Of a DNA stretch of 64,000 bases, positions 1-64,000 are shown piece by piece. Position numbers and translations under genes: made by a program. The stretch's first letter is position 1; every line of letters begins with the position of its first letter. The notes beneath the pieces are model-generated. The model worked only from the letters and a program-made list of their open reading frames with translations, did no database searches and was not told the DNA's origin. Origin of the DNA: Anaerolineae bacterium. GTDB lineage: Bacteria; Chloroflexota; Anaerolineae; Aggregatilineales; Phototrophicaceae. The stretch covers positions 26,987 to 90,986 of the forward strand of contig JAJEBK010000018.1 of the NCBI GenBank assembly GCA_022823945.1, written 5' to 3'.

Positions 1-87
1 ACTGCAAATAATCGTCTTCCAGCCGAGGTCATATTCTTTCCAAACCCAAGACTGAACTTCGGAGTAGCTATAACAGCGCGAGGCCAT
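1..87 (-). CDS. Possible 5' end of a gene cut by the window edge
   Basis: An open frame begins with ATG at 87 and runs off the left edge, giving 29 residues with several aromatic residues (motif YSEVQSWVWKEYDLGW). It lies 29 bases beyond the stop of the toxin gene on the same strand, so it could be a downstream operon member. I do not recognise the family. A competing open frame exists on the other strand here, so this may be chance. Confidence 0.2.
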   Translation of the reverse strand, partial: MASRCYSYSEVQSWVWKEYDLGWKTIICS

Positions 88-116
88 CAATAAGCGATTA
101 GCGAAGACTGTATCTG

Positions 117-458
117 CTAAATCAAAGCGAGTTCACTAAGAATACGGCGAATTTCCCACGGTCTTACTTCATCGCATTTTGGCTTTAAGCAAACAGCGAG
201 CAAAGTAATCTGCTCCGCCCCAACATGGTAGGCGACGCGAAAGCCACCGGACTTCCCTCTTTGCCCAGAGGGATTCGCAAGTCGGACTTTGTATACTTGG
301 CTGCCCGCGCCCCTCAACCTGTCGCCAGGTCTTTCTCCCTGTGAAAGCCGCTCTTGGAGAGCGCGAAGTTCAATTGCCAATGAAGGGTGCCTGCGCGCGA
401 GACGATTTGCTTTTCTTGTGAATCTATTGGGGAAGACGACTTTCAATCTCATCGTCAT
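117..458 (-). CDS. RelE/HigB-like toxin of a type II toxin-antitoxin pair
   Basis: A basic 113-residue protein, the size of RelE/ParE-superfamily mRNA interferases or related toxins. It has the repeated pattern RLARRHP near the N-terminus, GERPGD in the middle and the signature GKSGGFRVAY, which matches the basic core strand of RelE-like toxins. It is clearly homologous over its length to the toxin at 8352-8696 in this window. It overlaps the 3' end of the upstream antitoxin gene by 35 bases, so translation is probably coupled. Start may be M1 or M3. The toxin fold is inferred from motif similarity; ribosome dependence cannot be judged. Confidence 0.7.
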   Translation of the reverse strand: MTMRLKVVFPNRFTRKANRLARRHPSLAIELRALQERLSQGERPGDRLRGAGSQVYKVRLANPSGQRGKSGGFRVAYHVGAEQITLLAVCLKPKCDEVRPWEIRRILSELALI

Positions 459-621
459 CCAAGCCTAACTCAATCAGGTTCAGCGCGTCTTCAGCCGGCA
501 GGACTTTGCCTTCTTGCATCTCTTTCAAGCTGACTTGGATATCGTGAAGAAACTCCGTTTGGACGGTTTCATTCTCGCGGGATTCCTTGACCAACACTTT
601 GATTCCTGGCGCGACCTTCAT
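424..621 (-). CDS. Antitoxin partner of the RelE-like toxin
   Basis: A 65-residue acidic protein placed directly upstream of and overlapping the toxin gene. Its centre (DIQVSLKEMQEGKVLPAEDALN) resembles the segment of the second antitoxin at 8162-8395 (DIRASLREMREGKLHDSFES), so the two modules share both partners. No DNA-binding domain is evident in so short a protein. The assignment rests on position, size, acidity and this shared motif. Confidence 0.6.
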   Translation of the reverse strand: MKVAPGIKVLVKESRENETVQTEFLHDIQVSLKEMQEGKVLPAEDALNLIELGLDDDEIESRLPQ

Positions 622-718
622 TGACTTGCTCCCCCTACTCTATGTAGACAGTCGCATCTGGCTTGACTATTCGTAATCAAGATACTCCACTGGCATGAGA
701 TTTGCAACAAGTTCTTAT

Positions 719-1339
719 TTACCGCCGCCGCCAAAACCCCGCAATCCGCCACAGCACCCGCCACGCGCGCAATATCAGCAGGTAGCCCTGCGTCTCGCTG
801 TGGTTGTCGTATCGCACCCCGCCGCCGCTGCGCAGGTAATGGCTGAGGTCGGCCACCGCGCCATCGAAATCCAAACGCCGCGCACGCAGCCGCCCCCGTG
901 CCTCCCAGGCAGGCAGCAAGCCAGGCTCCAACTCCAGCGCGCGCGTATAATCGGCTTCTGCTTCGGCAAAGCGCCGCAATTCTTCAAAGCATTGTGCCCG
1001 CGTGAAGCAGGCTTCGTCATGGTCGGGCTCGATGTGCAGGGCGGTGGTCAGATCGCTGATGGCTTTGTCGCGCTGATTTTGCAGGCGGCGCAGCTTGCCA
1101 CGCGCCAGGAAAGCCGCTGCCAGGTAGGGTTGCGCGCGCAGGGCTTTGTTGATGCTCTGCTCGGCGGCTTCGTATTCTCCCAGCAGGGTCAGCGCTTCGC
1201 CGCGGCCGACATGCACAGCCGCCAGATCGCCCAATCCCAGCTTGAGCGCGCTGTCGAAAGCAGCGATGGCACCGGCATAATCGCCATTATCCAGCAGCGC
1301 CAAACCCCGCTCGTAGTAATTATCCGGCGACGGATTCAC
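719..1339 (-). CDS. Tetratricopeptide repeat protein
   Basis: 206 residues made of about five TPR units (for example YYERGLALLDNGDYAGAIAAFDSAL and ACFTRAQCFEELRRFAEAEADYTRALELEP), ending in a basic aromatic tail (WRIAGFWRRR). No signal peptide or membrane segment, so a cytoplasmic protein-protein interaction role is likely, partner unknown. The start is GTG at 1339, preceded by a strong Shine-Dalgarno AGGAGG. It is single on its strand between the toxin module and the divergent membrane-protein pair. Confidence 0.85.
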   Translation of the reverse strand: MNPSPDNYYERGLALLDNGDYAGAIAAFDSALKLGLGDLAAVHVGRGEALTLLGEYEAAEQSINKALRAQPYLAAAFLARGKLRRLQNQRDKAISDLTTALHIEPDHDEACFTRAQCFEELRRFAEAEADYTRALELEPGLLPAWEARGRLRARRLDFDGAVADLSHYLRSGGGVRYDNHSETQGYLLILRAWRVLWRIAGFWRRR

Positions 1340-1466
1340 CTGTGCCTCCTTTGCCCGCTGCCTATTCTAGCTTGCGTGGGCGGTTGATTCACCGCAGAGG
1401 CGCAGAGGACGGAGTGAGGGTTACAATGTGTACACTGGATACTCGACTGCTGTTTCGGAGTCTGCT

Positions 1467-2873
1467 GTGGTGCGCCGCCTCTTGACTTTGCTGCTTTTCG
1501 CGCAGGCATTGGCGAATCTGTTTTGGCTATCGCCGGCTGCGCATTCCGGGCAGGTGGCCATCCCCTGGTTGATGCTGCGCGGCAAAACGCTCTTTGGCGA
1601 TATTTGGGAGCAGCATGCGCCGGGCAGTTCGCTTTTGGCTGCCGCAGTCCAGTCTATCTTGCCACTCGACCCCGCTCTGGTAGCGCGTTTGTTGAATGCG
1701 CTGCTGGTCGCCTCGTTGACGTTGCTGGTCTATTGGCTGGCGAGGCGCTTGTGCAGCGAAGCGGCGGGGCTGGCGGCGGCGCTGGTCTTTGCCTGGTGGG
1801 CACCTGTCTATGGCAATGTCTTGCTCTACTTCGACACGCTGCTGGCGCTGTGTGTATTGGCGGGGCTGTGCTTCTATTTCGGTGCCTCGCAGCTTTCGCG
1901 GCGGCGCTTGCTATGCATAGGCATCTGCATGGGCGCGGCGACGCTGTTCAAGCAGCATGCCTGGCTGGCTGTCGCTTTGGCAGGCGTCTGGCTGCTGGGC
2001 GATGGCTGGCGAGGGGCTTTGATCTATCTGCTGGGCGCGCTGCTGCTGCCGCTGCTGCAATGGGCGGCGCTGGTGGCGGCTGGTCTTTGGGATACCTACC
2101 TGTACTGGAATTGGACATTCAACCTCAGCGGGCTGATGGATGGCGTGCCGCTGGATGGCGATTTTCTGCGCAAGCTGCTGCTGGGCGACTTGCTGGTCTT
2201 GCCCTTTGTGTTGCTGGCCTGGCGTCACGAGCGCCGCTGGCTGCTGCTGCCGCTGTTGTGGTTGGCGGGATTGAGCACGATCTATCCGCGCGTTGGCGAG
2301 ATTCATGCCATGGCGCAGTTGCCTTTCGCCGCTGTCATGTCGGGCATCGCGCTGGCAAAATTGCGCCGCTCCATGCGAGAACCGCGCAGCTGGGATGTGC
2401 CGCGCCTGATGCTGGCAGGCTTGGCGCTGGGCATCGGCATCGGCTGGCTGTGGACGGGCGCGGTGAGCTGGCTGCCGACCAAGTTGGGTGTGGGCGCGAC
2501 TCTGGGCTATGACGAGTTTCGCCCGCTGGCGGCAGCGCTGAAAACTCGCGCGCAGCCCGGCGACACGCTTTTCATCTTGCCGCAAGCCGACAGCACGCCG
2601 CAACTGCATCCGCTAACCGGGCTGGCACCGCCTGGCACCTGGATCAAAGGCTGGCGCTGGTATTTCAGGCCGCCGCATGTCTTGACCCAGTTGCAGCGCG
2701 AATGGGAGGAGACGTCGCCCGACTGGATTATCGTCTTCCCAGAGTTGCTGCCGGCTGGCGCGCCGGGCATCTACGAATTGCTGGACATCGTCGAGCGAGA
2801 GTACAAATTGGTTTTCAGCGAAGACGATATTTACTGGCATGGCCGGGCGGATGTCTATGGACGCGAGCCGTGA
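1467..2873 (+). CDS. Polytopic membrane protein, GT-C glycosyltransferase-like
   Basis: About 468 residues with roughly ten hydrophobic segments and an early periplasmic loop containing WLMLRGKTLFGDIWEQHAPG. That resembles the catalytic loop region of PMT/ArnT-like GT-C enzymes, where acidic residues follow the first helix. A C-terminal soluble part ends near the stop. These enzymes use polyprenyl-phosphate sugars at the outer face of the membrane; the substrate here is unknown. I prefer GTG 1467, which has GGAG six bases upstream, over the longer track start (1428), which sits directly behind a TACAAT -10-like element. The stop overlaps the start of the next gene. Confidence 0.55.
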   Translation: MVRRLLTLLLFAQALANLFWLSPAAHSGQVAIPWLMLRGKTLFGDIWEQHAPGSSLLAAAVQSILPLDPALVARLLNALLVASLTLLVYWLARRLCSEAAGLAAALVFAWWAPVYGNVLLYFDTLLALCVLAGLCFYFGASQLSRRRLLCIGICMGAATLFKQHAWLAVALAGVWLLGDGWRGALIYLLGALLLPLLQWAALVAAGLWDTYLYWNWTFNLSGLMDGVPLDGDFLRKLLLGDLLVLPFVLLAWRHERRWLLLPLLWLAGLSTIYPRVGEIHAMAQLPFAAVMSGIALAKLRRSMREPRSWDVPRLMLAGLALGIGIGWLWTGAVSWLPTKLGVGATLGYDEFRPLAAALKTRAQPGDTLFILPQADSTPQLHPLTGLAPPGTWIKGWRWYFRPPHVLTQLQREWEETSPDWIIVFPELLPAGAPGIYELLDIVEREYKLVFSEDDIYWHGRADVYGREP

Positions 2874-4081
2874 TCCAGCTGTCGCCGCGCGGAGGGGCGG
2901 TTTATCGGCTGCTGTCGCTGCTGGTGGGCTTGATCGCGCTGTATGGCTTGGGCGCGCTGCTGGGGGCTTCGTTTGTGCTGCTAGGCAATCCGCTGGCGGA
3001 TCATGTGGCCGAGTCAACCATCAGGGCGTTGACCAATCGCGCATTTGACCTGGCGCTGTTATCGGGTTTGGTCGCTGCTGGCTTGCTGATGGCTGGGGGC
3101 GCAATGTCATCGCGCGGCTCCCGTTGGCTGTCGCGCGGCTGGATTGCGCTGGCGCTGGGCAGCCTGTTGGCGACCCCGCTTGTCGATGATCTGATGCTGT
3201 CGATTGCGCTGGCGATCGGCTTGTTGCTTGTCGCGCTTCTGCTGAAACCCACCGGTCTTGCCGAGCGAGGCATTCAGCGCGTGTGGCGGCTGGGCATGTC
3301 CCTGGCTGCGCTGAGTTTGACCTTGCCGCATCTCATCGACTCCGTGTCTGCCGCTGCGTTTCGGGCTTTCCAGCTGCAAGTCGCTTTTGCTTTCGCCATG
3401 CTGAGCATCGTCTATTGGCTCTTCGGATGTTTCAGCCGCGTCGAGCCGGACTGGGCTCGCGACAGCCTGCGCACCTGCTCGATTCTGCTGTTGCTCGGCG
3501 GCGGGCTCGTGTATGCTGGACGATTGGGCTTGTCTGCGTCGATTGCGCTGGTGGCGGGCACGGTGGTCTTGCTCTGCTTCGTCGTCATCGCATCGCACTG
3601 GGTTCGGGCGATCAGCCGGCGCAATGAAAATGCCACCTTGTCGCCGCACTGGCTGGCGCTGGCGACCCTGCTGTTGTTGGTGAATGGCTTGCTGGGCGCG
3701 CTGAGCATCCAACCAGGCATCCAGGCGGCGATGCGTGGCAACGAGCTGATGGCGGCACAGGACTGGCTGGCAGGCTGCGGACTGCTGTGCGTGTTGCTGG
3801 CGCTGGGCAACCAGGCTGCCAGTGATTTGCGCGGCGACAACCGGCGCATCACCGGCTACATCCCTTTTTGGCTTTGCGGCTTTGGCGCGGCTTTGGCGGC
3901 CATCTTTCAGGCGGGGCGAGGTCTTCTCCAGCATTATCTGCGCGCCGCCGACACGGCGGAACTGCTGCTGCCTTTGAGCGCGCTGTGGATAGGTTGCCTG
4001 TTTGCTTTCACAGCGGGATTGCTGATTTATGCGCTGGGATATCTGGTGCGCCTGCCCCGCATCCGCATACTGGCGGACTAG
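2870..4081 (+). CDS. Polytopic membrane protein of unknown function
   Basis: The track ORF starts at 2702, but its first 56 residues are a shadow of the upstream gene. The GTG at 2870 forms a GTGA stop/start overlap with it and begins a protein of 403 residues that is almost entirely hydrophobic helices (around twelve). No catalytic motif was recognised. Tight coupling to the GT-C-like gene suggests the two act together in envelope glycan or lipid metabolism, which is inference. It ends with a 4-base convergent overlap with the next gene on the other strand. Confidence 0.65.
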   Translation: MIQLSPRGGAVYRLLSLLVGLIALYGLGALLGASFVLLGNPLADHVAESTIRALTNRAFDLALLSGLVAAGLLMAGGAMSSRGSRWLSRGWIALALGSLLATPLVDDLMLSIALAIGLLLVALLLKPTGLAERGIQRVWRLGMSLAALSLTLPHLIDSVSAAAFRAFQLQVAFAFAMLSIVYWLFGCFSRVEPDWARDSLRTCSILLLLGGGLVYAGRLGLSASIALVAGTVVLLCFVVIASHWVRAISRRNENATLSPHWLALATLLLLVNGLLGALSIQPGIQAAMRGNELMAAQDWLAGCGLLCVLLALGNQAASDLRGDNRRITGYIPFWLCGFGAALAAIFQAGRGLLQHYLRAADTAELLLPLSALWIGCLFAFTAGLLIYALGYLVRLPRIRILAD

Positions 4082-4464
4082 GCTCTGCGAGCAGGCAAGA
4101 GCGCAGCCAACAAGACGCTGGCATAGCAGAGCATCAGCCATGCGCCGAAGCTGCCCGCGGCCGACTCGCTCATGTTGGGGAAAACGACCGCGAAATTTTG
4201 CGTGACCACAGCATCCAGCGCCAAGCCGGGCAGCACGAGCAGCGCCGCCGCTTCGAACCGTTGCGCCGGCTGCAAACCCGCTCGCGCAAACAGCAGTGTT
4301 GCCAAGCCGATCATCGAAAGGCCGCCCAGAAGCCACAGCGCCGCCAAAACCAGGGGGTTGTCGTGCAAGAAAAACACCTGCCCGGCCGCGCGCACAGCCA
4401 AAGTCGCCAGCAGCCAGACACCGAAACCCACACCCGCAAAGTACGACCGATTCACCTGCGCCAC
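4078..4464 (-). CDS. Small four-helix membrane protein (DUF5367-like)
   Basis: 128 residues with four hydrophobic segments and short loops; conserved-looking features are the ATLAVRAAGQVFF segment and LDAVVTQNFAVVFPNM in the third loop. Size, topology and the GQVFF pattern fit my memory of DUF5367, a family without assigned function. Three bases separate it from the upstream phosphoesterase gene, so they are probably one transcript. Confidence 0.55.
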   Translation of the reverse strand: MAQVNRSYFAGVGFGVWLLATLAVRAAGQVFFLHDNPLVLAALWLLGGLSMIGLATLLFARAGLQPAQRFEAAALLVLPGLALDAVVTQNFAVVFPNMSESAAGSFGAWLMLCYASVLLAALLPARRA

Positions 4465-4467
4465 TGC

Positions 4468-5238
4468 CTAGCCCCGCATGCGTACTCGCATCCAGTCGCT
4501 GCCTGGATGACCTTGAGCTGCCCAGCCACGCAGCGCCGCTTCCATATCATAGGCTGCCCGCCGCAATTCAATGTTTAGCTCGCCAGCCTGCCATTCCAGC
4601 AGCGCCCATTCCGCCGCGCCGGGATTGCTCGCCGACATGCCGACGCTGCCCGGATTTACCACGCGCCAGCCATCCAGCTCGCGGTCCATCGCCACATGCG
4701 TATGCCCGCACAGCGCCAGCCGTCCCGCGCGGTCGAGCAGGGCATCGGCTGCTTCTTCATCGGGGCTGTCGGGACGCAGCGCGGTCGATTCGTCATCGCC
4801 GGGGATGGCGTGAAAGCCAACTACTCGCCCATATCCCGCCACATCCAGCTTCAGCTCACGCCCCAGGCTGTCGCGCAGCAGCGCAAATTCGTCCCAGCCT
4901 AGCTGCCGCATATTCCAGGCGTAGACCGCGCTCATCTGCAAAATTGCCTGGCGATGGGCGGCGTAGTCGGCTGCTTCTTTGGGCGGTGGCATCTGCATGC
5001 GCGCGCCTGTAACCAGGTAACGGTCGGTGTTGCCGCCGATGAGTTTGCAGCGGTCTTCGCCCCAGTATTTACGCCGCTGCACAATCGTTTGCATGCACTG
5101 GGCGGGCTCGCCACCCAGCGCCGCTAGATCGCCCAGGCACCAGATTTGGTCGAATTCGCCACAGCGGTCGATATCGGCCAGCGCCGCTTGCAGGGCGGGC
5201 AAGTTGCCGTGAATATCGCCGAAAACCGCCAGTCGCAT
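4468..5238 (-). CDS. Calcineurin-like metallophosphoesterase (YfcE/MJ0936 type)
   Basis: About 256 residues. The metal-binding motifs of the calcineurin superfamily are present in order: FGDIHGN at the N-terminus, CLGDLAALG, GGNTDR, GFHAIPGDD, and GHTH near residue 190, followed by NPGSVG. Such enzymes use two metals to hydrolyse phosphomono- or diesters; the substrate is unknown. The track start at 5328 is rejected: the ATG at 5238 begins directly at the conserved first strand, and a TGCTACACT extended -10 lies between the two candidate starts. Confidence 0.85.
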   Translation of the reverse strand: MRLAVFGDIHGNLPALQAALADIDRCGEFDQIWCLGDLAALGGEPAQCMQTIVQRRKYWGEDRCKLIGGNTDRYLVTGARMQMPPPKEAADYAAHRQAILQMSAVYAWNMRQLGWDEFALLRDSLGRELKLDVAGYGRVVGFHAIPGDDESTALRPDSPDEEAADALLDRAGRLALCGHTHVAMDRELDGWRVVNPGSVGMSASNPGAAEWALLEWQAGELNIELRRAAYDMEAALRGWAAQGHPGSDWMRVRMRG

Positions 5239-5270
5239 GGTGACACCGTCGTTGAATGGTTTCGCTGCCA

Positions 5271-5279
5271 AGTGTAGCA
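5271..5279 (-). promoter_or_regulatory. Extended -10 promoter of the phosphoesterase gene
   Basis: Reading the minus strand gives TGC TACACT, an extended -10 element about 32 bases before the ATG at 5238. No clear -35 was seen. It supports the shorter start of the phosphoesterase. Confidence 0.45.
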
Positions 5280-5407
5280 TGAAAGCGGGCGATCGACAGA
5301 CGGCAGGATTGTGGGGGATGATGACCAAATGGAATTGGCTTTCGGCTGTGAACTGTCACGGCGCGCGGTAAGATGATCGTCCGCGTCATCGTCTGGTTCA
5401 TATGAAG

Positions 5408-5436
5408 TTGACACAATTCCAATGCCCCGCTATGCT
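5408..5436 (+). promoter_or_regulatory. Consensus sigma70 promoter for the cysM leader
   Basis: A perfect TTGACA (5408-5413), a 17-base spacer, and TATGCT (5431-5436). Transcription would begin near 5443, placing a roughly 200-base leader in front of the cysteine synthase gene. It is among the best-scoring promoters by eye in the window. Confidence 0.7.
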
Positions 5437-5463
5437 CGCTTCCAGCCGCATGACGAGGCAATC

Positions 5464-5517
5464 ATGACCATGCCCCACCGCATTTGTTGTTGTCCCTGGC
5501 ACATGACCGGAGCCTGA
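5464..5517 (+). CDS. Cysteine-rich leader peptide (CCC) upstream of cysteine synthase
   Basis: A 17-codon ORF, too short for the track: MTMPHRICCCPWHMTGA. Three consecutive TGT Cys codons (5485-5493) are followed by Pro and Trp. A GAGG Shine-Dalgarno (5455-5458) sits five bases before the ATG, and the whole ORF lies just behind the consensus promoter. The layout matches amino-acid-sensing leader peptides of attenuators: slow translation of Cys codons when cysteinyl-tRNA is scarce would alter folding of the downstream RNA. Poly-Cys upstream ORFs controlling cysteine genes have been described in mycobacteria. Here the function is inferred from position, codon content and the downstream hairpin. 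Confidence 0.65.
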   Translation: MTMPHRICCCPWHMTGA

Positions 5518-5555
5518 CCGCCAGCGACAACCGCCAACAGCCCAACGCAACACCC

Positions 5556-5618
5556 AAGTCAACTGGCACAGACGCGACCGGCTAGCCCGCGCGCCGCCCA
5601 AAACCAGTTGACTTTTTT
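5556..5618 (+). terminator. Attenuator-like intrinsic terminator in the cysM leader
   Basis: AAGTCAACTGG (5556-5566) is perfectly complementary to CCAGTTGACTT (5604-5614), an 11-bp stem whose 3' arm runs into a six-T tract. It ends 22 bases before the cysM ATG, so it cannot be the terminator of an upstream gene on this strand and would stop transcription before cysM. An earlier, imperfect stem pairs GTTGTCCCTGG (5489-5499, covering the last Cys codons) with CCAGCGACAAC (5521-5531), giving the leader two hairpins. The loop is long (37 bases) and could hold further structure. Confidence 0.6.
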
Positions 5619-5640
5619 GTTGACGCGCCACGAGGAGACT

Positions 5641-6603
5641 ATGCCCTTGACCGCGGAAGTACAGCTGGACGACATGCAGACCACCTCGCTGGCGCAGGAT
5701 ATCGAGCGTCAGGTGGGCAATACGGCGCTGTTGAGCTTTCGACGCGTCACGCAGCACTTGCCGGGCGAGGTGCGCGTCTTCGCCAAAGCCGAATGGCAGA
5801 ACCCCGGCGGCAGCGTCAAAGACCGCGCGGCGCTGAGCATCATCCAGCAAGCCGAACGAGCCGGGCAGCTTTTCCCCGGGCGCACCATCCTCGACAGCAC
5901 CAGCGGCAACACCGGCATCGCCTATGCCATGATCGGCGCGGCAAAGGATTATCGCGTCAAGCTCTTCTTGCCCGAAAATGTCAGCCCAGAGCGCGTCTCC
6001 ATCCTGCGCGCCTACGATGTACAACTGGCATATACCGACCCATTGGAAGGCTCGGACGGCGCGATACGGGCGGTGCGCGAACTGGCGTCGCGAGAATCGG
6101 CAGACTATTTTTATGCTGACCAATACAACAACCCCGCCAACGGGCAGGCGCATTATCACGGCACAGGCGCGGAGGTCTGGCGGCAGACGGGCGGGCAGAT
6201 CAGTCATTTTGTGGCTGGACTGGGCACCAGCGGCACTTTGGTCGGCGCGGGGCGGCGGCTCAAGGAATTGAACCCGGCGCTGCAAGTCGTCTCGGTCGAG
6301 CCCGATTCGCCATTTCATGGGCTGGAAGGCTTGAAGCACATGGGCACGGCGCTGCAGCCCGGCATCTATGACCCGCGACTGGCGGATCTGCAGCTGGCGG
6401 TGCGGACGGAAGCTGCGCACAGCATGGCGCTGCGACTGGCGCGTGAAGAAGGTTACCTTGTGGGCATCAGCGCGGCGGCGGCGATGGTCGGGGCGCTACG
6501 GGTGGCGGAAGGACTGGCGGAGCTTGGCGCTGCGGGGACTGTCGTAACGCTTTTTCCCGATAACGCTTACAAATACCTAAGCGAGGCTTTTTGGCGGGGG
6601 TAA
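5641..6603 (+). CDS. cysM: Cysteine synthase (O-acetylserine sulfhydrylase, CysM/CysK family)
   Basis: 320 residues, normal length for the family. The PLP lysine motif NPGGSVKDR, the substrate-binding loop STSGNTG, the phosphate-binding loop GLGTSGTL and the C-terminal SAAAAMVGAL (where the Ser contacting the PLP pyridine is usual) are all present. The enzyme joins a sulfur donor to an activated serine to make cysteine in the cytoplasm; whether the acceptor is O-acetylserine or O-phosphoserine is not settled by sequence. The ATG at 5641 has GGAG seven bases upstream, preferred over 5608, which lies in the attenuator stem. Expression is probably controlled by the Cys leader peptide and terminator upstream. 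Confidence 0.9.
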   Translation: MPLTAEVQLDDMQTTSLAQDIERQVGNTALLSFRRVTQHLPGEVRVFAKAEWQNPGGSVKDRAALSIIQQAERAGQLFPGRTILDSTSGNTGIAYAMIGAAKDYRVKLFLPENVSPERVSILRAYDVQLAYTDPLEGSDGAIRAVRELASRESADYFYADQYNNPANGQAHYHGTGAEVWRQTGGQISHFVAGLGTSGTLVGAGRRLKELNPALQVVSVEPDSPFHGLEGLKHMGTALQPGIYDPRLADLQLAVRTEAAHSMALRLAREEGYLVGISAAAAMVGALRVAEGLAELGAAGTVVTLFPDNAYKYLSEAFWRG

Positions 6604-6636
6604 ACTGAATTACAGAGACTATAGAGAAAAGACTCT

Positions 6637-6707
6637 GCCACAGAGGCACAGAGATAAACCTTTGCTTTTCTCTCGGTGTACTCTCTCTAACTCGGTGTAC
6701 TCGGTGG
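6637..6707. repeat. Dispersed CACAGAG / CTCGGTGTACTCGGTGG repeat
   Basis: GCCACAGAGGCACAGAGA followed after a short T-rich stretch by ACTCGGTGTACTCGGTGG. The same motifs recur at 7887-8069, 19759-19918 and 38620-38780. Here only the right-hand terminal motif is intact. It lies between the convergent cysM and cupin genes. Confidence 0.6.
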
Positions 6708-6753
6708 CTAATTCATTGCATTGCTTACTTGTGTTTACTTCTGTGGCGAATGA

Positions 6754-7173
6754 TCACCGCTCATAGGGAATGATCTTGTCCCATTCATCCGCAGTCGAGC
6801 GCGCCACGAAAGCCACCACTGGCTGGGTATCGCTCAGGTTGAAGACTTCATGCGGGATGCCTGGCTCGATGAAAATGAAATCGCCGGCGCTGTTGTCCAC
6901 CACCTGCTTGCAGCCATCGCCATATTCGTGCCGTACTTCGCCTTCCAGGATATAGAGCATCACCTCGAAATCGACATGGATATGCGCATAGGCAACGCCG
7001 CCGGGCGGAATCGTCGCCACATTGATGGACAATGCCTGGGCATTTACATTTTTGCTGGACAAGCCTGTCTTGTAGTGGATGCCGTTCCAGTCACGCTTTG
7101 CCCCGCCACCGCGCAGCACGCTGATGCCGTCATCGCCCTCGACCAGCGCTTTCATGTCGCTATTTTCGCTCAT
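6754..7173 (-). CDS. Cupin-domain protein
   Basis: About 139 residues forming one cupin barrel: motif 1 as HIHVDFEVMLYILEGEV and motif 2 as GDFIFIEPGIPHEVFN, with the His and Glu residues that usually bind a divalent metal. The substrate is unknown; such small cupins act as isomerases, dioxygenases or binding proteins. ATG at 7173 with GAGGGTG upstream is preferred to the GTG at 7179. It is divergent from mogA. Confidence 0.75.
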   Translation of the reverse strand: MSENSDMKALVEGDDGISVLRGGGAKRDWNGIHYKTGLSSKNVNAQALSINVATIPPGGVAYAHIHVDFEVMLYILEGEVRHEYGDGCKQVVDNSAGDFIFIEPGIPHEVFNLSDTQPVVAFVARSTADEWDKIIPYER

Positions 7174-7252
7174 GCCCACCCTCGCATAGACCTGTCTTTA
7201 GTGGGCGAGTCTAGCTAAAATCGGGCGCGATAGCCAGATGAAAGGACGGGTG

Positions 7253-7789
7253 ATGCCAGCCAAAATCGGCATTTTGACAGTCTCCGACCGCGCTCACCGC
7301 GGCATTTATGAAGACCGTGGCGGACCTGCCATCCGCGCTTACATGGACGAGGTGCTGACCAATCCCTGGCAGCCGGTCGCCCTGGTCGTGCCCGACGAGC
7401 TGGAGCAGATCACGCGGGCATTGATGCAGTTAGTGGATGACGAGGGCTGCAGCCTGGTCGTTACAACTGGCGGCACGGGACCGGCCCCGCGCGATATCAC
7501 GCCCGAAGCCACCGAAGCCGTCTGTGAAAAGATGCTGCCCGGCTTTGGCGAGCTGATGCGGCAGGTTTCTCTGCAATTTGTGCCGACAGCGATTTTGTCC
7601 CGACAAACCGCTGGCATCCGCGGGCGCGCGCTGATCGTCAACCTGCCCGGCAAGCCCAGCGCCATCCGCGATTGTCTGGATGCGGTGATGCCCGCCATCC
7701 CTTATTGCATTGACCTGGTCGATGGCGCGTACTTAACCACCGACGAATCGCGCGTAAAAACGTTTCGGCCGCAGGGGGCGACTCAATAG
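7253..7789 (+). CDS. mog: Molybdopterin adenylyltransferase
   Basis: 178 residues from ATG 7253, which has AAGGAC upstream. The family signature TTGGTGPAPRDITPEAT and the downstream NLPGKPSAIRDCLDAVMPAIP are typical of MogA/MoaB proteins, and the N-terminal GILTVSDRAHRGIYEDRGGP fits MogA. It adenylylates molybdopterin before molybdenum insertion in moco synthesis. No other moco genes are in the window. Confidence 0.88.
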   Translation: MPAKIGILTVSDRAHRGIYEDRGGPAIRAYMDEVLTNPWQPVALVVPDELEQITRALMQLVDDEGCSLVVTTGGTGPAPRDITPEATEAVCEKMLPGFGELMRQVSLQFVPTAILSRQTAGIRGRALIVNLPGKPSAIRDCLDAVMPAIPYCIDLVDGAYLTTDESRVKTFRPQGATQ

Positions 7790-7886
7790 CTCGCGCCAGC
7801 ATTGCTACATGATGTTGCGCGACAACAGCCTTCGACACTTCCCCGGTGACAGGAGAAAAGTCAAGAAACTTACGAAAAAAAACTGG

Positions 7887-8069
7887 ACCACCGAGTACAC
7901 CGAGTTGAAAGAGTACACCGAGAATCCTTTGCGGGATGCTTGAAGTCAGTACGATCGGCTCATTCGTATACCTCAAGCAGAATCTCTCATACTTTGATAG
8001 CCAGATTCTAGCTCGATTCGCTTTTGCCTTTGCCTCTGTGTACTCAAATTACTCGGTGTACTCGGTGGT
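7887..8069. repeat. MITE-like element with 19-bp perfect terminal inverted repeats
   Basis: The left end ACCACCGAGTACACCGAGT (7887-7905) is the exact reverse complement of the right end (8051-8069). Subterminal degenerate copies (GAGTACACCGAG, CTGTGTACTC) lie just inside. The 183-bp body has no ORF. It fills most of the 370-base gap between mog and the next toxin-antitoxin pair. Related ends occur at 6637, 19759 and 38620. Confidence 0.65.
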
Positions 8070-8104
8070 AAAATGTGTCTGACTTTCTTGGTTTCGCTGG
8101 GAAT

Positions 8105-8133
8105 TTGATGAATGCATGGCCATCTGTTATACT
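8105..8133 (+). promoter_or_regulatory. Promoter of the second RelE-like toxin-antitoxin module
   Basis: TTGATG (8105-8110), a 17-base spacer, and TATACT (8128-8133) with a TG extension (TGTTATACT). The antitoxin ATG with GGAG upstream follows at 8162. Confidence 0.6.
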
Positions 8134-8161
8134 AAAGCTTGAAACTGTGCATGGAGATGAC

Positions 8162-8395
8162 ATGGGGTCGAGAACGGATTTGAACACACCTGTCGCCAGC
8201 CGACCCAAGACGCGCCGCGCTGCGCCTGTGCAGGAATGCGCGCTGGATGGGGAAGAGCAGTATCTGGAAGATATCCGCGCCAGCTTGCGAGAAATGCGAG
8301 AGGGCAAGTTGCACGACTCTTTCGAAAGCATCGCGGAGATACGTAAAGAACTTGGCATTCAACCCGACAACAATAAGGCAAACCACCGTATTTAA
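8162..8395 (+). CDS. Antitoxin partner of the second RelE-like toxin
   Basis: 77 residues from ATG 8162 (GGAG six bases upstream); the longer track start at 8075 lies upstream of the promoter and is rejected. A basic, disordered-looking N-terminal part is followed by an acidic helix EEQYLEDIRASLREMREGKLHDSFESIAEIRKELG that resembles the antitoxin at 424-621. It overlaps the toxin gene, as the first module does. Confidence 0.6.
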   Translation: MGSRTDLNTPVASRPKTRRAAPVQECALDGEEQYLEDIRASLREMREGKLHDSFESIAEIRKELGIQPDNNKANHRI

Positions 8396-8696
8396 GTCGC
8401 GCCTCAAGCGACTTGCAAGACGATACCCGGCCGTCCTTGATGTGGTAGAAGACATTACGCATCGTCTTGCGAGGGGCGAGCGACCAGGCAAACTGTATCG
8501 CCGAGTTGGCGCTACAGTCTTTCATGAGAGGCTGCCAAATCCATCCGCCAGGCGTGGGAAAAGCGGCGGATTTCGAATTGCTTACCTGGTGGAAGACGAG
8601 AGTAGCGTCGTTCTATTGGGCATCTGCGCGCGCAACGACTGTCCAGAATTGCAGGAAACGTCCATTCGACGTCTGCTTAGGGAAGAAGGTTACTGA
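8352..8696 (+). CDS. RelE/HigB-like toxin, second copy
   Basis: Homologous to the toxin at 117-458: RLKRLARRYP, ARGERPGKL, and RRGKSGGFRIAYLVED, then a C-terminal helix. The N-terminal 35 residues of the track ORF (from 8247) are an out-of-frame reading of the antitoxin gene. No ATG exists near the start of homology; TTG at 8352 is the best candidate and gives about 114 residues with a 44-base overlap on the antitoxin, comparable to the 35-base overlap in the first module. The exact start is uncertain. Confidence 0.65.
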   Translation: MAFNPTTIRQTTVFKSRLKRLARRYPAVLDVVEDITHRLARGERPGKLYRRVGATVFHERLPNPSARRGKSGGFRIAYLVEDESSVVLLGICARNDCPELQETSIRRLLREEGY

Positions 8697-8734
8697 ACGC
8701 ACCGGGTCTGCCCTTGCGCAGCGGTCTCCTGCGG

Positions 8735-9913
8735 TCAATCCATATGCCGCTGCCAACTGCCTTTGTCCAGGATCTGCTCAATCGCCGCCAGAGCCGCGCG
8801 GATTTCATCATCGCTGTTGTAAAAATGTGGCGCGATGCGGATGCCGGCTTTGGGACGGAAGTCGATCTTGATATCGCGCGCCAGCAGCTCGCAGGAGACC
8901 TCATAAGCATGGGGCGGATTGACCGTGACAGTGCCGGCGCGCTCTTCGGGCAATCGCGGCGAGACGACTTCATATCCCAGCGCATCTGCCAATTCGATAA
9001 CCAAAGCGGTTTGACGCATGGATTTTTCGCGGATGGCAGCGACACCGACCTGGGCGATGATGTCGACGCCGGGTTGTACAGCATGCAGCGAGGCAATGCC
9101 CGGCGTGCCATTCATCAGCCGATAACTGTCTTCGCGCAGGTCTAGCCCCTCCACATCAAAGTCGAATGGCGCGCGACTGGCGAACCAGCCGGTCACTTTG
9201 GGCTTCAAGCCGGGCAGCAGGTCGGGACGCACATACATAAACACGCCGCCAGGTCCGCCACAGAGCCACTTCAGGGTGCCGCCGATGTAATAGTCGACAT
9301 CCCACGCGGCGACATCCACCGGGATGACCCCCACGCTGTGATAGCCATTGAACAACGTTTGCGCGCCGACTCGATGCGCCTTTGCCGTGATTTCCTTCGC
9401 CGGCATGATAAACGCGCTGCGAAAGCACACATGCGAAACGCTGACCAGCCGCGTGCGCTCGTCAATCGCAGCCAGCAGCTCGTCGATATCGATGCTTACG
9501 CCATCGCGCGATTCGATCATCTGCACTTCGATATGTGGCGGCAGCCAACTGCGCAAGGCATAGACATCGCTGGGAAAGTCGAGGTTGGTGATGACAACTT
9601 TGTCGCGTTTCGTGTCGCTATAGTCCAGCGCGCCCAACAAGATACTGTTGGCTATGCTGGCATTTTGGTGCATCAGCACCGTGCCCGGTGCCGCGCCCAT
9701 CAAAGGGGCGATCTTGTCACCGACGGTCTGGGGCAACTCGAACCAGCCGCAGCCCCAAGCCGAAACGCCTTGCCCCGCCCAGGTATCGGCATACTGCTGC
9801 AAGCTGGCATAGACGCCGCGCGGCATGGCACCCAGCGAATTGCTGATGAGGTAATTGCAGCGCTCCAGGATCGGGAATTCGCCGCGCCATTCTAGCAAGC
9901 TGTCTGTGGTCAT
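8735..9913 (-). CDS. Class V aminotransferase-fold PLP enzyme (kynureninase-like)
   Basis: 392 residues of fold-type I, class V. The PLP lysine lies in GGTLKWLCGGPGGVFMYV; upstream is FNGYHSVGVIPVDV, where kynureninases and cysteine desulfurases normally have Asp (D-x-x-H/Q) contacting the PLP ring nitrogen. Here that position is Asn. The C-terminal GIRIAPHFYNSDDEI is typical. Reaction unknown: kynureninase, desulfurase or lyase are possible. It stands alone between the toxin module and the GT2 gene on the same strand. Confidence 0.75.
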   Translation of the reverse strand: MTTDSLLEWRGEFPILERCNYLISNSLGAMPRGVYASLQQYADTWAGQGVSAWGCGWFELPQTVGDKIAPLMGAAPGTVLMHQNASIANSILLGALDYSDTKRDKVVITNLDFPSDVYALRSWLPPHIEVQMIESRDGVSIDIDELLAAIDERTRLVSVSHVCFRSAFIMPAKEITAKAHRVGAQTLFNGYHSVGVIPVDVAAWDVDYYIGGTLKWLCGGPGGVFMYVRPDLLPGLKPKVTGWFASRAPFDFDVEGLDLREDSYRLMNGTPGIASLHAVQPGVDIIAQVGVAAIREKSMRQTALVIELADALGYEVVSPRLPEERAGTVTVNPPHAYEVSCELLARDIKIDFRPKAGIRIAPHFYNSDDEIRAALAAIEQILDKGSWQRHMD

Positions 9914-9938
9914 GCTGTCCTCATTCTCGTATAGGTGG

Positions 9939-10901
9939 CTAGCGGGGAAAGAGGGCTCTGCGCATCTGCGACAGCCGCTGCAAACGATAAGGCATCGTTC
10001 GTTCGAGGCGGCGCTGCATTTCTGCTGTCAGCAGCGCTTTATCCTGCGGCGCGACCAGCGATTTGGCGATTAAAGCGTCAATTAACCGTTCCATATCGCG
10101 CCTGGCAACCCTGCGCTCTGCCCAGCCGAGTTTCTGCCCCTTGGCAATGCGCTGCAAGCGGTCGAGGCTGGCTGCTGGCGCTTCGCCCCATAGGTCGCGC
10201 AATATACGCGCTTTGACTTCGTCGGCCTGGGCTTGGTGCAGCGGGACCTGGCTGCGTGTGACGCTGTGCGAACTTTCATGGCGGCGGTAGCGATAGAGGT
10301 TTTCGGGCAAGTTGGCGAATTGTATGCTCGTCTGTTTGAGCATGCGCCAGGGCAGTTCCCGCTCTTCGCCGGAACGTCTGCCTGCTTCGTAACCACCAAC
10401 CGCCTGTAGCAGTTCACGGCGAAACATGACTGTGGTGTAGATAAAGCTCACGCCGCCCAGCATATCGAATAGGATGAGGGCATGCTGCTGTGGCAGGGCG
10501 AATCGGTAGAGCACTTGCGACAAGTCTTTGTTGGCCAACTCGCCCTCTGTGCCAACGGCGCCGATTTCGGGATGCGCCTCCAGGAATGCGACCTGCTTCT
10601 CGAGTCGCTGTGGCAGGCTGATATCATCACAGTCCATAAAGGTGATGTAGTCGCCCGCCGCGGCGTGGATGCCATGATTGCGGGCGTCTGCCATGCCCAT
10701 GTTATGCCCCAGCTGCAACAAGCGAATGCGTTCATCGCGCTGCTGGCAGTCTTGTACGATCTGCGCCGAAGCGTCTTGCGAGCCATCATCGACGATCAGA
10801 AATTCAAAGTCGGTCAGGGTCTGCGTCAAGATGCTGGCGATGGCTTCGCTGAGGTAGGCCTCGCCGTTGTATACCGCCATGACGACGCTGACTTTGGGCA
10901 T
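9939..10901 (-). CDS. Family 2 glycosyltransferase
   Basis: 320 residues. The GT-A fold begins at the N-terminus with VSVVMAVYNGEAYLSEAIASI, then LIVDDGSQDAS, and the DxD-like metal motif FMDCDDISLPQRLE. The C-terminal third is basic and helical with many Arg residues (WRMLKQ, RRVARRDMERL), without membrane segments. It transfers a nucleotide-activated sugar to an unknown acceptor, likely in envelope polysaccharide synthesis. The gene is 25 bases downstream of the PLP enzyme's upstream end, so they may form a short operon. Confidence 0.85.
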   Translation of the reverse strand: MPKVSVVMAVYNGEAYLSEAIASILTQTLTDFEFLIVDDGSQDASAQIVQDCQQRDERIRLLQLGHNMGMADARNHGIHAAAGDYITFMDCDDISLPQRLEKQVAFLEAHPEIGAVGTEGELANKDLSQVLYRFALPQQHALILFDMLGGVSFIYTTVMFRRELLQAVGGYEAGRRSGEERELPWRMLKQTSIQFANLPENLYRYRRHESSHSVTRSQVPLHQAQADEVKARILRDLWGEAPAASLDRLQRIAKGQKLGWAERRVARRDMERLIDALIAKSLVAPQDKALLTAEMQRRLERTMPYRLQRLSQMRRALFPR

Positions 10902-10937
10902 GGATAGTTTGTCTCGAGCGCTGCCTGGTCGAGCGCG

Positions 10938-10946
10938 AGTATACCA
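10938..10946 (-). promoter_or_regulatory. Extended -10 promoter for the GT2 gene
   Basis: Minus-strand TGG TATACT about 37 bases before the GT2 ATG at 10901. No -35 consensus is visible. Confidence 0.45.
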
Positions 10947-10952
10947 TAGATA

Positions 10953-11030
10953 CCCCCTCGGTCCCCCGACGGGACAGGGGGAGGCAGATTTTGGCTACCC
11001 TCTCCGTCCTGACGGGGAGGGGTAGGGGGC
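10953..11030. repeat. GC-rich hairpin repeat, intergenic copy
   Basis: Two imperfect hairpin units: CCCCCTCGGTCCCCCGACG with CAGGGGGAGG, then ACCCTCTCCGTCCTGACGG with GGAGGGGTAGGGGG. The same family is found at 18278, 43251, 45727, 52416, 53369, 57184 and 63737. It occupies the divergent GT2/DUF1801 intergenic region. Confidence 0.65.
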
Positions 11031-11095
11031 CTGGCGTTGACTCGGCGGCGGACGGTGGCTACTATTTGCTGCATTGACGGCGAGAGGCAAAAGCG

Positions 11096-11497
11096 ATGAC
11101 CGAGCCAAACATCAACACTGTCGGCGGCAATGGCAGCTTCCAGGAGGTGATCGCCAATTCTTCACCAGAGATTCAGTCCATGGCGCACGCTGCCCGCGCG
11201 CTGCTGGCGGATGTCATGCCGGGCATCACCGAGGTGCCCTGGGCGCGCCAGAAGATCGCTGGTTATGGCGTCGGTCCGAAAAAAATGTCGCAGCATTTTT
11301 GTTATATCGCGCCATTTAAGCGGCATCTCAACCTGGGCTTCATGTATGGCGCGCATTTGCCCGACCCCGAGAATCTGCTGGAAGGCAAAGGCACGGACCT
11401 GCGGCATATCAAAATCCGCCGGGCTGACGACCTGCATAAGCCCGCCGTGCGTGAACTGATCCTGCAGGCGAGCCAATATCTGCCGAAACTGAAGTGA
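11096..11497 (+). CDS. DUF1801-family protein
   Basis: 133 residues. The order of motifs (EVPWARQKIAGYGV, MSQHFCYIAPFKRHLNLGFMYGAHLPDP, RHIKIRRADDLHKPAVRELILQA) matches the DUF1801 (YdhG-like) fold, a small alpha/beta protein of unknown function. GAGAGG precedes the ATG. No operon partners. Confidence 0.7.
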   Translation: MTEPNINTVGGNGSFQEVIANSSPEIQSMAHAARALLADVMPGITEVPWARQKIAGYGVGPKKMSQHFCYIAPFKRHLNLGFMYGAHLPDPENLLEGKGTDLRHIKIRRADDLHKPAVRELILQASQYLPKLK

Positions 11498-11518
11498 GTT
11501 TGCTGCGCCTGCTGTGAG

Positions 11519-11947
11519 CTAGCTGGGCAAGGTACCGACTCGGTCGCTGTCGAGCTTTTCTTCGATATTCTTCACCTGCACCTGCAGCACACGAACATCG
11601 CCCTGCAAGTCCTTGACGGAGTTGTTCAGGTCATTAACACGCTCTGTCAATGCGGCGATGTCGGACTTGGACTCGATCCTGTTGGCTTCCATACTGTCAC
11701 TATTGCCTTGGATGCCAGCATACAATTCAGCGCGCGTGGCGTCTATCTTGTCACTGTTGTCTTTGATGCCGGCATATAGTTCAGCGCGTGTGGCGTCTAT
11801 CTTGTCGCTGTTGCCTTTGATGTCGGACTTCAACTCCAGGCGTGTGGCATCAATCTTTGTGTCAAGCGACCGATAGTGATAGACAATGGTCAGAATTACT
11901 GCTACGACACTGCCGATAGTAACTAGAATCTCGGCGGACACTTGCAC
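11519..11947 (-). CDS. Single-span membrane protein with an 18-residue coiled-coil repeat
   Basis: 142 residues starting at GTG with AAGGGG upstream. One N-terminal membrane helix (ILVTIGSVVAVILTIVYHY) is followed by about four repeats of an 18-residue unit (DKIDATRAELYAGIKDNS), two of them nearly identical at the DNA level, and then a heptad-rich helix (LTERVNDLNNSVKDLQGDVRVLQVQVKNIEEKL). It probably forms a membrane-anchored coiled coil. Function unknown. The gene at 31938-32312 has the same architecture but a different repeat. Confidence 0.6.
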   Translation of the reverse strand: MQVSAEILVTIGSVVAVILTIVYHYRSLDTKIDATRLELKSDIKGNSDKIDATRAELYAGIKDNSDKIDATRAELYAGIQGNSDSMEANRIESKSDIAALTERVNDLNNSVKDLQGDVRVLQVQVKNIEEKLDSDRVGTLPS

Positions 11948-12034
11948 AGCTTCTTCCCCTTCTCGTCAACCTGTGCCGAACTCTCCTCTTAGCGTACCTC
12001 GCCGCGCGCAGTCGGTCAAATTGCGGAGGTCTTT

Positions 12035-12961
12035 TCAGCTCTTCAGCCCGCGGATCTTGCCGAACATATCGCGGAAGACCGGGTCGCGATGGATGAAGCT
12101 CGCCACGCGCACAAGCTGCCGGCTGCGATCGACACTCCAGGTGACCTGGTCGGTCAGCAGCGGACTGTTCGTCAGTTCGCTGGGCACCCACTCGGCGTTG
12201 ATGAGCCAGGCAATAGTCGAAATATCCCATATCACGCTGGATGCCGCGAAGACTTCAGGGCGGTATTCGGCGAAGATCTGGCACAAGTAATCGCCCACTG
12301 CGCTCGTGCCACCGATGCTCGCGCGCAACTCTGGCAAAGTTGTCAGCAAGTGCGAGCTGACGCCCAGGCAGGGCACGATGACAAGAGGCACGCCGCTGTC
12401 CAGCACGACTTGCGCCGCCGGCACATCCTGCGCCAGGTTGAATTCGCGCGTATGCCCCCAGTGCAATGCGTGCCCAGCCAGCCAGACCACCACAATCTTG
12501 CTGATGATCTCGGGCGCAAGCAGCAGCGCCGAAGCCACATTGGTGATCGCGCCGATGGCAACGACATAGAGGGGATCGTCGTCTGGGCTGGCAAGCGCTT
12601 TGTCGATCAGGTTGCGGACGGCGACGCTATCGACTGGCTCGCGACCAGCGCCCAGATACGACTCCGCGCCTCGGTAGGCAAAGCCATCGGCAGCGATGCT
12701 CAAAAATTCCAGCAGGCGCAGAATCTCGTCATAACTCTTCTGCATCCCATCGCCAGGCGACTCGGAGCGGCTGTTGTGAAATGGCGCGGCATATACCGCT
12801 TCGACCGACAGCTGCTGTGGCGAAAGCAGCGCATATACAAGGGCGAATTGGTCGTCAATCTCGTTGTAAGTATCCGTATCCAGCACCATGCGCACTTTGT
12901 CGCGCGGTGGCTGCAAACGTTCCAGGCGGAAGGCATCGCTCAAGGTGGGAAAAATCATCAT
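12035..12961 (-). CDS. Inosine-uridine-type nucleoside hydrolase
   Basis: About 308 residues. The metal-binding loop is DTDTYNEIDDQFAL, a variant of DTDPGxDD. Other landmarks are AIGAITNVASALLL, a REFNLAQDVPAAQVVLDSG segment and VIWDISTIAWLIN near the C-terminus, where the final metal ligand Asp is kept. It would cleave the N-glycosidic bond of ribonucleosides in the cytoplasm. The start at ATG 12961 follows AAGGACAG; the track start at 13003 is too long. It lies just downstream of three binding-protein genes on the same strand. Confidence 0.82.
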   Translation of the reverse strand: MMIFPTLSDAFRLERLQPPRDKVRMVLDTDTYNEIDDQFALVYALLSPQQLSVEAVYAAPFHNSRSESPGDGMQKSYDEILRLLEFLSIAADGFAYRGAESYLGAGREPVDSVAVRNLIDKALASPDDDPLYVVAIGAITNVASALLLAPEIISKIVVVWLAGHALHWGHTREFNLAQDVPAAQVVLDSGVPLVIVPCLGVSSHLLTTLPELRASIGGTSAVGDYLCQIFAEYRPEVFAASSVIWDISTIAWLINAEWVPSELTNSPLLTDQVTWSVDRSRQLVRVASFIHRDPVFRDMFGKIRGLKS

Positions 12962-13055
12962 CTGTCCTTGCCATTGTTGGCGTAAATAAATGCGAGCGGT
13001 CATTTTACCCGCCCGTTGCGGGGATTATACCGTTTGCGCGTTGGGGTGGCCAGAT

Positions 13056-14393
13056 TCAGGGCGTCGTGCCTGGCTGGATATAGGCGGTGCCATGCGTCTG
13101 ATAGACCGGCGGATAGATTACCGCAGCATCCAGCGCGCTCTGACCTTGCTCGAAGTATTGCATCACAGTCACAATCGGGGCGGGCCATTGATGCCACATG
13201 AAAGCGGGTATGTCCGATGGAAGGTCGGGGTTGTGGCTGCCATAATCAAAGAAATAGCGCCCTTGGGACAATTCCACATCTGATGTTTCCAGGGCGGCGA
13301 CAATGGCCTCGGGGTCGGTGAAAGTGCCGGCGCGCTCAATGGCATTCGCCAGCAGCAGCACGCTGTCATAGGGTTCCATGGCGAAGCTGGGCGCGGTATC
13401 ATCCCAGTATGCTTCATACTTTCGATTGAGTTCGGTGCCCATCACGCTGAATAGAGAGGGGATGACGCCGGTGCGATTGAAGGCGCAGTAATTGCCATCT
13501 TCGACGCTATCCCAAAACTGCGTCGATTGCTCGGCGTCATAGCCGGCGATGCAAATCGTGTCCTGGCTGGGCGCGATGCCCAGTTCCGCCATTTGCTGGT
13601 TGAGGTTGAGCGCGGTATCGCCGGTGATGATGATATGGATGGCGTCAGCCGGCTCCGGGCGCGATTCAATGCGGCTGAGAATAGGGACGAAATCTTCGGT
13701 GCCCAGTTCGATATTGAATTGCTCGACCGCGATGCCAGCCGCCTGCAGCCGCGCTTTCTCGTCAGCCGCGGCCGGTTGCCCAAAGTCAGTATTCTCCGCC
13801 ATGATGATCACATCGTCAACGCCCAGCGAAATGAGCCAATCGGCGACCACCGCGCCCACCATCGACCAGGCGGGCGAGATGCGGAAGATATAATCTGTCC
13901 CGTCATTGATGCGCGGCGGCCGCCCGTCGAATTCGCTGATGCCATTGGCAGTGACATTGTCGTTCCAAGGACCCGCCCAGACTGTCGGGATGTGGTTTTC
14001 TTGCAAGATGCCCATCGCCGCCAGCGCCACCGCGCTATGGAAGCCAGCGACCGCACCGTGAATGCCTTCATCGAATATAAACCGTTCCGCCACCGACTGC
14101 CCGCGTTCGGAGATGCCTTCGGTATCCCCGGTGATGATCTCCAGCCGATAATCAACGCCGTTGATGTTGATTCCGCATTCGGCGTTGATGTCTTCGGCTG
14201 CTTGCTTAACCGCCCAGTCAATGACGACTCCGGCCACCACCGCTCCGGGCGCGGATAGCGGCGCGAAGGCACCAAACTTTATCGTCTCATCGGCGAATTC
14301 ACATTGGCTTTCGGCGCGGGCAAGACTCAAATTCGCCATTAGCGCTGTGAGAAACAACAGGAACAGCGCACAGGCTGGCGGTTTATGGATCAT
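13056..14393 (-). CDS. Periplasmic/extracytoplasmic binding protein, LivJ-like (copy 1)
   Basis: About 445 residues. A Sec signal (hydrophobic core ACALFLLFLTALMANLSLARA) precedes a type I periplasmic binding fold (Peripla_BP_6): FGAFAPLSAPG, AAEDINAECGI, HSAVALAAMG, VIIMAENTDFGQPAA, and PYDSVLLLANAIERAG. Four Cys (SQCEF, AECGI, DTICI, NYCAF) are conserved in all three paralogs and may form disulfides. No lipobox. It would bind an amino acid, amide or other small solute. No permease or ATPase is nearby. ATG 14393 follows AAGGGC. The last ~125 bases are almost identical to copy 2. Confidence 0.85.
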   Translation of the reverse strand: MIHKPPACALFLLFLTALMANLSLARAESQCEFADETIKFGAFAPLSAPGAVVAGVVIDWAVKQAAEDINAECGININGVDYRLEIITGDTEGISERGQSVAERFIFDEGIHGAVAGFHSAVALAAMGILQENHIPTVWAGPWNDNVTANGISEFDGRPPRINDGTDYIFRISPAWSMVGAVVADWLISLGVDDVIIMAENTDFGQPAAADEKARLQAAGIAVEQFNIELGTEDFVPILSRIESRPEPADAIHIIITGDTALNLNQQMAELGIAPSQDTICIAGYDAEQSTQFWDSVEDGNYCAFNRTGVIPSLFSVMGTELNRKYEAYWDDTAPSFAMEPYDSVLLLANAIERAGTFTDPEAIVAALETSDVELSQGRYFFDYGSHNPDLPSDIPAFMWHQWPAPIVTVMQYFEQGQSALDAAVIYPPVYQTHGTAYIQPGTTP

Positions 14394-14522
14394 GCCCTTG
14401 CCACTCGATTCCATAAGAAGCTCCGCTGCATGCAAACGGCTATCAGCATATCACTCACGGAGCTTCTCGCGTATTGATAGCAAGCCAGAAACTCGTTGCC
14501 GCTGGCGCAAATCCCCCGATCG

Positions 14523-15854
14523 TCAAGGCGATGCGCCTGGCTGGATATAGGCGGTGCCATGTGTCTGATAGACCGGCGGATAGATTACCGCTGCATCCAG
14601 CGCGCTCTGATCTTGCTCGAAGTATTGCACGACTGTCACAATCGGGTCGGGCCATTGATGCCACAGGTAGGTCGGTTCGCCTTCGGGCAAGTCTGGATTG
14701 TGGCTGCCATAGTCGAAGTAATAGCGTCCCTGCGCCAACTCGATGTCGATAGTCTCCAGCGCGGCAACGATGGCGGCCGCGTCGTTGAAGCTGTCGGCGG
14801 CATCCATCGCCTTGGCCATCAGCCATACGCTATCATAAGGCTCTAGCGCATAGCTGGGGGCGACGCCGCCCCACTCGGCTGTATAGCGGTCATTCACATC
14901 GTGCGCGATATCGCCGAAGAGCGCGGGCGTGGCACCGACACGGGTGAAAGCGCAGTAGTTGCCATCGGGCACAGCCGCCCAAAACTGCGTCGAATCGCCG
15001 GCGAAGCTTTCGGCGACGCAGATGGTATCGGCGCTGGGCGCAATGCCTAGCTCAGCCATCTGCTGCACCAGGTTGAAGCCGGTCTCGCCTGTAACCAGCA
15101 CACGAATGGCATCCGTCGGTTCGGCGCGCGCCAAAACGCGGTTGAGCACAGGCACAAAGTCTTCTGTGCCCAGCTCGAAGCTGTACTGCTCGACTGTCAC
15201 GCCGGCCGCTTCCAAGAGGGCTGCTTCATCGGCCGCGGCCGGGATGCCATAATCGGTGTTCTCCGTCATGATGATGACATCATCCAGGCCAAGCTCGATG
15301 AACCAGTTCGCAGCCACCGCCGCCACCATGGAATTGGCTGGCGAGGTGCGGAAGATATAGTCGACGCCGTCTTCTACCCGTGGCGCCCGGCCATCAAATT
15401 CGATGATGCCGTTGGCGGTGATGTTGTCATTCCAGGGTCCGGCGAAGAGCGTGGGGATGGAGTTTTCCTGCGTCACCAGCATCGTTGCCAGCGCCACCGC
15501 GCTATGGTAGCCGCCGACAACGCCATGCACGCCATCTTCAAAGATCCAGCGCTCGGCCAGAGCCTGTCCGCGCTCAGAGATGCCTTCGCTGTCGCCAGTC
15601 AGCACTTCTATGCGGTGGTTGACGCCAGCAATATCGATCCCGCAATCGGCGTTGATATCGGCTGCCGCCTGCTGATAGGACCAGTCGATGATGACGCCGG
15701 CACCGGTCGCTCCTGGTGGCGAAAGCGGCGCGATGCCACCCAGACGGATGGTCTCCTCGGCGAATTCGCAGTGCGAGTCGGCGTATGCGGCTGGCAGAAC
15801 GAGCGAAAACAGAACAAGCAGCATTGCCAAAAAAGTGATTTTGTAGCGCATCAT
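14523..15854 (-). CDS. Periplasmic/extracytoplasmic binding protein, LivJ-like (copy 2)
   Basis: 443 residues, same domain order as copy 1: Sec signal ending near PAAYADS, then LGGIAPLSPPGATGAG, QQAAADINADCGI, HSAVALATMLV, VIIMTENTDYGIPAA, PYDSVWLMAKAMDAAD and the shared ending YPPVYQTHGTAYIQPG. AGGAGG lies five bases before the ATG, and a TTGACT/TACACT promoter with a flanking dyad is upstream. It may be cotranscribed with copy 1, 129 bases downstream. Ligand unknown. Confidence 0.85.
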   Translation of the reverse strand: MMRYKITFLAMLLVLFSLVLPAAYADSHCEFAEETIRLGGIAPLSPPGATGAGVIIDWSYQQAAADINADCGIDIAGVNHRIEVLTGDSEGISERGQALAERWIFEDGVHGVVGGYHSAVALATMLVTQENSIPTLFAGPWNDNITANGIIEFDGRAPRVEDGVDYIFRTSPANSMVAAVAANWFIELGLDDVIIMTENTDYGIPAAADEAALLEAAGVTVEQYSFELGTEDFVPVLNRVLARAEPTDAIRVLVTGETGFNLVQQMAELGIAPSADTICVAESFAGDSTQFWAAVPDGNYCAFTRVGATPALFGDIAHDVNDRYTAEWGGVAPSYALEPYDSVWLMAKAMDAADSFNDAAAIVAALETIDIELAQGRYYFDYGSHNPDLPEGEPTYLWHQWPDPIVTVVQYFEQDQSALDAAVIYPPVYQTHGTAYIQPGASP

Positions 15855-15876
15855 ACTTTCCTCCTCATTGCATAGG

Positions 15877-15924
15877 CAATTTATCCTAATTAACAGTGTA
15901 CGATAAATTGAGCCAGGGAGTCAA
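15877..15924 (-). promoter_or_regulatory. Promoter and candidate operator for binding-protein copy 2
   Basis: On the minus strand: TTGACT (15919-15924), an 18-base spacer, and TACACT (15895-15900). The -10 region is flanked by a perfect 9-bp inverted repeat, CAATTTATC (15877-15885) and GATAAATTG (15902-15910), 16 bases apart. A repressor dimer bound there would cover the -10. Confidence 0.55.
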
Positions 15925-15999
15925 GCAAGTGCGCAACCCGGCCAGTGCAATCGCATCAAAATGAAAGCTCGCGCGTATTCTGCTTCATCGGACTTATCG

Positions 16000-16125
16000 A
16001 GGGGTCTTTTAGGGCGAGTCACCGCCTCGCCCCTACTTGCCGTCTGGGAATCTCTGTGAAACCAACCAATGTATTGCAACAATCAAATGGAATCGCGTAG
16101 GGGCGACTCTTGAGTCGCCCAAACG
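16000..16125. repeat. GGGCGA palindromic repeats between binding-protein genes
   Basis: The 340-base gap between copies 2 and 3 has no ORF. It holds GGGCGAGTCACCGCCTCGCCCC and, 80 bases on, a perfect hairpin GGGCGACTCTTGAGTCGCCC (16102-16121). Similar GTAGGGGCGA motifs recur near 43295 and 57210. It may act as a transcription end for copy 3 on the other side or simply be a dispersed repeat. Confidence 0.5.
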
Positions 16126-16195
16126 AACCATTGTGGTGTTGTGGGCGAGACAAGCAGCACCCTACCTTTGGATGAGATCCTGGCGCATCCGGGTC

Positions 16196-17524
16196 CTAGC
16201 TGCCCACCTCGAAGTACGATGTGCCGTGCGTCTGATATACTTCTGGCCAGACGACAGCGGCATCCAAGCCATTCTGCCCTTCTTTGAAGTATTGCAACAC
16301 GGTGACAACCGGCACGGGCCATTGATGCCACATATAGGCGGGCTCATCGGCGGGCAGGTCGGGATTGTGGCTGCCATATTTGAAGTAATAGCGCCCCTGT
16401 GAAAGCTCAATATCCGCCAGCTCCAGGGCGGCTACGACAGCCTCTGCATCCGTATAGCTGCCGGCTCGCTGAATCGCGTCTGCCATGAGCCAAACGCTGT
16501 CATAGGCTTCCATGGCGAAGCTGACCAGGATATCGCCGAAGTCTTCCAGATAGCGCCGATCCAGCTCGGCTGCCAGATCAGTATAAAGACCGGGCACTGT
16601 GCCGACCCGTTCAAATACACAGTAGTTGCCATCGGGGACATTGTTCCAGTATTGCGTCGACTGGAACGCCAGGTGGTTGGTGACGCAGATGGTATCGGCT
16701 GTCGGGGCTATGCCCAACTCAGCCATTTGCTGCGTGAGGTTATAGGAAGTTTCACCACTGACCAGCAGGCGGATGGCATCGGGCGGCTCTTGGCGTGCCT
16801 GGATGCGACTGAGGATAGGGACGAAGTCTTCGGTGCCCAGCTCGATTTCCAGTTGCTCGACATGCACGCCGGCGCGTTCCAGGTGCGCTCGTTCGGCGGC
16901 GGCGGCGGGGTGTCCATAGTCGGTGTTTTCCAGGATGATAACCGCGTTGGCCACGCCCTGCGAGACCAGCCAGTCGGTCACGACCTTGCCGACGATGGAA
17001 CTGGGTGGCGCGGTGCGGAATACATAGTCGACGCCCTGGCTGCGGCGCGGCGGCTTGCCCTCATATTCGACATAGCCGGCGGCGCTGATATTGTCGTTGC
17101 GGGGATGGGCATAAATCGTGGGAATGCGATACCGCTGCACCATGCCCATGGTCGCCAGCCCGACCGCGCTGTGATAAAAGCCAACGATGCCCTGCACCTT
17201 GTCCTGCAAGATCAGCCGCTCAACAACCGCCTGCCCATACTCCGACACGCCCTCAGAATCGGCTATGACCATATCCAGGCGATGATTCGCGCCATTAATC
17301 TGGATGCCGCAATCGGCATTGATATCGGCGATGGCTTGCTCGAAGCCCCACTGCATGCCGATGCCGCCAGTCACAGAGCCTGGCGCAGAAAGCGGCACAA
17401 CAGCGCCCAGCCGCACGACTTCTTCGGCGAAGTCGCAATTGTCATCGGCGTGGCTTGTGCCGGCCGCCAATGTGATAAGCAAACACAACATAATCGTGAG
17501 TCGCAATCCTGTCATCGGCATCAT
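16196..17524 (-). CDS. Periplasmic/extracytoplasmic binding protein, LivJ-like (copy 3)
   Basis: About 442 residues, paralogous to copies 1 and 2 but more divergent, especially in the C-terminal lobe. Signal peptide LRLTIMLCLLITLAAGTSHA, then LGAVVPLSAPGSVTGG, AIADINADCGI, HSAVGLATMGMV, VIILENTDYGHPAA, AYDSVWLMADAIQRAG and QTHGTSYFEVGS at the end. The four paired Cys are retained. The start is uncertain: ATG 17524 (GGAG upstream) or TTG 17545 (AGAGGTG upstream). Confidence 0.83.
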   Translation of the reverse strand: MMPMTGLRLTIMLCLLITLAAGTSHADDNCDFAEEVVRLGAVVPLSAPGSVTGGIGMQWGFEQAIADINADCGIQINGANHRLDMVIADSEGVSEYGQAVVERLILQDKVQGIVGFYHSAVGLATMGMVQRYRIPTIYAHPRNDNISAAGYVEYEGKPPRRSQGVDYVFRTAPPSSIVGKVVTDWLVSQGVANAVIILENTDYGHPAAAAERAHLERAGVHVEQLEIELGTEDFVPILSRIQARQEPPDAIRLLVSGETSYNLTQQMAELGIAPTADTICVTNHLAFQSTQYWNNVPDGNYCVFERVGTVPGLYTDLAAELDRRYLEDFGDILVSFAMEAYDSVWLMADAIQRAGSYTDAEAVVAALELADIELSQGRYYFKYGSHNPDLPADEPAYMWHQWPVPVVTVLQYFKEGQNGLDAAVVWPEVYQTHGTSYFEVGS

Positions 17525-17733
17525 TGGCTCCACTGGCCACACAAGCTTTTCACCTCTTAGGATATGGATTTGCTTGCACAAGGCAAGTGCCGACCAAAAG
17601 CAGAGCCAGGCAAGTTGTGTAACACATCAATCACAAAGGTACAAAAGTCGCAGAGATTGTTTGCCACAGAGGCGCTTGTCATAGGCCAAGTTGAGTATAC
17701 TGCGTCTGCGCTCTTGCTAGAAAAGGAATCGGC

Positions 17734-18360
17734 ATGCCCCGCTTGTTCGTTGCCATCGACCTGCCGGACGCCGCCAAAGACCAGATTCTTGGTTTGCGCG
17801 AGGACGACCTGCCGCCCGGCCGCTGGACACGCCGCGACGCGCTGCACTTGACGCTGCATTTCATCGGCGAAACGGGGGAGAAACAAGCGCGCCGATATGA
17901 GCAGGCGCTGCAGCAGGTGGATGTGCCGGCTTTCGTCTTGCAGATCGGCGGCGTCGGGCAATTTCCGGTCGACAGCAGGCCCCGTGTGATCTGGGCGGGC
18001 ATAGGGAATACGCCGGCGCTGCGCGCGCTGCACGAGGCGGCTGGACGCGCCTTGCAAATCGGCGGCTTTCGGCTGGAACGGCGGCGCTTCCACCCACACA
18101 TCACGCTGATGCGCTTCAAGAAACCGCTGCGCCGAGGTCTGGCAAGCCGCTGGATTCAAGCGCATCTGGATTTCCACATCGAGCCGGTTTCTGTGCGGGA
18201 ATTCGCTTTGTACGAGAGCCAACTGCGTCCGGGCGGCGCGGTCTATACAAAACGCGCAGTGTATGCGCTGCGCAGGCACCCCCCTCAGTCCCCCCGACGA
18301 GTCAGGGGGAGGCAAACTCCCCTCGGTCCCCCGACAGGTCAGGGGGAGCAAATACCTTGA
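17734..18360 (+). CDS. thpR: RNA 2',3'-cyclic phosphodiesterase with a repeat-derived C-terminal tail
   Basis: 208 residues. The 2H phosphoesterase motifs are present: HLTLHFIG (residues ~38-45) and HPHITLMRF (~129-137). The enzyme opens 2',3'-cyclic RNA ends. The family normally ends soon after the segment FALYESQLRPGGAVYTKRAVYAL. Here the reading frame continues about 27 residues into a GC-rich hairpin repeat, giving PPQSPRRVRGRQTPLGPPTGQGE. A TATACT -10 lies at 17696. The tail is probably non-functional sequence added by repeat insertion over the old stop codon. Confidence 0.85.
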   Translation: MPRLFVAIDLPDAAKDQILGLREDDLPPGRWTRRDALHLTLHFIGETGEKQARRYEQALQQVDVPAFVLQIGGVGQFPVDSRPRVIWAGIGNTPALRALHEAAGRALQIGGFRLERRRFHPHITLMRFKKPLRRGLASRWIQAHLDFHIEPVSVREFALYESQLRPGGAVYTKRAVYALRRHPPQSPRRVRGRQTPLGPPTGQGEQIP

Positions 18361-18398
18361 CCCCCCTCTCTGATGCTTTGGGGAGGGGCCGGAGGTTG
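18278..18398. repeat. GC-rich hairpin repeat overlapping the thpR 3' end
   Basis: Two to three hairpin units: CCCCCCTCAGTCCCCCCGACG/AGTCAGGGGGAGG, CCCCTCGGTCCCCCGACAGG/TCAGGGGGAG and a weaker third (CCCCCCTCTC/GGGGAGGGG). The first two encode the extra tail of the thpR product, and the third could terminate transcripts from both directions. Confidence 0.65.
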
Positions 18399-18417
18399 GT
18401 GTAGGACGCACCCTTCC

Positions 18418-19596
18418 TCAATCCGCTTGCGGCAGACGATACACACGCAGCAACAGCGCAGAACCCACAATCACCGCGCCTATGGTCACAAAAGCCAGCT
18501 CCAGCGAAGTCTGTGCCAGCGCTGCATAAATGGGCGCGCCCATGGCGATGAACAAGCTGGCGAACATATTGATTAGCGACAGCACCGTCGCGCGATTTTC
18601 GCTCGAAATCAGCGCATTCTGATAAGCCGAAAAGAGCGGCGCTTTCGTATCGTTTGCGCCGTACATGAATGTGACCAAAAGCACTGTTGCGATGGGTCCG
18701 GTCGCCGCCGCCAGCAGCCAATACAACAGGCCCGGCAGCAGAATCAACAGCGCCACCGCCCGCGCCTGCCCCAGCCAGGCTTCCAGCTTCCAGGCATAGC
18801 GCTGCGTGATCACGGCCAGCAGACTGCCCAGCGATAGGGTCAAACCCACCACGAATGGCGTTGCGTGATTTTGCACCAGGTAGGGTGGTGCCAATGTGGT
18901 GACCAGAGTCGCCGTGAATGGCGTGCTGAAGACCACCAGCATCGCCAGCCGCCGCAAGCGCCGATTGCCGGCCAGCAGAGCAAAACCCGTGCGCAGCAGG
19001 CTCAGGCTGCCCGGTCGCTCTTCGCTTGACGATGCCGCAGGCTCGCGCAAGGTAAAGCACACCAACAGCCCAATGCACAGCGCGACTACGGTCAAAGCAA
19101 TGGCGGGGATGAAGTTCTCGACGCGGGCATCGCCGATGATGAAGCCGCCGAGCACCGGCGCGATGACAAAGGCGATCTGGCTGTAGCTGTTGAGCCGCCC
19201 CATAGCGCGCTTCATGGCATCTTCGCGACTGTCCGCAGGCAAGCTGTCATAGACCAGCGCCTCGACCGCGCCCGAGGCAAAGGCGAAACCCGTGCCTGTC
19301 AGCAGCGCGATGACGATGTACCACTCGAAGCTGCGCGCGAAGATGAAGATGAACTCGGCGCACATCAGCAAAAAGGTCGAAGCGGCGATGGACCACTTGC
19401 GCCCCAGCCGGTCGGCCAAGATGCCAGTGGGAACTTCCATCAAGAAGATGGTGAAGATCATGATCGATTCTATGAGGCTGATCTGCACTAGGCTCAAGCC
19501 GCGCGCCAGCAACAGCAGCGCAACGGCATGCACATAGAGATGAAAGCGCTGGGCAAAGCTGATGACGATGACTTTGTTGATGTTGCCGGCAGTCAT
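18418..19596 (-). CDS. Major facilitator superfamily transporter
   Basis: About 392 residues with twelve predicted helices. The MFS loop 2-3 motif is GILADRLGRKWSIAAS, and the central loop is charged (REPAASSSEERPG). The hallmark of drug-exporter-like members is suggested by IFTIFLMEVPTGILADRLGRK. Substrate unknown. ATG 19596 is preferred, since the track start 19626 is only two bases from the -10 element of the promoter. Confidence 0.83.
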   Translation of the reverse strand: MTAGNINKVIVISFAQRFHLYVHAVALLLLARGLSLVQISLIESIMIFTIFLMEVPTGILADRLGRKWSIAASTFLLMCAEFIFIFARSFEWYIVIALLTGTGFAFASGAVEALVYDSLPADSREDAMKRAMGRLNSYSQIAFVIAPVLGGFIIGDARVENFIPAIALTVVALCIGLLVCFTLREPAASSSEERPGSLSLLRTGFALLAGNRRLRRLAMLVVFSTPFTATLVTTLAPPYLVQNHATPFVVGLTLSLGSLLAVITQRYAWKLEAWLGQARAVALLILLPGLLYWLLAAATGPIATVLLVTFMYGANDTKAPLFSAYQNALISSENRATVLSLINMFASLFIAMGAPIYAALAQTSLELAFVTIGAVIVGSALLLRVYRLPQAD

Positions 19597-19628
19597 GGCA
19601 GCTCGCTTGGGGCTGGTTGGGCACATCG

Positions 19629-19637
19629 AGTATAGCA
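19629..19637 (-). promoter_or_regulatory. Extended -10 promoter of the MFS gene
   Basis: Minus-strand TGC TATACT ends two bases before the track's ATG, so transcription would begin inside that codon run, and the next ATG (19596) is the likely start. Confidence 0.45.
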
Positions 19638-19758
19638 GTCAACCGCCTCAGCCCTTAGCCCTCGACATGTCAGGGAAAAGCGCGCTGTGTCGGACACATG
19701 GATTAAATTCTGAGACTTTGTACATCAGTGAATCCAAGCAAATTGTTGAAAAAGCTTG

Positions 19759-19918
19759 ACCACCGAGTACACCGAGTCTGAGAGAGTGCACCGAGAGAAT
19801 AATATGGGTTTTCTCTGTGCTTCTGTGCCTGTGTGGCAAATGTTTGTTGCATAACTTACTTTCGTTTACTACTGTGGCAAAGTAACTTTGTGCCTTTGAG
19901 TCCTTTGTGGTTTAATCT
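19759..19918. repeat. Degenerate copy of the CCGAGTACACCGAGT element
   Basis: The 355-base gap between the MFS and aldolase genes holds no ORF. It contains ACCACCGAGTACACCGAGT (19759-19777), identical to the left end of the 7887 element, then GAGTGCACCGAGAGA, CTCTGTGCTTCTGTGCC and a CACAGAG-type tail (TTTGTGCCTTTGAGTCCTTTGTGG). The right terminal repeat is decayed. Confidence 0.55.
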
Positions 19919-19951
19919 GCCAGGTATCGGGGCGAGCGACAGGAGCGACGC

Positions 19952-20719
19952 ATGCGCAAAAACCGAGTGCGCGAGATCTGGGCGGCGGGCAAGCCAGCGC
20001 TGAATGGCTGGCTGCATATCCCCAGCGCCTGGTCTGCCGAGATCATGGCGAATCAAGATTGGGACAGCTTGGTCATCGACATGCAGCACGGCATGATGGG
20101 CATGGAAACCGCCATCATTATGCTGCAGGCGATTTCCACCACCGACACAGTGCCCATGGCGCGAGTCAACTGGAATACGCCTGGCGAAATCATGCGTCTG
20201 CTGGATGCTGGTGCCTATGGCATCGTCTGCCCGATGATCGAAACGCGGCAAGAGTGCGAGGACTTCGTGGGCGCGTGCCGCTTTCCACCGCTGGGTTATC
20301 GCAGCTTGGGTCCCACGCGCGCTCGCATCTATGCGGGTGAAGCGTATGCCGAGCAGGCGAATGACACGGTGCTCACTTTTGCCATGATCGAGACGCAGCT
20401 GGGCTTCGACAATCGCGACGAAATCATGGCTGTGCCGGGCTTGGACGCGGTCTTTGTGGGCATCGGCGACTTGCGCTTGAGCATGACGGGCCGGGCTGGT
20501 TTTGATCGGGACGCGGTGGTCGAGGCGGCGCTGGATGACATATTGGAATCGGCGCGGCGGCATGATGTCAAAGCCGGCATCTTCTGCGCCAGCACCGACC
20601 ATGCCATCGAGATGATCCGGCGCGGCTATGACTTCATCACTGTGATGACCGAGACGGCGATCATGACCAGCGCGGCCGGGCAGATCATCAACGCGGTGCG
20701 CGGGGTTGGGGCGGGTTAG
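19952..20719 (+). CDS. HpcH/HpaI-family class II aldolase
   Basis: 255 residues. Family features: VIDMQHGMM (metal and acid/base region), PMARVNWNTPGEIMRLLDAGAYGIVCPMIETRQE with the metal-binding Glu, LGPTRARIY, and AMIETQLGFDNRDEIMAVPGLDAVFVGIGDLRLSMT with the second acidic ligand. Members cleave 4-hydroxy-2-oxo acids to pyruvate plus an aldehyde; the natural substrate is unclear. It ends with a 4-base convergent overlap with the restriction gene. Confidence 0.85.
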   Translation: MRKNRVREIWAAGKPALNGWLHIPSAWSAEIMANQDWDSLVIDMQHGMMGMETAIIMLQAISTTDTVPMARVNWNTPGEIMRLLDAGAYGIVCPMIETRQECEDFVGACRFPPLGYRSLGPTRARIYAGEAYAEQANDTVLTFAMIETQLGFDNRDEIMAVPGLDAVFVGIGDLRLSMTGRAGFDRDAVVEAALDDILESARRHDVKAGIFCASTDHAIEMIRRGYDFITVMTETAIMTSAAGQIINAVRGVGAG

Positions 20720-21516
20720 TCGAGACGCCGTTTGCGATAGAGTTGCAATTCTTCGCTTGACACTTCGTGCTCTGGAACTAAACGATAATGGCGTTCCGCT
20801 AATTTGACCAGACCTTCATCCGGGTCGGTTCCAAATTCAAACAGCGCTATGCTTTCTTCGTCCATGAACTGAGCAGCAATCGGTCGTGCAACCAATTCTG
20901 GAAACTTTTCCGCGCAAAGCGCCAAGTCTTGTTCTATTTGAACGACTCCAATCTGATCCGCTTTGCCCTTCGCTTGCACCGGCATGACATAGTGTGCCCC
21001 TCGTTTGTCCAGTCCCACATAAATCTCATCGGTCTCGATCTGGCCAATGTTATGCACGGTTGTACGCAAGTGGTTTTGGATGGAATAACAGGTCACGCCA
21101 GTGAAGATATCTACAAGTCTGTTGTATCGCAGTTTCGCCAATAGCGCCTGTTCGTCAGTTAGGGCATACCGTGCTACGATTCCAGGAGTAGCATCCGGTA
21201 TGTTAGTGATTGGCAACATAGGATCAGGTTGAATCTTTGAAACGGCCTTGAGTTCAAACGCATACTTCGCTTGTCCCTTGCCAACTATTACCCAAGATAG
21301 CCCCGCTGGTGCTTCTCGAATAATTGTGTCGGGCAGAGGCGTTCTATGCCTAAATGAGTAGACGACGTCCCCTAGATTCTTTGGCAAAGGAATATCAAGT
21401 TGCTTCGCTGCTTGTGCAATGTCTTCGCGCGAAAATGAAACAACTGAATCGCCCGACTGATACTGTTGGAAAAAGATGTATTCAATTATCCGAGAGTAAC
21501 GGTTTGGTCTTGGCAT
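20716..21516 (-). CDS. Probable type II restriction endonuclease
   Basis: 266 residues, AT-richer than its surroundings, nine bases after a DNA methyltransferase gene. A PD-(D/E)xK-type core is visible as DEIYVGLDKRGAHYVMPVQAKG, with QxK in place of ExK, as in Mrr-like nucleases. N-terminal IIEYIFFQQYQSGDSVVSFSREDI looks like a winged-helix part. The recognition sequence is unknown. Assignment depends on the motif and on its methyltransferase partner. Confidence 0.7.
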   Translation of the reverse strand: MPRPNRYSRIIEYIFFQQYQSGDSVVSFSREDIAQAAKQLDIPLPKNLGDVVYSFRHRTPLPDTIIREAPAGLSWVIVGKGQAKYAFELKAVSKIQPDPMLPITNIPDATPGIVARYALTDEQALLAKLRYNRLVDIFTGVTCYSIQNHLRTTVHNIGQIETDEIYVGLDKRGAHYVMPVQAKGKADQIGVVQIEQDLALCAEKFPELVARPIAAQFMDEESIALFEFGTDPDEGLVKLAERHYRLVPEHEVSSEELQLYRKRRLD

Positions 21517-21525
21517 CTCTTGAAT

Positions 21526-22833
21526 TTAGCCGTTCCATTGGAGTAATAGAACTTCTTCGCGCAGTTGCTCTTTTGTTACGGTCGAAAAACGTGTGCGGAA
21601 CAGTTCAATGTCAAGGACTTTATATCCCAGTTGTTCGGCGACCTCTGCCAGGATTTCTCCAGTTCGTATCATTATGCGAAAATACGATGCCTGATCACCG
21701 ACAACGTAGGCCAGCTTGGCACCCGGACGCAATAATGTGCGCAGATCTGATAAGTGACGAGCCATTCCTCCAAAATATAATCTAACCACTTTCGCGTACT
21801 GTCTTTCAAATCCCGAAGTCTTCCTCAGTTCTAGTCGACGCTGTTCAATAGAGTCAGCCAGCGCTTGGATTCTAGGTATGTTGGCTACCCAGCTGTGATC
21901 GGAATCAGCTTTGTAGACGCTTCGTGTGTTAGATCGAATGAACTGTTGCTTTTGTCTACGCAAATCTGCGCGGCTCGACAGAAAACCAAGCAATACTGAT
22001 TCGAGACGCGTCGTTCGACTATAATCTTTTTCATTTGGATATGGTGGAGAAGTTATTACGGCGTCAATTGAGCGCGGCTTCAAGCGACTTTGCATTGCCC
22101 TTGCGTCTGCCTTATGCACCGTTGCGGGCGTAAACGGTAGCATGCGAACTTCTTGTAAGTCGCATACCATCATTTCAAGTGCGTCAAGCCACGGTCCAAG
22201 CACAGGCGCATCAGCCTTTAGTTTGCCCACGCCTATCTCTGGGCCGAATCGAAGATTGCTTATTTCTTTCACGGTTTGTTTCGCCAATGCCAATTTCGCG
22301 TGACTCTGCAATCTAGTTTCTTGATACTGATCGATGCAATCCAAAAGCGTTAGTACCTTGTGCAAGGGCAAAGGGCTAATTGAGTTTTTGATTAACAGTC
22401 GGGACTTTTCAGCATCCAATGTGCGAAGTTGCTCAGTGAATACGTTGATTCCAAAGTTGCAACTGTCATATTTTAGCATGGATTCTTGTCGCAACTCACG
22501 AAGTCTGTTAGCGACAGTTTGCCCATATTCGACCAAGAGGCGAGGATCAACATCCCAATCCGTTTTCACCCGCGCAGCAAAGTGCGCCATCGCATTGGCC
22601 TCCACTCCAACACTAGCGATTCCGAGCTTTTTGGCTTCTACGAGGGTTGTGCCAGTACCGCAAAACGGGTCAAGGATAGTTTGACCCTTTGCAAGGTTGA
22701 ATTTCTCAATATAGTCGCGGACCAAATGAGGCGGAAAGGACAATACAAACCTGTACCATTCATGGACAGGTCTGTCCCCCACATATAACCGATTTAGCTC
22801 GTTGCCGTTTTGAAGCTGTGTAGAGTATGCCAT
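21526..22833 (-). CDS. DNA methyltransferase of a type II restriction-modification system
   Basis: About 435 residues. The AdoMet motif LDPFCGTGTTLVEA lies near the N-terminus and the catalytic motif TSPPYPNEKDY far downstream, the order of alpha-type amino-methyltransferases; TSPPY suggests N4-cytosine or N6-adenine methylation. The middle ~200 residues would hold the target-recognition domain. ATG 22833 follows AAGG and replaces the track start at 22908. Base composition is clearly AT-richer than the neighbouring PFK gene, suggesting transfer. Confidence 0.82.
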   Translation of the reverse strand: MAYSTQLQNGNELNRLYVGDRPVHEWYRFVLSFPPHLVRDYIEKFNLAKGQTILDPFCGTGTTLVEAKKLGIASVGVEANAMAHFAARVKTDWDVDPRLLVEYGQTVANRLRELRQESMLKYDSCNFGINVFTEQLRTLDAEKSRLLIKNSISPLPLHKVLTLLDCIDQYQETRLQSHAKLALAKQTVKEISNLRFGPEIGVGKLKADAPVLGPWLDALEMMVCDLQEVRMLPFTPATVHKADARAMQSRLKPRSIDAVITSPPYPNEKDYSRTTRLESVLLGFLSSRADLRRQKQQFIRSNTRSVYKADSDHSWVANIPRIQALADSIEQRRLELRKTSGFERQYAKVVRLYFGGMARHLSDLRTLLRPGAKLAYVVGDQASYFRIMIRTGEILAEVAEQLGYKVLDIELFRTRFSTVTKEQLREEVLLLQWNG

Positions 22834-22911
22834 TTGAACCTTGCAATTGATTAGGACAAATGTACTGCAAGCGCGCGTAAATGGCAAATGATATTCATGA
22901 GAAATCAAAAC

Positions 22912-24087
22912 CTACATCGCTTCACCCAGGCAAATTTCCAGATCGCGGGCGCTGCGCAGCCAGGTATGGTCCAGCGGCACATTCTTGCGCACGCCGACCA
23001 CATCTTCCAGCGGCACGGCGCGCACAACATCGCCATGAATGCCGACCATGATATTGCTTTCGCCAGCAGCGATAAAGTTGGCCGCCGCCGTACCCAGGCG
23101 CGTCGCCAACAAACGGTCTTTGGGCGATGGCACGCCGCCGCGCTGCACATGGCCGAGTATGGTGACGCGCGATTCCAGCCCGGTGCGCTTTTCCAGCTCC
23201 CGCGTTAGCAGCAGGGTGTTGCCACTGCGCTCTTTTTCGATCTTGGCCAGCTCGGCGCGGATAGATTTGCGCATGCGTCTGGCGGCTTTGCTGGCGCTTT
23301 TGTCATCTTGGCAGCGCGCAATTTCGGCATTGGCTTCGGCCAGGCGGAGGCGGGCGTCATGCAGCTTTGCGCCGATTCGCTGTGTCATCGCGCCTTCGGA
23401 AACGGCGACAATGCTGAAACGTTTGCCACCTCGGCTGCGCTCGCGGATAGAATCGGCGATCGCCTCAATATTGAAGGGAATCTCCGGTATCAAGATGACA
23501 TCCGCGCCACCAGCCAGCCCAGCGCCCAGCGCCAGCCAGCCGGTGTTGTGTCCCATGATCTCGCAGACGATGATGCGATGATGGCTGTGCGCTGTGGAAT
23601 GCAGGCGGTCGATGGCATCAGTGGCGATGTTCAGCGCTGTATCAAAGCCGAAAGTCACATCCGTGCCGCTGACATCGTTGTCGATCGTCTTGGGCAGGCA
23701 GACCACATTGATACCGAGCCGGGACAAACGGTGGGCATTTTTGGCTGTGCCACCACCACCCAGACAGACCAGCGCATCCAGATGATGCCGCTCGTAGACC
23801 TCGACCATGACATCTGTCATATTGCGCGACTTGCCGCCGATGGGCATTTTGTGTGGCTTGTCGCGGCTGGTGCCCAGGATCGTGCCGCCCAGTGTGAGGA
23901 TGCCACTGAGATTCTCTGAGCCCAGCCAAATGATGCGATTTTGCATCAAGCCACGAAAGCCATCGCGAAAACCGATCAAGCGCATGCCGTGCTTGTCAAT
24001 CGCCACTTTGCCCACCGCGCGAATGGCGGCATTCAAGCCCGGGCTGTCCCCGCCGGCGGTGAGGATGCCAATCGTCTTTGCGCTCAT
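22912..24087 (-). CDS. pfkA: 6-phosphofructokinase with an altered GGDG motif and a charged insertion
   Basis: 391 residues, longer than the usual 320-360. Clear PFK motifs: [52 protein letters not shown] and [14 protein letters not shown]. The phosphoryl-donor motif, normally GGDG(S/T) for ATP or GGDD for pyrophosphate, reads GGGGT (residues 110-114), confirmed in DNA as GGT GGT GGT GGC ACA. Residues ~239-297 form a highly charged helical insertion ([18 protein letters not shown]...). It should act in glycolysis, but donor preference and activity are uncertain. Confidence 0.85.
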
Positions 24088-24191
24088 TTGCTAGCCTCGT
24101 CAGGACATATTCATGCCCACACGATTTGAACACAGCCGCGCGCAGAAGGCAAATTGGGCGGCTGGAACCAACCTCTTGGGCGGTTGAACTG

Positions 24192-24200
24192 TGCTATGAT
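24192..24200 (+). promoter_or_regulatory. Extended -10 promoter of the Uma2 array
   Basis: TGC TATGAT, 32 bases before the first Uma2 ATG, which has AAGGAG upstream. Only one promoter is evident for the three tandem genes, and TrmH overlaps the third gene, so all four may share a transcript. Confidence 0.5.
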
Positions 24201-24232
24201 TCGCCCACAAGCCGCATCACAAGGAGTCACAA

Positions 24233-24793
24233 ATGCCCGTTCTGGAACGGCTGATTGATGCCGATGCCTTTTTGGAGATGCAACTCCTGCCGGAATACCG
24301 GGACAACGAATACGAGTTGATCAATGGAGTGATGGTCGAGATGCCGCCACCAGGATTCGTGCACGGGGAGTATGCAGGGAAGTTATTCCATTATCTATGG
24401 CAATACGCCAGAAAGTATGATTTGGGCAGGGCGAGTGTCGAGGCGGGATTCCGCTCTGCGCGCGACCCGCATATCGTTTTGCGTCCCGATGCCGCATTCC
24501 TGACTCATGCCCGCGCTCAACTGATCCGCGGACGGGGCTTGTCGCCAGTCATGCCCGACTTGGCGGTGGAGATCGCTTCGCCAAGCGATACCCTGTCGGC
24601 AATGCGCGAAAAAGCCGGGCTATACCTGCGCAATGGCATGCGGCTGGTGTGGCTGGTATTCCCGGATGACGAGCGCGTCGAAGTGCACAACAGCAGCGGC
24701 GAGAGCCAGTCCTTGGGCACAAGCGATGCCTTGACCGGCGGCGATGTGCTGCCCGGCTTCCGGCTGGAGCTGGGGAAGCTGTTTTCGCTCTAG
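24233..24793 (+). CDS. Uma2-family (DUF820) PD-(D/E)xK nuclease-like protein, array copy 1
   Basis: 186 residues, usual Uma2 length. Family motifs: YELINGVMVEMPPPG, FRSARDPHIVLRPDAAF (catalytic-type Asp), MPDLAVEIASPSDT (E-x-A/S form of the ExK motif) and KAGLYLRNGMRLVWLVFPDDERVEV. Residues 1-35 and 108-186 are almost identical to the next two copies, while 36-107 differ. Uma2 proteins are nuclease-fold proteins without established roles, often multi-copy in filamentous cyanobacteria and Chloroflexota. Confidence 0.85.
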   Translation: MPVLERLIDADAFLEMQLLPEYRDNEYELINGVMVEMPPPGFVHGEYAGKLFHYLWQYARKYDLGRASVEAGFRSARDPHIVLRPDAAFLTHARAQLIRGRGLSPVMPDLAVEIASPSDTLSAMREKAGLYLRNGMRLVWLVFPDDERVEVHNSSGESQSLGTSDALTGGDVLPGFRLELGKLFSL

Positions 24794-24840
24794 GGCAGTC
24801 GGAATAAAAACAGCGCAAATCAGACAGAAGGGAGACGACC

Positions 24841-25401
24841 ATGCCGGTGCTGGAACGGCTGATTGATGCCGATGCCTTTTTGGAGATGCAACTCCTGCCG
24901 GAATACCGGGACAACGAGTATGAGTTGATCGATGGAGAAATGATCGAGATGCCGCCACCAGGTTTCGTGCATGGAGAGTTTGCTGTAAGGCTGAGTTACT
25001 ACATTCACGCATTTGCCAAAGCTCGCGGGTTAGGCAGGACGACGGTGGAGTCTGGTTTTCGTTCTGCATTCGATTCAAGATTGGTGCTGCGCCCCGATGT
25101 GTCCTTTACAAGGCACGATCGTGCACCAAAGCCTGGCGATCGCGGGCTGAGCGCTGTCATGCCCGATTTGGCGGTGGAGATCGCTTCGCCAAGCGATACC
25201 CTGTCGGCAATGCGCGAAAAAGCCGGGCTATACCTGCGCAATGGCACGCGGCTGGTGTGGCTGGTATTCCCGGATGACGAGCGCGTCGAAGTGCACAGCA
25301 GCAGCGGCGAGAGCCTGTCCCTGGGCATAAGCGAGACTTTGACTGGCGGCGATGTGCTGCTCGGCTTCCGGCTGGAGCTGGAGCGGTTGTTTTCGCTCTA
25401 G
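24841..25401 (+). CDS. Uma2-family protein, array copy 2
   Basis: 186 residues. Same N- and C-terminal segments as copy 1, but its middle (GEFAVRLSYYIHAFAKARGLGRTTVESGFRSAFDSR...) is different, including a changed catalytic-strand context (RPDVSFTRHD). The 47-base spacer before it contains GGGAGACGACC as ribosome-binding region and is repeated before copy 3. The conserved flanks with a divergent centre suggest recombination of the central segment. Confidence 0.85.
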   Translation: MPVLERLIDADAFLEMQLLPEYRDNEYELIDGEMIEMPPPGFVHGEFAVRLSYYIHAFAKARGLGRTTVESGFRSAFDSRLVLRPDVSFTRHDRAPKPGDRGLSAVMPDLAVEIASPSDTLSAMREKAGLYLRNGTRLVWLVFPDDERVEVHSSSGESLSLGISETLTGGDVLLGFRLELERLFSL

Positions 25402-25453
25402 GGCAGGGCAGTCGGAATAAAGACAGCGCAAATCAGACAGAAGGGAGACGACC

Positions 25454-26014
25454 ATGCCGGTGCTGGAACGGCTGATTGATGCCGATGCCTTTTTGGAGAT
25501 GGAACTCCTGCCGGAATACCGGGACAACGAGTATGAGTTGATCGATGGAGAAATGGTAAATATGACTGCACCGGGTATCGGCCATGGACTGCTCGCGGGA
25601 GTGATGTTCATGTTTTTGTGGAATCATGTGACAGAATATGATCTTGGCACGGTTGCGGTAGAAGCAGGCTTTCGCTCTACTCATGACCCACATCTTGTGC
25701 TGCGCCCCGATGTCGCGTTTATAAGTTATGCCGCGCTGCCCAAGAAAGGGCGCAAAGGTTTATCGCCTGTCATGCCAGATTTGGCGGTGGAGATCGCTTC
25801 GCCAAGCGATACCCTGTCGGCACTGCGTGAGAAAACCGGGTTATACCTGCGCAATGGCACGCGGCTGGTGTGGCTGGTATTCCCGGATGACGAGCGCGTC
25901 GAAGTGCACAGCAACAGCGGCGAGCGCCAGTCCCTGGGCATCAACGAGACCTTGACCGGCGGCGATGCGCTGTCCGGCTTCAGGCTGGAGCTGGGGCGGC
26001 TGTTTGCCTTGTGA
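25454..26014 (+). CDS. Uma2-family protein, array copy 3
   Basis: 186 residues. The central segment (NMTAPGIGHGLLAGVMFMFLWNHVTEYDLG...) is again distinct, while the flanks match copies 1 and 2 nearly base for base. PDLAVEIASPSDT and the C-terminal GFRLELGRLFAL are kept. Its TGA overlaps the GTG start of the TrmH-like gene (GTGA), so translation of the two is coupled. Confidence 0.85.
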   Translation: MPVLERLIDADAFLEMELLPEYRDNEYELIDGEMVNMTAPGIGHGLLAGVMFMFLWNHVTEYDLGTVAVEAGFRSTHDPHLVLRPDVAFISYAALPKKGRKGLSPVMPDLAVEIASPSDTLSALREKTGLYLRNGTRLVWLVFPDDERVEVHSNSGERQSLGINETLTGGDALSGFRLELGRLFAL

Positions 26015-26688
26015 GCGGGCCTGTGCCTACCCAAGCGCGCCTGCAAAAGCTGAAACGCGCGGCGAGTCAACGTCAACCTGGCTTGACGATCGTGACTCAA
26101 GATGTCTTCGACCCGCACAACCTGGGCGCGATTGCCCGCAGTTGTGATGCTTTCGGCGTCCAGCACCTGCATGTCATCTTCGAGAGCAGCGACCCATTCG
26201 ACCCCAAGACAATCGGCAAAAACAGCTCTACCGCCACCAACAAATGGTTGCAATACCACACGCATTTCGATAGCGAAAAAGCCTTGCGCTCGTTGAAAAA
26301 CGATGGCTGGCAAGTGGTCGCGACCGTGCTGGACGATGCTGCCGAGTCGCTGTTTGATGCGGATTTTGGTCAGCCTTGCCTGGCCTTGCTGCTGGGAAAC
26401 GAGCGCGACGGACTTTCGCAGCGCGCGCTGGAACTCGCCGACCGGCGCGTAACCATCCCCATGCGCGGCATTGCGCAAAGCCTGAATGTTTCGGTTACGG
26501 CGGCGCTATGCTTGTACGAGATCACACGCCAGCGGCAGGCTCTTTCCCCAGAGCGCCTGCAAAACACAGCCGAGCAGACCACGCAGACCTTGAATTACTT
26601 TCTGGAGATGCACGCGCATTTGGGGCGGCGCAGCAAGCAGCAGCGCAAACTGCGAGCGAAACAGCGACTGTCAAAAAAGCCCCGCTAG
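26011..26688 (+). CDS. TrmH/SpoU-family RNA 2'-O-methyltransferase
   Basis: 225 residues. The three SPOUT motifs are clear: FDPHNLGAIARSCDAFGV, LLGNERDGLS and IPMRGIAQSLNVSVTAAL. Members methylate ribose in tRNA (G18, TrmH) or rRNA; the order and short N-terminus fit TrmH. The C-terminus is strongly basic (RRSKQQRKLRAKQRLSKKPR), probably RNA-binding. It starts at GTG 26011, overlapping the third Uma2 stop, and ends with a 4-base convergent overlap with the DUF3090 gene. Confidence 0.87.
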   Translation: MSGPVPTQARLQKLKRAASQRQPGLTIVTQDVFDPHNLGAIARSCDAFGVQHLHVIFESSDPFDPKTIGKNSSTATNKWLQYHTHFDSEKALRSLKNDGWQVVATVLDDAAESLFDADFGQPCLALLLGNERDGLSQRALELADRRVTIPMRGIAQSLNVSVTAALCLYEITRQRQALSPERLQNTAEQTTQTLNYFLEMHAHLGRRSKQQRKLRAKQRLSKKPR

Positions 26689-27251
26689 GTCCAATAAAAA
26701 ATGATGCGTCCGTTCTGCCGCGCGTCTGGTCGGCCCGATTTGACTGTGTCCACGGCATGCAGGCTGAGCGCGCGCATCTGCTGGCGCGTGCACCACATGC
26801 GCACCACCATGGGATCGCCTTCGTCTCCAGCATAAGGATTGAAGAAGTCGGCCACGCTGTCGGCGTCATCCACATCCAGTTCATCAAATTCGTCGTCCAG
26901 CTCATCCGGATCACTGGGTACATATTCGGTCGCCACCAGGATGATCTGGTCGCGGTCGCGGTCGTGCGCCAAGCCCATTTGGGCGATGCGAAATAGCGGC
27001 TCGATCGGCTCGCGCAATTCCATATCCAGTTGGCTGAAATCGGCTTCTGTAGCGGTGTTTTCACGCGAATCGATATCATCCAGCATCTCTGTGATGGCGG
27101 CCGACAGGGCATGCGCTTGCTCTTTTTCAATCGTAAACGAGACGATGCGATTGTCCTTGCCCGCTTGCAAGTGAAAGGTACGTTGTCCTTTGGGGCCGAT
27201 CGTGCCAACCGTGACGAAGTCGACCGGATTCAGTTCAATCACATTGCTCAT
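26685..27251 (-). CDS. DUF3090-family protein
   Basis: 188 residues from ATG 27251, overlapping the phosphatase stop by ATGA. The upstream 118 residues of the track ORF are a shadow. The opening NPVDFVTVGTIGPKGQRTFHLQAG is characteristic of DUF3090, known mainly from Actinobacteria and Chloroflexota, where it is usually adjacent to the MSMEG_4193-type phosphatase. A long acidic stretch (SDPDELDDEFDELDVDDADS) lies in the middle. The exact function is unknown. Confidence 0.85.
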   Translation of the reverse strand: MSNVIELNPVDFVTVGTIGPKGQRTFHLQAGKDNRIVSFTIEKEQAHALSAAITEMLDDIDSRENTATEADFSQLDMELREPIEPLFRIAQMGLAHDRDRDQIILVATEYVPSDPDELDDEFDELDVDDADSVADFFNPYAGDEGDPMVVRMWCTRQQMRALSLHAVDTVKSGRPDARQNGRIIFYWT

Positions 27252-27913
27252 TGCGCCCCTCCATTCCGCGGCGATTGCTCGTCCGTCTTGCCGCGCGCCG
27301 ATTTCAGCGCCTGCAGGTGCGCGGTGTCGTTCATGTTCACTATGAAGGGTCGGCTGTGCCCCAGCTGCAAAGTGCTGATGGAGGCGGGCGAAATCACGAT
27401 GCGCTGGAATACATCCAGATGCATGCCCAAATAATGCGCCAATGTCATTTTGATCAGGTCGGCATGAAAGACCAGCGCGATCAGCTGATTGGGATGAAGC
27501 TGCACCAGCGCTTCGATGGCATCGACGATGCGCGTTTGTACGCCGCGCATGGATTCGCCTTCGGGGAAGACCGCCCGCGATGGATATTCCTGCACGACCG
27601 CCCACATCTTGCGCTTCGATAACTCGGCGATCGCCTTGCCCTGCCAGGCACCATAACGCACCTCGCCGATTTGTTCACTTGCCTGGATGGTCAAGCGCGG
27701 ATGATGCGCAACGATGGCGGCGGCTGTTTCCATAGTGCGCTCGATGGGGCTGGCATAGAGATGGTCGAGCGGTGCTGCTGCCAAACGCGTTCCCAGCGCC
27801 TCGGCTTGCGCGCGGCCTTCATCGTTCAGGTGCACACCGGCTGTCCAACCCGCCAACTTGCCCGTCTTCACGAAGTCGTTGACCGCGTGGCGTATTAGCA
27901 AAATCGTCGTCAT
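27248..27913 (-). CDS. Histidine phosphatase, MSMEG_4193 type
   Basis: 221 residues. The catalytic phosphohistidine motif LIRHAVNDF is at the N-terminus, followed by LYASPIERTMETA, the acid motif EVRYGAWQGK, and the second His in LVFHADLIKM. The RHA variant followed by N and the DUF3090 neighbour point to the MSMEG_4193 subfamily, whose substrate is unknown. It is coupled to the DUF3090 gene. The third usual partner (SCO1664-like kinase fold) is not in the window. Confidence 0.85.
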   Translation of the reverse strand: MTTILLIRHAVNDFVKTGKLAGWTAGVHLNDEGRAQAEALGTRLAAAPLDHLYASPIERTMETAAAIVAHHPRLTIQASEQIGEVRYGAWQGKAIAELSKRKMWAVVQEYPSRAVFPEGESMRGVQTRIVDAIEALVQLHPNQLIALVFHADLIKMTLAHYLGMHLDVFQRIVISPASISTLQLGHSRPFIVNMNDTAHLQALKSARGKTDEQSPRNGGAQ

Positions 27914-28062
27914 AAGTGGCTTCGCCGCTGCCAGTGAATTCTCTAGAGCATATCATATTCGCCAGCTCATCGGCTAGCCAGTCTGCGCATAGCCGCCGGT
28001 TGCTGTGTATGATACCAGAGGCGCGGCTCAAGTCGCGCAGTCTGCGCGTCAGGAGAAGAGGC

Positions 28063-28881
28063 ATGCAATTCGCCATCAATTATTCGCCGCAAGCGCTGCA
28101 GCTGTGGCGCGAGGGCTTGATCACAGTCGACCTCTTCAAGTGCCCGGACTGGCCCGACCTGGTCGCCGAGGTCAGCCGCTACCATGCGCTGTATGTGCAT
28201 TGCAGCCTGATTGTCGGGCTGGGAAAGCTGGCAGATGTCGACATGGAGGCGCTGGCTCGCTGGCTGGATACGGGCGAAACGAAAGTCATCAACACACATC
28301 TTGTCGCGTTGCGCTCCACATTTGCGCCCGGCGAACGCGTAGATGCCGACGCCATCGTCTCGCACATCGTCCACGAGCTGGAGCCGCTCTGCAACCGCTT
28401 CGGCGCGGAACGCATCTTGGTCGAAAACCTGACTTGCCCATTGCGCGGCTGGGGCGCAGACCAACTGCCCGCATCAGTCGACCCCGCAGTGATTACGGCA
28501 GTCTGCGAACGCAGCGGCTGCGGCCTCTTGCTCGATCTGGCGCACGCCACGCTCGCTTGTGAAGGCACAGGGCGCGACGATATCCGCGGCTATCTCGATG
28601 CCATGCCCGTGCACAGGCTGCGCGAACTGCATGTAGTCGGCATCCAACCCGAACCCGATGAGCTGGGCATACGCCACGACCACTTCGCCCTGACCGAAAG
28701 CGACTGGGCAATCGCGGAATACGCGCTGGGGCAGATCCGCGCGGGCAAATGGCGGCATCCCGAGCGCATGGCGTTTGAATATGGGGGCATCGGCGAGAGG
28801 TTCGCTTTCCGCAGCGATCCAGCTGTTATGGCAGGGCAGGCTCCGCGTCTTTACGCCCTTGCCAAATCGGCATGTCCATGA
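28063..28881 (+). CDS. DUF692/MNIO-family putative multinuclear iron oxidase
   Basis: 272 residues from ATG 28063 (AGGAGAAGAGG upstream); the track's first 49 residues are rejected. A TIM-barrel with metal-ligand-type motifs in the expected order: YVHCSLIVG, VINTHLV, ILVENLTCP, LLDLAHATLAC, LRELHVVGI and RHDHFALTESDW. DUF692 enzymes (such as MbnB and TglH) use two or three iron ions to modify Cys in ribosomal peptides. No partner protein or Cys-rich precursor was found next to it. The subfamily is uncertain, and a xylose-isomerase-like TIM barrel is the alternative. Confidence 0.6.
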   Translation: MQFAINYSPQALQLWREGLITVDLFKCPDWPDLVAEVSRYHALYVHCSLIVGLGKLADVDMEALARWLDTGETKVINTHLVALRSTFAPGERVDADAIVSHIVHELEPLCNRFGAERILVENLTCPLRGWGADQLPASVDPAVITAVCERSGCGLLLDLAHATLACEGTGRDDIRGYLDAMPVHRLRELHVVGIQPEPDELGIRHDHFALTESDWAIAEYALGQIRAGKWRHPERMAFEYGGIGERFAFRSDPAVMAGQAPRLYALAKSACP

Positions 28882-28907
28882 ATTTCGCCATTGCCGGGCA
28901 GTTGCCT

Positions 28908-31787
28908 TTAGGACCGGCGCGACTCGACGAATTCAATTGCGGACAGCAGCATGTCCAGGCCCCTCGCGCGATTGCCGCTCAGATGCAGGCGGATGGCGCG
29001 GCGTCCGTGCCCTTGCAGCGCTTGCAGATCACCAGCTGCCTGGGCTGCGAAAAGGGTGCCGAAGCTGTAGTCAAAACCGGGAATGGACAGGTCGGGTGCG
29101 GCATCGGCGGTCAACTGCCAAAAGACGCCATTGTCGCCGCCGCCTTTGTGATATTGCCCGGTGCTGTGCAAGTAGCGCGGACCATAACCGATCGTAACGG
29201 CGCGTTTGGTCACATGGCGCAGTCGCCGCTGCACTTGTTCCAGCATGCGCGCTTCTTCGGCAGTTGGCGTGAAGTAAACGAGCAGCGCAAAGTAATCGCC
29301 AGCTTTGGTGCCGGCCATTTGCGCGCCGATCACCTGAACGACATCGCTGCCATTGAAGCCATGCTGCCGGCAGAGCTCGCGCAGGGGACCAAGCGTGTGT
29401 TCGTTCGCGTAAAGCTGTAACGATTCGCGCGTCATTACGGGCGCGGACTGTGGCAGGCTGCCCGACTGGCGGACTGTATCCAACAGCGCTTGGGTGGCAT
29501 CTTTTGCTTCGGTCACATTGGGCTCGTCGAAAGGATTTACGCTCAGCAAAGCGCCGGCGATGGCGGTGGCATATTCCCAGCGCAAAAATTCGCCAGCGAT
29601 CGCCAGCGTGTCTTCCAGGCGCAGGGTGACGCGCGGATGCCCGGCTTCGCGCAAGGTGCGCACAGCTGCGTCCATCTGAGCCACATCGGCGTCATCGTCC
29701 ACGCGCAAATAGACAAACAGGCGGTCGGTCACATAATCGTGCGGCAAGCCAATCGCCGCTCCCACCACTGGCAGCGCGCCTTTGCCTTCTTTGCCCAGGC
29801 TTTCCGCCAGCAGTTGCTCTGCCCAATCGCCGAAGCTGCGCAGCGACTCGCTGGTGTAGATGGTGATTTTGTCTCTGCCTTGCAGCGCCAGCGCGCCGAT
29901 GACCGCGCCCAACAGCAAGCCGGGATGATAATGCGCCGGGATGCCTTCGCCGATGGTGCCCAGCATGGTATCCGCCCGCTCCCACAAGCCCGCCAAATCC
30001 AGCCCAATCAAAGCTGCGGGCACCATGCCGAAGTAGCTCAACGCGCTGTAACGGCCGCCGATATCCGCGGGATTGAGAAATAATTCGCGCACACCAGTTT
30101 GTTTGGCGGCTTGCTCCAGACGCGAGCCAGGATCGGTGATGACGATGAACTGCTCGCCAGCGCCGCCCGTCTTCTCCCAGAAATAATGATCGAGCGCCAG
30201 AGTCTCGACAGTGCCGCCGGACTTGCTGGCGACCACGAAGAGCGTACTTTCCAGCTCAATGGCGTCTTCGACCTGGCTGATGCGCGCGGGGTCGGTGCTG
30301 TCCAGCACGATCAGTTGTGGGAAGCCAGCTTGCCGACCAAATGTGCGCGCCAGCACTTCGGGAGCAAGTGAACTGCCGCCCATACCCAGCAGTAGAACAT
30401 GCCGCCACTGTCCACCCCGCACACTTTCTTGCAGGGCGGACAAGCGCTCGCGGTCGATAGTCGTGGCGATATCCAGCCAGCCCAGCCGCTTGGCGATTTT
30501 GTCGATGGTTGGCGCGTGGTTCTTCCACAAGCTGCCATCTTTGTTCCACAAGCGCGCATTTGCCAATTGCTCGTCCAGGTGGTCTATGGCCTCGTCCACC
30601 GCGCCGTGATAGATGCCCAGCGCCAGCTTGGTGCGCTCAATGATGCCGCTGCGCAACAAGGTTCGTTTGGCAGCCACCTGCGAGATCAATTTTTCAAAGG
30701 CGTCAATGAAGGCATCCACGCCATCGTCTTGCAGGCGAGTCGTTACTTGTGCCAGGTCGACCCCCAGCTCTGCCAGGCGGTCCAGCGCTTCGTCGGGCGG
30801 CAAAAAGCCTGGCATGTCTTTTGACAGGGTGTCGGCGGCAGTGCCATGATCTTTGAAGGCGGCCAGTGTCGCTGGCGGCAGCGTGTTGACGGTGTGCGCG
30901 CCGATCAAATTATCGACATACAACGTGTCGGAATAAGCGGGATTCTTGGTGCCGGTGGAGGCCCAAAGCGGACGTTGCGCCTGGGCGCCAGCAGCTCGCA
31001 GTTGCTCAAAACGTTCGCCTTCAAAGATGCGCTGGAAAGAGCGATACGCCAGCTTGGCGTTGGCGATAGCGGTTTGCCCCAGCAGCCGGCTGTTGGCGCT
31101 GATGCGGGCTGTGTCTTGCCGCAGCTGTGCCGCGCGGATGTTGTTCTCGAGGATGTGGTCGACCATCACATCAATGCGGCTCAAAAAGAAACTGGCCACC
31201 GAAGCCACGTGTGTAACATCTTCGCCAGCAGCCAGTCGTCGCTCCAGCCCGCGAATGAAGGCTTCGGCAACTTGCTCATAATTGTTGATGGCAAAGATGA
31301 GCGTCACATTGACATTGATGCCGGCCCCGATCGCCGCTTCGATCGCCGGGATGCCCTGGGGCGTCGCCGGGATTTTTATCATCAGGTTGGGGCGGTCGAC
31401 CGTGCTGAAGAGGCGCTGGGCTTCGTCGATTGTGCCTTGCGTGTCGCGCGCCAACAGTGGCGAAACTTCCAGGCTTACATAACCATCGCCGCCGCCGCTG
31501 CGCTCATAGATCGGTCGGAAGAGGTCGGTCGCATTTTGGATGTCCTCGATCGCCAGCGCCTCGTAGATATCGGGCGCGTCCAGATCCAGCATAGTCATGA
31601 TAGCGCTGTCATAAGTGTCGGAATCGCCGATGGCTTTCTGAAAGATAGACGGGTTGGAAGTCACCCCCAGCACGCCTTCTGTTTCGATGCGGCTTTGCAG
31701 CCCGCCATTGCGCAGGTCATCGCGGTGAATGTAATCGAGCCAGGCGCTCTGTCCGAAATTCTGAATCTCCAGCAAGGGATTGCTCAT
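28908..31787 (-). CDS. tal-pgi: Bifunctional transaldolase / glucose-6-phosphate isomerase
   Basis: 959 residues. Residues 1-~370 are a transaldolase (GVTSNPSIFQKAI, the Schiff-base Lys in LMIKIPATPQG, NVTLIFAINNY). Residues ~380-959 are a phosphoglucose isomerase with the SIS motifs FVVASKSGGTVETLALDHYF and GGRYSALSYFG, and a C-terminal region with YKGGGDNG-like HKGGGDNGVFWQL. The protein links the pentose phosphate pathway to glycolysis, consistent with the nearby PFK gene. The fusion is a known arrangement. Confidence 0.93.
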   Translation of the reverse strand: MSNPLLEIQNFGQSAWLDYIHRDDLRNGGLQSRIETEGVLGVTSNPSIFQKAIGDSDTYDSAIMTMLDLDAPDIYEALAIEDIQNATDLFRPIYERSGGGDGYVSLEVSPLLARDTQGTIDEAQRLFSTVDRPNLMIKIPATPQGIPAIEAAIGAGINVNVTLIFAINNYEQVAEAFIRGLERRLAAGEDVTHVASVASFFLSRIDVMVDHILENNIRAAQLRQDTARISANSRLLGQTAIANAKLAYRSFQRIFEGERFEQLRAAGAQAQRPLWASTGTKNPAYSDTLYVDNLIGAHTVNTLPPATLAAFKDHGTAADTLSKDMPGFLPPDEALDRLAELGVDLAQVTTRLQDDGVDAFIDAFEKLISQVAAKRTLLRSGIIERTKLALGIYHGAVDEAIDHLDEQLANARLWNKDGSLWKNHAPTIDKIAKRLGWLDIATTIDRERLSALQESVRGGQWRHVLLLGMGGSSLAPEVLARTFGRQAGFPQLIVLDSTDPARISQVEDAIELESTLFVVASKSGGTVETLALDHYFWEKTGGAGEQFIVITDPGSRLEQAAKQTGVRELFLNPADIGGRYSALSYFGMVPAALIGLDLAGLWERADTMLGTIGEGIPAHYHPGLLLGAVIGALALQGRDKITIYTSESLRSFGDWAEQLLAESLGKEGKGALPVVGAAIGLPHDYVTDRLFVYLRVDDDADVAQMDAAVRTLREAGHPRVTLRLEDTLAIAGEFLRWEYATAIAGALLSVNPFDEPNVTEAKDATQALLDTVRQSGSLPQSAPVMTRESLQLYANEHTLGPLRELCRQHGFNGSDVVQVIGAQMAGTKAGDYFALLVYFTPTAEEARMLEQVQRRLRHVTKRAVTIGYGPRYLHSTGQYHKGGGDNGVFWQLTADAAPDLSIPGFDYSFGTLFAAQAAGDLQALQGHGRRAIRLHLSGNRARGLDMLLSAIEFVESRRS

Positions 31788-31937
31788 TGGGTCGCCGCCT
31801 CCCGACGTTATGCAGCTTGCCTGTCTGGCGTCATTTTAACAGGCTTGGTGGCGCAGGGCAATCGCATCAAAATGTGTTGAACTGGGGGAACTCAATGCTG
31901 GCAAAGGCTGAATCTGGGCAGTGCGGGCTTGTTCTGG

Positions 31938-32312
31938 TTATTCAACGATGCTTTCGACCATGCCCTCGCGAGCGAGAATGATGCCCTCGAGGCGCGCCAG
32001 GCGCTGGGTATTGTCGTCCACTTTGTCTTCTATACGGCGCAGGTCCGCGCGAATCTTGGCGTTTTCTGATCGATACTCTGCGCGCGACTCGCTGATTTCA
32101 CGGCGCAATTCTGAAATATGGGCAAGCATTTCCTCACGCAAGGCGGCGTTGCCAGCAAGCATTTCCTCGCGCAGGGCGGCGTTGTCGGCTTTGAGTTCCT
32201 TACGCAGATCATCATACCGTTTCTCCAGAACATGTTGTATGCGCCACACCGCGCCCAAAATCGCCAGGATTGTAATGACGAGTTCTAAAGAAAGGTTCGT
32301 GTCGAAATTCAC
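31938..32312 (-). CDS. Single-span membrane protein with a coiled coil
   Basis: About 124 residues. GTG 32312 has GGAG upstream and is preferred to the track start at 32333. One N-terminal helix (LSLELVITILAILGAVWRI) precedes a long charged coiled coil with two copies of NAALREEMLAG and heptads up to DNTQRLARLEGII. Same design as the protein at 11519-11947. Function unknown. Confidence 0.6.
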   Translation of the reverse strand: MNFDTNLSLELVITILAILGAVWRIQHVLEKRYDDLRKELKADNAALREEMLAGNAALREEMLAHISELRREISESRAEYRSENAKIRADLRRIEDKVDDNTQRLARLEGIILAREGMVESIVE

Positions 32313-32498
32313 TTCAAACTCCAACCTGCCCAATCTCTGCTGCTAGCTAAGTCTAGCGCAGTTTTTCAAGATTTCCAAGTTGACTTGACGCCGCGTCAAG
32401 CAAATTCTGCATCCGCGCCCAGCCTTTCACTCTGTGCCCTCGGTGTCCTCTGTGGTTAAATCTATCTATCCGATTGCCATTTTCTGCGAGCAGCAACC

Positions 32499-33929
32499 AT
32501 GACTGACACCACAAAAAGCGAAAAACCCGCCATCACCGAGCAGCCGCCCATCACGACCGCGCATAGAATCTCGCTGCCCGGAGGTGAGCTTGCCTATAGC
32601 GCCACAGCGGGTATGTTGCCGCTCAAAGACGAACAGGGCGAGATCGCCGCGCAGATCTTCTACACTGCCTATCAGTTGGATTCCGCCGACAGCGCCGCTC
32701 GCCCCTTGATCTTCGTCTTCAATGGGGGACCCGGCTCGGCGTCGATCTGGCTGCATATAGGCGCGCTGGGACCCAAACGCGTCGACATGGGCGCAAAAGG
32801 TTTTATGCCGCCGCCGCCCTACAAGCTCATCAACAACGCGCATACCTGGCTCGATCTGGGCGACCTGGTCTTCATCGACCCGGTTGGCACAGGTTATTCT
32901 CGCGCGGCAGACCCGGACGATAACAAGAAGTACTGGGGGCTGGAAGCTGATTTGGAAGCGGTGGGCGAGTTCATCCGCCTGTATCTGTCGCGCAACAAAC
33001 GTTGGACATCGCCGCTGTATCTGGCTGGCGAGAGCTATGGCACGACGCGCGCAGCGGGCTTGGCAGGCTATTTGATCGACCGCGGCATCGCTTTCAACGG
33101 CATCGCCCTGATCTCCACCGTGATGAACTTTCAGACCATCCGCTTCACCAAAGGCAACGACCTGCCTTATGCGCTCTATGTGCCCAGCTATTGCGCCTCT
33201 GCTCATTATCACGGCGCGCTTTCTGACGAGCTAAATGCGCGGGAATTGCGACCTTTGCTGCAAGAAGTGGCGGACTGGGCGGAAGGCGACTACACAATCG
33301 CGCTGGCAAAGGGCGATCGCTTGACCGACGAAGAGCGAGGGGCGGTGGCGGAGCGACTTGCGCAATACACCGGTTTGTCGACTCGTTTTGTACTGGGCGC
33401 AGATTTGCGCATCAACATCATGAGCTTTTGCAAAGAGCTGCTGCGCGATGACAAGCGGGCGATCGGGCGGCTGGATTCGCGTTTTGTGGGCATCATGGCT
33501 TCGGCCGAGGGGCAGAGCTTCGACTTCGACCCGTCCATGCACGCCATCGTCCCGCCCTACAATGCCGTCTTCAACCAATACATCCGCGAGCAACTGGGCT
33601 TCCATAGCGACTTGAATTACGAGATATTGAGCTTCCGCGTCAATGCGAACTGGCAGTACGCGGGTGGCGAATTCCCCGATACCAGCGAGGGACTGCGCGC
33701 GGCTTTCGCCAAGAATCCCTTCATGCGCGTGTTGGTGGCGCAAGGCTATTATGACCTGGCCACACCATTCCAGGCTGCCTATTATTCGCTGGCGCACATG
33801 GGCTTGGACAACACTCTGCGCGACAATGTCACAATCGCCGAATACGAAGCCGGGCACATGATGTACCTGCACGAAGCCTCGCTGGCAAAACTGAAGGCAG
33901 ATGCGGCGGAATTTATTCAGGCCTCATAG
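32499..33929 (+). CDS. Serine carboxypeptidase-like peptidase (family S10)
   Basis: 476 residues, alpha/beta hydrolase fold. The oxyanion motif FNGGPGSAS, the nucleophile elbow GESYGTTRAAG, the Asp in GYYDLATPFQAAYYS and the His in EAGHMMYLH give the complete Ser-Asp-His triad. No signal peptide, so the enzyme is probably cytoplasmic, unlike the secreted or vacuolar eukaryotic relatives. It ends with a 13-base convergent overlap with the glycosylase gene. Confidence 0.87.
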   Translation: MTDTTKSEKPAITEQPPITTAHRISLPGGELAYSATAGMLPLKDEQGEIAAQIFYTAYQLDSADSAARPLIFVFNGGPGSASIWLHIGALGPKRVDMGAKGFMPPPPYKLINNAHTWLDLGDLVFIDPVGTGYSRAADPDDNKKYWGLEADLEAVGEFIRLYLSRNKRWTSPLYLAGESYGTTRAAGLAGYLIDRGIAFNGIALISTVMNFQTIRFTKGNDLPYALYVPSYCASAHYHGALSDELNARELRPLLQEVADWAEGDYTIALAKGDRLTDEERGAVAERLAQYTGLSTRFVLGADLRINIMSFCKELLRDDKRAIGRLDSRFVGIMASAEGQSFDFDPSMHAIVPPYNAVFNQYIREQLGFHSDLNYEILSFRVNANWQYAGGEFPDTSEGLRAAFAKNPFMRVLVAQGYYDLATPFQAAYYSLAHMGLDNTLRDNVTIAEYEAGHMMYLHEASLAKLKADAAEFIQAS

Positions 33930-34801
33930 TTGTGGCGCATGATATCCAGCCACAGCACCAAGCCTTGCCATTCTCCGTAACGGTCGTAGCGCTGGCGGAT
34001 TTCCTGGTCACTGGCTTTTGCACCGTTCTTGTGCCGGGTGGCATAGAAGGTTCGCGCCGCGCTGTCAATGGCCAGCCGGCCATAGTGCCCGGCCATGCGC
34101 GCATAGGTGGCGGCGGCATAATCGCCAAAGCCCTTTAGCGCCTTGACCGCCTTGTACAAAGCATCAGCATCCAGCCACTTCCATGACTCGGGCTGAATTT
34201 CGCCATGGGCGATTTTCTGCGCCAGTTCGTGCAGATAGGCATTGCGGTAGCCGGCGCGCACGGCATCTGCCAGTTCATCAAATGGCATTGCGGCGATGCG
34301 CTCGGCGGCCGGGAAGGCGTGCAATCCTTCGATAGTCGGGTGAGGCGCGCCCAGCCGGCACAAACGGCGGCACATCTGCACGGTCTGCGCCCAGTTGCAG
34401 TTGGTTGTCAGCAAGATCTTCGCCAGGTTTTCCCAAGCGCTGGGGCAGGTGAGGATGCGGCCATGCCCCTCGGCTTCCAGCCATTCATAGCCGTCATACG
34501 CGCGCATGGCGGCATAAAAAGGGCGCAAGTCGCGCTCGCTGCCCAGCATGCGCCGGGCGGCATCATTCATTTTCGGCTGGATATCGTGAATCGTCTGCGC
34601 ATCGGGCTGCCCCACCGCCATACCAAACTCATGCTTCATCAGCCACATGCGCGTCACCAGCCCATGGCGATTCTGATGAATATATTCCAGCAGCCCGTCT
34701 GCGGCGTGCCAGGTGAACGGTGCCAACTGCAGCCAGCCATGACTGTGGACTGTGGCGTAAAAATTGAAATCAGCCCGCGTCGGCGAGATGATGCGATACA
34801 T
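33917..34801 (-). CDS. HhH-GPD DNA glycosylase (AlkA/OGG-like)
   Basis: 294 residues. The helix-hairpin-helix is ALKGFGDYAAATYARMAG, followed by the catalytic-type Asp in RLAIDSAART. The region CPSAWENLAKILLTTNCNWAQT matches the start of the HhH-GPD domain. It would remove damaged bases in base-excision repair; a Lys at the OGG1 nucleophile position (VKALKG) is possible but not certain, so whether it is bifunctional is open. Confidence 0.75.
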   Translation of the reverse strand: MYRIISPTRADFNFYATVHSHGWLQLAPFTWHAADGLLEYIHQNRHGLVTRMWLMKHEFGMAVGQPDAQTIHDIQPKMNDAARRMLGSERDLRPFYAAMRAYDGYEWLEAEGHGRILTCPSAWENLAKILLTTNCNWAQTVQMCRRLCRLGAPHPTIEGLHAFPAAERIAAMPFDELADAVRAGYRNAYLHELAQKIAHGEIQPESWKWLDADALYKAVKALKGFGDYAAATYARMAGHYGRLAIDSAARTFYATRHKNGAKASDQEIRQRYDRYGEWQGLVLWLDIMRHNYEA

Positions 34802-34848
34802 AGGCGGCGGGTTGTGTGCCGATAAAATTTAGCCGATTACGATCGGTC

Positions 34849-35325
34849 TCATGCGGGCATCTTGTCCAGCACTTCCTGGATCTGCTGCAGGTGGTTGATG
34901 CCATGCCCGGAATAGAGGCGCGCCAGGTCTTCCAGGCTGTAATCGGGGCGGTCGGGGCTGGCTGCGCGGCCGACTTTCGCCCATTCGTCATCGCTCATGT
35001 TTTCCAGCAAGATCGCCCAGCGCGCTTGCAGCCCATCGAGGATTTTCAGCGAATGTTCGATATCGGCATTGCTGGCATCGGGCATTTCGGCGATGGCATT
35101 GACATCGTAGCTGGTGAACTGGAAGCTGGGGCTGGTGAGTATCAGCTTGAAGCGGCGGATGCAGACCATGTGCGTGTCGGCCAGATGGTGGATATTTTGG
35201 GCGATCGTCCATTCTGGCGCGTTGTAGGCGGTGGTCAGCTGCTCGTCGCTCAAGCCGGCGACTTTTTCGCGCAGCTGGGCGGGCAGCGCGCGGATGATGG
35301 CGATGCTTTCGGCGCGTGATTGCAT
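34849..35325 (-). CDS. DinB/YfiT-like metal-dependent protein
   Basis: 158 residues, a four-helix bundle of the DinB superfamily: WTIAQNIHHLADTHMVCIRRF gives the first His ligand(s) and YSGHGINHLQQIQEVLDKM the C-terminal pair of His. Many members are thiol transferases. AAGGAG precedes the ATG. It may be cotranscribed with the glycosylase 47 bases downstream. Confidence 0.8.
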   Translation of the reverse strand: MQSRAESIAIIRALPAQLREKVAGLSDEQLTTAYNAPEWTIAQNIHHLADTHMVCIRRFKLILTSPSFQFTSYDVNAIAEMPDASNADIEHSLKILDGLQARWAILLENMSDDEWAKVGRAASPDRPDYSLEDLARLYSGHGINHLQQIQEVLDKMPA

Positions 35326-35486
35326 GATGTGGACTCCTTCTTGGTGTGTGAATGAGGCTGTATTGTAGCGACAGAATGCGCAATAGACATAGAGAAAAAC
35401 GCGCAGAACAAGCTCTTCGGCGCTAATTTGCGGGCGGACGATGCTGTGCTTGCGCTACAATGATGACTTGTAGAAGCACGGTGCGC

Positions 35487-36428
35487 ATGAAGGCGAGGAG
35501 AACGAAACTGGGCGAGCCAAGCAACGATGCCCCCGACATCATCGGCATCGGCGTCTGCACGGTCGATTATCTGGTGATCGTGCCGCGCCTGCCGCAGCGC
35601 AACGAAAATATGCGCGCGCGCACATTTGCGCGAGAATTGGGTGGCCTGGCTTCCATCGCCTTGATCGCCGCCGCTCGCTTGGGCGCTCGGGCCAAGCTCG
35701 TTACGCGCATCGGCGATGATGAGGCTGGCGCTTATATCCGCGGCGCGCTGCTGGCCGAAGGCATCGATATCTCGCAACTGTTGGTCGAGGCGGGCAGCGA
35801 ATCGCATGTATCGGTGATCGTCGTGGACGAGCCATCGGGCGACCGCAGCATCATGACTCGCCCCCCCACGAGCCAACCTGTGGGAGCGCAGGAATTGCGG
35901 CGCGCAGACATCGGCGATGCTCGCGTTCTTTTCGTCGACAAGTGCAACGAGGCGACGCTGCAAGTGGCGAAGTGGGCGCGGGAGGTGGGCTCGCATGTCG
36001 TGCTGGATCCATCCCAGCCCTACGCGGAGGTCAAGCCGCTGCTGGAACATGTCACTGTGCCCATCGTGCCCGAAGCATGGGCGCGCGCCTGGATGCCCGA
36101 CCGGCCAGTCAGCGCGGTTGCCGAGCGTCTTTGTCAGGAGGGCGCGGAGATCGCAATCGTCACACTGGGAGAACGCGGTGCCGTGGCGAGCTGGGGCGGG
36201 CAGACGCAAACTTTCCCCGCTTTTGCGGTGGATGTGGTCGACACGACTGGCGCGGGCGATGCCTATCACGGCGCATTCATGTACGCGCTGCTGCAGGGCT
36301 GGGATGTGCCGCGCATGGCAACTTTCGCTGCCGCTGTCGGCGCATTAAATTGTCGCGCGCTGGGCGGTCGCAGCGCCTTGCCAGGCTTGGATGAGGTAGA
36401 GCGATTCCTGGCGCAATCTGTCCGCTGA
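35487..36428 (+). CDS. PfkB-family carbohydrate kinase
   Basis: 313 residues from ATG 35487; the first ATG of the track ORF (35460) overlaps a TACAAT -10 element. Ribokinase-fold motifs: GIGVCTVDYLVIVPRLP, GGLASIALIAAARLG, VTRIGDDEAGAYIRGAL and the catalytic anion-hole motif VVDTTGAGDAYHGAFMYALLQG. The sugar or nucleoside substrate is unknown. It is divergent from the DinB-like gene. Confidence 0.85.
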   Translation: MKARRTKLGEPSNDAPDIIGIGVCTVDYLVIVPRLPQRNENMRARTFARELGGLASIALIAAARLGARAKLVTRIGDDEAGAYIRGALLAEGIDISQLLVEAGSESHVSVIVVDEPSGDRSIMTRPPTSQPVGAQELRRADIGDARVLFVDKCNEATLQVAKWAREVGSHVVLDPSQPYAEVKPLLEHVTVPIVPEAWARAWMPDRPVSAVAERLCQEGAEIAIVTLGERGAVASWGGQTQTFPAFAVDVVDTTGAGDAYHGAFMYALLQGWDVPRMATFAAAVGALNCRALGGRSALPGLDEVERFLAQSVR

Positions 36429-36466
36429 GAATCTGCCTGCATGCTCACTGCGAGTTCGTGGAAAAT

Positions 36467-36475
36467 TGGTATACT
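36467..36475 (+). promoter_or_regulatory. Extended -10 promoter of the HU gene
   Basis: TGG TATACT, 34 bases before the HU start codon, which has GAAGGAG upstream. Confidence 0.5.
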
Positions 36476-36509
36476 GGCTGCCGTACCTTAACTTGAAGGA
36501 GTGAGAGCA

Positions 36510-36782
36510 ATGAACAAAGCAGAATTGATTGATGCGATCGCCGCAAAGTCGGGCCTGGACAAGAAGCAGTCGGGCGCGGCTCTGGCAGCGATGATCGAGT
36601 CGGTCGAAGAAGCGTTGGTCGGTGGCGAGCGCGTGCAGTTGGTCGGCTTTGGCACCTGGTCGGTGAACAGACGCGAAGCGCGCATGGGCCGCAATCCCAG
36701 CAACAACGAGAGCATTGAGATCGCCGCCAAGAATGTCGTCAGGTTCAAGCCGGGCGCCAGCTTGGCCAAGTCGGTGAATTAA
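36510..36782 (+). CDS. hup: HU-family DNA-binding protein
   Basis: 90 residues, the normal HU length, from ATG 36510. Typical sequence: MNKAELIDAIAAKSGLDKKQ, VQLVGFGTWSVNRREARMGRNP (the DNA-intercalating NP) and VVRFKPGASLAKSVN. It bends and compacts the nucleoid. A strong intrinsic terminator follows at 36849, so it is probably monocistronic. Confidence 0.93.
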   Translation: MNKAELIDAIAAKSGLDKKQSGAALAAMIESVEEALVGGERVQLVGFGTWSVNRREARMGRNPSNNESIEIAAKNVVRFKPGASLAKSVN

Positions 36783-36848
36783 TTCTGTTCCAGCGATTAT
36801 AGGATTGCATCGCAATGTGATCTCGCTGGCTAACGAATCTGCTACATC

Positions 36849-36885
36849 AGCCTGCTGATCATGTATCGGCAGGCTCTGTTTTTTT
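36849..36885 (+). terminator. Intrinsic terminator after the first HU gene
   Basis: AGCCTGC (36849-36855) pairs with GCAGGCT (36869-36875), and seven T follow after CTG. Standard rho-independent form. Confidence 0.8.
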
Positions 36886-36969
36886 GAATGTGCCACAAAA
36901 TCAATCAGGATACCGCGCTAGCGACGCGGCGAATCGTCGCCAATCATCATTGAGCTGAGGGGAATTGCC

Positions 36970-37344
36970 ATGAACAAATCTGAGATGGTAGATGCCATAT
37001 CGGCGAAGACCGGTCTAACAAAGAAAGATGCAAAACTGGCTTTGGATGCCTTTGTCGAATCGGTAATGGACTGTGTCGCAAGCGGCGAAGAGGTAGGGTT
37101 TACGGGTTTCGGCAAGTGGCAGGTCGCTAATAGAGACTCGAGAATGGGAATAAATCCTGCAACAGGCGCAAGAATCCAAATCTCGGAGCGTAAAGTGGTG
37201 AAATTCAAGGTCGGCGCAACATTGAAGGCGGCAGCCAACCAGGAAAAGCCGAAGCGCAAAGCGAAACCAGCAGGAAAGGCGAAGAACGAAGCCAAACCGA
37301 AGCGCAAACGCAAACCTGCCCGTCTGCGCGATCTACTCGGCTGA
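36970..37344 (+). CDS. HU-family protein with a Lys/Arg-rich C-terminal tail
   Basis: 124 residues. The first ~90 are a normal HU domain (MNKSEMVDAISAKTGLTKKD, VGFTGFGKWQVANRDSRMGINPATG), followed by ~34 residues rich in Lys, Pro and Ala (EKPKRKAKPAGKAKNEAKPKRKRKPARL). The layout resembles mycobacterial HupB/Hlp, where the tail changes DNA affinity and is modified. It is a separate transcript downstream of the terminator, with GAGGGGAAT before the ATG. Confidence 0.9.
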   Translation: MNKSEMVDAISAKTGLTKKDAKLALDAFVESVMDCVASGEEVGFTGFGKWQVANRDSRMGINPATGARIQISERKVVKFKVGATLKAAANQEKPKRKAKPAGKAKNEAKPKRKRKPARLRDLLG

Positions 37345-37502
37345 CAGCCTTTCCAGCGAGCAACTGCCTCAGCACGGAGTCTTTTGCAATCACAAGGCAG
37401 CGCGCCGACCTGCCAGGTCTTGAACCACAGTTGGCGCGGACGAACAGCATTCTTGCTTTATGTAATAGACTGGGTCTGCCCTTCTGTGGCAAAAACCTCC
37501 TC

Positions 37503-38495
37503 TCACACCGCTTTTGGCACATTTTTCAGCGCATCATCAATGAGATCATCGGCGCTGATGCCATCGGCCTGGGCATCGAAGTTCAGCAGGATGCGGTGGC
37601 GCAGAGCGGCATGGGCGATGGCCGCGATATCGTCAAAGGCGACATTGCTGCGTCCATCCAGCAGCGCGTTGATCTTTGCGCCGATGATGAGCGCCTGCGC
37701 CCCGCGTGGACTCGCCCCATAACGGGCATAGCGCTTGATGAGTGAGTCGTCAGCGGCTTGCTCGGGATGCGTTGCCACCACCAGGCGAGCCACATAGGCG
37801 CTGACATGGCTGGCGATCGGCGTGCTCAATGCCAGCTTGCCCATGCCCAGCACCTGCGCTCCATCGGCGACCTTGCCGGCTTGCGGCGGCTGCACACCGG
37901 TCGTGCGCTCCAGGATGTTGACGAGATCCTGCACATCGGGGAATGGCACATTCACCTTGAACAGGAAGCGATCCAACTGCGCTTCGGGCAGGGGATAGGT
38001 GCCTTCCATCTCCAGCGGATTTTGGGTGGCCAGCACAAAGAAGGGTGCGTCGAGCTCATAGCGGCGTCCAGCGACGGTGACTGTCTTTTCTTGCATGGCT
38101 TCCAGCATGGCAGATTGTGTCTTGGGCGTGGCGCGGTTGATTTCGTCAGCCAGCACGAGATTGGCGAAGATCGGGCCAGACTGAAACCGAAACTGGCGGC
38201 GGCCATCTTCGGTCTCTTCCAGGATGTCTGTGCCGACAATATCGGCGGGCATCAGGTCGGGCGTAAACTGGATGCGCGAAAATTGCAGATCAAGCACAGC
38301 GCCCAGGGTGCGGATGAGCATGGTCTTGCCCAAGCCTGGTACGCCTTCCAGCAGGGCATGTCCGCCGGCCAGCACGCAAATCAACGTGCTGCGCAAGACA
38401 TCGCGCTGCCCGACAATGACCTTGCCGACTTCCGCCTCAATGCTGCGCGCCAGCTCGCCAAACTGCTCCAGTCCGATTTCTGCCGCATCGCTCAT
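37503..38495 (-). CDS. MoxR-family AAA+ ATPase
   Basis: About 330 residues from ATG 38495 (AAGGCGAG upstream). Walker A GVPGLGKTM, Walker B LVLADEINRATPKTQSAMLEAMQE, and sensor FVLATQNPLEMEGTYPLPEAQLDRF are textbook MoxR. These ATPases act as chaperones, usually beside VWA and DUF58 genes. No such partner is adjacent here. Confidence 0.9.
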   Translation of the reverse strand: MSDAAEIGLEQFGELARSIEAEVGKVIVGQRDVLRSTLICVLAGGHALLEGVPGLGKTMLIRTLGAVLDLQFSRIQFTPDLMPADIVGTDILEETEDGRRQFRFQSGPIFANLVLADEINRATPKTQSAMLEAMQEKTVTVAGRRYELDAPFFVLATQNPLEMEGTYPLPEAQLDRFLFKVNVPFPDVQDLVNILERTTGVQPPQAGKVADGAQVLGMGKLALSTPIASHVSAYVARLVVATHPEQAADDSLIKRYARYGASPRGAQALIIGAKINALLDGRSNVAFDDIAAIAHAALRHRILLNFDAQADGISADDLIDDALKNVPKAV

Positions 38496-38619
38496 GGCGC
38501 TCGCCTTGTTGGTCGTTTGAGAATGCCGTCGATTATAGACTTGCTTGGGGCATTGCTGTAGGGGTGAATAAAACCTCTCCGCCAACTCTGTGAAACCAAG
38601 CAAGTTATGCACATTTTTG

Positions 38620-38780
38620 CCACCGAGTACATCGAGTATTTTAAGTACACAAGTAAGCGCGAGTAAGTCGTGAAACTACAAATTGCCACAGAGACACAGA
38701 GACACAGAGAAACCCTTGCATTTCTCTCGGTGCACTCTCAATAACTCGGTGCACTCTCAATAACTCGGTGTACTCGGTGG
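38620..38780. repeat. MITE-like element with 18-bp terminal inverted repeats (copy 2)
   Basis: Left CCACCGAGTACATCGAGT (38620-38637) and right ACTCGGTGTACTCGGTGG (38763-38780) are inverted repeats with one mismatch. The body carries CCACAGAGACACAGAGACACAGAGA and a 20-bp tandem (CTCGGTGCACTCTCAATAA). It fills the MoxR/xer intergenic gap of 337 bases; no ORF was found there. Confidence 0.65.
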
Positions 38781-38832
38781 TCCCGTTTTATTCATTACTT
38801 GACTTACCTTCTGCTGCGCTATACTGCGCGGC

Positions 38833-39936
38833 ATGACACCAGCCGATGCTAGCCAACACGCCGACTTGTCACAGCGACAGGCGCAGTTGCATCGTGAAAA
38901 CATGGCGGTGTTGATGCCGTCCGCGCCGGGCAAGGACCAAAAATCGCGACTGGGTTTCTTCATCGACTGGCTGACGCGCGCCGGGCTTCACTGGTACCAA
39001 CCCGATCTGCGCGCGTATCGGGATTATTTGCTGCACGAGCGCACACGCGTCAACAAACGGAATCAGATCAAGGCGGCCACGCTCTCGCCACAGACAGCCT
39101 TGGCGCATCTGGCCACCATCCGCGGTCGCTATAATGAGCTGACGCGCAGCAACGAAATCCGCGATCGTCTGTACGAGCTCGCCAATCCAGACGCCAGCGA
39201 AGCCGAGCAGCGAGCGCTGGTGGATGAATTCTTCGTGCGCCTGGCCAACGATCTGCATCCGGCAACCGCGCCCATCAAAGTGCTTGAGCTGCAAGACCGC
39301 GCCGACAGCGAGCATCTGCGTTTGAAACCCTACCAGGTCAGCGCTCTGCTGGGCGCGCCGGGCATCGGCAGCCTGCGTGGCCTGCGCGATACGGCGCTGA
39401 TGACACTGATGGTGTGCACTGGCATCCGCGCGGCTGAAGCGGCAGCATTGGTTGTTGATGACTTGCGCCAACAACTGGGCGGCGAATTGTCGCTGCGTGT
39501 GCGCGAGGGCAAGGGCGGCAAGCAGCGACTGATTCCGTATGGACCGCTGAATTGGTGCCTCATGTATGTGGATGCCTGGCAGGTCGCAGCGCAGATCAAA
39601 GCGGGAGCGGTTTTCCGCAGGATTCTCAAGGGCAACCGGGCTATCGGCGCGAAGCCAATTGGCGCATGGACTGTCAACGACATTATGAACAACTACCCAA
39701 TCAGCATTGACGGGACGCTGCGTCTGGTCAAGCCGCACGATTTGCGCCGCACATATGCGCGAAACGCCTACGACTTTGGCATGGATCTGGAGCGCATCCG
39801 CCAAAATCTGGGGCACGCCAGTTTGCAGACCACGCAGACCTACATCGGCGCACTGGATGGACGCGACCGGCATCCGCCCAACATGTTCCGTCCGCCACAT
39901 GAGATGGCGCAACTGCATTCGTTATTGGGGCGGTGA
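38833..39936 (+). CDS. Tyrosine recombinase/integrase
   Basis: 367 residues. Catalytic residues are all visible: Arg in CTGIRAAEA, Lys in GKGGKQR, HDLRRT, the second His in LGHASLQTT, and the nucleophile Tyr in TYIGAL. The N-terminal SAM-like core-binding domain has HWYQPDLRAYRDYLLHER. It is solitary: no excisionase, att site or phage genes were seen. It could be a Xer-like dimer-resolution enzyme or a domesticated integrase. Confidence 0.87.
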   Translation: MTPADASQHADLSQRQAQLHRENMAVLMPSAPGKDQKSRLGFFIDWLTRAGLHWYQPDLRAYRDYLLHERTRVNKRNQIKAATLSPQTALAHLATIRGRYNELTRSNEIRDRLYELANPDASEAEQRALVDEFFVRLANDLHPATAPIKVLELQDRADSEHLRLKPYQVSALLGAPGIGSLRGLRDTALMTLMVCTGIRAAEAAALVVDDLRQQLGGELSLRVREGKGGKQRLIPYGPLNWCLMYVDAWQVAAQIKAGAVFRRILKGNRAIGAKPIGAWTVNDIMNNYPISIDGTLRLVKPHDLRRTYARNAYDFGMDLERIRQNLGHASLQTTQTYIGALDGRDRHPPNMFRPPHEMAQLHSLLGR

Positions 39937-39977
39937 CACATCCAGGCGCAGATGCGTGCTCGCAAAGGGAGTTGTTC

Positions 39978-40715
39978 CTAGCCAGCAGGCGCGTCGGCAG
40001 CCGGCACCTCAAGCGCGATGGCTTGTTTGATCAAGTCGCGGAACGATGCTTCGGGCAGGGCGCCGGGCTGCATAAAGATCAATTGTCCGGACTTGAACAT
40101 GGCGATAGTCGGGATGCTGCGAATTTGGAAAGCCTGGCTCAGCCCCGGATTGGCGTCGGTATCTACCTTGACAACGCGGATCTGCCCGGCGAATTCGGCC
40201 GCCAGCTTCTCCAGGATGGGCGCGACTTGCCGGCAAGGACCGCACCACTCCGCCCAGAAATCCACCAGCACGGGCATGTCATGCGAGGCGGCGATGGCGT
40301 CTTTCTCAAAAGTGGCGTCGCTCACATCCATGGGCTTGCTGAGCAGCTTGCGTTTGGGTTTGGCTGGCTTGACGGGCTTGGCGGGCGGTTCATCGGCTTC
40401 GCGCGCATCGTGCAGCTGCTGGATGAAGTCGGGCAGGTCGCTGGACCATGGGCGCGAACGCCGCAGCAGCGCCTCACCACGATATGAGCCGATCAACAGC
40501 GCCTTGTCCTGATAGTCGAAGCGCTCGCACAACTGTGGATTGCTGGCGGGGTCGACCTGGGCGAACAAGATGTCGGCCTCTTCATCGGCGGCTTTGACAA
40601 AGGCGGTTTTGAAATCGCTGCGCAATTTGTCGCCGCCATTCGAGAGCAGGATGAGCGCGGGTACGCGGCGCGTTCGGCGGGCGAATGTGGCGTCAGTCAG
40701 GGTTTGTAATGACAT
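39978..40715 (-). CDS. Two-domain thioredoxin
   Basis: 245 residues. The C-terminal domain (from ~residue 130) is a full thioredoxin with VDFWAEWCGPCRQVAPILEKL. The N-terminal ~110 residues also look like a thioredoxin fold (ALILLSNGGDKLRSDFKTAFVKAADE, DILFAQVDPASNP) but lack the CxxC. A Lys/Pro-rich linker (PPAKPVKPAKPKRK) joins them. The N-terminal domain may bind a partner. No signal peptide, so cytoplasmic. Confidence 0.85.
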   Translation of the reverse strand: MSLQTLTDATFARRTRRVPALILLSNGGDKLRSDFKTAFVKAADEEADILFAQVDPASNPQLCERFDYQDKALLIGSYRGEALLRRSRPWSSDLPDFIQQLHDAREADEPPAKPVKPAKPKRKLLSKPMDVSDATFEKDAIAASHDMPVLVDFWAEWCGPCRQVAPILEKLAAEFAGQIRVVKVDTDANPGLSQAFQIRSIPTIAMFKSGQLIFMQPGALPEASFRDLIKQAIALEVPAADAPAG

Positions 40716-40724
40716 ATTGAGTTT

Positions 40725-40970
40725 CTACTTGGTTATGGCATTGGTAAGCTGCCGGATGGGTGTAGGCTCGGTGGGCCGCACTATCTCCCGTTCGGTCGCG
40801 ATCTCAGCGTCGATCTGCGCCAAGACTTCTTCACTGAAATCGGCAATGACACTGGGTTTGCCGTCGTCGTCATAAGTGGTGATGCGATATGTGCCTAGCT
40901 TGGCTTTTCCCGCAGAGATGTCCGCTGCTTGCTTAAAGCTTCTCGCCAGCCTTTCACTGAATTCGCTCAT
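40725..40970 (-). CDS. HigA/XRE-type antitoxin-like partner protein
   Basis: About 81 residues. ATG 40970 has GGGGGTGA upstream; a GTG at 40979 would overlap the toxin stop by GTGA. N-terminus MSEFSERLARSFKQAADISAGK resembles the opening of HigA-like regulators, but no complete helix-turn-helix follows. It is adjacent to the RelE-like toxin and downstream of it, the HigBA order. Confidence 0.5.
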   Translation of the reverse strand: MSEFSERLARSFKQAADISAGKAKLGTYRITTYDDDGKPSVIADFSEEVLAQIDAEIATEREIVRPTEPTPIRQLTNAITK

Positions 40971-40975
40971 AATGT

Positions 40976-41311
40976 TCACCCCCGGTAGTTCTCCACGATT
41001 TCCAACACGGCTTGCCTGATATCGCGCTTCCGCGCCGGAGATATATCTTCTCTTTCGCGTTTGCTATAAACATCTAACAGAAATACTGGAATGTCGACTC
41101 CGGTATAGAAAGTAATCACTCTGAATCCTCCGCTTTTCCCGCGCCCTCTAAGCGGAAATCTAATTTTTCGGGCTCCGCCAGTTCCCGGCACAACTTTGCC
41201 AGCAGTAGGATTCAGTCCTACGAAAGTCTTTATGAAATCTATCTCCTCATCAGTCATGCGGAGATGTTTCGACTGACGAAGAAATGCGTGAGTTTCGACA
41301 ATCGTATGCAT
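40976..41311 (-). CDS. RelE/HigB-like toxin (third family)
   Basis: About 111 residues from ATG 41311. RelE-like core: KVVPGTGGARKIRFPLRGRGKSGGFRVITFYTG then a C-terminal helical part. Similar to HigB2-type ribosome-dependent mRNA interferases, and distinct from the toxins at 117 and 8352, which have the same GKSGGFR core. The antitoxin-like gene follows immediately, the inverted order seen in higBA. Confidence 0.7.
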   Translation of the reverse strand: MHTIVETHAFLRQSKHLRMTDEEIDFIKTFVGLNPTAGKVVPGTGGARKIRFPLRGRGKSGGFRVITFYTGVDIPVFLLDVYSKREREDISPARKRDIRQAVLEIVENYRG

Positions 41312-41364
41312 CACGATCATCCTCAGTGTACTCGGTTGTCAATCCAAATGCAACGACTGCTTCG

Positions 41365-43170
41365 CTAGCCTGCCAGGCGCTCAATATAGTCCAGACTCTG
41401 GTGCCGGAAGTAGCTGTCATACAGAGTCGCATAATGCCCGCTGTCCGCCATGAGCGTGTCGTGTGTGCCCGATTCGATGATTTCGCCGTGATCGAGCACG
41501 ATGATGCGGTCGGCATGCTGGATGGTCGACAGGCGATGGGCGATGACGATGGATGTGCGGTCGCCCAGCAAGGTGTCCAGGCCTTCCTGGATCAATGTTT
41601 CGGTCAGGGGGTCGACGCTGGCGGTGGCTTCGTCCAGGATGAAGATCGCCGGGTCTTGCAGCAGCACACGCGCGATCGCCACCAGCTGCCGCTGGCCCAT
41701 GGACAGGTTGCCGCCCCGCTCGCCCACTTCGGTCTGCAAGCCATCTTGCAGGCTGACCAGCCAGTCGCCGCGGCCCACCATGTTGGCGGCGCGCACCACT
41801 TGCTCATCTGTGGCTTCGGGCTTGCCGTAGCGGATATTGTCCATGACGCTGCCATCAAAGAGGAAAGGCGTCTGCGTGACCATGCCCAGCTGCGCACGGT
41901 AACTGGGCAGGTTGAAATAGCGGATATCGCGCCTGTCGATGAACAGGTCGCCCCGTTGATACTCATAGAAGCGGTTGATCAGCTTGGCGATGCTGGTCTT
42001 GCCGCTGCCCGTATGCCCAACCAGCGCCAGTGTCTCGCCAGGCTGGATGTGCAGGTTGAAGTCGCGCAGGACAGGCTCGCCCTCGTTGTACTGGAAATCC
42101 ATCGAAGAAAATTCAATTTCGCCCTGCAGGGAATGCACATATTCATCGGCCTTCTGCTTGACCAGCGCCTCGGCATCCAGCAAGGCAAATACACGTTCGC
42201 CGGCGGCAAGCCCAAGCTGAAATTGGCTCCAAAATGACGAAATGCTCGTCAGCGGGAACCAAATCATGCCCATACCCTGAATGAACAAGAACCACTCGCC
42301 AGCCGTCAGAATACCCTGCTGCGCCATGTTGATACCAAACCAGACCACCGCCGCCACACCCAGTCCGGCAATGGTGACCAGGATCGGGAATATGCTGCCG
42401 AAGACGAAGCCGTTGATCTTCTCAACCTCGTATGATTCATGATTCACCGTCTTGAACTCGTCATAAATCATCTGCTCGCGGCGGAAGGCTTTGGCGACGG
42501 CGATGCCACTGATCGATTCCTGGATGTGCGCATTGACGATCGCCAGTTGCCGGCGCGAGTTGGTCACAGTGCGGCGCGCGACTGTGCGAAACTTCAGCGC
42601 GGTGTAGATGATGAAAGGCATGATGGCCGCCAACACGATCGTCATGTTCACATTGACTGTGAACAGGTAGATCATCAGCAGCACAACCAGCAGCAGGCGG
42701 CTCATCAGGTTGATGCTCAGGCGCACCGTCTCGGAAAATGCCTGCGTGTCGGAAAGCACGCGGCTGACCACCTTGCCGGTGGCGTATTGATCATAGAAAG
42801 ACATATCGCGCTCAGTTACGGCGTTGAAGGCGTCTTCTCGCAGGTCGAAAGTCACATCGCCGACCGCCTCGGCTGAAAGCCACTGGCGGATCATGTTGGC
42901 CACCCAGCCGGCGCTCGCTGCCACGCCCAGGATGATCGATGCCCCGATTGGGTCAAAGGTCTCGGGCGTGAACTGCAACTGGTCCAGCGCTTGCGAGACG
43001 ACCACCGGCAGAATCAAGTCCATCACCGAGCTTAGGAAGACGACAGCGGCCACCACCAGCATCTTCCAGGCTTGTGGACGAAAATAGCCAAGAATTCGTT
43101 TGACCAGCGCCCAGTCGGTGTATTGGCGGTCGTAGTCTTCGGCGTCCAGCCCATCCATTATGAAGCCCAT
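41365..43170 (-). CDS. ABC exporter half-transporter, subunit with consensus Walker B
   Basis: About 601 residues: six-helix transmembrane domain then an ATP-binding domain. Walker A GHTGSGKTSI, Walker B FILDEATASVD with the catalytic Glu, switch His in AHRLS, but the signature is NLSMGQRQ instead of LSGGQ. ATG 43170 follows AAGGAGA. With the upstream gene it should form a heterodimeric exporter with one weak and one active ATP site; substrate unknown (lipid or drug). Confidence 0.9.
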   Translation of the reverse strand: MGFIMDGLDAEDYDRQYTDWALVKRILGYFRPQAWKMLVVAAVVFLSSVMDLILPVVVSQALDQLQFTPETFDPIGASIILGVAASAGWVANMIRQWLSAEAVGDVTFDLREDAFNAVTERDMSFYDQYATGKVVSRVLSDTQAFSETVRLSINLMSRLLLVVLLMIYLFTVNVNMTIVLAAIMPFIIYTALKFRTVARRTVTNSRRQLAIVNAHIQESISGIAVAKAFRREQMIYDEFKTVNHESYEVEKINGFVFGSIFPILVTIAGLGVAAVVWFGINMAQQGILTAGEWFLFIQGMGMIWFPLTSISSFWSQFQLGLAAGERVFALLDAEALVKQKADEYVHSLQGEIEFSSMDFQYNEGEPVLRDFNLHIQPGETLALVGHTGSGKTSIAKLINRFYEYQRGDLFIDRRDIRYFNLPSYRAQLGMVTQTPFLFDGSVMDNIRYGKPEATDEQVVRAANMVGRGDWLVSLQDGLQTEVGERGGNLSMGQRQLVAIARVLLQDPAIFILDEATASVDPLTETLIQEGLDTLLGDRTSIVIAHRLSTIQHADRIIVLDHGEIIESGTHDTLMADSGHYATLYDSYFRHQSLDYIERLAG

Positions 43171-43250
43171 GGGCAGTCTCCTTCGTAGTCCGTTTCCATT
43201 TTCGGGCGATCTGGTATATCGCCCCAAGCCTAATCACACTTGGATATTGC

Positions 43251-43316
43251 CTCCCCCTCCGACCCGACGGGGGACCGAGGGGGTTATCGAGCGAGTTATC
43301 GCCTCGTCCCTACGAG
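43251..43316. repeat. GC-rich hairpin repeat between ABC exporter genes
   Basis: CTCCCCCTCCGACCCGACGG with GGGGACCGAGGGGG, followed by a GGGCGA-type palindrome arm (GTTATCGCCTCGTCCC). It sits in the 162-base gap between the two exporter genes. Confidence 0.6.
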
Positions 43317-43332
43317 AAACTCCAGTTGGTAA

Positions 43333-45108
43333 TCACGCCATCTCCAGCTGAGGCGCGTCGTAACGGGCGAAAATGCGCCGATAATGGGGCGAGCTGCCCA
43401 GCAATTCTTCGTGCGTGCCATTGGCGATGACCCGTCCATTTTCCAGCACGATGATGCGGTCTGCCCAGCGGATCTGCGACAGACGATGCGTGATAAGGAT
43501 GGTGGTTCGTCCCTCCTGGGCGCGGCGCATGGCTTTTTGGATTTCGTCTTCCGTGGCGCTGTCGATTGCGCTGGTGGAATCGTCCAGGATCAAGATGCGC
43601 GGCTGACGCAAAAATGCGCGCGCCAATGCCAGCCGTTGTCGCTGCCCGCCGGAGAGCATCACGCCGCGCTCGCCGATCTCGCTGTCATAGCCTTCGTTGA
43701 AAGACATGATGAAATCGTGCGCCTGGGCTTCTCGGGCGGCGGCCTCGATTTGTTGGCGTGTGGTATCTTGCACGCCAAAAGCGATATTTTCTGCCACAGA
43801 GCGCGAAAACAGGAAGATATCTTGTTCGATCTTGCCCATCTGCGAGCGCAGGCGGTCGAGATTCCAGTCGCGCACATCCACGCCATCAATCAAAACGCGC
43901 CCGGCATCGACATCGTAGGTGCGTCCGACCAGTTGCGTCAAAGTCGTTTTGCCGCTGCCCGTCTGCCCGACGATTGCGACTGTCTGCCCTGGCTCGACCC
44001 GGAACGACACATTCTCCAACACCGTCCGGCCGTGGAACTTGAAAGTGATGTTGTCGAACTCGATCGTGCCGTCTACCGGAGCGCGGTGCCCCGCCAGATT
44101 CTCATCAATGTCCGAACGTTGCTCTATCAGCTCGAGGATGCGACGCGCGCCGGCGATGCCCAGCTGGATCATACTGATCGAAAACAGCGAGATGAAAACC
44201 GGGAACGAAAGCACTTGCATCAAACCGGCGACAGCGATGACATCGCCAATGCTGAGGATGCCGCGCCCGTACATATGCAGGCAATGCAGGAAGAAGAAAC
44301 CGAAGGCGATGCCGAACATCAACAAGGGCAGATACGCCGCTTCGATCTTGCCCTGCTGCACGAAGAAGTCGCGATATTTCCAGGCGTTGCGTTTGAACTT
44401 CTTGCGCTCTTCGACCTCCTGCGCCGCCACTTTGACGATCTCGATGCCACTGATGGTCTCTTCCAGGCGCGCGCTGAGGGTGCCGTACTGCTGACGTTGC
44501 TGCATCATCACCGGTTGCAGCCGGCGCATGTAACGGCGCACAACGACGGCATAGGCAATTACGAAAATGAACGGCACCAGCAGCAATTCCAGATTGATCG
44601 CTGCGATATAGACCATCGGCACCGCGAAACCCAACACCATATCGAAGATGAACATAATGCCAGGATGAATGACGAAGTTCAGTTGGCGCACATCATCGGT
44701 GGCGCGCGCCATGATATCGCCCACCCGCTGTTGGTCATGGAATGTCTGGCTCTTGCCCAGCAAACTGGTATACAGCTCGTGCCGCGAATCTCGCTCGACC
44801 CGCGTCGACAAGATAACCATCGCCATCGACCCCATCAGCGAAAACAGTCCGTCCGATACCGACAAGACCAATACGGCGAGGCTTACCGCGATGACCGCTT
44901 GGGCGTCTCCGCCCTCGATGATGATCTCCGCGCCTCTGCCAAACATCACTCGCGCTCCTGAAAAGGTGATGTAGGTCAAAGCGAAGCCCACCAAGCCCAC
45001 GAAGAAATACAGCTTGTGCTCGAAGCAGTGCGAGATGATCCAGCGCACGGCCGATTTTCGGTTGTATTCCCGCAAGCCCTCAATCGCAAATTCGCTCTTC
45101 TGCGCCAA
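43333..45108 (-). CDS. ABC exporter half-transporter, subunit with Asp in place of Walker B Glu
   Basis: About 591 residues. Walker A GQTGSGKTTL, canonical signature MLSGGQRQRLAL, but Walker B is ILILDDSTSAID (Asp at the catalytic Glu position), with THRLS switch His. This complements the LSMGQ subunit: the weak site pairs this Walker B with the degenerate signature, as in heterodimeric exporters. The start is probably TTG 45108 with AGGAG six bases upstream rather than the track start 45129. Confidence 0.88.
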   Translation of the reverse strand: MAQKSEFAIEGLREYNRKSAVRWIISHCFEHKLYFFVGLVGFALTYITFSGARVMFGRGAEIIIEGGDAQAVIAVSLAVLVLSVSDGLFSLMGSMAMVILSTRVERDSRHELYTSLLGKSQTFHDQQRVGDIMARATDDVRQLNFVIHPGIMFIFDMVLGFAVPMVYIAAINLELLLVPFIFVIAYAVVVRRYMRRLQPVMMQQRQQYGTLSARLEETISGIEIVKVAAQEVEERKKFKRNAWKYRDFFVQQGKIEAAYLPLLMFGIAFGFFFLHCLHMYGRGILSIGDVIAVAGLMQVLSFPVFISLFSISMIQLGIAGARRILELIEQRSDIDENLAGHRAPVDGTIEFDNITFKFHGRTVLENVSFRVEPGQTVAIVGQTGSGKTTLTQLVGRTYDVDAGRVLIDGVDVRDWNLDRLRSQMGKIEQDIFLFSRSVAENIAFGVQDTTRQQIEAAAREAQAHDFIMSFNEGYDSEIGERGVMLSGGQRQRLALARAFLRQPRILILDDSTSAIDSATEDEIQKAMRRAQEGRTTILITHRLSQIRWADRIIVLENGRVIANGTHEELLGSSPHYRRIFARYDAPQLEMA

Positions 45109-45256
45109 GATGGTCTCCTGTGGCATCAATAGGGGGTAGAGGAGTATACACGAGAATCTCGGCTTGGGTAAGGGTACAGCGATCCGACTGCTTGTTTGCC
45201 CTCGGCAAGTCTGGCAAAATCCGCAGCTTGCGCCGCATACCTACTGTGAGGCAATC

Positions 45257-46285
45257 ATGCAAGCTATCCGAGCTGCCGTGCGCGATGCCGCCAGACTCTG
45301 CCAACTGGTGCAAGATCGCTACCTGAGCGCCAGCACAAAAACGGCGGGCGATCATACCGAGCCAGTGACAATCGCTGATTACGGCTCGCAAGCCATCATC
45401 TGCCGCGCCTTGCAGCAGCGCTACCCTGACGACGCGGTCATCGCCGAAGAATCGGGCGGGCAATTCAACCAACTGGTATCCAGCGAAAAGCGCGCGCAGG
45501 TGCTGCAACTGCTGACGACTGTGCTGGGCGAGGCGGTGAGCGAGTCGCAGCTTTTGGCTTGGCTCGATTTCGGCGCGGGCCGGCGGTCTCGACGCACCTG
45601 GGTGATCGACCCCATCGATGGCACGAAAGGATTCCTGGCGCGGCGGCATTATGTAATCGCTTGCGGTCTGCTGATAGACGAGAGGGTTGCCGATGGCATC
45701 GTTGCGGCGCCGGGCTACAACATTAGACCCCCCTCAGTCCCCCCGGTGGGTCAGGGGGAAGGCAGACCCCCCTCGGTCCCCCCGACGAGTCAGGGGGAAG
45801 ATGGCCCTGGTGCGTTGTTTTATACGGAGGGCGGCCGAGCCTATCGAGCGCCATTGACGGGCGGCGCTGGGCAGCGAGTGACAGTATCGGCGCGGCGAGA
45901 TGTTGATGAATTTGTCGCCGTGCAGAGCTACGAGCGGGCGCACGCCAGCAAATCACGCATGGGTCGGGCGCGGGAGCTGGCGGGTTTGGGGGGCGCGCGC
46001 ATCATTGAGCTGGACAGCATGGAGAAATATGCTTTGGTGGCTTGTGGCGATGGCGATTTGTATATGCGCTTGCCTCGCCCGGGCAGCGATTATGCGCACA
46101 AGGTCTGGGATCATGCCGCTGGCGTGGCGCTGGTGCAGGCGGCTGGCGGCATGGTAACGGGGCTGGACGGCGAAGCGCTGGATTTTTCGCGCGGCGAGAC
46201 TCTGCCCAATGCGGGCATGATCATCAGCAACGGGCAGCATCATGCGCGGGTGGTCGCGGCGGTGGGGCGGATAATGACAGATTGA
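45257..46285 (+). CDS. HAL2/CysQ-like 3',5'-bisphosphate nucleotidase with repeat insertion
   Basis: About 342 residues from ATG 45257; the longer track start is rejected. FIG-superfamily motifs: VIAEES (metal-binding Glu), VIDPIDGTKGFLA (the DPIDGT core) and KVWDHAAGVAL (WDxAAG). It would hydrolyse 3'-phosphoadenosine 5'-phosphate in sulfur metabolism. Residues ~156-184 (IRPPSVPPVGQGEGRPPSVPPTSQGEDG) are two tandem translated units of the GC-rich hairpin repeat, inserted in frame between a core strand (GIVAAPGYN) and the next (ALFYTEGGRAY), where family members have a variable loop. Confidence 0.85.
   Translation: MQAIRAAVRDAARLCQLVQDRYLSASTKTAGDHTEPVTIADYGSQAIICRALQQRYPDDAVIAEESGGQFNQLVSSEKRAQVLQLLTTVLGEAVSESQLLAWLDFGAGRRSRRTWVIDPIDGTKGFLARRHYVIACGLLIDERVADGIVAAPGYNIRPPSVPPVGQGEGRPPSVPPTSQGEDGPGALFYTEGGRAYRAPLTGGAGQRVTVSARRDVDEFVAVQSYERAHASKSRMGRARELAGLGGARIIELDSMEKYALVACGDGDLYMRLPRPGSDYAHKVWDHAAGVALVQAAGGMVTGLDGEALDFSRGETLPNAGMIISNGQHHARVVAAVGRIMTD
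45727..45800. repeat. GC-rich hairpin repeat inside the HAL2-like gene
   Basis: Two tandem units: CCCCCCTCAGTCCCCCCGGTG/GGTCAGGGGGAAGG and CCCCCCTCGGTCCCCCCGACG/AGTCAGGGGGAAG. The insertion keeps the reading frame open and adds about 27 residues. Confidence 0.75.
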
Positions 46286-46349
46286 CTTTATAGCACGACA
46301 CAGGATATGGTACAAATGTGTTAATTGCGAGGCTGCTGAGGGCAGGTGT

Positions 46350-47144
46350 ATGCCGCTAAAACGGAATGTTATTCAGGTCGGTGACGCATTATCCTTGCTA
46401 GATGAGGTTGAGGACGAATCAATCGATCTAATCGTATGCGACGGACCCTATGGCGTCACGGAGAATGAGTGGGACCAAATCTCAAATATCCAAGAGTACA
46501 ATCTTGATCTCATAAAAAGATTTTCTTCAAAACTAAAAGATGGTGGCGCTTTGTATTTGTTTGGGAAGCCAAACTGTATTGACTTTATTGATTACCGCCC
46601 ATACTTGAATCTGAAATCAAAAATTGTTTGGTATCAGCCAAGCCGGCTGGCTCAAGGAAGGATCAACTACACGAACAATTACGATGTCATCTGTTACTTT
46701 GTCAAAGGGTACAGACCTCGCTGTTATAACTTGGATAATATCAGGGTCGCTCAGCTAGTAGAGCTTGAGCATCGGCTTCGCTGTGAACGGGTACCCTCTG
46801 TTAAAAACGGAAAGTATGGAAAGACTAAGTTTAATGCCAAGGGGAAAAACCCGGGAGACGTCTGGGGAGATATAAAGCAGCTTACTTATAAGTCGAAAGA
46901 GCTTGCATGTAGAGAGACGCTGAATACTATTCAGAAGCCGGAAAAGCTAATTGAACGACTGGTCTTGGCTAGCTCAAATCTTGGCGATCTTGTATTGGAT
47001 CCATTTGCAGGCGTGGGTACTTGCCCTGTTGTGTGCCAAAGGCACCAGCGGAATTTTATTGCATTCGAGCTAAACGCAGAGTTCGTTAACCTAGCAAACT
47101 TGAGACTAGAAGCTACTGAACGACAGCTAGAAATGGAGATTTAA
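46350..47144 (+). CDS. DNA methyltransferase of a second restriction-modification pair
   Basis: 264 residues, AT-rich compared with neighbours. The catalytic motif CDGPYGVTENEW comes first and the AdoMet motif LDPFAGVGTCPVVC last, a beta-type order. DGPY in place of DPPY or SPPY is unusual. KPEKLIERLVLASSNLGDLVLDPF is typical of N6/N4 methyltransferases. It overlaps closely with the downstream endonuclease-like gene. Confidence 0.82.
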   Translation: MPLKRNVIQVGDALSLLDEVEDESIDLIVCDGPYGVTENEWDQISNIQEYNLDLIKRFSSKLKDGGALYLFGKPNCIDFIDYRPYLNLKSKIVWYQPSRLAQGRINYTNNYDVICYFVKGYRPRCYNLDNIRVAQLVELEHRLRCERVPSVKNGKYGKTKFNAKGKNPGDVWGDIKQLTYKSKELACRETLNTIQKPEKLIERLVLASSNLGDLVLDPFAGVGTCPVVCQRHQRNFIAFELNAEFVNLANLRLEATERQLEMEI

Positions 47145-47146
47145 TT

Positions 47147-47635
47147 CTGGCTCAAGATGTCTATAAGCCTCTCATAAAACTTGTTCAACAGGCATTTTCT
47201 CTAGCAAGGAGTTTGGGCATACCGAATCTTTTGCAGCCAGGTCTTGCCAAAGAGATAGTTATTGCCGACATACTCGGCCATGAAGTAATACCTGCAAAGC
47301 GCCAACCCGATGCGCGCGATCCCGAAAACCCAGAAATTGTGTACGAATATCTTAGTTGTAAGGAAGGTGGCTCAGGACAATTTGATAGAATGTTCAAGTC
47401 GCCGCTTGATAAGCGAGAAAGATCATTAAATAGAATTAGACGAAATTCAAAGATATACCTTGCTGTCTTCTATGCAGACAATCAATTAGAAGTCAAGACA
47501 ATTTACGAACTTGCCCCTGAAGTAGTTGAACAAGAAGCTGTCCGTCAGTTGGATAGAAGCGCAAACGACATTTCTCATGTTGGATTCTCAATATCATGGA
47601 CAGCACAGCACGGTCAGGTTGTATATCATGATTAG
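47147..47635 (+). CDS. Probable restriction endonuclease paired with the methyltransferase
   Basis: 162 residues if it starts at CTG 47147, two bases after the methyltransferase stop, with GGAGA upstream. The track start (47213) is only an internal ATG; the frame is open back to there with plausible residues (AQDVYKPLIKLVQQAFSLARSLGIPNLLQPGLAKE). IVYEYLSCKEGGSGQFDRMF could hold the catalytic Glu/Lys. No known family was recognised; assignment is from context and the motif. Confidence 0.55.
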   Translation: MAQDVYKPLIKLVQQAFSLARSLGIPNLLQPGLAKEIVIADILGHEVIPAKRQPDARDPENPEIVYEYLSCKEGGSGQFDRMFKSPLDKRERSLNRIRRNSKIYLAVFYADNQLEVKTIYELAPEVVEQEAVRQLDRSANDISHVGFSISWTAQHGQVVYHD

Positions 47636-47660
47636 AGGATCACATAACGAAGGATAACGG

Positions 47661-48815
47661 TCAAATCGCCATCTGCTGCGGACGCCGCCCGGCGATAAGC
47701 CCTATGTACTCCGCTATCAATTCATCCATAATCGCGTCCCAGCTTTGTGTTTCGGCAAAGACGCGCGCTTGTCGCCCCATCCAGCGCATATGTTCGCGGT
47801 CATCTGTAATCGCGCGGATGCCCTGCACCAGCCCGGCTGTGTCGCCGCTTGCAAATGTATAGCCGTTGCTGCCTTCGCGCACAACTTCCGCCACGCCGCC
47901 GACTCGCGCGGCCACCACAGGCAAGCCCGCTGCCATCGCTTCGACCACGACCAAGCCGAATGTCTCCAGCCGCGAGGGGAACACGAAGATATCGGCGCTG
48001 GCATACGCGCTGGCCAGCCTGTCTCCGCGCAGGTAGCCCATGAAGTTTGCGGGCAGTCCGGCGAAGGTTCGTTCCAGTCGCTTTCGCGCAGGTCCGTCGC
48101 CCACCAGCGCCAGGCGCGTATTGGGCAGCTGCTGCAGGGCAGGGCGGATGTGCTCCAGCTGTTTTTCATCGGACAAGCGACCCACATAGACCAGCAGCGT
48201 GTCGTCCGGGCAACCCTGGCTCATCTCGGCGCGCATGGCTGACGAACGGAAACGGGGATGAAATGCCTCTGCGTCAACCCCGCGCCGCCACAAGCCAACA
48301 TCGCGTATACCCAGCGCCTGCATCTGCCTCTGCACGAGCTGTGAGGGCGCGAGCCGCACATCCGCCCAGTTGAAAACCCGCCGCGTCAACTGATCGATGA
48401 GCGGGCGCGCGACATCGAGGCGCAATCCGCCCACTTGGAACTGGCTGGCCAGCCGCGCATAGTCGAGGTGGAAAGACGCCACAGTCTGCACACCCAGCCA
48501 TTTCAGCATCGCCATAGTCGGGATGCCAGTCATAGCTGGATGAAAGAGATGCGCGATATCAGGTTGGAAGGCGGCAATATCGCGAAAAAGACCCGATGTG
48601 GCAAAGCCGAGACGCGCTTCTGGATAGAGCGGAACCGCGATGCTGGGCAGGCTGCGGACGGGCGCATTGTTGTAGCGCCGATTTTCGCCATAGCGTGGCG
48701 CGATCACCATGGCCTCTATGCCGCGCGCAGACAGATGATCCAGCAGCAGGCAAGCTACCTTGACGATTCCATCAACCTTGGGCAGAAAAGTTTCGCTGAC
48801 AAGTGCGACGCGCAT
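47661..48815 (-). CDS. Family 4 glycosyltransferase
   Basis: About 384 residues from ATG 48815. GT-B fold: VALVSETFLPKVDGIVKV at the N-terminus, LVYVGRLSDEKQLEHIRPAL for the donor domain, DIFVFPSRLETFGLVVVEAMAAGLPVVAARVGGVAEVV with the EX7E motif. It is similar to phosphatidylinositol mannosyltransferase-like enzymes. The sugar and acceptor are unknown. Confidence 0.88.
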   Translation of the reverse strand: MRVALVSETFLPKVDGIVKVACLLLDHLSARGIEAMVIAPRYGENRRYNNAPVRSLPSIAVPLYPEARLGFATSGLFRDIAAFQPDIAHLFHPAMTGIPTMAMLKWLGVQTVASFHLDYARLASQFQVGGLRLDVARPLIDQLTRRVFNWADVRLAPSQLVQRQMQALGIRDVGLWRRGVDAEAFHPRFRSSAMRAEMSQGCPDDTLLVYVGRLSDEKQLEHIRPALQQLPNTRLALVGDGPARKRLERTFAGLPANFMGYLRGDRLASAYASADIFVFPSRLETFGLVVVEAMAAGLPVVAARVGGVAEVVREGSNGYTFASGDTAGLVQGIRAITDDREHMRWMGRQARVFAETQSWDAIMDELIAEYIGLIAGRRPQQMAI

Positions 48816-48911
48816 GGCTTGCCTCGGCTGCGATTGCGCCTTAGTTGTAACACGGTATGACTGACGCCGGCGCAGGGTCATGGCAGCAGCGACAAAATCC
48901 AGCCAAACGCG

Positions 48912-48920
48912 TGTTATACT
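48912..48920 (+). promoter_or_regulatory. Extended -10 promoter of the fourth Uma2 gene
   Basis: TGT TATACT, 32 bases before the Uma2 ATG at 48953, which has AGAGG upstream. Confidence 0.5.
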
Positions 48921-48952
48921 TTTTCTGTCCGCCCGCGCCGAGAGGTCTCGTG

Positions 48953-49564
48953 ATGTCCACCGATTTGTTGCTCGAAAAGACGCCGTCCACGCCTGAGGCA
49001 GTTGCTGCCGCCAGCGACTTCGTCACGATCGAAGAATACTTCGCCATTGCAGCTGATGTCGAAGAGCGCATCGAATACATCGACGGGGAAATCTTCTTTA
49101 TGGATGGGGTCACACTTTTTCACAGCAGCATCCAGATCAACATAACCGGTTTTCTCTACAATCAACTTGACGCCACAGATTATGGCATTCACAGCAGCAA
49201 TGTCAGTGTGCATGTCAGTCCGTCCGCCTATTTGTTCCCTGATTTGTGTGTTGTGCGTGGCCCGGGTCTGGTTGCGCGCAGAGGCACGGCGCTGTTGAAT
49301 CCGGTTCTTGTGGTAGAGGTGCTTTCGAAGTCGACAGCGCGCAAAGACCGCGGCATCAAGCTGCAACGCTACCAAGCGATTTCCAGCCTGGAGCATGCGC
49401 TTATCATCGAGCAGGACTTCGTTGCTGTCGAGCATCATCGCCGGGATCGCGGTAATTGGAAACAAGCGACTTACACCTCGCTCGACGACAGTGTGCCGCT
49501 GGGCAGCCTGGGCGCGTCGCTGAGCCTGGCGCAGATCTACCGCGGCATCGAGTTCGCCCCATAA
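48953..49564 (+). CDS. Uma2-family protein, solitary copy
   Basis: 203 residues. Diverged from the three-gene array: EERIEYIDGEIFFMDGVT, YLFPDLCVVRGP (catalytic Asp), PVLVVEVLSKSTARKDRGIKLQRYQAIS with the E-x-L-S-x-S-T form of the active site, and a C-terminal strand. Its retained K (DRGIKLQRY) fits the family. Possibly cotranscribed with the membrane protein 5 bases downstream. Confidence 0.8.
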   Translation: MSTDLLLEKTPSTPEAVAAASDFVTIEEYFAIAADVEERIEYIDGEIFFMDGVTLFHSSIQINITGFLYNQLDATDYGIHSSNVSVHVSPSAYLFPDLCVVRGPGLVARRGTALLNPVLVVEVLSKSTARKDRGIKLQRYQAISSLEHALIIEQDFVAVEHHRRDRGNWKQATYTSLDDSVPLGSLGASLSLAQIYRGIEFAP

Positions 49565-49568
49565 TGCC

Positions 49569-50450
49569 ATGACCGCTGACGCCTCACCTCGCAGCAGCAG
49601 CCCGCAGCCTCTTGCAGGCGAGCCTTCGGCCATGCAGAGCCTGCCCTATTGGGCGCGAGCGACCAACCCAATCGTGCGCCGGCATCTGGGTTTGTACTGG
49701 CGCACCCTGCCGCCAGAATTCGAGCCGATCTTCTATATCTGCGGCTTTTGGATCGCGCTGCTGGTGATCGGCATTTTTGTTCCCTTTGTGACCGACCTGG
49801 CGACCACCGTGATTGTGGTGTCGGTGCTGGTCATTCCTGTTGGCGCGATCTTTTATGTGCGCGCGTTGATCTCGATCGCAGGCAATTCGGCAGCGGTGAT
49901 GGCGGACGAGCTGCGCAACAACACCATGCTGCTGCTGATGTCGACGCCAATGTCGCTGGATCAGATTTTTCTGGGCAAGGTGGCTTCGGCGATCTGGCGA
50001 AAAATGGACGACCTGATCCTGATCGTGCAAGGGGCGGCAATCTTCGGTCCGCCACTCATCATCATGCACTACGCCGGGCTGTTCCCGCTGCGCGAGTCGG
50101 GCGGGTTGCCCTTTGTGCTGATCATCGCCATGTCGTTGACTTCGCTGCTGCGCCTGGTGCTGGAGCCATTGATGTTCGGCATGGTGGGCGTGGGCATCGG
50201 CGCATTTTTGCCCATCCGCAGCCTGGCTATCAGTGCATCGGTGGCTTGGGTCGGCTTTTATCTGCTGCTGATCAATATGCTGCAGCAGCTCAACTTGCGG
50301 CAGTTGGATGCGGCGCTGGAGGGCGGGGCCGGCGTGCCGATGGCGGTGGCGCTGATTGTGCTATTGGAGCTGACGCTGCCCATCGCGCTGCCTTATGCGT
50401 TGATTCGCGGCGTGAGCGCGTTGCTGTCGCGGCAGTTGCGGGCGGGGTGA
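49569..50450 (+). CDS. ABC-2-type permease-like membrane protein
   Basis: 293 residues with about six helices. The segment ADELRNNTMLLLMSTPMSLDQIFLGKVASAIW matches the amphipathic region of ABC-2 permeases (typically GTLELLLSTPLS..ILLGK). No ATPase gene is adjacent. Directly follows the Uma2 gene. Substrate unknown. Confidence 0.6.
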   Translation: MTADASPRSSSPQPLAGEPSAMQSLPYWARATNPIVRRHLGLYWRTLPPEFEPIFYICGFWIALLVIGIFVPFVTDLATTVIVVSVLVIPVGAIFYVRALISIAGNSAAVMADELRNNTMLLLMSTPMSLDQIFLGKVASAIWRKMDDLILIVQGAAIFGPPLIIMHYAGLFPLRESGGLPFVLIIAMSLTSLLRLVLEPLMFGMVGVGIGAFLPIRSLAISASVAWVGFYLLLINMLQQLNLRQLDAALEGGAGVPMAVALIVLLELTLPIALPYALIRGVSALLSRQLRAG

Positions 50451-50533
50451 GGGGCTACTCTACTAATATGGCATTCGCGTTGCAAGAAGACTTACAGCTT
50501 GACGACACTTGTCGATTTGCTTGAGTAGAATAC

Positions 50534-51348
50534 TCACAAATTAGTTAGGCTTGAAGGCGCTAATTCAGTAAAGAACTTTGTTGCATCGCAAGGTTGCCTT
50601 TTGCGATATCGGTGTTGCGTAGGAATCAGACGCTTCTGTATTTGCTTTACCCACGTTGTGTATTGTGTTAACTCTCCATCAAATCGTTCATCATGATTCA
50701 TATCCTTCAGTTGTGCGAAGCGGCGTAATATGTAGCAACACAGATCAGCTATCTGAATCAGCACGACACGGTGAGAATCCGCATAATACGGCACATCGAC
50801 GATTTTGCTGAGCCGATTTTCTGAGGCATTGAAGCTGTAGTAATCATCTGTCCATGTAGGTGGATCGTCCAACAAACTTAAGAGATTGTCGGGTGAACGC
50901 CCCTTATCGAAGATGAGCAGCGTGTCCCCTTTGTTTGCCTTTTCAGTCTGATGCGCTTTCTGTAATGTCAAGATATTGTGGAATGCAGCGGCAGTCCATC
51001 CTTGAGTGTCCTTGCTATTTCAACTGATTCTGAATAGGCACGAAACTGATGCATCAAAATTACGGCGAAGGTGATCTTGTGCTTTCTTCTATCAAGCCAA
51101 TCAAGAATTTGATTTACCACCTCAAATCTAGTGTTTGGGTCTACGCCTCTCCAAGCCTTATTCCCGGGAATCAGATCTTGCGCGTGGATTTCGCTGACCT
51201 TACGTCTTGCAAGTTTGCTTATTGTAGAGAATAGTTCTGCGCATTCTCGTTTTGCCAAGTTCATACGCTGCGAATTGACGATTACGCCGCCTAGTACAAT
51301 AATCCCAGTGTCAGCGCCGCCAGATTCGTCAAGATAGCAAAACTTCAT
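50534..51348 (-). pseudogene. DUF3800 gene split by a frameshift
   Basis: Two track ORFs (50968-51348 and 50534-50971) give the N- and C-terminal halves of one DUF3800 protein: the first starts MKFCYLDESGGADTG (catalytic-type Asp/Glu), the second carries LLIFDKG and VLIQIADLCCYILRRF. They overlap out of frame at AAGGATGGACTGCC, where the first frame stops after PLHSTIS and the second continues TAAAFHNILTLQKAH. A loss of one TGGA from a GATGGATGGACT tract would explain the shift. DUF3800 proteins have an RNase H-like nuclease fold. AT-rich relative to neighbours. Confidence 0.7.
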
Positions 51349-51534
51349 TGATGCAGTCCTTATTTTCTTGTCGCGCTAAATGGTGAAGCAACCTAATTTA
51401 GCGACTTTTTCTATTTTCACACCTCCGCTTCGCCAGTATTCTACCACAGAAACTATCTAGTTACAACGAATATGGGTTTGGGGGTTAAATTTACATACAG
51501 TGCAAACGTAGGATGCCATCTACAGAATCCTTAT

Positions 51535-52491
51535 TTACCCCTTCACCGCGCCCAGCGTCAGCCCCTTGATGAAGTAGCGCTGGAAGAAGATGAAGATGAA
51601 CAGCGTCGGCAAACTCCCGATCAAACTCGCCGCCGCCTGCCCGCCCCAGTCGACCGTGTATTGCCCGGTCAGGTTCAAGATGCCCACCATGATGGTGCGG
51701 CTCTCGGCTCGCTGCGTGAGGATGAAGGGCCACAGGAAGTCGTTCCAGATCCAGGTGAATTGCAATGTCGCCAGCACCGCCAGCGCCGGCAATGTCAGCG
51801 GCAGCATGATGCGCAAGAAGATGCTGTATTCATTCGCGCCATCGATCAGCGCCGCCTCGCGCAGGGCATTAGGCACGACCTGGAAGAAATTGCGCATCAC
51901 CAGCGTACAGATCGGAATGCCAAAAGCCGTGTGAATGATGATGACTGCCCACAGCGTGTCGTACAAGCCGATGTCGTTCATCAAGCGGAAGACGGGGATC
52001 AGCGCGATCTGGGGCGGCAAAAACATGCCCGCCACGATGAAGACGAAGAGCAGCCCATCGCCGCGAAAACGATATTTGCCCAGCCCATAACCAGCCAGCG
52101 TGCCCAGCCCGATCGAGAGTAGCGAAGCCGGAATCGTCAGCAGCAGCGAATTGCCCAGGTACAAGCCCAGGTTGCCCGCGTCCGGGTCCATGACTCGCGC
52201 GAAATTTTCGCTGGCGAAGCTGCGCGGAATCGTCCAGTAGCCGCCCGCCGAGACCTCTGCCTGCGTTTTGAACGCTGTGACGATCGCGCCATACACTGGC
52301 ACCATGAACAAGATGAGCACGATCGTCAAAGCCCCATAACGCAGCGCCTCGCCCAGCCGCCTGGCCCAGTTGCCCTGGTCGCTTTCTCCTCTTTTACTCT
52401 TGGCGAAAACGGGATTGGGGCCTTGAAGCCCCTCCCTCATTTTGGGGGAGGGGTTTGGGGTGGGGGGCTCACGCTCAGTCATAGAGCTCAT
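51535..52491 (-). CDS. Sugar ABC transporter permease (MalG-like) with repeat-derived N-terminus
   Basis: 318 residues with six helices. The EAA loop is EAALIDGANEYSIFLRIMLPLTLPA. The first ~30 residues (EREPPTPNPSPKMREGLQGPNP) are translated GC-rich repeat inserted between the start codon and the normal cytoplasmic N-terminus. It overlaps the MalF-like gene by 17 bases. With the binding protein it forms a sugar importer lacking an ATPase gene here, as is common where an MsmX-type ATPase is shared. Confidence 0.88.
   Translation of the reverse strand: MSSMTEREPPTPNPSPKMREGLQGPNPVFAKSKRGESDQGNWARRLGEALRYGALTIVLILFMVPVYGAIVTAFKTQAEVSAGGYWTIPRSFASENFARVMDPDAGNLGLYLGNSLLLTIPASLLSIGLGTLAGYGLGKYRFRGDGLLFVFIVAGMFLPPQIALIPVFRLMNDIGLYDTLWAVIIIHTAFGIPICTLVMRNFFQVVPNALREAALIDGANEYSIFLRIMLPLTLPALAVLATLQFTWIWNDFLWPFILTQRAESRTIMVGILNLTGQYTVDWGGQAAASLIGSLPTLFIFIFFQRYFIKGLTLGAVKG
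52416..52470. repeat. GC-rich hairpin repeat at the permease 5' end
   Basis: GGGGCCTTGAAGCCCCTCCCTCATTTTGGGGGAGGGGTTTGGGGTGGGGGG. It is fully within the malG-like coding sequence. Confidence 0.65.
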
Positions 52492-53359
52492 CCGCGCGGG
52501 CGGTTTGTCGGAAGTACAAAAAGATAATGATGAGCGTCATGGCGAAGAGGATGACGGCTGCCGAGCTGCCATAGCCCATTTTGAACTTGCGGAAGGATTC
52601 GCTGTACATGAAGACCGCCAGCGTATCCGACTTGTTGAACGGACCGCCGCGCGTCATCACCCAAATGATCTCGAAGCTCTTGAGCGAATTTATCGCCGTC
52701 AACGCCAGCACGACCACCGTGGACGGGCGCAGCATGGGGATGATGACCTTGCGCAGGGTCTGCCAGGTGTTTGCGCCATCGACCTTGGCGGCTTCTACCA
52801 GCGGCGCAGGCACAGAGGTCAATCCCGCCAGAAAGATGACCATGTTTAGACCGGTCTGCTGCCAGGCCCAGGCGATAAAAACAGCAAAGAGCGCGGTATT
52901 TGGATTGGCCAGCCAGGCGGTGGCAAGTTGATCCAAGCCCAGCCCGCGCAGGAATAGATTGACGATGCCCAGCTTCGGACTATAGAGCCAGACCCAGATG
53001 ATGCCGATGATGACGGGCGAAAGGCAGATGGGCAGGTAAAAAAGTGACTTGTAGACTGTATTAATCGTCCGTTTTCCCTGCAATCCCAGCGCCAGCGCCA
53101 ATCCCAGCAGGGTCGGCACGGTCATCGCCAGTCCCAGCCAGATGGCCGTATTGCGGATGGCATTGCTGAACAGGCGGTCGCTGAAGATTTTTTCGAAGTT
53201 CGCCAGCCCGATGAACTGGTAGTCGGTGCCATAGCCGACCCAGTCGGTGAAAGAATAATAGAGCGAATTCAGCGTGGGCAGGATGACGAAGGTGAAATAG
53301 ACCAGCAGCGGCAGCAGCAGGAAACTGGCCGGGAGGATCCAAGGATGGCGTCTCAACAT
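52475..53359 (-). CDS. Sugar ABC transporter permease (MalF-like)
   Basis: 294 residues with six helices. The EAA loop is EAAKVDGANTWQTLRKVIIPMLRPS, and the C-terminus ends FRQTARADELYD. NP-rich regions GLANFEKIFSDRLFSNAIRNT are typical. Second gene of the operon; GC-rich repeats occupy the gap before it. Confidence 0.9.
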   Translation of the reverse strand: MLRRHPWILPASFLLLPLLVYFTFVILPTLNSLYYSFTDWVGYGTDYQFIGLANFEKIFSDRLFSNAIRNTAIWLGLAMTVPTLLGLALALGLQGKRTINTVYKSLFYLPICLSPVIIGIIWVWLYSPKLGIVNLFLRGLGLDQLATAWLANPNTALFAVFIAWAWQQTGLNMVIFLAGLTSVPAPLVEAAKVDGANTWQTLRKVIIPMLRPSTVVVLALTAINSLKSFEIIWVMTRGGPFNKSDTLAVFMYSESFRKFKMGYGSSAAVILFAMTLIIIFLYFRQTARADELYD

Positions 53360-53368
53360 CGCTGTGCC

Positions 53369-53481
53369 TCACCCCCACCCCAAACCCCTCCCCCAAAATG
53401 AGGGAGGGGCTCAATTCTCCTGCTAGTGTTTAAGCTTCCCCTTCCCTCTTGATGGGGGAAGGGGACCGAGGGGATGGGGGA
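53369..53481. repeat. GC-rich hairpin repeats between sugar-transporter genes
   Basis: Two units: ACCCCCACCCCAAACCCCTCCCCC/AAAATGAGGGAGGGG and TTCCCCTTCCCTCTTGATGG/GGGAAGGGGACCGAGGGGATGGGGG. They lie between the binding-protein and permease genes, and could lower downstream transcription, as such hairpins do in other sugar operons. Confidence 0.6.
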
Positions 53482-53490
53482 AACGAAATC

Positions 53491-54765
53491 CTACCCCATA
53501 CCGTCGAACTCGGCCTGGGCATCGGCTTGTACGCGATCGAGCATGGCTTCGTAGTCGCCTGGATTCGCCATGAATTCCGAGAAAGAGTTCAAGCCGACTT
53601 CTGCGACCGGTGGCGGGGTTGCCAGGTCGTAATTGAAAGCGAAGACTGGGTCGGCGGCAATTTCGGCGGCGATGCGCGCTACGACATCGTTGTAATTGCT
53701 GGTATCGACCAGCAGGCTCGGCGCCAGGTTGCCCGCGCCTTCAGCGAAAGCCCACTGTACATCCGGGTTGGTCAAGTAGTTCAGGAAGGCTTTGGCCGCG
53801 TCTGCATTGGCGGCATCGGCTGATACGACGAAGGTGTCAATTGGACCGAGCGAGGCGCGTGGCGTGTCTTCGTCAATGGTGGGGAAAGAGAAGTAGTCGA
53901 AGTCTTCGCCCGCTACCATGTCATTGCCCGCATACAAGCCGCCGATCCAGGTGCCCATCAACGTCATGGCTGCTTCGCCATTGGCGACGAAGTTGGCTGC
54001 TTCGTCCCAGTCGTAGGCGTTGGCGTCGGGATAGAAGTAGCCGGCATCGACCAATTCTTTCCACAATCCAAAGGCGCGTACGACTTCGGGATCGGTATAG
54101 GCGGCCTCGCCGTTCATCAGTTGGTTGCGATAATCATTGCCCGCCGTGCGCAGCAAGATCATGTCAAACCAGAATTGACCGGGCCAGCGGTTGATCGAAC
54201 CGAGCGAGAAAGCCGGGATGCCCGCCATTTTGAATTTCTCAGCGACATCGACCAGCTCGTCCCAGGTCGTGGGCACCATCGCGCCGACTTGCTCGAAGAG
54301 CGCCGTGTTGTAAAACATGCCGACCCAGTGCAGGGTCAAAGGCACGGCATATTTGTGCATGTCATAAGTCGCGGCGGTATCTATGACGGCTTGCGGGAAT
54401 TGCGAGCCCATGTCGTTGGCGTCCCAGATGTCATCAATCGGCATCAGGAATCCGTCATCGACAATGAACTGGATGCGCGCGCCCGCCCAATAGCTGAAGG
54501 TATCCGGCGGGTTGCCGCCTGCCAGCTGCACCAGGATGGATGTCTTGAATTGTTCATGGTCGACCGGGCTGGCCGCGTGCATCAAACCCGGATTGGCTGC
54601 AATGAAGTCATCAACGATGCCGTCAATAAACTCGCCGCCGAAACCGCCAAAGTAATGGGAGACGGTGAAATCGCCCATCAAGTCGTCTTCTGCGAGAGCC
54701 GGCGCCACCAGCAGCCCCGCCACCAGCAGCAACATGACTGCCAGGAGTTTCCATTTGCTCAACAT
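53491..54765 (-). CDS. Sugar ABC transporter substrate-binding protein
   Basis: 424 residues, type II binding fold (SBP_bac_1). A Sec signal (MLLLVAGLLVAPALA) without a lipobox Cys is followed by an N-terminal lobe; landmarks include VPLTLHWVGMFYNTALFEQVGAMVPTTWDELVD, GNPPDTFSYWAGA and NGEAAMTLMGTWIGG. Aromatic residues suit carbohydrate stacking. The start is ATG 54765 with AAGGAG upstream, overlapped by a 21-codon upstream ORF. First structural gene of the operon. Confidence 0.9.
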   Translation of the reverse strand: MLSKWKLLAVMLLLVAGLLVAPALAEDDLMGDFTVSHYFGGFGGEFIDGIVDDFIAANPGLMHAASPVDHEQFKTSILVQLAGGNPPDTFSYWAGARIQFIVDDGFLMPIDDIWDANDMGSQFPQAVIDTAATYDMHKYAVPLTLHWVGMFYNTALFEQVGAMVPTTWDELVDVAEKFKMAGIPAFSLGSINRWPGQFWFDMILLRTAGNDYRNQLMNGEAAYTDPEVVRAFGLWKELVDAGYFYPDANAYDWDEAANFVANGEAAMTLMGTWIGGLYAGNDMVAGEDFDYFSFPTIDEDTPRASLGPIDTFVVSADAANADAAKAFLNYLTNPDVQWAFAEGAGNLAPSLLVDTSNYNDVVARIAAEIAADPVFAFNYDLATPPPVAEVGLNSFSEFMANPGDYEAMLDRVQADAQAEFDGMG

Positions 54766-54824
54766 TTCATTCGCTCCTTGTTCTCAACAGTTTTGACAAT
54801 AGGCTTGCGTACAGATTCTACCAT
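54759..54824 (-). CDS. Upstream ORF overlapping the sugar binding-protein start
   Basis: A 21-codon ORF (MVESVRKPIVKTVENKERMKC) starting at ATG 54824 with AAGGAG six bases upstream, behind a consensus promoter. Its TGA overlaps the binding-protein ATG by seven bases (ATGTTGA), so translation of the two could be coupled. It contains no runs of one amino acid. It may tune expression of the transporter or be a small peptide. Confidence 0.45.
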   Translation of the reverse strand: MVESVRKPIVKTVENKERMKC

Positions 54825-54862
54825 AGACAGCTCCTTGAATGGCAAATTTTCGCTTGTTGCTA

Positions 54863-54891
54863 AATATACAACATTGTTTTATTATTGTCAA
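54863..54891 (-). promoter_or_regulatory. Consensus promoter of the sugar ABC operon
   Basis: Minus strand: TTGACA (54886-54891), a 17-base spacer, TATATT (54863-54868). A near-perfect sigma70 promoter reading towards the binding-protein gene. Confidence 0.7.
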
Positions 54892-54894
54892 TAA

Positions 54895-54937
54895 ATTGGC
54901 AGCACACTGCAGTTGACGCGAAAAATCGGCTGCCAAT
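54895..54937. promoter_or_regulatory. Candidate IclR operator in the divergent intergenic region
   Basis: A perfect 9-bp inverted repeat, ATTGGCAGC (54895-54903) and GCTGCCAAT (54929-54937), lies beside the transporter -35 element and just ahead of the iclR-like gene. It suits a regulator that controls both itself and the transporter. Between the arms is TTGACG, a possible -35 of the regulator gene. Confidence 0.5.
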
Positions 54938-54954
54938 AGAGTGGGTATATCGTC

Positions 54955-55698
54955 ATGGCAGAAATCCAATCGCTGGCTCGGGGATTGAAAATCCTCAACC
55001 TGCTGGAGCAAGCTCGCGGCGGCATGGGCACGACCGAAGTCGCAAAAGAAATGACGATCGACAAGAGCAGCGCCAGCCGACTGCTGCATACCCTGGCCAA
55101 TTATGATTTTGTCGCGCAAGACGAGAGCAGCGCTCGCTATCAGCTCGGGCCGCGGTTGCTGACACTGGGGCAGCGCGTGCTCGACCGTATCAGCCTGCGC
55201 GACCGTGCCCGCCCATATCTTCACAAGCTGGTGGACGCGACCGGCGAATGCGCGCACCTGGCTATCCTGGCGCAGCGACAGGCGCTCTATATCGACCAGG
55301 CTGAATCCAGCGCCGCCCTGCGCGTCGAGTCGGAGATCGGCACGCTCTCGCCCCTGCATTGCACGGCTCTGGGCAAAGCCATGCTGGCATTTGGCGATGG
55401 CGCTTTGCCCGATTCGCTGCTGCCTTTCACCCAGCGGACCATCACCGACCAGGCAGTTTTGCAAGCGCAACTGTTGCAAATACGCCAGCGCGGATATGCC
55501 ATTGATGATGAAGAATACAATTATGGCGTTCGCTGCGTCGCCGCGGCAGTTCACGATCATCGGGGTTTGTTGCTGGGCGCTATTGGCATCAGCGGTCCGG
55601 CCGGACGCGTCACTCTGGAGCGCATCGACGATTTTGGCGCGCTTGTGCGGCAGGTAGCGGCCGATCTGTCCGCCAAGCTGGGTTATGTTGCGGGTTGA
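54955..55698 (+). CDS. IclR-family transcriptional regulator
   Basis: 247 residues. N-terminal winged helix (LARGLKILNLLEQARGGMGTTEVAKEMTIDKSSASRLLHTLANYDFV) and C-terminal effector domain with SPLHCTALGKAMLAF and GYAIDDEEYNYGVRCVAAAV typical of IclR. It is divergent from the sugar ABC operon and next to the aldehyde dehydrogenase, so it is probably their local regulator. Confidence 0.9.
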   Translation: MAEIQSLARGLKILNLLEQARGGMGTTEVAKEMTIDKSSASRLLHTLANYDFVAQDESSARYQLGPRLLTLGQRVLDRISLRDRARPYLHKLVDATGECAHLAILAQRQALYIDQAESSAALRVESEIGTLSPLHCTALGKAMLAFGDGALPDSLLPFTQRTITDQAVLQAQLLQIRQRGYAIDDEEYNYGVRCVAAAVHDHRGLLLGAIGISGPAGRVTLERIDDFGALVRQVAADLSAKLGYVAG

Positions 55699-55719
55699 TT
55701 ATTTGCTGGAACGCTGTTG

Positions 55720-57177
55720 ATGATTATGCAACAGAAAGCGACTGCCATGCAATACAAAATGCTGATTGATGGAAAGTGGCGCGATTCGTTCAGTGGCGAA
55801 GGCTGGGAAGTGCACAATCCTGCCAGCGAAGCGCTCATTGCGACTGTGCCTTTTGGGGGCGCTGCCGAAGCCACGGCGGCTGTTGACGCGGCCTGGCGCG
55901 CCCTGCCCGGCTGGCAAGGCATGACGGCTTATGAGCGCGGCGGCATCTTGCGCGATATCGCCGATGCCCTGCGCGGTCGCCTGGATGAGCTGGCGCGTAT
56001 CATGACGGCGGAATGCGGCAAACCGCTGCTCGAAGCGCGTGGCGAGTGGGGCGCTTGTGCCGATCTCTTTGACTGGTATGCCGAAGAAGGCAAACGCGCC
56101 TATGGCCGCACGATCCCAGCCCGCAAAGCCGACAAACGTCTGCTGTCCTTGCCACAGCCGCTGGGAGTTGTGGCGACTATCACCGCCTGGAACTTCCCGG
56201 CTTATCTGCTGGCGCGCAAGTGGGCGGGGGCGTTGGCAGCCGGTTGCACGATCGTCGGCCGACCCAGCGAGCTGACGCCGATGAGCGCTATGGCATTGGC
56301 GAATGTGATGGTGGAAGCGGGCATCCCGCCTGGCGTCGTCAACCTGGTCAATGGCGAGCCCCAGTCCATGGGCGCTGCGCTGCTGGCCGATGCGCGCGTG
56401 CGCAAACTCAGTTTCACGGGCTCGCAGCGAGTCGGGCAGATTCTCATGCGGGGGGCTGCGGACGGCATCAAGAAGCTGGGCATGGAGCTGGGCGGCAGCG
56501 CACCGGTGTTGGTCTTCGCTGACTCTGATATAACAATGGCGGCTCAACAAGGCGCGCTGGCGAAGTTTCGCAACAACGGGCAGGTTTGCATCTCGCCGAC
56601 GCGCTTTTATGTCGAGCAGCCGGCGCTGGAAGACTTTTTGGTCGCGGTCAAAGCCGAGACTGAAAAGCTGGTGGTGGGCGATGGCCTGCAACCGGGCGTG
56701 ACCAACGGTCCTATGGTCAGCGCAGCCGGGCGCGACAAGGTCGAGCGATTTGTGGCTGACGCGCTGGACAAACAGGCTGCGCTGGTTTGTGGAGGCGCGC
56801 GACCCGCCCTGGAACGCGGCTACTTTTATCAGCCGACGGTGCTCACCGATGTCACCAGCGACATGCAGATCGGCTGCGACGAGGTCTTCGGACCTGTCAT
56901 GGCTGTCAGTGCATTCACCACGTTGGACGAGGCTCTGCAGCTGGCAAATGCCACGCCGTATGGTTTGGCGGGATATGTGATGACGCGCGACCTATCCACA
57001 GCCACGCGGGTTTATGAAGGCTTGGACTTCGGCATCATCGGCGTCAATGACATGGTGCCAGCCACAGCCGAAGCGCCTTTTGGCGGCAGCAAGACCAGTG
57101 GCTTCGGACGCGAAGGCGGACAAGAAGGCTTGTACGAGTATATGGAGCAGAAATTTGTTTCGATTGGCTTAGTCTAG
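55720..57177 (+). CDS. NAD(P)-dependent aldehyde dehydrogenase
   Basis: About 485 residues. Catalytic Cys in FRNNGQVCISPTRF, Glu in LGMELGGSAPVLVF, cofactor motif FTGSQRVGQ, and PFGGSKTSGFGREGG near the C-terminus; sequence style is that of succinate-semialdehyde or related dehydrogenases. ATG 55720 or the ATG at 55747 (MQYKMLIDGKW) is the start. Lies 22 bases after the regulator gene, so cotranscription is likely. Confidence 0.9.
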   Translation: MIMQQKATAMQYKMLIDGKWRDSFSGEGWEVHNPASEALIATVPFGGAAEATAAVDAAWRALPGWQGMTAYERGGILRDIADALRGRLDELARIMTAECGKPLLEARGEWGACADLFDWYAEEGKRAYGRTIPARKADKRLLSLPQPLGVVATITAWNFPAYLLARKWAGALAAGCTIVGRPSELTPMSAMALANVMVEAGIPPGVVNLVNGEPQSMGAALLADARVRKLSFTGSQRVGQILMRGAADGIKKLGMELGGSAPVLVFADSDITMAAQQGALAKFRNNGQVCISPTRFYVEQPALEDFLVAVKAETEKLVVGDGLQPGVTNGPMVSAAGRDKVERFVADALDKQAALVCGGARPALERGYFYQPTVLTDVTSDMQIGCDEVFGPVMAVSAFTTLDEALQLANATPYGLAGYVMTRDLSTATRVYEGLDFGIIGVNDMVPATAEAPFGGSKTSGFGREGGQEGLYEYMEQKFVSIGLV

Positions 57178-57183
57178 AGTGCT

Positions 57184-57353
57184 ACCCCTCGGTCCCCCCA
57201 ATAGCCGTGCGTAGGGGCGAGCCAACCTCCCTCGGTCCCCCCGACGAGTCAGGGGGAGGCAAGCATTGGCTACCCTCTCCGTCCTGACGGGGAGGGGCTG
57301 GGGGAGGGGTCATAGTAAGCTTTGGCTACCCTCTCCGTCCTGAGGAGGTGGAG
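57184..57353. repeat. Cluster of GC-rich hairpin repeats
   Basis: At least three units in tandem (CCCCTCGGTCCCCCCAATAG.., CCTCGGTCCCCCCGACGAG/TCAGGGGGAGG, ACCCTCTCCGTCCTGACGG/GGAGGGGCTGGGGGAGGGG, and a decayed further copy), with one GTAGGGGCGAG motif. Located between convergent genes. Confidence 0.65.
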
Positions 57354-57372
57354 TGCGGCTGGTTCAACAAAA

Positions 57373-58167
57373 TCAGTCGGCGAGGTAGGCATCGGGACGG
57401 CGGTCTTCAAAGACCGGGATGGCGCGCCGCGCTCGCTGGACCTCGGCCAGGTTGATCTCCGCTGTAACCAGGCATTCGTCTTCGCCGGCTTCAGCGATTA
57501 CCTGCCCCCAGGGGTCGATGATCATGCTGTGCCCGCCGAAGACCGTCCCGCCGGTTTCACCGCAGGAATTTGTCGCGGCTACAAAGCACTGGTTTTCGAT
57601 AGCGCGCGCCTGCAACAGGGTTCGCCAATGCGCCGCACGCGCCAGAGGCCATTCCGCGCAGAGCAACATCAGCGCCGCCCCATGCGCCACCGCGTAATGC
57701 CGAAACAATTCTGGAAAGCGCAAATCATAACAGATTGCCAAGCCAGTCGTGCCCCAAGCCTGCTGCAGCAGCGCCGGTGCCTCGCCTTCGGACAACCACA
57801 GGTGCTCGTCAAACAAGCGAAAGAGGTGAATCTTGCGGTAGACGCCGCGCAGTTCACCAGCCGCGTCATAGAGCGTCGCGCAATTCATGACCCGGTCGCC
57901 GTGGCGCTCCAGCAGAGAGCCATAGATGGCGATGCGGTTTGCTTGGGCGGCTTCTGCCACTTGCGCGAATATGGCTTGGCCCAATTGCGCCGCATGTTCC
58001 TGGGCGTTTTCCAGGTCATAGCCGGTCGACCACAACTCGGGCAGCACTGCGATGTCTGCGCTGCCTGCGGCTGCCTGCGCGATCATGTTTGTGGCGGTGG
58101 CGAGGTTGTCATTGACGCGCGCCAATTTGATGCGCATCTGGGCGAGACTGATTGTGAGCTTTGTCAT
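57373..58167 (-). CDS. Nitrilase-family carbon-nitrogen hydrolase (omega-amidase-like)
   Basis: 264 residues from ATG 58167; the track start is 56 codons too long. The Glu-Lys-Cys triad is visible: LPELWSTGYD, YRKIHLFRLF and ICYDLRFPELFRHYA. Members hydrolyse amides such as 2-oxoglutaramate. The substrate here is unknown. Confidence 0.88.
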   Translation of the reverse strand: MTKLTISLAQMRIKLARVNDNLATATNMIAQAAAGSADIAVLPELWSTGYDLENAQEHAAQLGQAIFAQVAEAAQANRIAIYGSLLERHGDRVMNCATLYDAAGELRGVYRKIHLFRLFDEHLWLSEGEAPALLQQAWGTTGLAICYDLRFPELFRHYAVAHGAALMLLCAEWPLARAAHWRTLLQARAIENQCFVAATNSCGETGGTVFGGHSMIIDPWGQVIAEAGEDECLVTAEINLAEVQRARRAIPVFEDRRPDAYLAD

Positions 58168-58275
58168 GGCAGTTCCACGAGCTAAGGGATGCTGATTGTA
58201 CCTGTACAAAACGCCTGGGATACAGAGGCATTTTTCGTCGCACTCAGCGCGCGCATTGCAATCGGCGCTTGACTG

Positions 58276-58284
58276 TGGTATAGT
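58276..58284 (+). promoter_or_regulatory. Possible upstream promoter of carD
   Basis: TGG TATAGT within the 318-base gap between the divergent nitrilase and carD genes. The gap holds no ORF that I support; it also contains the palindrome CTGTATACAG (58418-58427). If this promoter is used the carD leader would be about 195 bases. Confidence 0.35.
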
Positions 58285-58485
58285 GGCGAGCGAATAGAAA
58301 GAAGATCGTGTTTGTTCTGCGCGCCGAACCGCCAATTTGTCAATTCATCCAGGCTGTATGCAGGTCACGCTGCGCATTGTGGCGTGGCGGATTATTTGAT
58401 GCCTGGAGTCGCCGGCGCTGTATACAGAAACAAGAACGCGGACAGTTGCGTATAGACTGAATAGAACAATCTGTGGAGACTCCTG

Positions 58486-59007
58486 ATGTATACACGAGGC
58501 GACCAAATCGTCCATCCCCGTTATGGCGCGGGCACCATCGTCGGCAACAAAAAGATGACTTTCAAGGGCAAGACGCGCAGTTACCATATAGTCGAGCTAG
58601 TCGGCGACCGCGGCGAAGTGATGATCCCGATCGAAGTGGCCACCAGCATGAACATCCGCCCGGCTATTGAAGACTTGTCTATCTTCAAGGAAATTTTTGC
58701 CCTGCCGCCAGCGCAGCTTTCTGACGATTACCGCACCCGCCAGGCGCAGATCCAAAAGCAGATCTCCACGCGCGAACCCGATGCCATGGCCGGGGCGCTG
58801 CGCGATTTGTATTGGCGCGAGCAGACGGACAAGCTCACCTCGGTCGAGATGAAGATGAAATCCAACTTGATCAAGATGCTCAGCCACGAAATCGCCGTCA
58901 TTTGTAGCGATATGAATGTCGAAAAAGCCACCAGCTATTTGTCGGAGATGCTCTATGATATGGTGCGGCAGGAAAGCGACGAAGCCGAAGAAGTCACAAT
59001 GACCTGA
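58486..59007 (+). CDS. carD: CarD-family transcriptional regulator
   Basis: 173 residues. The N-terminal RNA-polymerase-interacting domain opens GDQIVHPRYGAGTIVG and has RSYHIVELVGDRGEVMIPIEVA. The C-terminal helical domain, basic with Trp (ALRDLYWREQTDKLTSVEMKMKSNLIKMLSHEIA), contacts the promoter DNA. CarD stabilises open complexes at many promoters. GGAG lies upstream of the ATG. Confidence 0.92.
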   Translation: MYTRGDQIVHPRYGAGTIVGNKKMTFKGKTRSYHIVELVGDRGEVMIPIEVATSMNIRPAIEDLSIFKEIFALPPAQLSDDYRTRQAQIQKQISTREPDAMAGALRDLYWREQTDKLTSVEMKMKSNLIKMLSHEIAVICSDMNVEKATSYLSEMLYDMVRQESDEAEEVTMT

Positions 59008-59073
59008 ACTTGCGCCGCTTGCAGCAGACAACCGACCAGCCTAGAATGAAGTCCAGCGCGCGGAGGTAAAGCG

Positions 59074-59397
59074 ATGCAGCAATTGACAGAAACTCCAGCA
59101 GTCAGATGGATCATAGCGCACCCGCGTTTCAGCGCCTGGGTCGTGCTGGCGGCGGGCATGGTTGCCTTGCTGGTGTACGAGGCGCGCAATGTCGGGCTGC
59201 TGCCCACGCAATGGATCGCGCTGATTGTCGCGACTGTTCTGGTGGCCGGCGCCTGCATCTGGATCATCAGCTGGGAAGACAAAGACAACCCCGAAGATGT
59301 CGCCCAGGCCGATGCGGCAATCGGCGAAACGCAAGACCTGAACGACTTGCTGAATACTGCGGCCGGGCAGCGCGCGGAGCAGCTCAAGAAAACATGA
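59074..59397 (+). CDS. Small two-helix membrane protein
   Basis: 107 residues with two predicted helices (AWVVLAAGMVALLVYEA and WIALIVATVLVAGACIWIISW) and an acidic soluble C-terminus (EDKDNPEDVAQADAAIGETQDLNDLLNTA). Unrecognised family. It overlaps the downstream acetyltransferase gene by ATGA, suggesting a two-gene operon. Confidence 0.65.
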   Translation: MQQLTETPAVRWIIAHPRFSAWVVLAAGMVALLVYEARNVGLLPTQWIALIVATVLVAGACIWIISWEDKDNPEDVAQADAAIGETQDLNDLLNTAAGQRAEQLKKT

Positions 59398-59966
59398 GCG
59401 CTGCATCAGCCCGCCTTGTCTTGCCCGAGGCGGCTTACATAGACAGTTACATCGACGCCGTATACGAATACATCCGCGCGGGACACAGAGACCTTTGGCA
59501 ACCCGAGATTCTGCGCGCCAACTTTGACGAATATTTGCAGACCCTGTGCGATAAAGAAACCGCCCCTCTGGCTGGCATGGTGCCGGCTACGCTCTATTGG
59601 CTGATCGCGCCCGGCGGCATCTACGCGGGAGAGCTGGACCTGCGGCATGTCCTCACCGACGATTTGCGGCGCTTTGGCGGGCACATCGGCTACAGCATCC
59701 GCCCATCGCTGCGCAGACAAGGGTATGGCAGGCTAATCTGTCGGCTGGGTATTGAAGCCGCCAGAGCGCGCGGCATCGGCGACATCCTGATAACCTGCGC
59801 TGACGACAACATCGCCTCGCGCAAGATCATCGAAGCCAATGGCGGTGTGCTGAAAGACAAAATAGATGCTGGGCAAGGCGTCTTGACACGGCGTTATTGG
59901 GTGCGCCCCACAGCGCCGACCCCGCAAGCGCCAGAAACGCAGCCAGCCCCGCCGCCGATGCGATAG
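59394..59966 (+). CDS. GNAT-family N-acetyltransferase
   Basis: 190 residues from ATG 59394, coupled to the upstream gene. The acetyl-CoA motif GGHIGYSIRPSLRRQGYGRLICRLGIEAARARG and the following ILITCADDNIASRKIIEANGG are typical of GNAT enzymes. Acceptor unknown. The last 73 bases overlap the 3' end of the convergent DUF393 gene; the Pro-rich tail (APTPQAPETQPAPPP) there is likely dispensable. Confidence 0.87.
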   Translation: MSAASARLVLPEAAYIDSYIDAVYEYIRAGHRDLWQPEILRANFDEYLQTLCDKETAPLAGMVPATLYWLIAPGGIYAGELDLRHVLTDDLRRFGGHIGYSIRPSLRRQGYGRLICRLGIEAARARGIGDILITCADDNIASRKIIEANGGVLKDKIDAGQGVLTRRYWVRPTAPTPQAPETQPAPPPMR

Positions 59967-60274
59967 CGGTTGCGCGCCACCAACCGGTACGCACGCCTGC
60001 CCAGCCAAGCCGCGCCTGGCACATGCAGCAGCAGCCACACGGGCATCCCCAAAGGCAGCTCCCGCAGCAAACGCCGCACGCCATCAAAGCCAGTCAAACG
60101 TTGTGCGCCGACCAACACATGAATCTCGCCCATCAGCGCTGGCTGTGCCTCGATTGTATGCAGGTCGGTGAAAGCGATGCGATCACGCCAATCCAGCCCG
60201 TGCAGCCAGCGGCAACAGGCACGGCACAAACTACACTGCCCATCATATAATGCGGTAATGGCTGCGTCTTGCAC
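59894..60274 (-). CDS. DUF393-family thiol-disulfide protein
   Basis: 126 residues. DUF393 opens with a Cys motif, here LYDGQCSLCRACCRWL with CxxC, and continues RIAFTDLHTIEAQ, as in thioredoxin-like DCC proteins. The C-terminus has a helix and a basic end. Its 3' end overlaps the convergent acetyltransferase gene. Confidence 0.75.
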   Translation of the reverse strand: MQDAAITALYDGQCSLCRACCRWLHGLDWRDRIAFTDLHTIEAQPALMGEIHVLVGAQRLTGFDGVRRLLRELPLGMPVWLLLHVPGAAWLGRRAYRLVARNRYRIGGGAGCVSGACGVGAVGRTQ

Positions 60275-60368
60275 GGCAAATTCCCGTCAATTCTCCGGGG
60301 TGGGGATAGACTTCAACGCGATTATAGCTACCAGCCAGTCAATAACACTCCCTGGTCACAGCCTATAG

Positions 60369-60374
60369 TATACT
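60369..60374 (+). promoter_or_regulatory. -10 element immediately upstream of the sbcC start
   Basis: TATACT ends six bases before the ATG, next to a second candidate TATAGT (60364-60369). Either would place transcription start at or within a few bases of the ATG, suggesting a leaderless mRNA. No -35 is visible. Confidence 0.35.
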
Positions 60375-60380
60375 CATGCG

Positions 60381-62930
60381 ATGCTGCCGCTTCAAATTGA
60401 ATTGCGCAACTTCCTGGCATATCGCGCGCCACCGCCGATCTCCTTCGCGGGCATCGGGCTGGCCTGTTTGACCGGGCGCAATGGCGTGGGCAAGTCGTCC
60501 CTGCTGGATGCCATGACCTGGGCGCTGTGGGGGCGGGCACGGGCGCGGCGCGACGAAGACCTCATCCACCTCGGGCAGGCGGACATGTCGGTTGCGCTGG
60601 ACTTTGAGCAAGAGGGCTTGCGCTATCGGGTGCAGCGGCGTCGTTCCCGAACCGGCACAGGCAGCCGCGGGGCGCTGGATCTTTGGGTGCTGGGCGATCT
60701 GGGTCCGCGCTCTATCAACGAAAACAGCATGCGTCGCACACAAGCCAAGATCAACGAGACCCTGCGCCTGGATTATGAAACTTTTGTGCATTCGGCTTTC
60801 TTGCAGCAGGGACGCGCCGATGCGTTCACGCTGAAGACCGCCGCAGAACGCAAACGCATCCTGTCGGATATTCTCGGACTGGACCAGTGGACGGATTATC
60901 AAACCGCGGCCAAAACGCGCCTGTCTGCCAACGCCGCCGAGACCGAGCTGATGCAGGGTGAGTTGCGCCGCTTTGCTGCCGAAATCGAGCGCGCTCCTCA
61001 ACTGCAAGCCGAGCTTGAATCCGCCCGAGAGGCGCTGGATGCTGCTGAAACCGAGCTGGACCAAATCAGCGCTGCCTATGACAAAGTGGCGAATTCCAGC
61101 CTGGCGCTGCGCCGCGAAAATGAGAATCTGCGCGAACTGGAAACGCGAATCGCCGACCGCCAGTCCGATATCAGCGCCGTGGCCAGCGAGATCTCCCGCC
61201 AGAACGAAAGAATCGTAGGCTATCAGCAGATTATCGCCCAGAGCGATGCGATAAAAGCCGGCTATGCCAAACTGCAGGTGGCGCGCAGCAGCCAAAGCGC
61301 GATCGCCGAGCAACTGGCTCAACAGCAAGAATTGGAACGGCGCTGCCATCGACTGGAGCGGGAACTGGCCGAGCAGGCCGCGGCGCTGGAACGCGATGCT
61401 GATGTCATCCGCGAGCGAATCCGCGCTTTGCAGGGTATTTTGTCCGCCGCCGCCGAGCACGATATCGCCGACTTGCAGACGCAGCTGGGCGCGCTGGAGA
61501 GCCTGGCGGCGCAACGCGACCAAGCCAATGCGCGTGTGCAGGCGCTACGCGAAGAACGTTCGGGTTTGCTGGCGCAACAAGCGGCGTTGCGGTCAGAAGG
61601 CACAGCCATCAACCAACGCCTGGAGCGGCTGGAGCGTGCCGACGGCGCAACCTGTCCACTCTGCGGGCAGGCGCTCACCACACAGCACCGCGATGATATG
61701 CTGTCGCAATTGCAAGCGCAACGAGACGACATGCGCGAGGAATATCGACGCTGCAATATGGCGCTGGGCGATATTGACAATCGGCGCGAGGCGCACGAAC
61801 GCGACCTGGTGGGGTGGGCGCAGCGGCTGAACGAGTTGCCGGGCTTGCAGCAGCGCATGGGTGTCGCCAGCGAAAATGCCCGCCGCGCGCAAGCTGCCCA
61901 AGCAGACATGCAGCTGGAGAGACATGCCCTTCAGCAGATCGTGACACGACTGAACAAGGCAGATTATGGCACGGAACTGCGACGACAGCTCGCTCAGGCT
62001 CGTGAAGAACAAAGGTGCATCGGCTATGACAAAGACTCGCATGCCGAGCTGCGCGCCAAGCTAAAAGCCTATGACCGCTATGACCACGAGCAGACGCGGC
62101 TGGAATTCGCACAGCAGAGCCTGCCCGAAGCCCAGCGCTCCCATGACGAAGCATCCAGGCGACAAAAAGCGCTGCAGTTGGCGCTGGCGCAGGCTCAAGT
62201 CAAGCAGGCGCAGTTGCAGGATAATATCGCCGCGTTGCAAGAACAGGTGAAACAGGAACGCGATCTGCGCGCCCAGGTCGACCAGCAGCGGGCGATTGTG
62301 CTGGCTGCCAGCGAGCGCAAAACCATCGCCCAACAAGAATTGCTGGCCATTGAAGCCGGACGCGCCAACCAAGAACGGCTGGAGGCGCAGTTGGAATCGC
62401 TCCGGCACACAGCGAGCCTGCTCAACGAACTGCGCGTAGCCTTTGGGCGGGACGGCGTGCCCGCCATGATCATCGACAGCGCCATCCCCGAGCTGGAGAC
62501 AAGCGCCAACGAGCTGCTGGCGCGCATGACAGAGCGGCGCATGTCTCTCGCGCTGAGCACGCAGCGGCAGCGAGCGAGCGGCGATCTGCAAGAAACGCTG
62601 GATATCGCAATCGCCGACGAGCTGGGCACGCGCCCGTATGAACTCTACAGCGGCGGCGAGGCATTTCGCATCAATTTCGCGCTGCGCATCGCCCTATCAA
62701 AGCTGCTGGCTCGGCGGGCGGGGGCGGGGCTGCGCGCGCTGTTTATCGACGAGGGCTTTGGATCGCAAGACGAAAATGGACGCGCGCTGCTGGTCGATGC
62801 CATCAGCGCCATCCGCAGCGACTTCGACCTCATTCTGGTCATCACGCATATCGACGACCTGCGCGACTCCTTCCCGCTGCACCTGCTGGTGGAAAAAACC
62901 GCCGAAGGCAGCGTTGTGAGTTGGCAATAA
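60381..62930 (+). CDS. sbcC: SbcC/Rad50-type SMC ATPase
   Basis: 849 residues. Walker A GRNGVGKSSLLDAMTW is at the N-terminus, then Q-loop region HSAFLQQGRADAF, a long coiled coil interrupted by the zinc hook CPLCG (Cys425/428), and the C-terminal signature LYSGGEAFRINFALRIALS with Walker B LRALFIDEGFGSQD. It would work with SbcD/Mre11 on DNA ends; that partner is not in the window. Possible leaderless start. Confidence 0.93.
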   Translation: MLPLQIELRNFLAYRAPPPISFAGIGLACLTGRNGVGKSSLLDAMTWALWGRARARRDEDLIHLGQADMSVALDFEQEGLRYRVQRRRSRTGTGSRGALDLWVLGDLGPRSINENSMRRTQAKINETLRLDYETFVHSAFLQQGRADAFTLKTAAERKRILSDILGLDQWTDYQTAAKTRLSANAAETELMQGELRRFAAEIERAPQLQAELESAREALDAAETELDQISAAYDKVANSSLALRRENENLRELETRIADRQSDISAVASEISRQNERIVGYQQIIAQSDAIKAGYAKLQVARSSQSAIAEQLAQQQELERRCHRLERELAEQAAALERDADVIRERIRALQGILSAAAEHDIADLQTQLGALESLAAQRDQANARVQALREERSGLLAQQAALRSEGTAINQRLERLERADGATCPLCGQALTTQHRDDMLSQLQAQRDDMREEYRRCNMALGDIDNRREAHERDLVGWAQRLNELPGLQQRMGVASENARRAQAAQADMQLERHALQQIVTRLNKADYGTELRRQLAQAREEQRCIGYDKDSHAELRAKLKAYDRYDHEQTRLEFAQQSLPEAQRSHDEASRRQKALQLALAQAQVKQAQLQDNIAALQEQVKQERDLRAQVDQQRAIVLAASERKTIAQQELLAIEAGRANQERLEAQLESLRHTASLLNELRVAFGRDGVPAMIIDSAIPELETSANELLARMTERRMSLALSTQRQRASGDLQETLDIAIADELGTRPYELYSGGEAFRINFALRIALSKLLARRAGAGLRALFIDEGFGSQDENGRALLVDAISAIRSDFDLILVITHIDDLRDSFPLHLLVEKTAEGSVVSWQ

Positions 62931-62957
62931 AAGCATAAGGAAATAGGGAGGCAAGAA

Positions 62958-63707
62958 ATGACAAAACTGGAATCGCTGTTGACGCGCGACGAAGTGAACT
63001 TTTTCGTGGAGAATGGATATTTGGGACCCTACGCCGCCATGCCGCCTCAAGAGATGGCGGACATCCGCCGCGAGATTGAAGACCAGGTGTTGACGACCGA
63101 TGGTCCCAACCCGCGCTCGCGCATGCAGTCGCGGCACATGGACCAGGCGGCGATCTATGACCTGGCGACGCACCCCGCCATCATCGACCGCATCGCCGGC
63201 TTGCTGGGTCCTGATCTCATCGTCTGGGCGACCAATTTGTGGTTAAAAGAGCCGGGCGGCGCGCAGATTCCCTGGCACCAGGATATCAATTTCTGGCCCC
63301 TCGAGCCGCCGGTGAACATCTCAGCCTGGATCGCCATAGACGAAGTCACAGTCGAAAATGCCTGCGTACAAATCATCCCGGGATCACATCGACAATCGCT
63401 GCCCCATACGCGAGCCGAAGCCGGCATGGCATTTAACAAAATGGCCGACCCGACGACCTACGATGCCAACGCGGCTGTCAATATGGAATTGAAGCCCGGC
63501 GAGTTCTTCCTGTTCAGCGAGCGGCTGCTGCATGGCTCGAGTCGGAATAGTTCGCAGAAGCGGCGTCTGGGCATATCGGTGCGCGTAACCTTGCCGATGG
63601 TGCACATCAACCAGGATGCCTCGCCCCTGCATGCGGGACATTCCGCTATCATCGCGCGCGGCAACGATGTCATGGGTTTCAATCGCTATGCTGGCAGACC
63701 AGAATGA
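62958..63707 (+). CDS. Phytanoyl-CoA dioxygenase (PhyH)-family oxygenase
   Basis: 249 residues. 2-oxoglutarate/Fe(II) facial triad: the HxD in IPWHQDINFW and the distal His in LLHGSSRN, with the 2-oxoglutarate Arg in RRLGISVRVT. Family members hydroxylate lipids, amino acids or natural products. The substrate is unknown. GGGAGGC precedes the ATG, and it is 27 bases after sbcC. Confidence 0.88.
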   Translation: MTKLESLLTRDEVNFFVENGYLGPYAAMPPQEMADIRREIEDQVLTTDGPNPRSRMQSRHMDQAAIYDLATHPAIIDRIAGLLGPDLIVWATNLWLKEPGGAQIPWHQDINFWPLEPPVNISAWIAIDEVTVENACVQIIPGSHRQSLPHTRAEAGMAFNKMADPTTYDANAAVNMELKPGEFFLFSERLLHGSSRNSSQKRRLGISVRVTLPMVHINQDASPLHAGHSAIIARGNDVMGFNRYAGRPE

Positions 63708-63736
63708 AAACCCCTCGCCCATTAAACCCCACCCCG

Positions 63737-63862
63737 GCCCCTCCCCGACGAGTCAGGGAGGGGGGTCAAACCCCTCCCCCAGCCCCTCCCCGACGAGTCA
63801 GGGAGGGGGGTCAAACCCCTCCCCCAGCCCCTCCCCGACGAGTCAGGGAGGGGGGTCAAATG
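63737..63862. repeat. Three tandem 45-bp units of the GC-rich hairpin repeat
   Basis: The unit GCCCCTCCCCGACGAGTCAG GGAGGGGGGTCAAACCCCTC CCCCA recurs at 63737, 63782 and 63827 (the last partial) without visible differences, ending near the IS transposase. Because 45 is a multiple of three it stays open in one frame, giving the track ORF at 63616, which is not a real gene. Confidence 0.8.
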
Positions 63863-63870
63863 TAATGGTC

Positions 63871-64000
63871 CTATTTTATTGGACACAAAATCTCAGAAAC
63901 TTTGAGGGAGTTTTGCTGCTGCCACTGCGCCTCGGTTTCTGCCGGCGTCTTGTAGCCTAGAGCGCTATGCGGTCGTAGCTGATTGTAGACTACCTCGATA
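63871..64000 (-). mobile_element. 3' end of an IS3-family transposase (cut by the window edge)
   Basis: Minus-strand frame ending with TAG at 63871: EVVYNQLRPHSALGYKTPAE then SEILCPIK. The YNxxRPHSALGYxTP motif is the C-terminal hallmark of IS3/IS481-type DDE integrases. Just outside is GTAATGGTCCTATTTTATTGGACAC, a possible element end. Only about 43 codons are in the window. Confidence 0.8.

Follow-up and report, generated by a model that had tools for sequence, protein, structure and literature searches.

In type I HsdS, recombination brings variable recognition domains into new combinations between segments that are conserved. Uma2 genes are abundant in Cyanobacteria and Thermus, and the function of the family has been guessed to be that of a selfish element or a solo toxin. 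To our knowledge it has been assigned neither a DNA target nor a cleavage activity, nor any phage phenotype. The type III mod alleles (phasevarions) show 5′ and 3′ regions that are conserved (95%) and a central target-recognition domain that is highly variable (PMC6828955). Tandem cassettes of Uma2 paralogues have already been reported (Feder and Bujnicki, 2005, PMC551604; Makarova, 2009, PMC2701414). A description of Uma2 genes with homogenised ends and exchanged centres was not found in the open-access literature, and since the search was limited to open-access papers the novelty is provisional.

The array reported here lies in a window of 64,000 nucleotides, the whole stretch of DNA that was analysed, from an Anaerolineae bacterium (contig JAJEBK010000018.1). 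It matches Uma2 (DUF820, COG4636; PF05685; structures 1wdj, 3ot2, 6okh and 9y1l) in HMM, fold and catalytic residues. The layout is like that of the mod alleles, i.e. conserved ends flank a variable, recombining centre, but this is a likeness and not membership. The mod genes are phase-variable methyltransferase alleles of one locus, whereas here several variants of a small predicted nuclease are found side by side within a single genome. Shuffling of variable domains between conserved segments, as in HsdS, is what is proposed for the Uma2 centres. HsdS differs in being a subunit that has two recognition domains and does not itself catalyse; a Uma2 protein, by contrast, is a predicted nuclease made of a single domain, and its variable part overlaps with the active site.

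The Uma2 array and its neighbours

The features of the array and its two flanking genes are as follows.

22912..24087, minus strand: phosphofructokinase, left anchor of the site in relatives (Pfam PFK E-value = 1.9e-99; synteny)
24233..24793, plus strand: Uma2 gene A, 186 aa (open reading frame; Pfam Uma2 E-value = 1.1e-30)
24338..24550, plus strand: centre of A, residues 36–106, with the aA helix, His44, Asp86 and the variable loop (block identity, breakpoints 47/105, AlphaFold model of B)
24551..24945, plus strand: homogenised unit, A residues 107–186 + spacer + B residues 1–35 (identity)
24794..24840, plus strand: spacer A-B, 47 nt, with a purine-rich end resembling a ribosome site
24841..25401, plus strand: Uma2 gene B, 186 aa (Pfam E-value = 3.9e-31; block comparison)
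24946..25158, plus strand: centre of B, residues 36–106 (block identity, breakpoints, AlphaFold model)
25159..25558, plus strand: homogenised unit, B end + spacer + C start (identity)
25402..25453, plus strand: spacer B-C, 52 nt
25454..26014, plus strand: Uma2 gene C, 186 aa, with the most divergent centre (Pfam E-value = 3.9e-28)
25559..25771, plus strand: centre of C, residues 36–106 (block identity, breakpoints)
26011..26688, plus strand: SpoU/TrmH-type RNA methyltransferase, right anchor (Pfam SpoU_methylase E-value = 2.1e-35)

Genes A, B and C are each 561 nt long and their 186 aa products align gap-free. The two spacers are near-identical except for one 5-nt insertion, and within a set of 34 genomes of the genus the A-B spacer is present inside this array only. 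The stop codon of gene C overlaps the start of the SpoU/TrmH-type methyltransferase gene.

The three products match the Pfam Uma2 profile (PF05685) with 98–108 bits, the cut-off being 27. Uma2 is the sole Pfam match, and neither a DNA methyltransferase nor its specificity subunit is indicated. By these profile matches A, B and C belong to the Uma2 family (PF05685, COG4636), for which the literature predicts nuclease activity. A type II toxin-antitoxin module was rejected; there is no adjacent antitoxin gene, the spacers measure 47–52 nt and the neighbours are phosphofructokinase and SpoU.

The window belongs to a genome assembly of 3.5 Mb in which 21 Uma2 genes were counted; the family is thus abundant in some Chloroflexota too. 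Downstream of the array, at a distance of about 23 kb, there is another single Uma2 gene (window positions 49031–49510; G000:C31:76017-76496). Just beyond the phosphofructokinase (21529–22908, minus strand) a DNA methylase-like protein (N6_N4_Mtase, E-value = 4e-13) is encoded, and positions 27916–28878 (plus strand) show a weak match (E-value = 3e-9) to peptide-modifying enzymes of the MbnB/TglH/ChrH type. A Uma2 gene directly upstream of the SpoU/TrmH methyltransferase (26011–26688 in the window) is found in 26 of the 30 genus genomes checked (loci L163-L191). Uma2 and this methyltransferase form a long-lived neighbourhood, which may be a functional one or simply a stable site.

Divergence and predicted structure of the centre

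The nucleotide identities of the pairs AB/AC/BC are.93/.92/.99 over residues 1–33, fall to.59/.59/.52 over residues 34–107 and rise again to.94/.88/.90 over residues 108–187. Synonymous changes step likewise. Codons for the same amino acid differ between copies in 47–57% of cases in the centre and 0–16% at the ends; synonymous divergence (pS) is 0–0.23 at the ends and 0.64–0.87, i.e. saturated, in the centre (residues ~36–106). A three-segment fit for AB and BC places the edges at 35–47 and 105, with a log-likelihood ratio of 64–74 over uniform divergence. The earlier note had described three tandem Uma2 genes with like ends and unlike centres. Its coordinates and block limits are right by both identity and codon comparison, and nucleotide identity, whose comparison it proposed, changes in steps. 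Uniform divergence along the genes, or drift that leaves no breakpoints, was named there as the contrary outcome and is ruled out by the block statistics together with the three-segment fit.

The AlphaFold model of gene B (pLDDT 93) displays the Uma2 fold, and a structure search with it gives 1wdj (TM 0.81) and 3ot2 (TM 0.83) as top matches. The predicted model has the PD-(D/E)XK restriction-like fold of TT1808. A, B and C all carry His44, Asp86, Glu113 and Lys127, a PD-EXX-K-type active site that includes a conserved His, and these correspond to the catalytic residues given by Feder and Bujnicki (PMC551604); all four residues are found in 122 of 132 Uma2 proteins. The centre includes helix 42–62 with the strand that follows it, the first part of the Asp86 strand, and the loop 92–106. 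The earlier placement of a catalytic-type Asp in the variable block is correct for Asp86, with the correction that the catalytic His44 is situated there too. Glu113 and Lys127 are in the common end. As the catalytic residues are split in this way, a swapped centre brings its own His44 and Asp86 with the nearby surface, and Glu113 and Lys127 stay on the scaffold.

Protein entropy is 2.4 bits in helix 42–62 and 2.5 bits in the loop 92–106, and 0.4–1.6 bits in the strands and helix at 110–143. Variability along helix 42–62 has a 100-degree period. The conserved face includes His44, and the opposite face holds positions that rank among the most variable in the protein; this pattern suggests that the variable face is solvent-exposed. 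Given that one helix face is hypervariable and that a loop next to the active site also varies, it is plausible that the centre is the target-contact surface. A dN/dS above 1 was not found in the centre, where pN/pS is ~0.3–0.7 at saturated pS. The saturation blocks selection tests, and positive selection is therefore not demonstrated.

Recombination among tandem copies and alleles

Four relatives, G041, G003, G014 and G043, show a single Uma2 gene adjoining the same SpoU gene at the same site, and in three of the four the same phosphofructokinase is detected as well. Between the window and related species the flanking genes have a pS of 0.14–0.37. The ends, with a pS of 0–0.23, therefore have a recent history that is not common to the centres with their 0.64–0.87; since the flanking genes differ by just 0.14–0.37 between species, the centres either predate that recent history or come from outside it. 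The PHI test for recombination (A, B and C with four orthologues) gives p = 0.0005. In the AU test the ends do not reject a single clade of A, B and C (p = 0.21), but the centre does (p = 0.0005); within the centre, the trees of its two halves conflict.

The single-copy centres of the four relatives are mosaics. The centre type of B is that of the single orthologue in G041, of the first half in G003 and of the second half in G014, and the G003 centre is B-like at ~25–78 and A-like at ~85–108. The pair G000:C51 of the window genome displays two centre types, whose nearest matches are found singly in G014 and G003. No close donor of the A and C centres appeared among the genomes searched. An import of these centres from another Uma2 site in the window genome is unsupported, same-site alleles being nearly always closest. 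A viral source was likewise set aside, as gene C had no relative among the viral contigs scanned.

Neighbouring genes have clearly converted each other's ends: centres that are orthologous are joined to different C ends from species to species, and it is neighbours that combine near-identical ends with divergent centres. Loci L082 and L100 form an orthologous two-gene site with collinear flanks in which the centres stand in opposite order. Between the two genomes these centres are 94–100% alike in most windows, and the tails (residues 169–186, the last 18) track position. In the L107 pair, residues 39–74 have a pS of.61 and the remainder has a pS of.06 and a pN of 0; this is a foreign block of roughly 36 codons in otherwise near-identical genes. 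Recombination between tandem copies and between alleles has homogenised the ends and exchanged old centres. The earlier note had offered gene conversion of the ends and exchange of the middle as alternatives, and both apply. Conversion is seen in neighbours having common ends that their orthologues do not have, and exchange in the swapped order in L082/L100, the mosaic single-copy centres and the L107 block.

The centres are nearly always nearest to alleles of the same site, and the pool of centres is thus largely site-specific. The centre of L223:152 (G043, site 1) is nearer to site 0 alleles (61% aa identity) than to those of its own site (51%), and its C end is protein-identical to that of its neighbour. 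By these identities a cross-site transfer is possible, and it would be the one clear exception to site-specific pools. L245:1161 is a weaker second cross-site case (45% vs 41%).

The contrast between ends and centre could also arise neutrally. A tolerant centre would drift past the similarity needed for recombination, the constrained ends would keep converting, diversity would not be selected for, and the centre would have no role in specificity. Entropy in helix 42–62 and the loop 92–106 above that of the C-block core agrees with this, and conversion that halts at diverged stretches would give sharp edges for free. The centre pN/pS is below 1, and as no value above 1 is seen this model is kept as a rival. 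However, it does not lead one to expect that the L082/L100 centres changed places as units with position-specific tails retained, that G003 joins a B-like to an A-like half, that centres were replaced at sites 5 and 7, which are now single-copy, or that unrelated sites show similar edges. Moved centres and recurrent borders make the neutral account less likely, and it is regarded as unlikely.

From the loci collected, 38 adjacent same-strand Uma2 pairs were obtained, nearly all from this genus. The centre pS exceeds the ends pS in 35 of them (median.68 vs.43; Wilcoxon p = 8e-9, a pair-level value in which pairs of the same site from different species are not independent). Averaging per site, with sites defined by common flanks, takes out most of the non-independence, and the centre still exceeds the ends at 8/8 multi-copy chromosomal sites (site means, Wilcoxon p = 0.008). 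Unrelated Uma2 pairs show hardly any contrast (.74 centre vs.70 ends). Only the first end is homogenised in L087, L083 and L100, only the last in L010 and L071, and both in some other pairs. Breakpoints cluster at residues 33–49 on the left and at 63–76 or 102–106 on the right. Six Chloroflexota pairs from outside the genus were usable, and three of these have near-identical first ends and divergent centres; in two of the three, L264 and L265, both ends are near-identical. The pattern is thus found genus-wide and in other families of Chloroflexota, and is not peculiar to this array.

Uma2 copy numbers at fixed sites vary between close species. This would fit selfish, recombinogenic nucleases that cut near themselves, tandem duplication and mosaicism being by-products of their own breaks, and break-induced tandem duplication has been proposed for COG4636 (Feder and Bujnicki, 2005, PMC551604). 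The sites, however, are conserved in the genus and not erratic (26/30 at SpoU; 8 multi-copy sites, several common to genomes), and self-cutting leaves the recurrence of edges at the same residues unexplained. A selfish origin of the pattern is considered very improbable.

All genomes used here are assemblies, and the relatives compared are metagenome-assembled Chloroflexota/Anaerolineae. Identical ends are a classic place for chimeras in such assemblies, and an assembler could have merged strains with different centres there. This is hardly credible, given that the tandem spacer junctions are absent from single-copy relatives, that separate assemblies have centre types in common, and that the pattern is displayed by many genomes from different projects and assemblers, including pairs with resolvable ends.

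Possible function of the exchanged centre

The reading given moderate confidence is that the array consists of a common nuclease scaffold with different central modules, maintained by recombination, in which the centre would act as a recognition element. Homologous recombination among tandem copies and same-site alleles homogenises the ends, and also moves whole or half centres (residues ~36–106, with a frequent internal edge at ~63–76). As this pattern recurs at all eight multi-copy Uma2 sites examined in the genus, the middle of the protein is probably an exchangeable element for recognition. The centre would recognise target DNA or, less likely, a partner. Selection may favour different centres within one cell, and each array would then be a limited set of nuclease specificities, for which foreign DNA is the most plausible target.

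A variable centre could instead be a surface for recognition of self or of a partner, where tandem copies diverge so as to avoid mixed dimers or to match cognate inhibitors and not to read different DNA targets. The variability sits on one helix face, and the paralogues co-occur as neighbours, so that a dimeric protein would be likely to form cross-dimers if nothing prevented it. However, the centres differ between species at single-copy sites too, where there is no neighbour to avoid, and the 47–52-nt spacers hold no candidate inhibitor gene. A partner surface is considered quite improbable.

For a role in defence there is no more than a lead. Its bases are weak matches to the PADLOC candidate profile PDC-S03 (E-value = 5e-14 for A, 1e-13 for B and 3e-13 for C; 48–50 bits), candidate profiles being supplied with no cut-off, and a paper in which COG4636 is listed with the restriction endonucleases that Tn7-like elements carry (PMC8649781). 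The name PDC-S03 retrieved no papers in the open-access literature search. The array sits among housekeeping-type genes with no obvious defence island.

An extension to the multi-copy Uma2 sites of Chloroflexota, as recombining repertoires of small nucleases with several target specificities in which a module of 70 or 36 residues is exchanged, is put forward tentatively and is rather doubtful. The reproducible module border and the position-swapped centres show where the specificity of Uma2 should be sought. Natural chimeras, i.e. A, B and C and the L107 pair, whose members are almost the same outside residues 39–74, make the question of specificity testable. If the extension to the Chloroflexota sites is true, these arrays would be a nuclease counterpart of the recognition-domain shuffling of mod and HsdS, and a large orphan family would gain a function.
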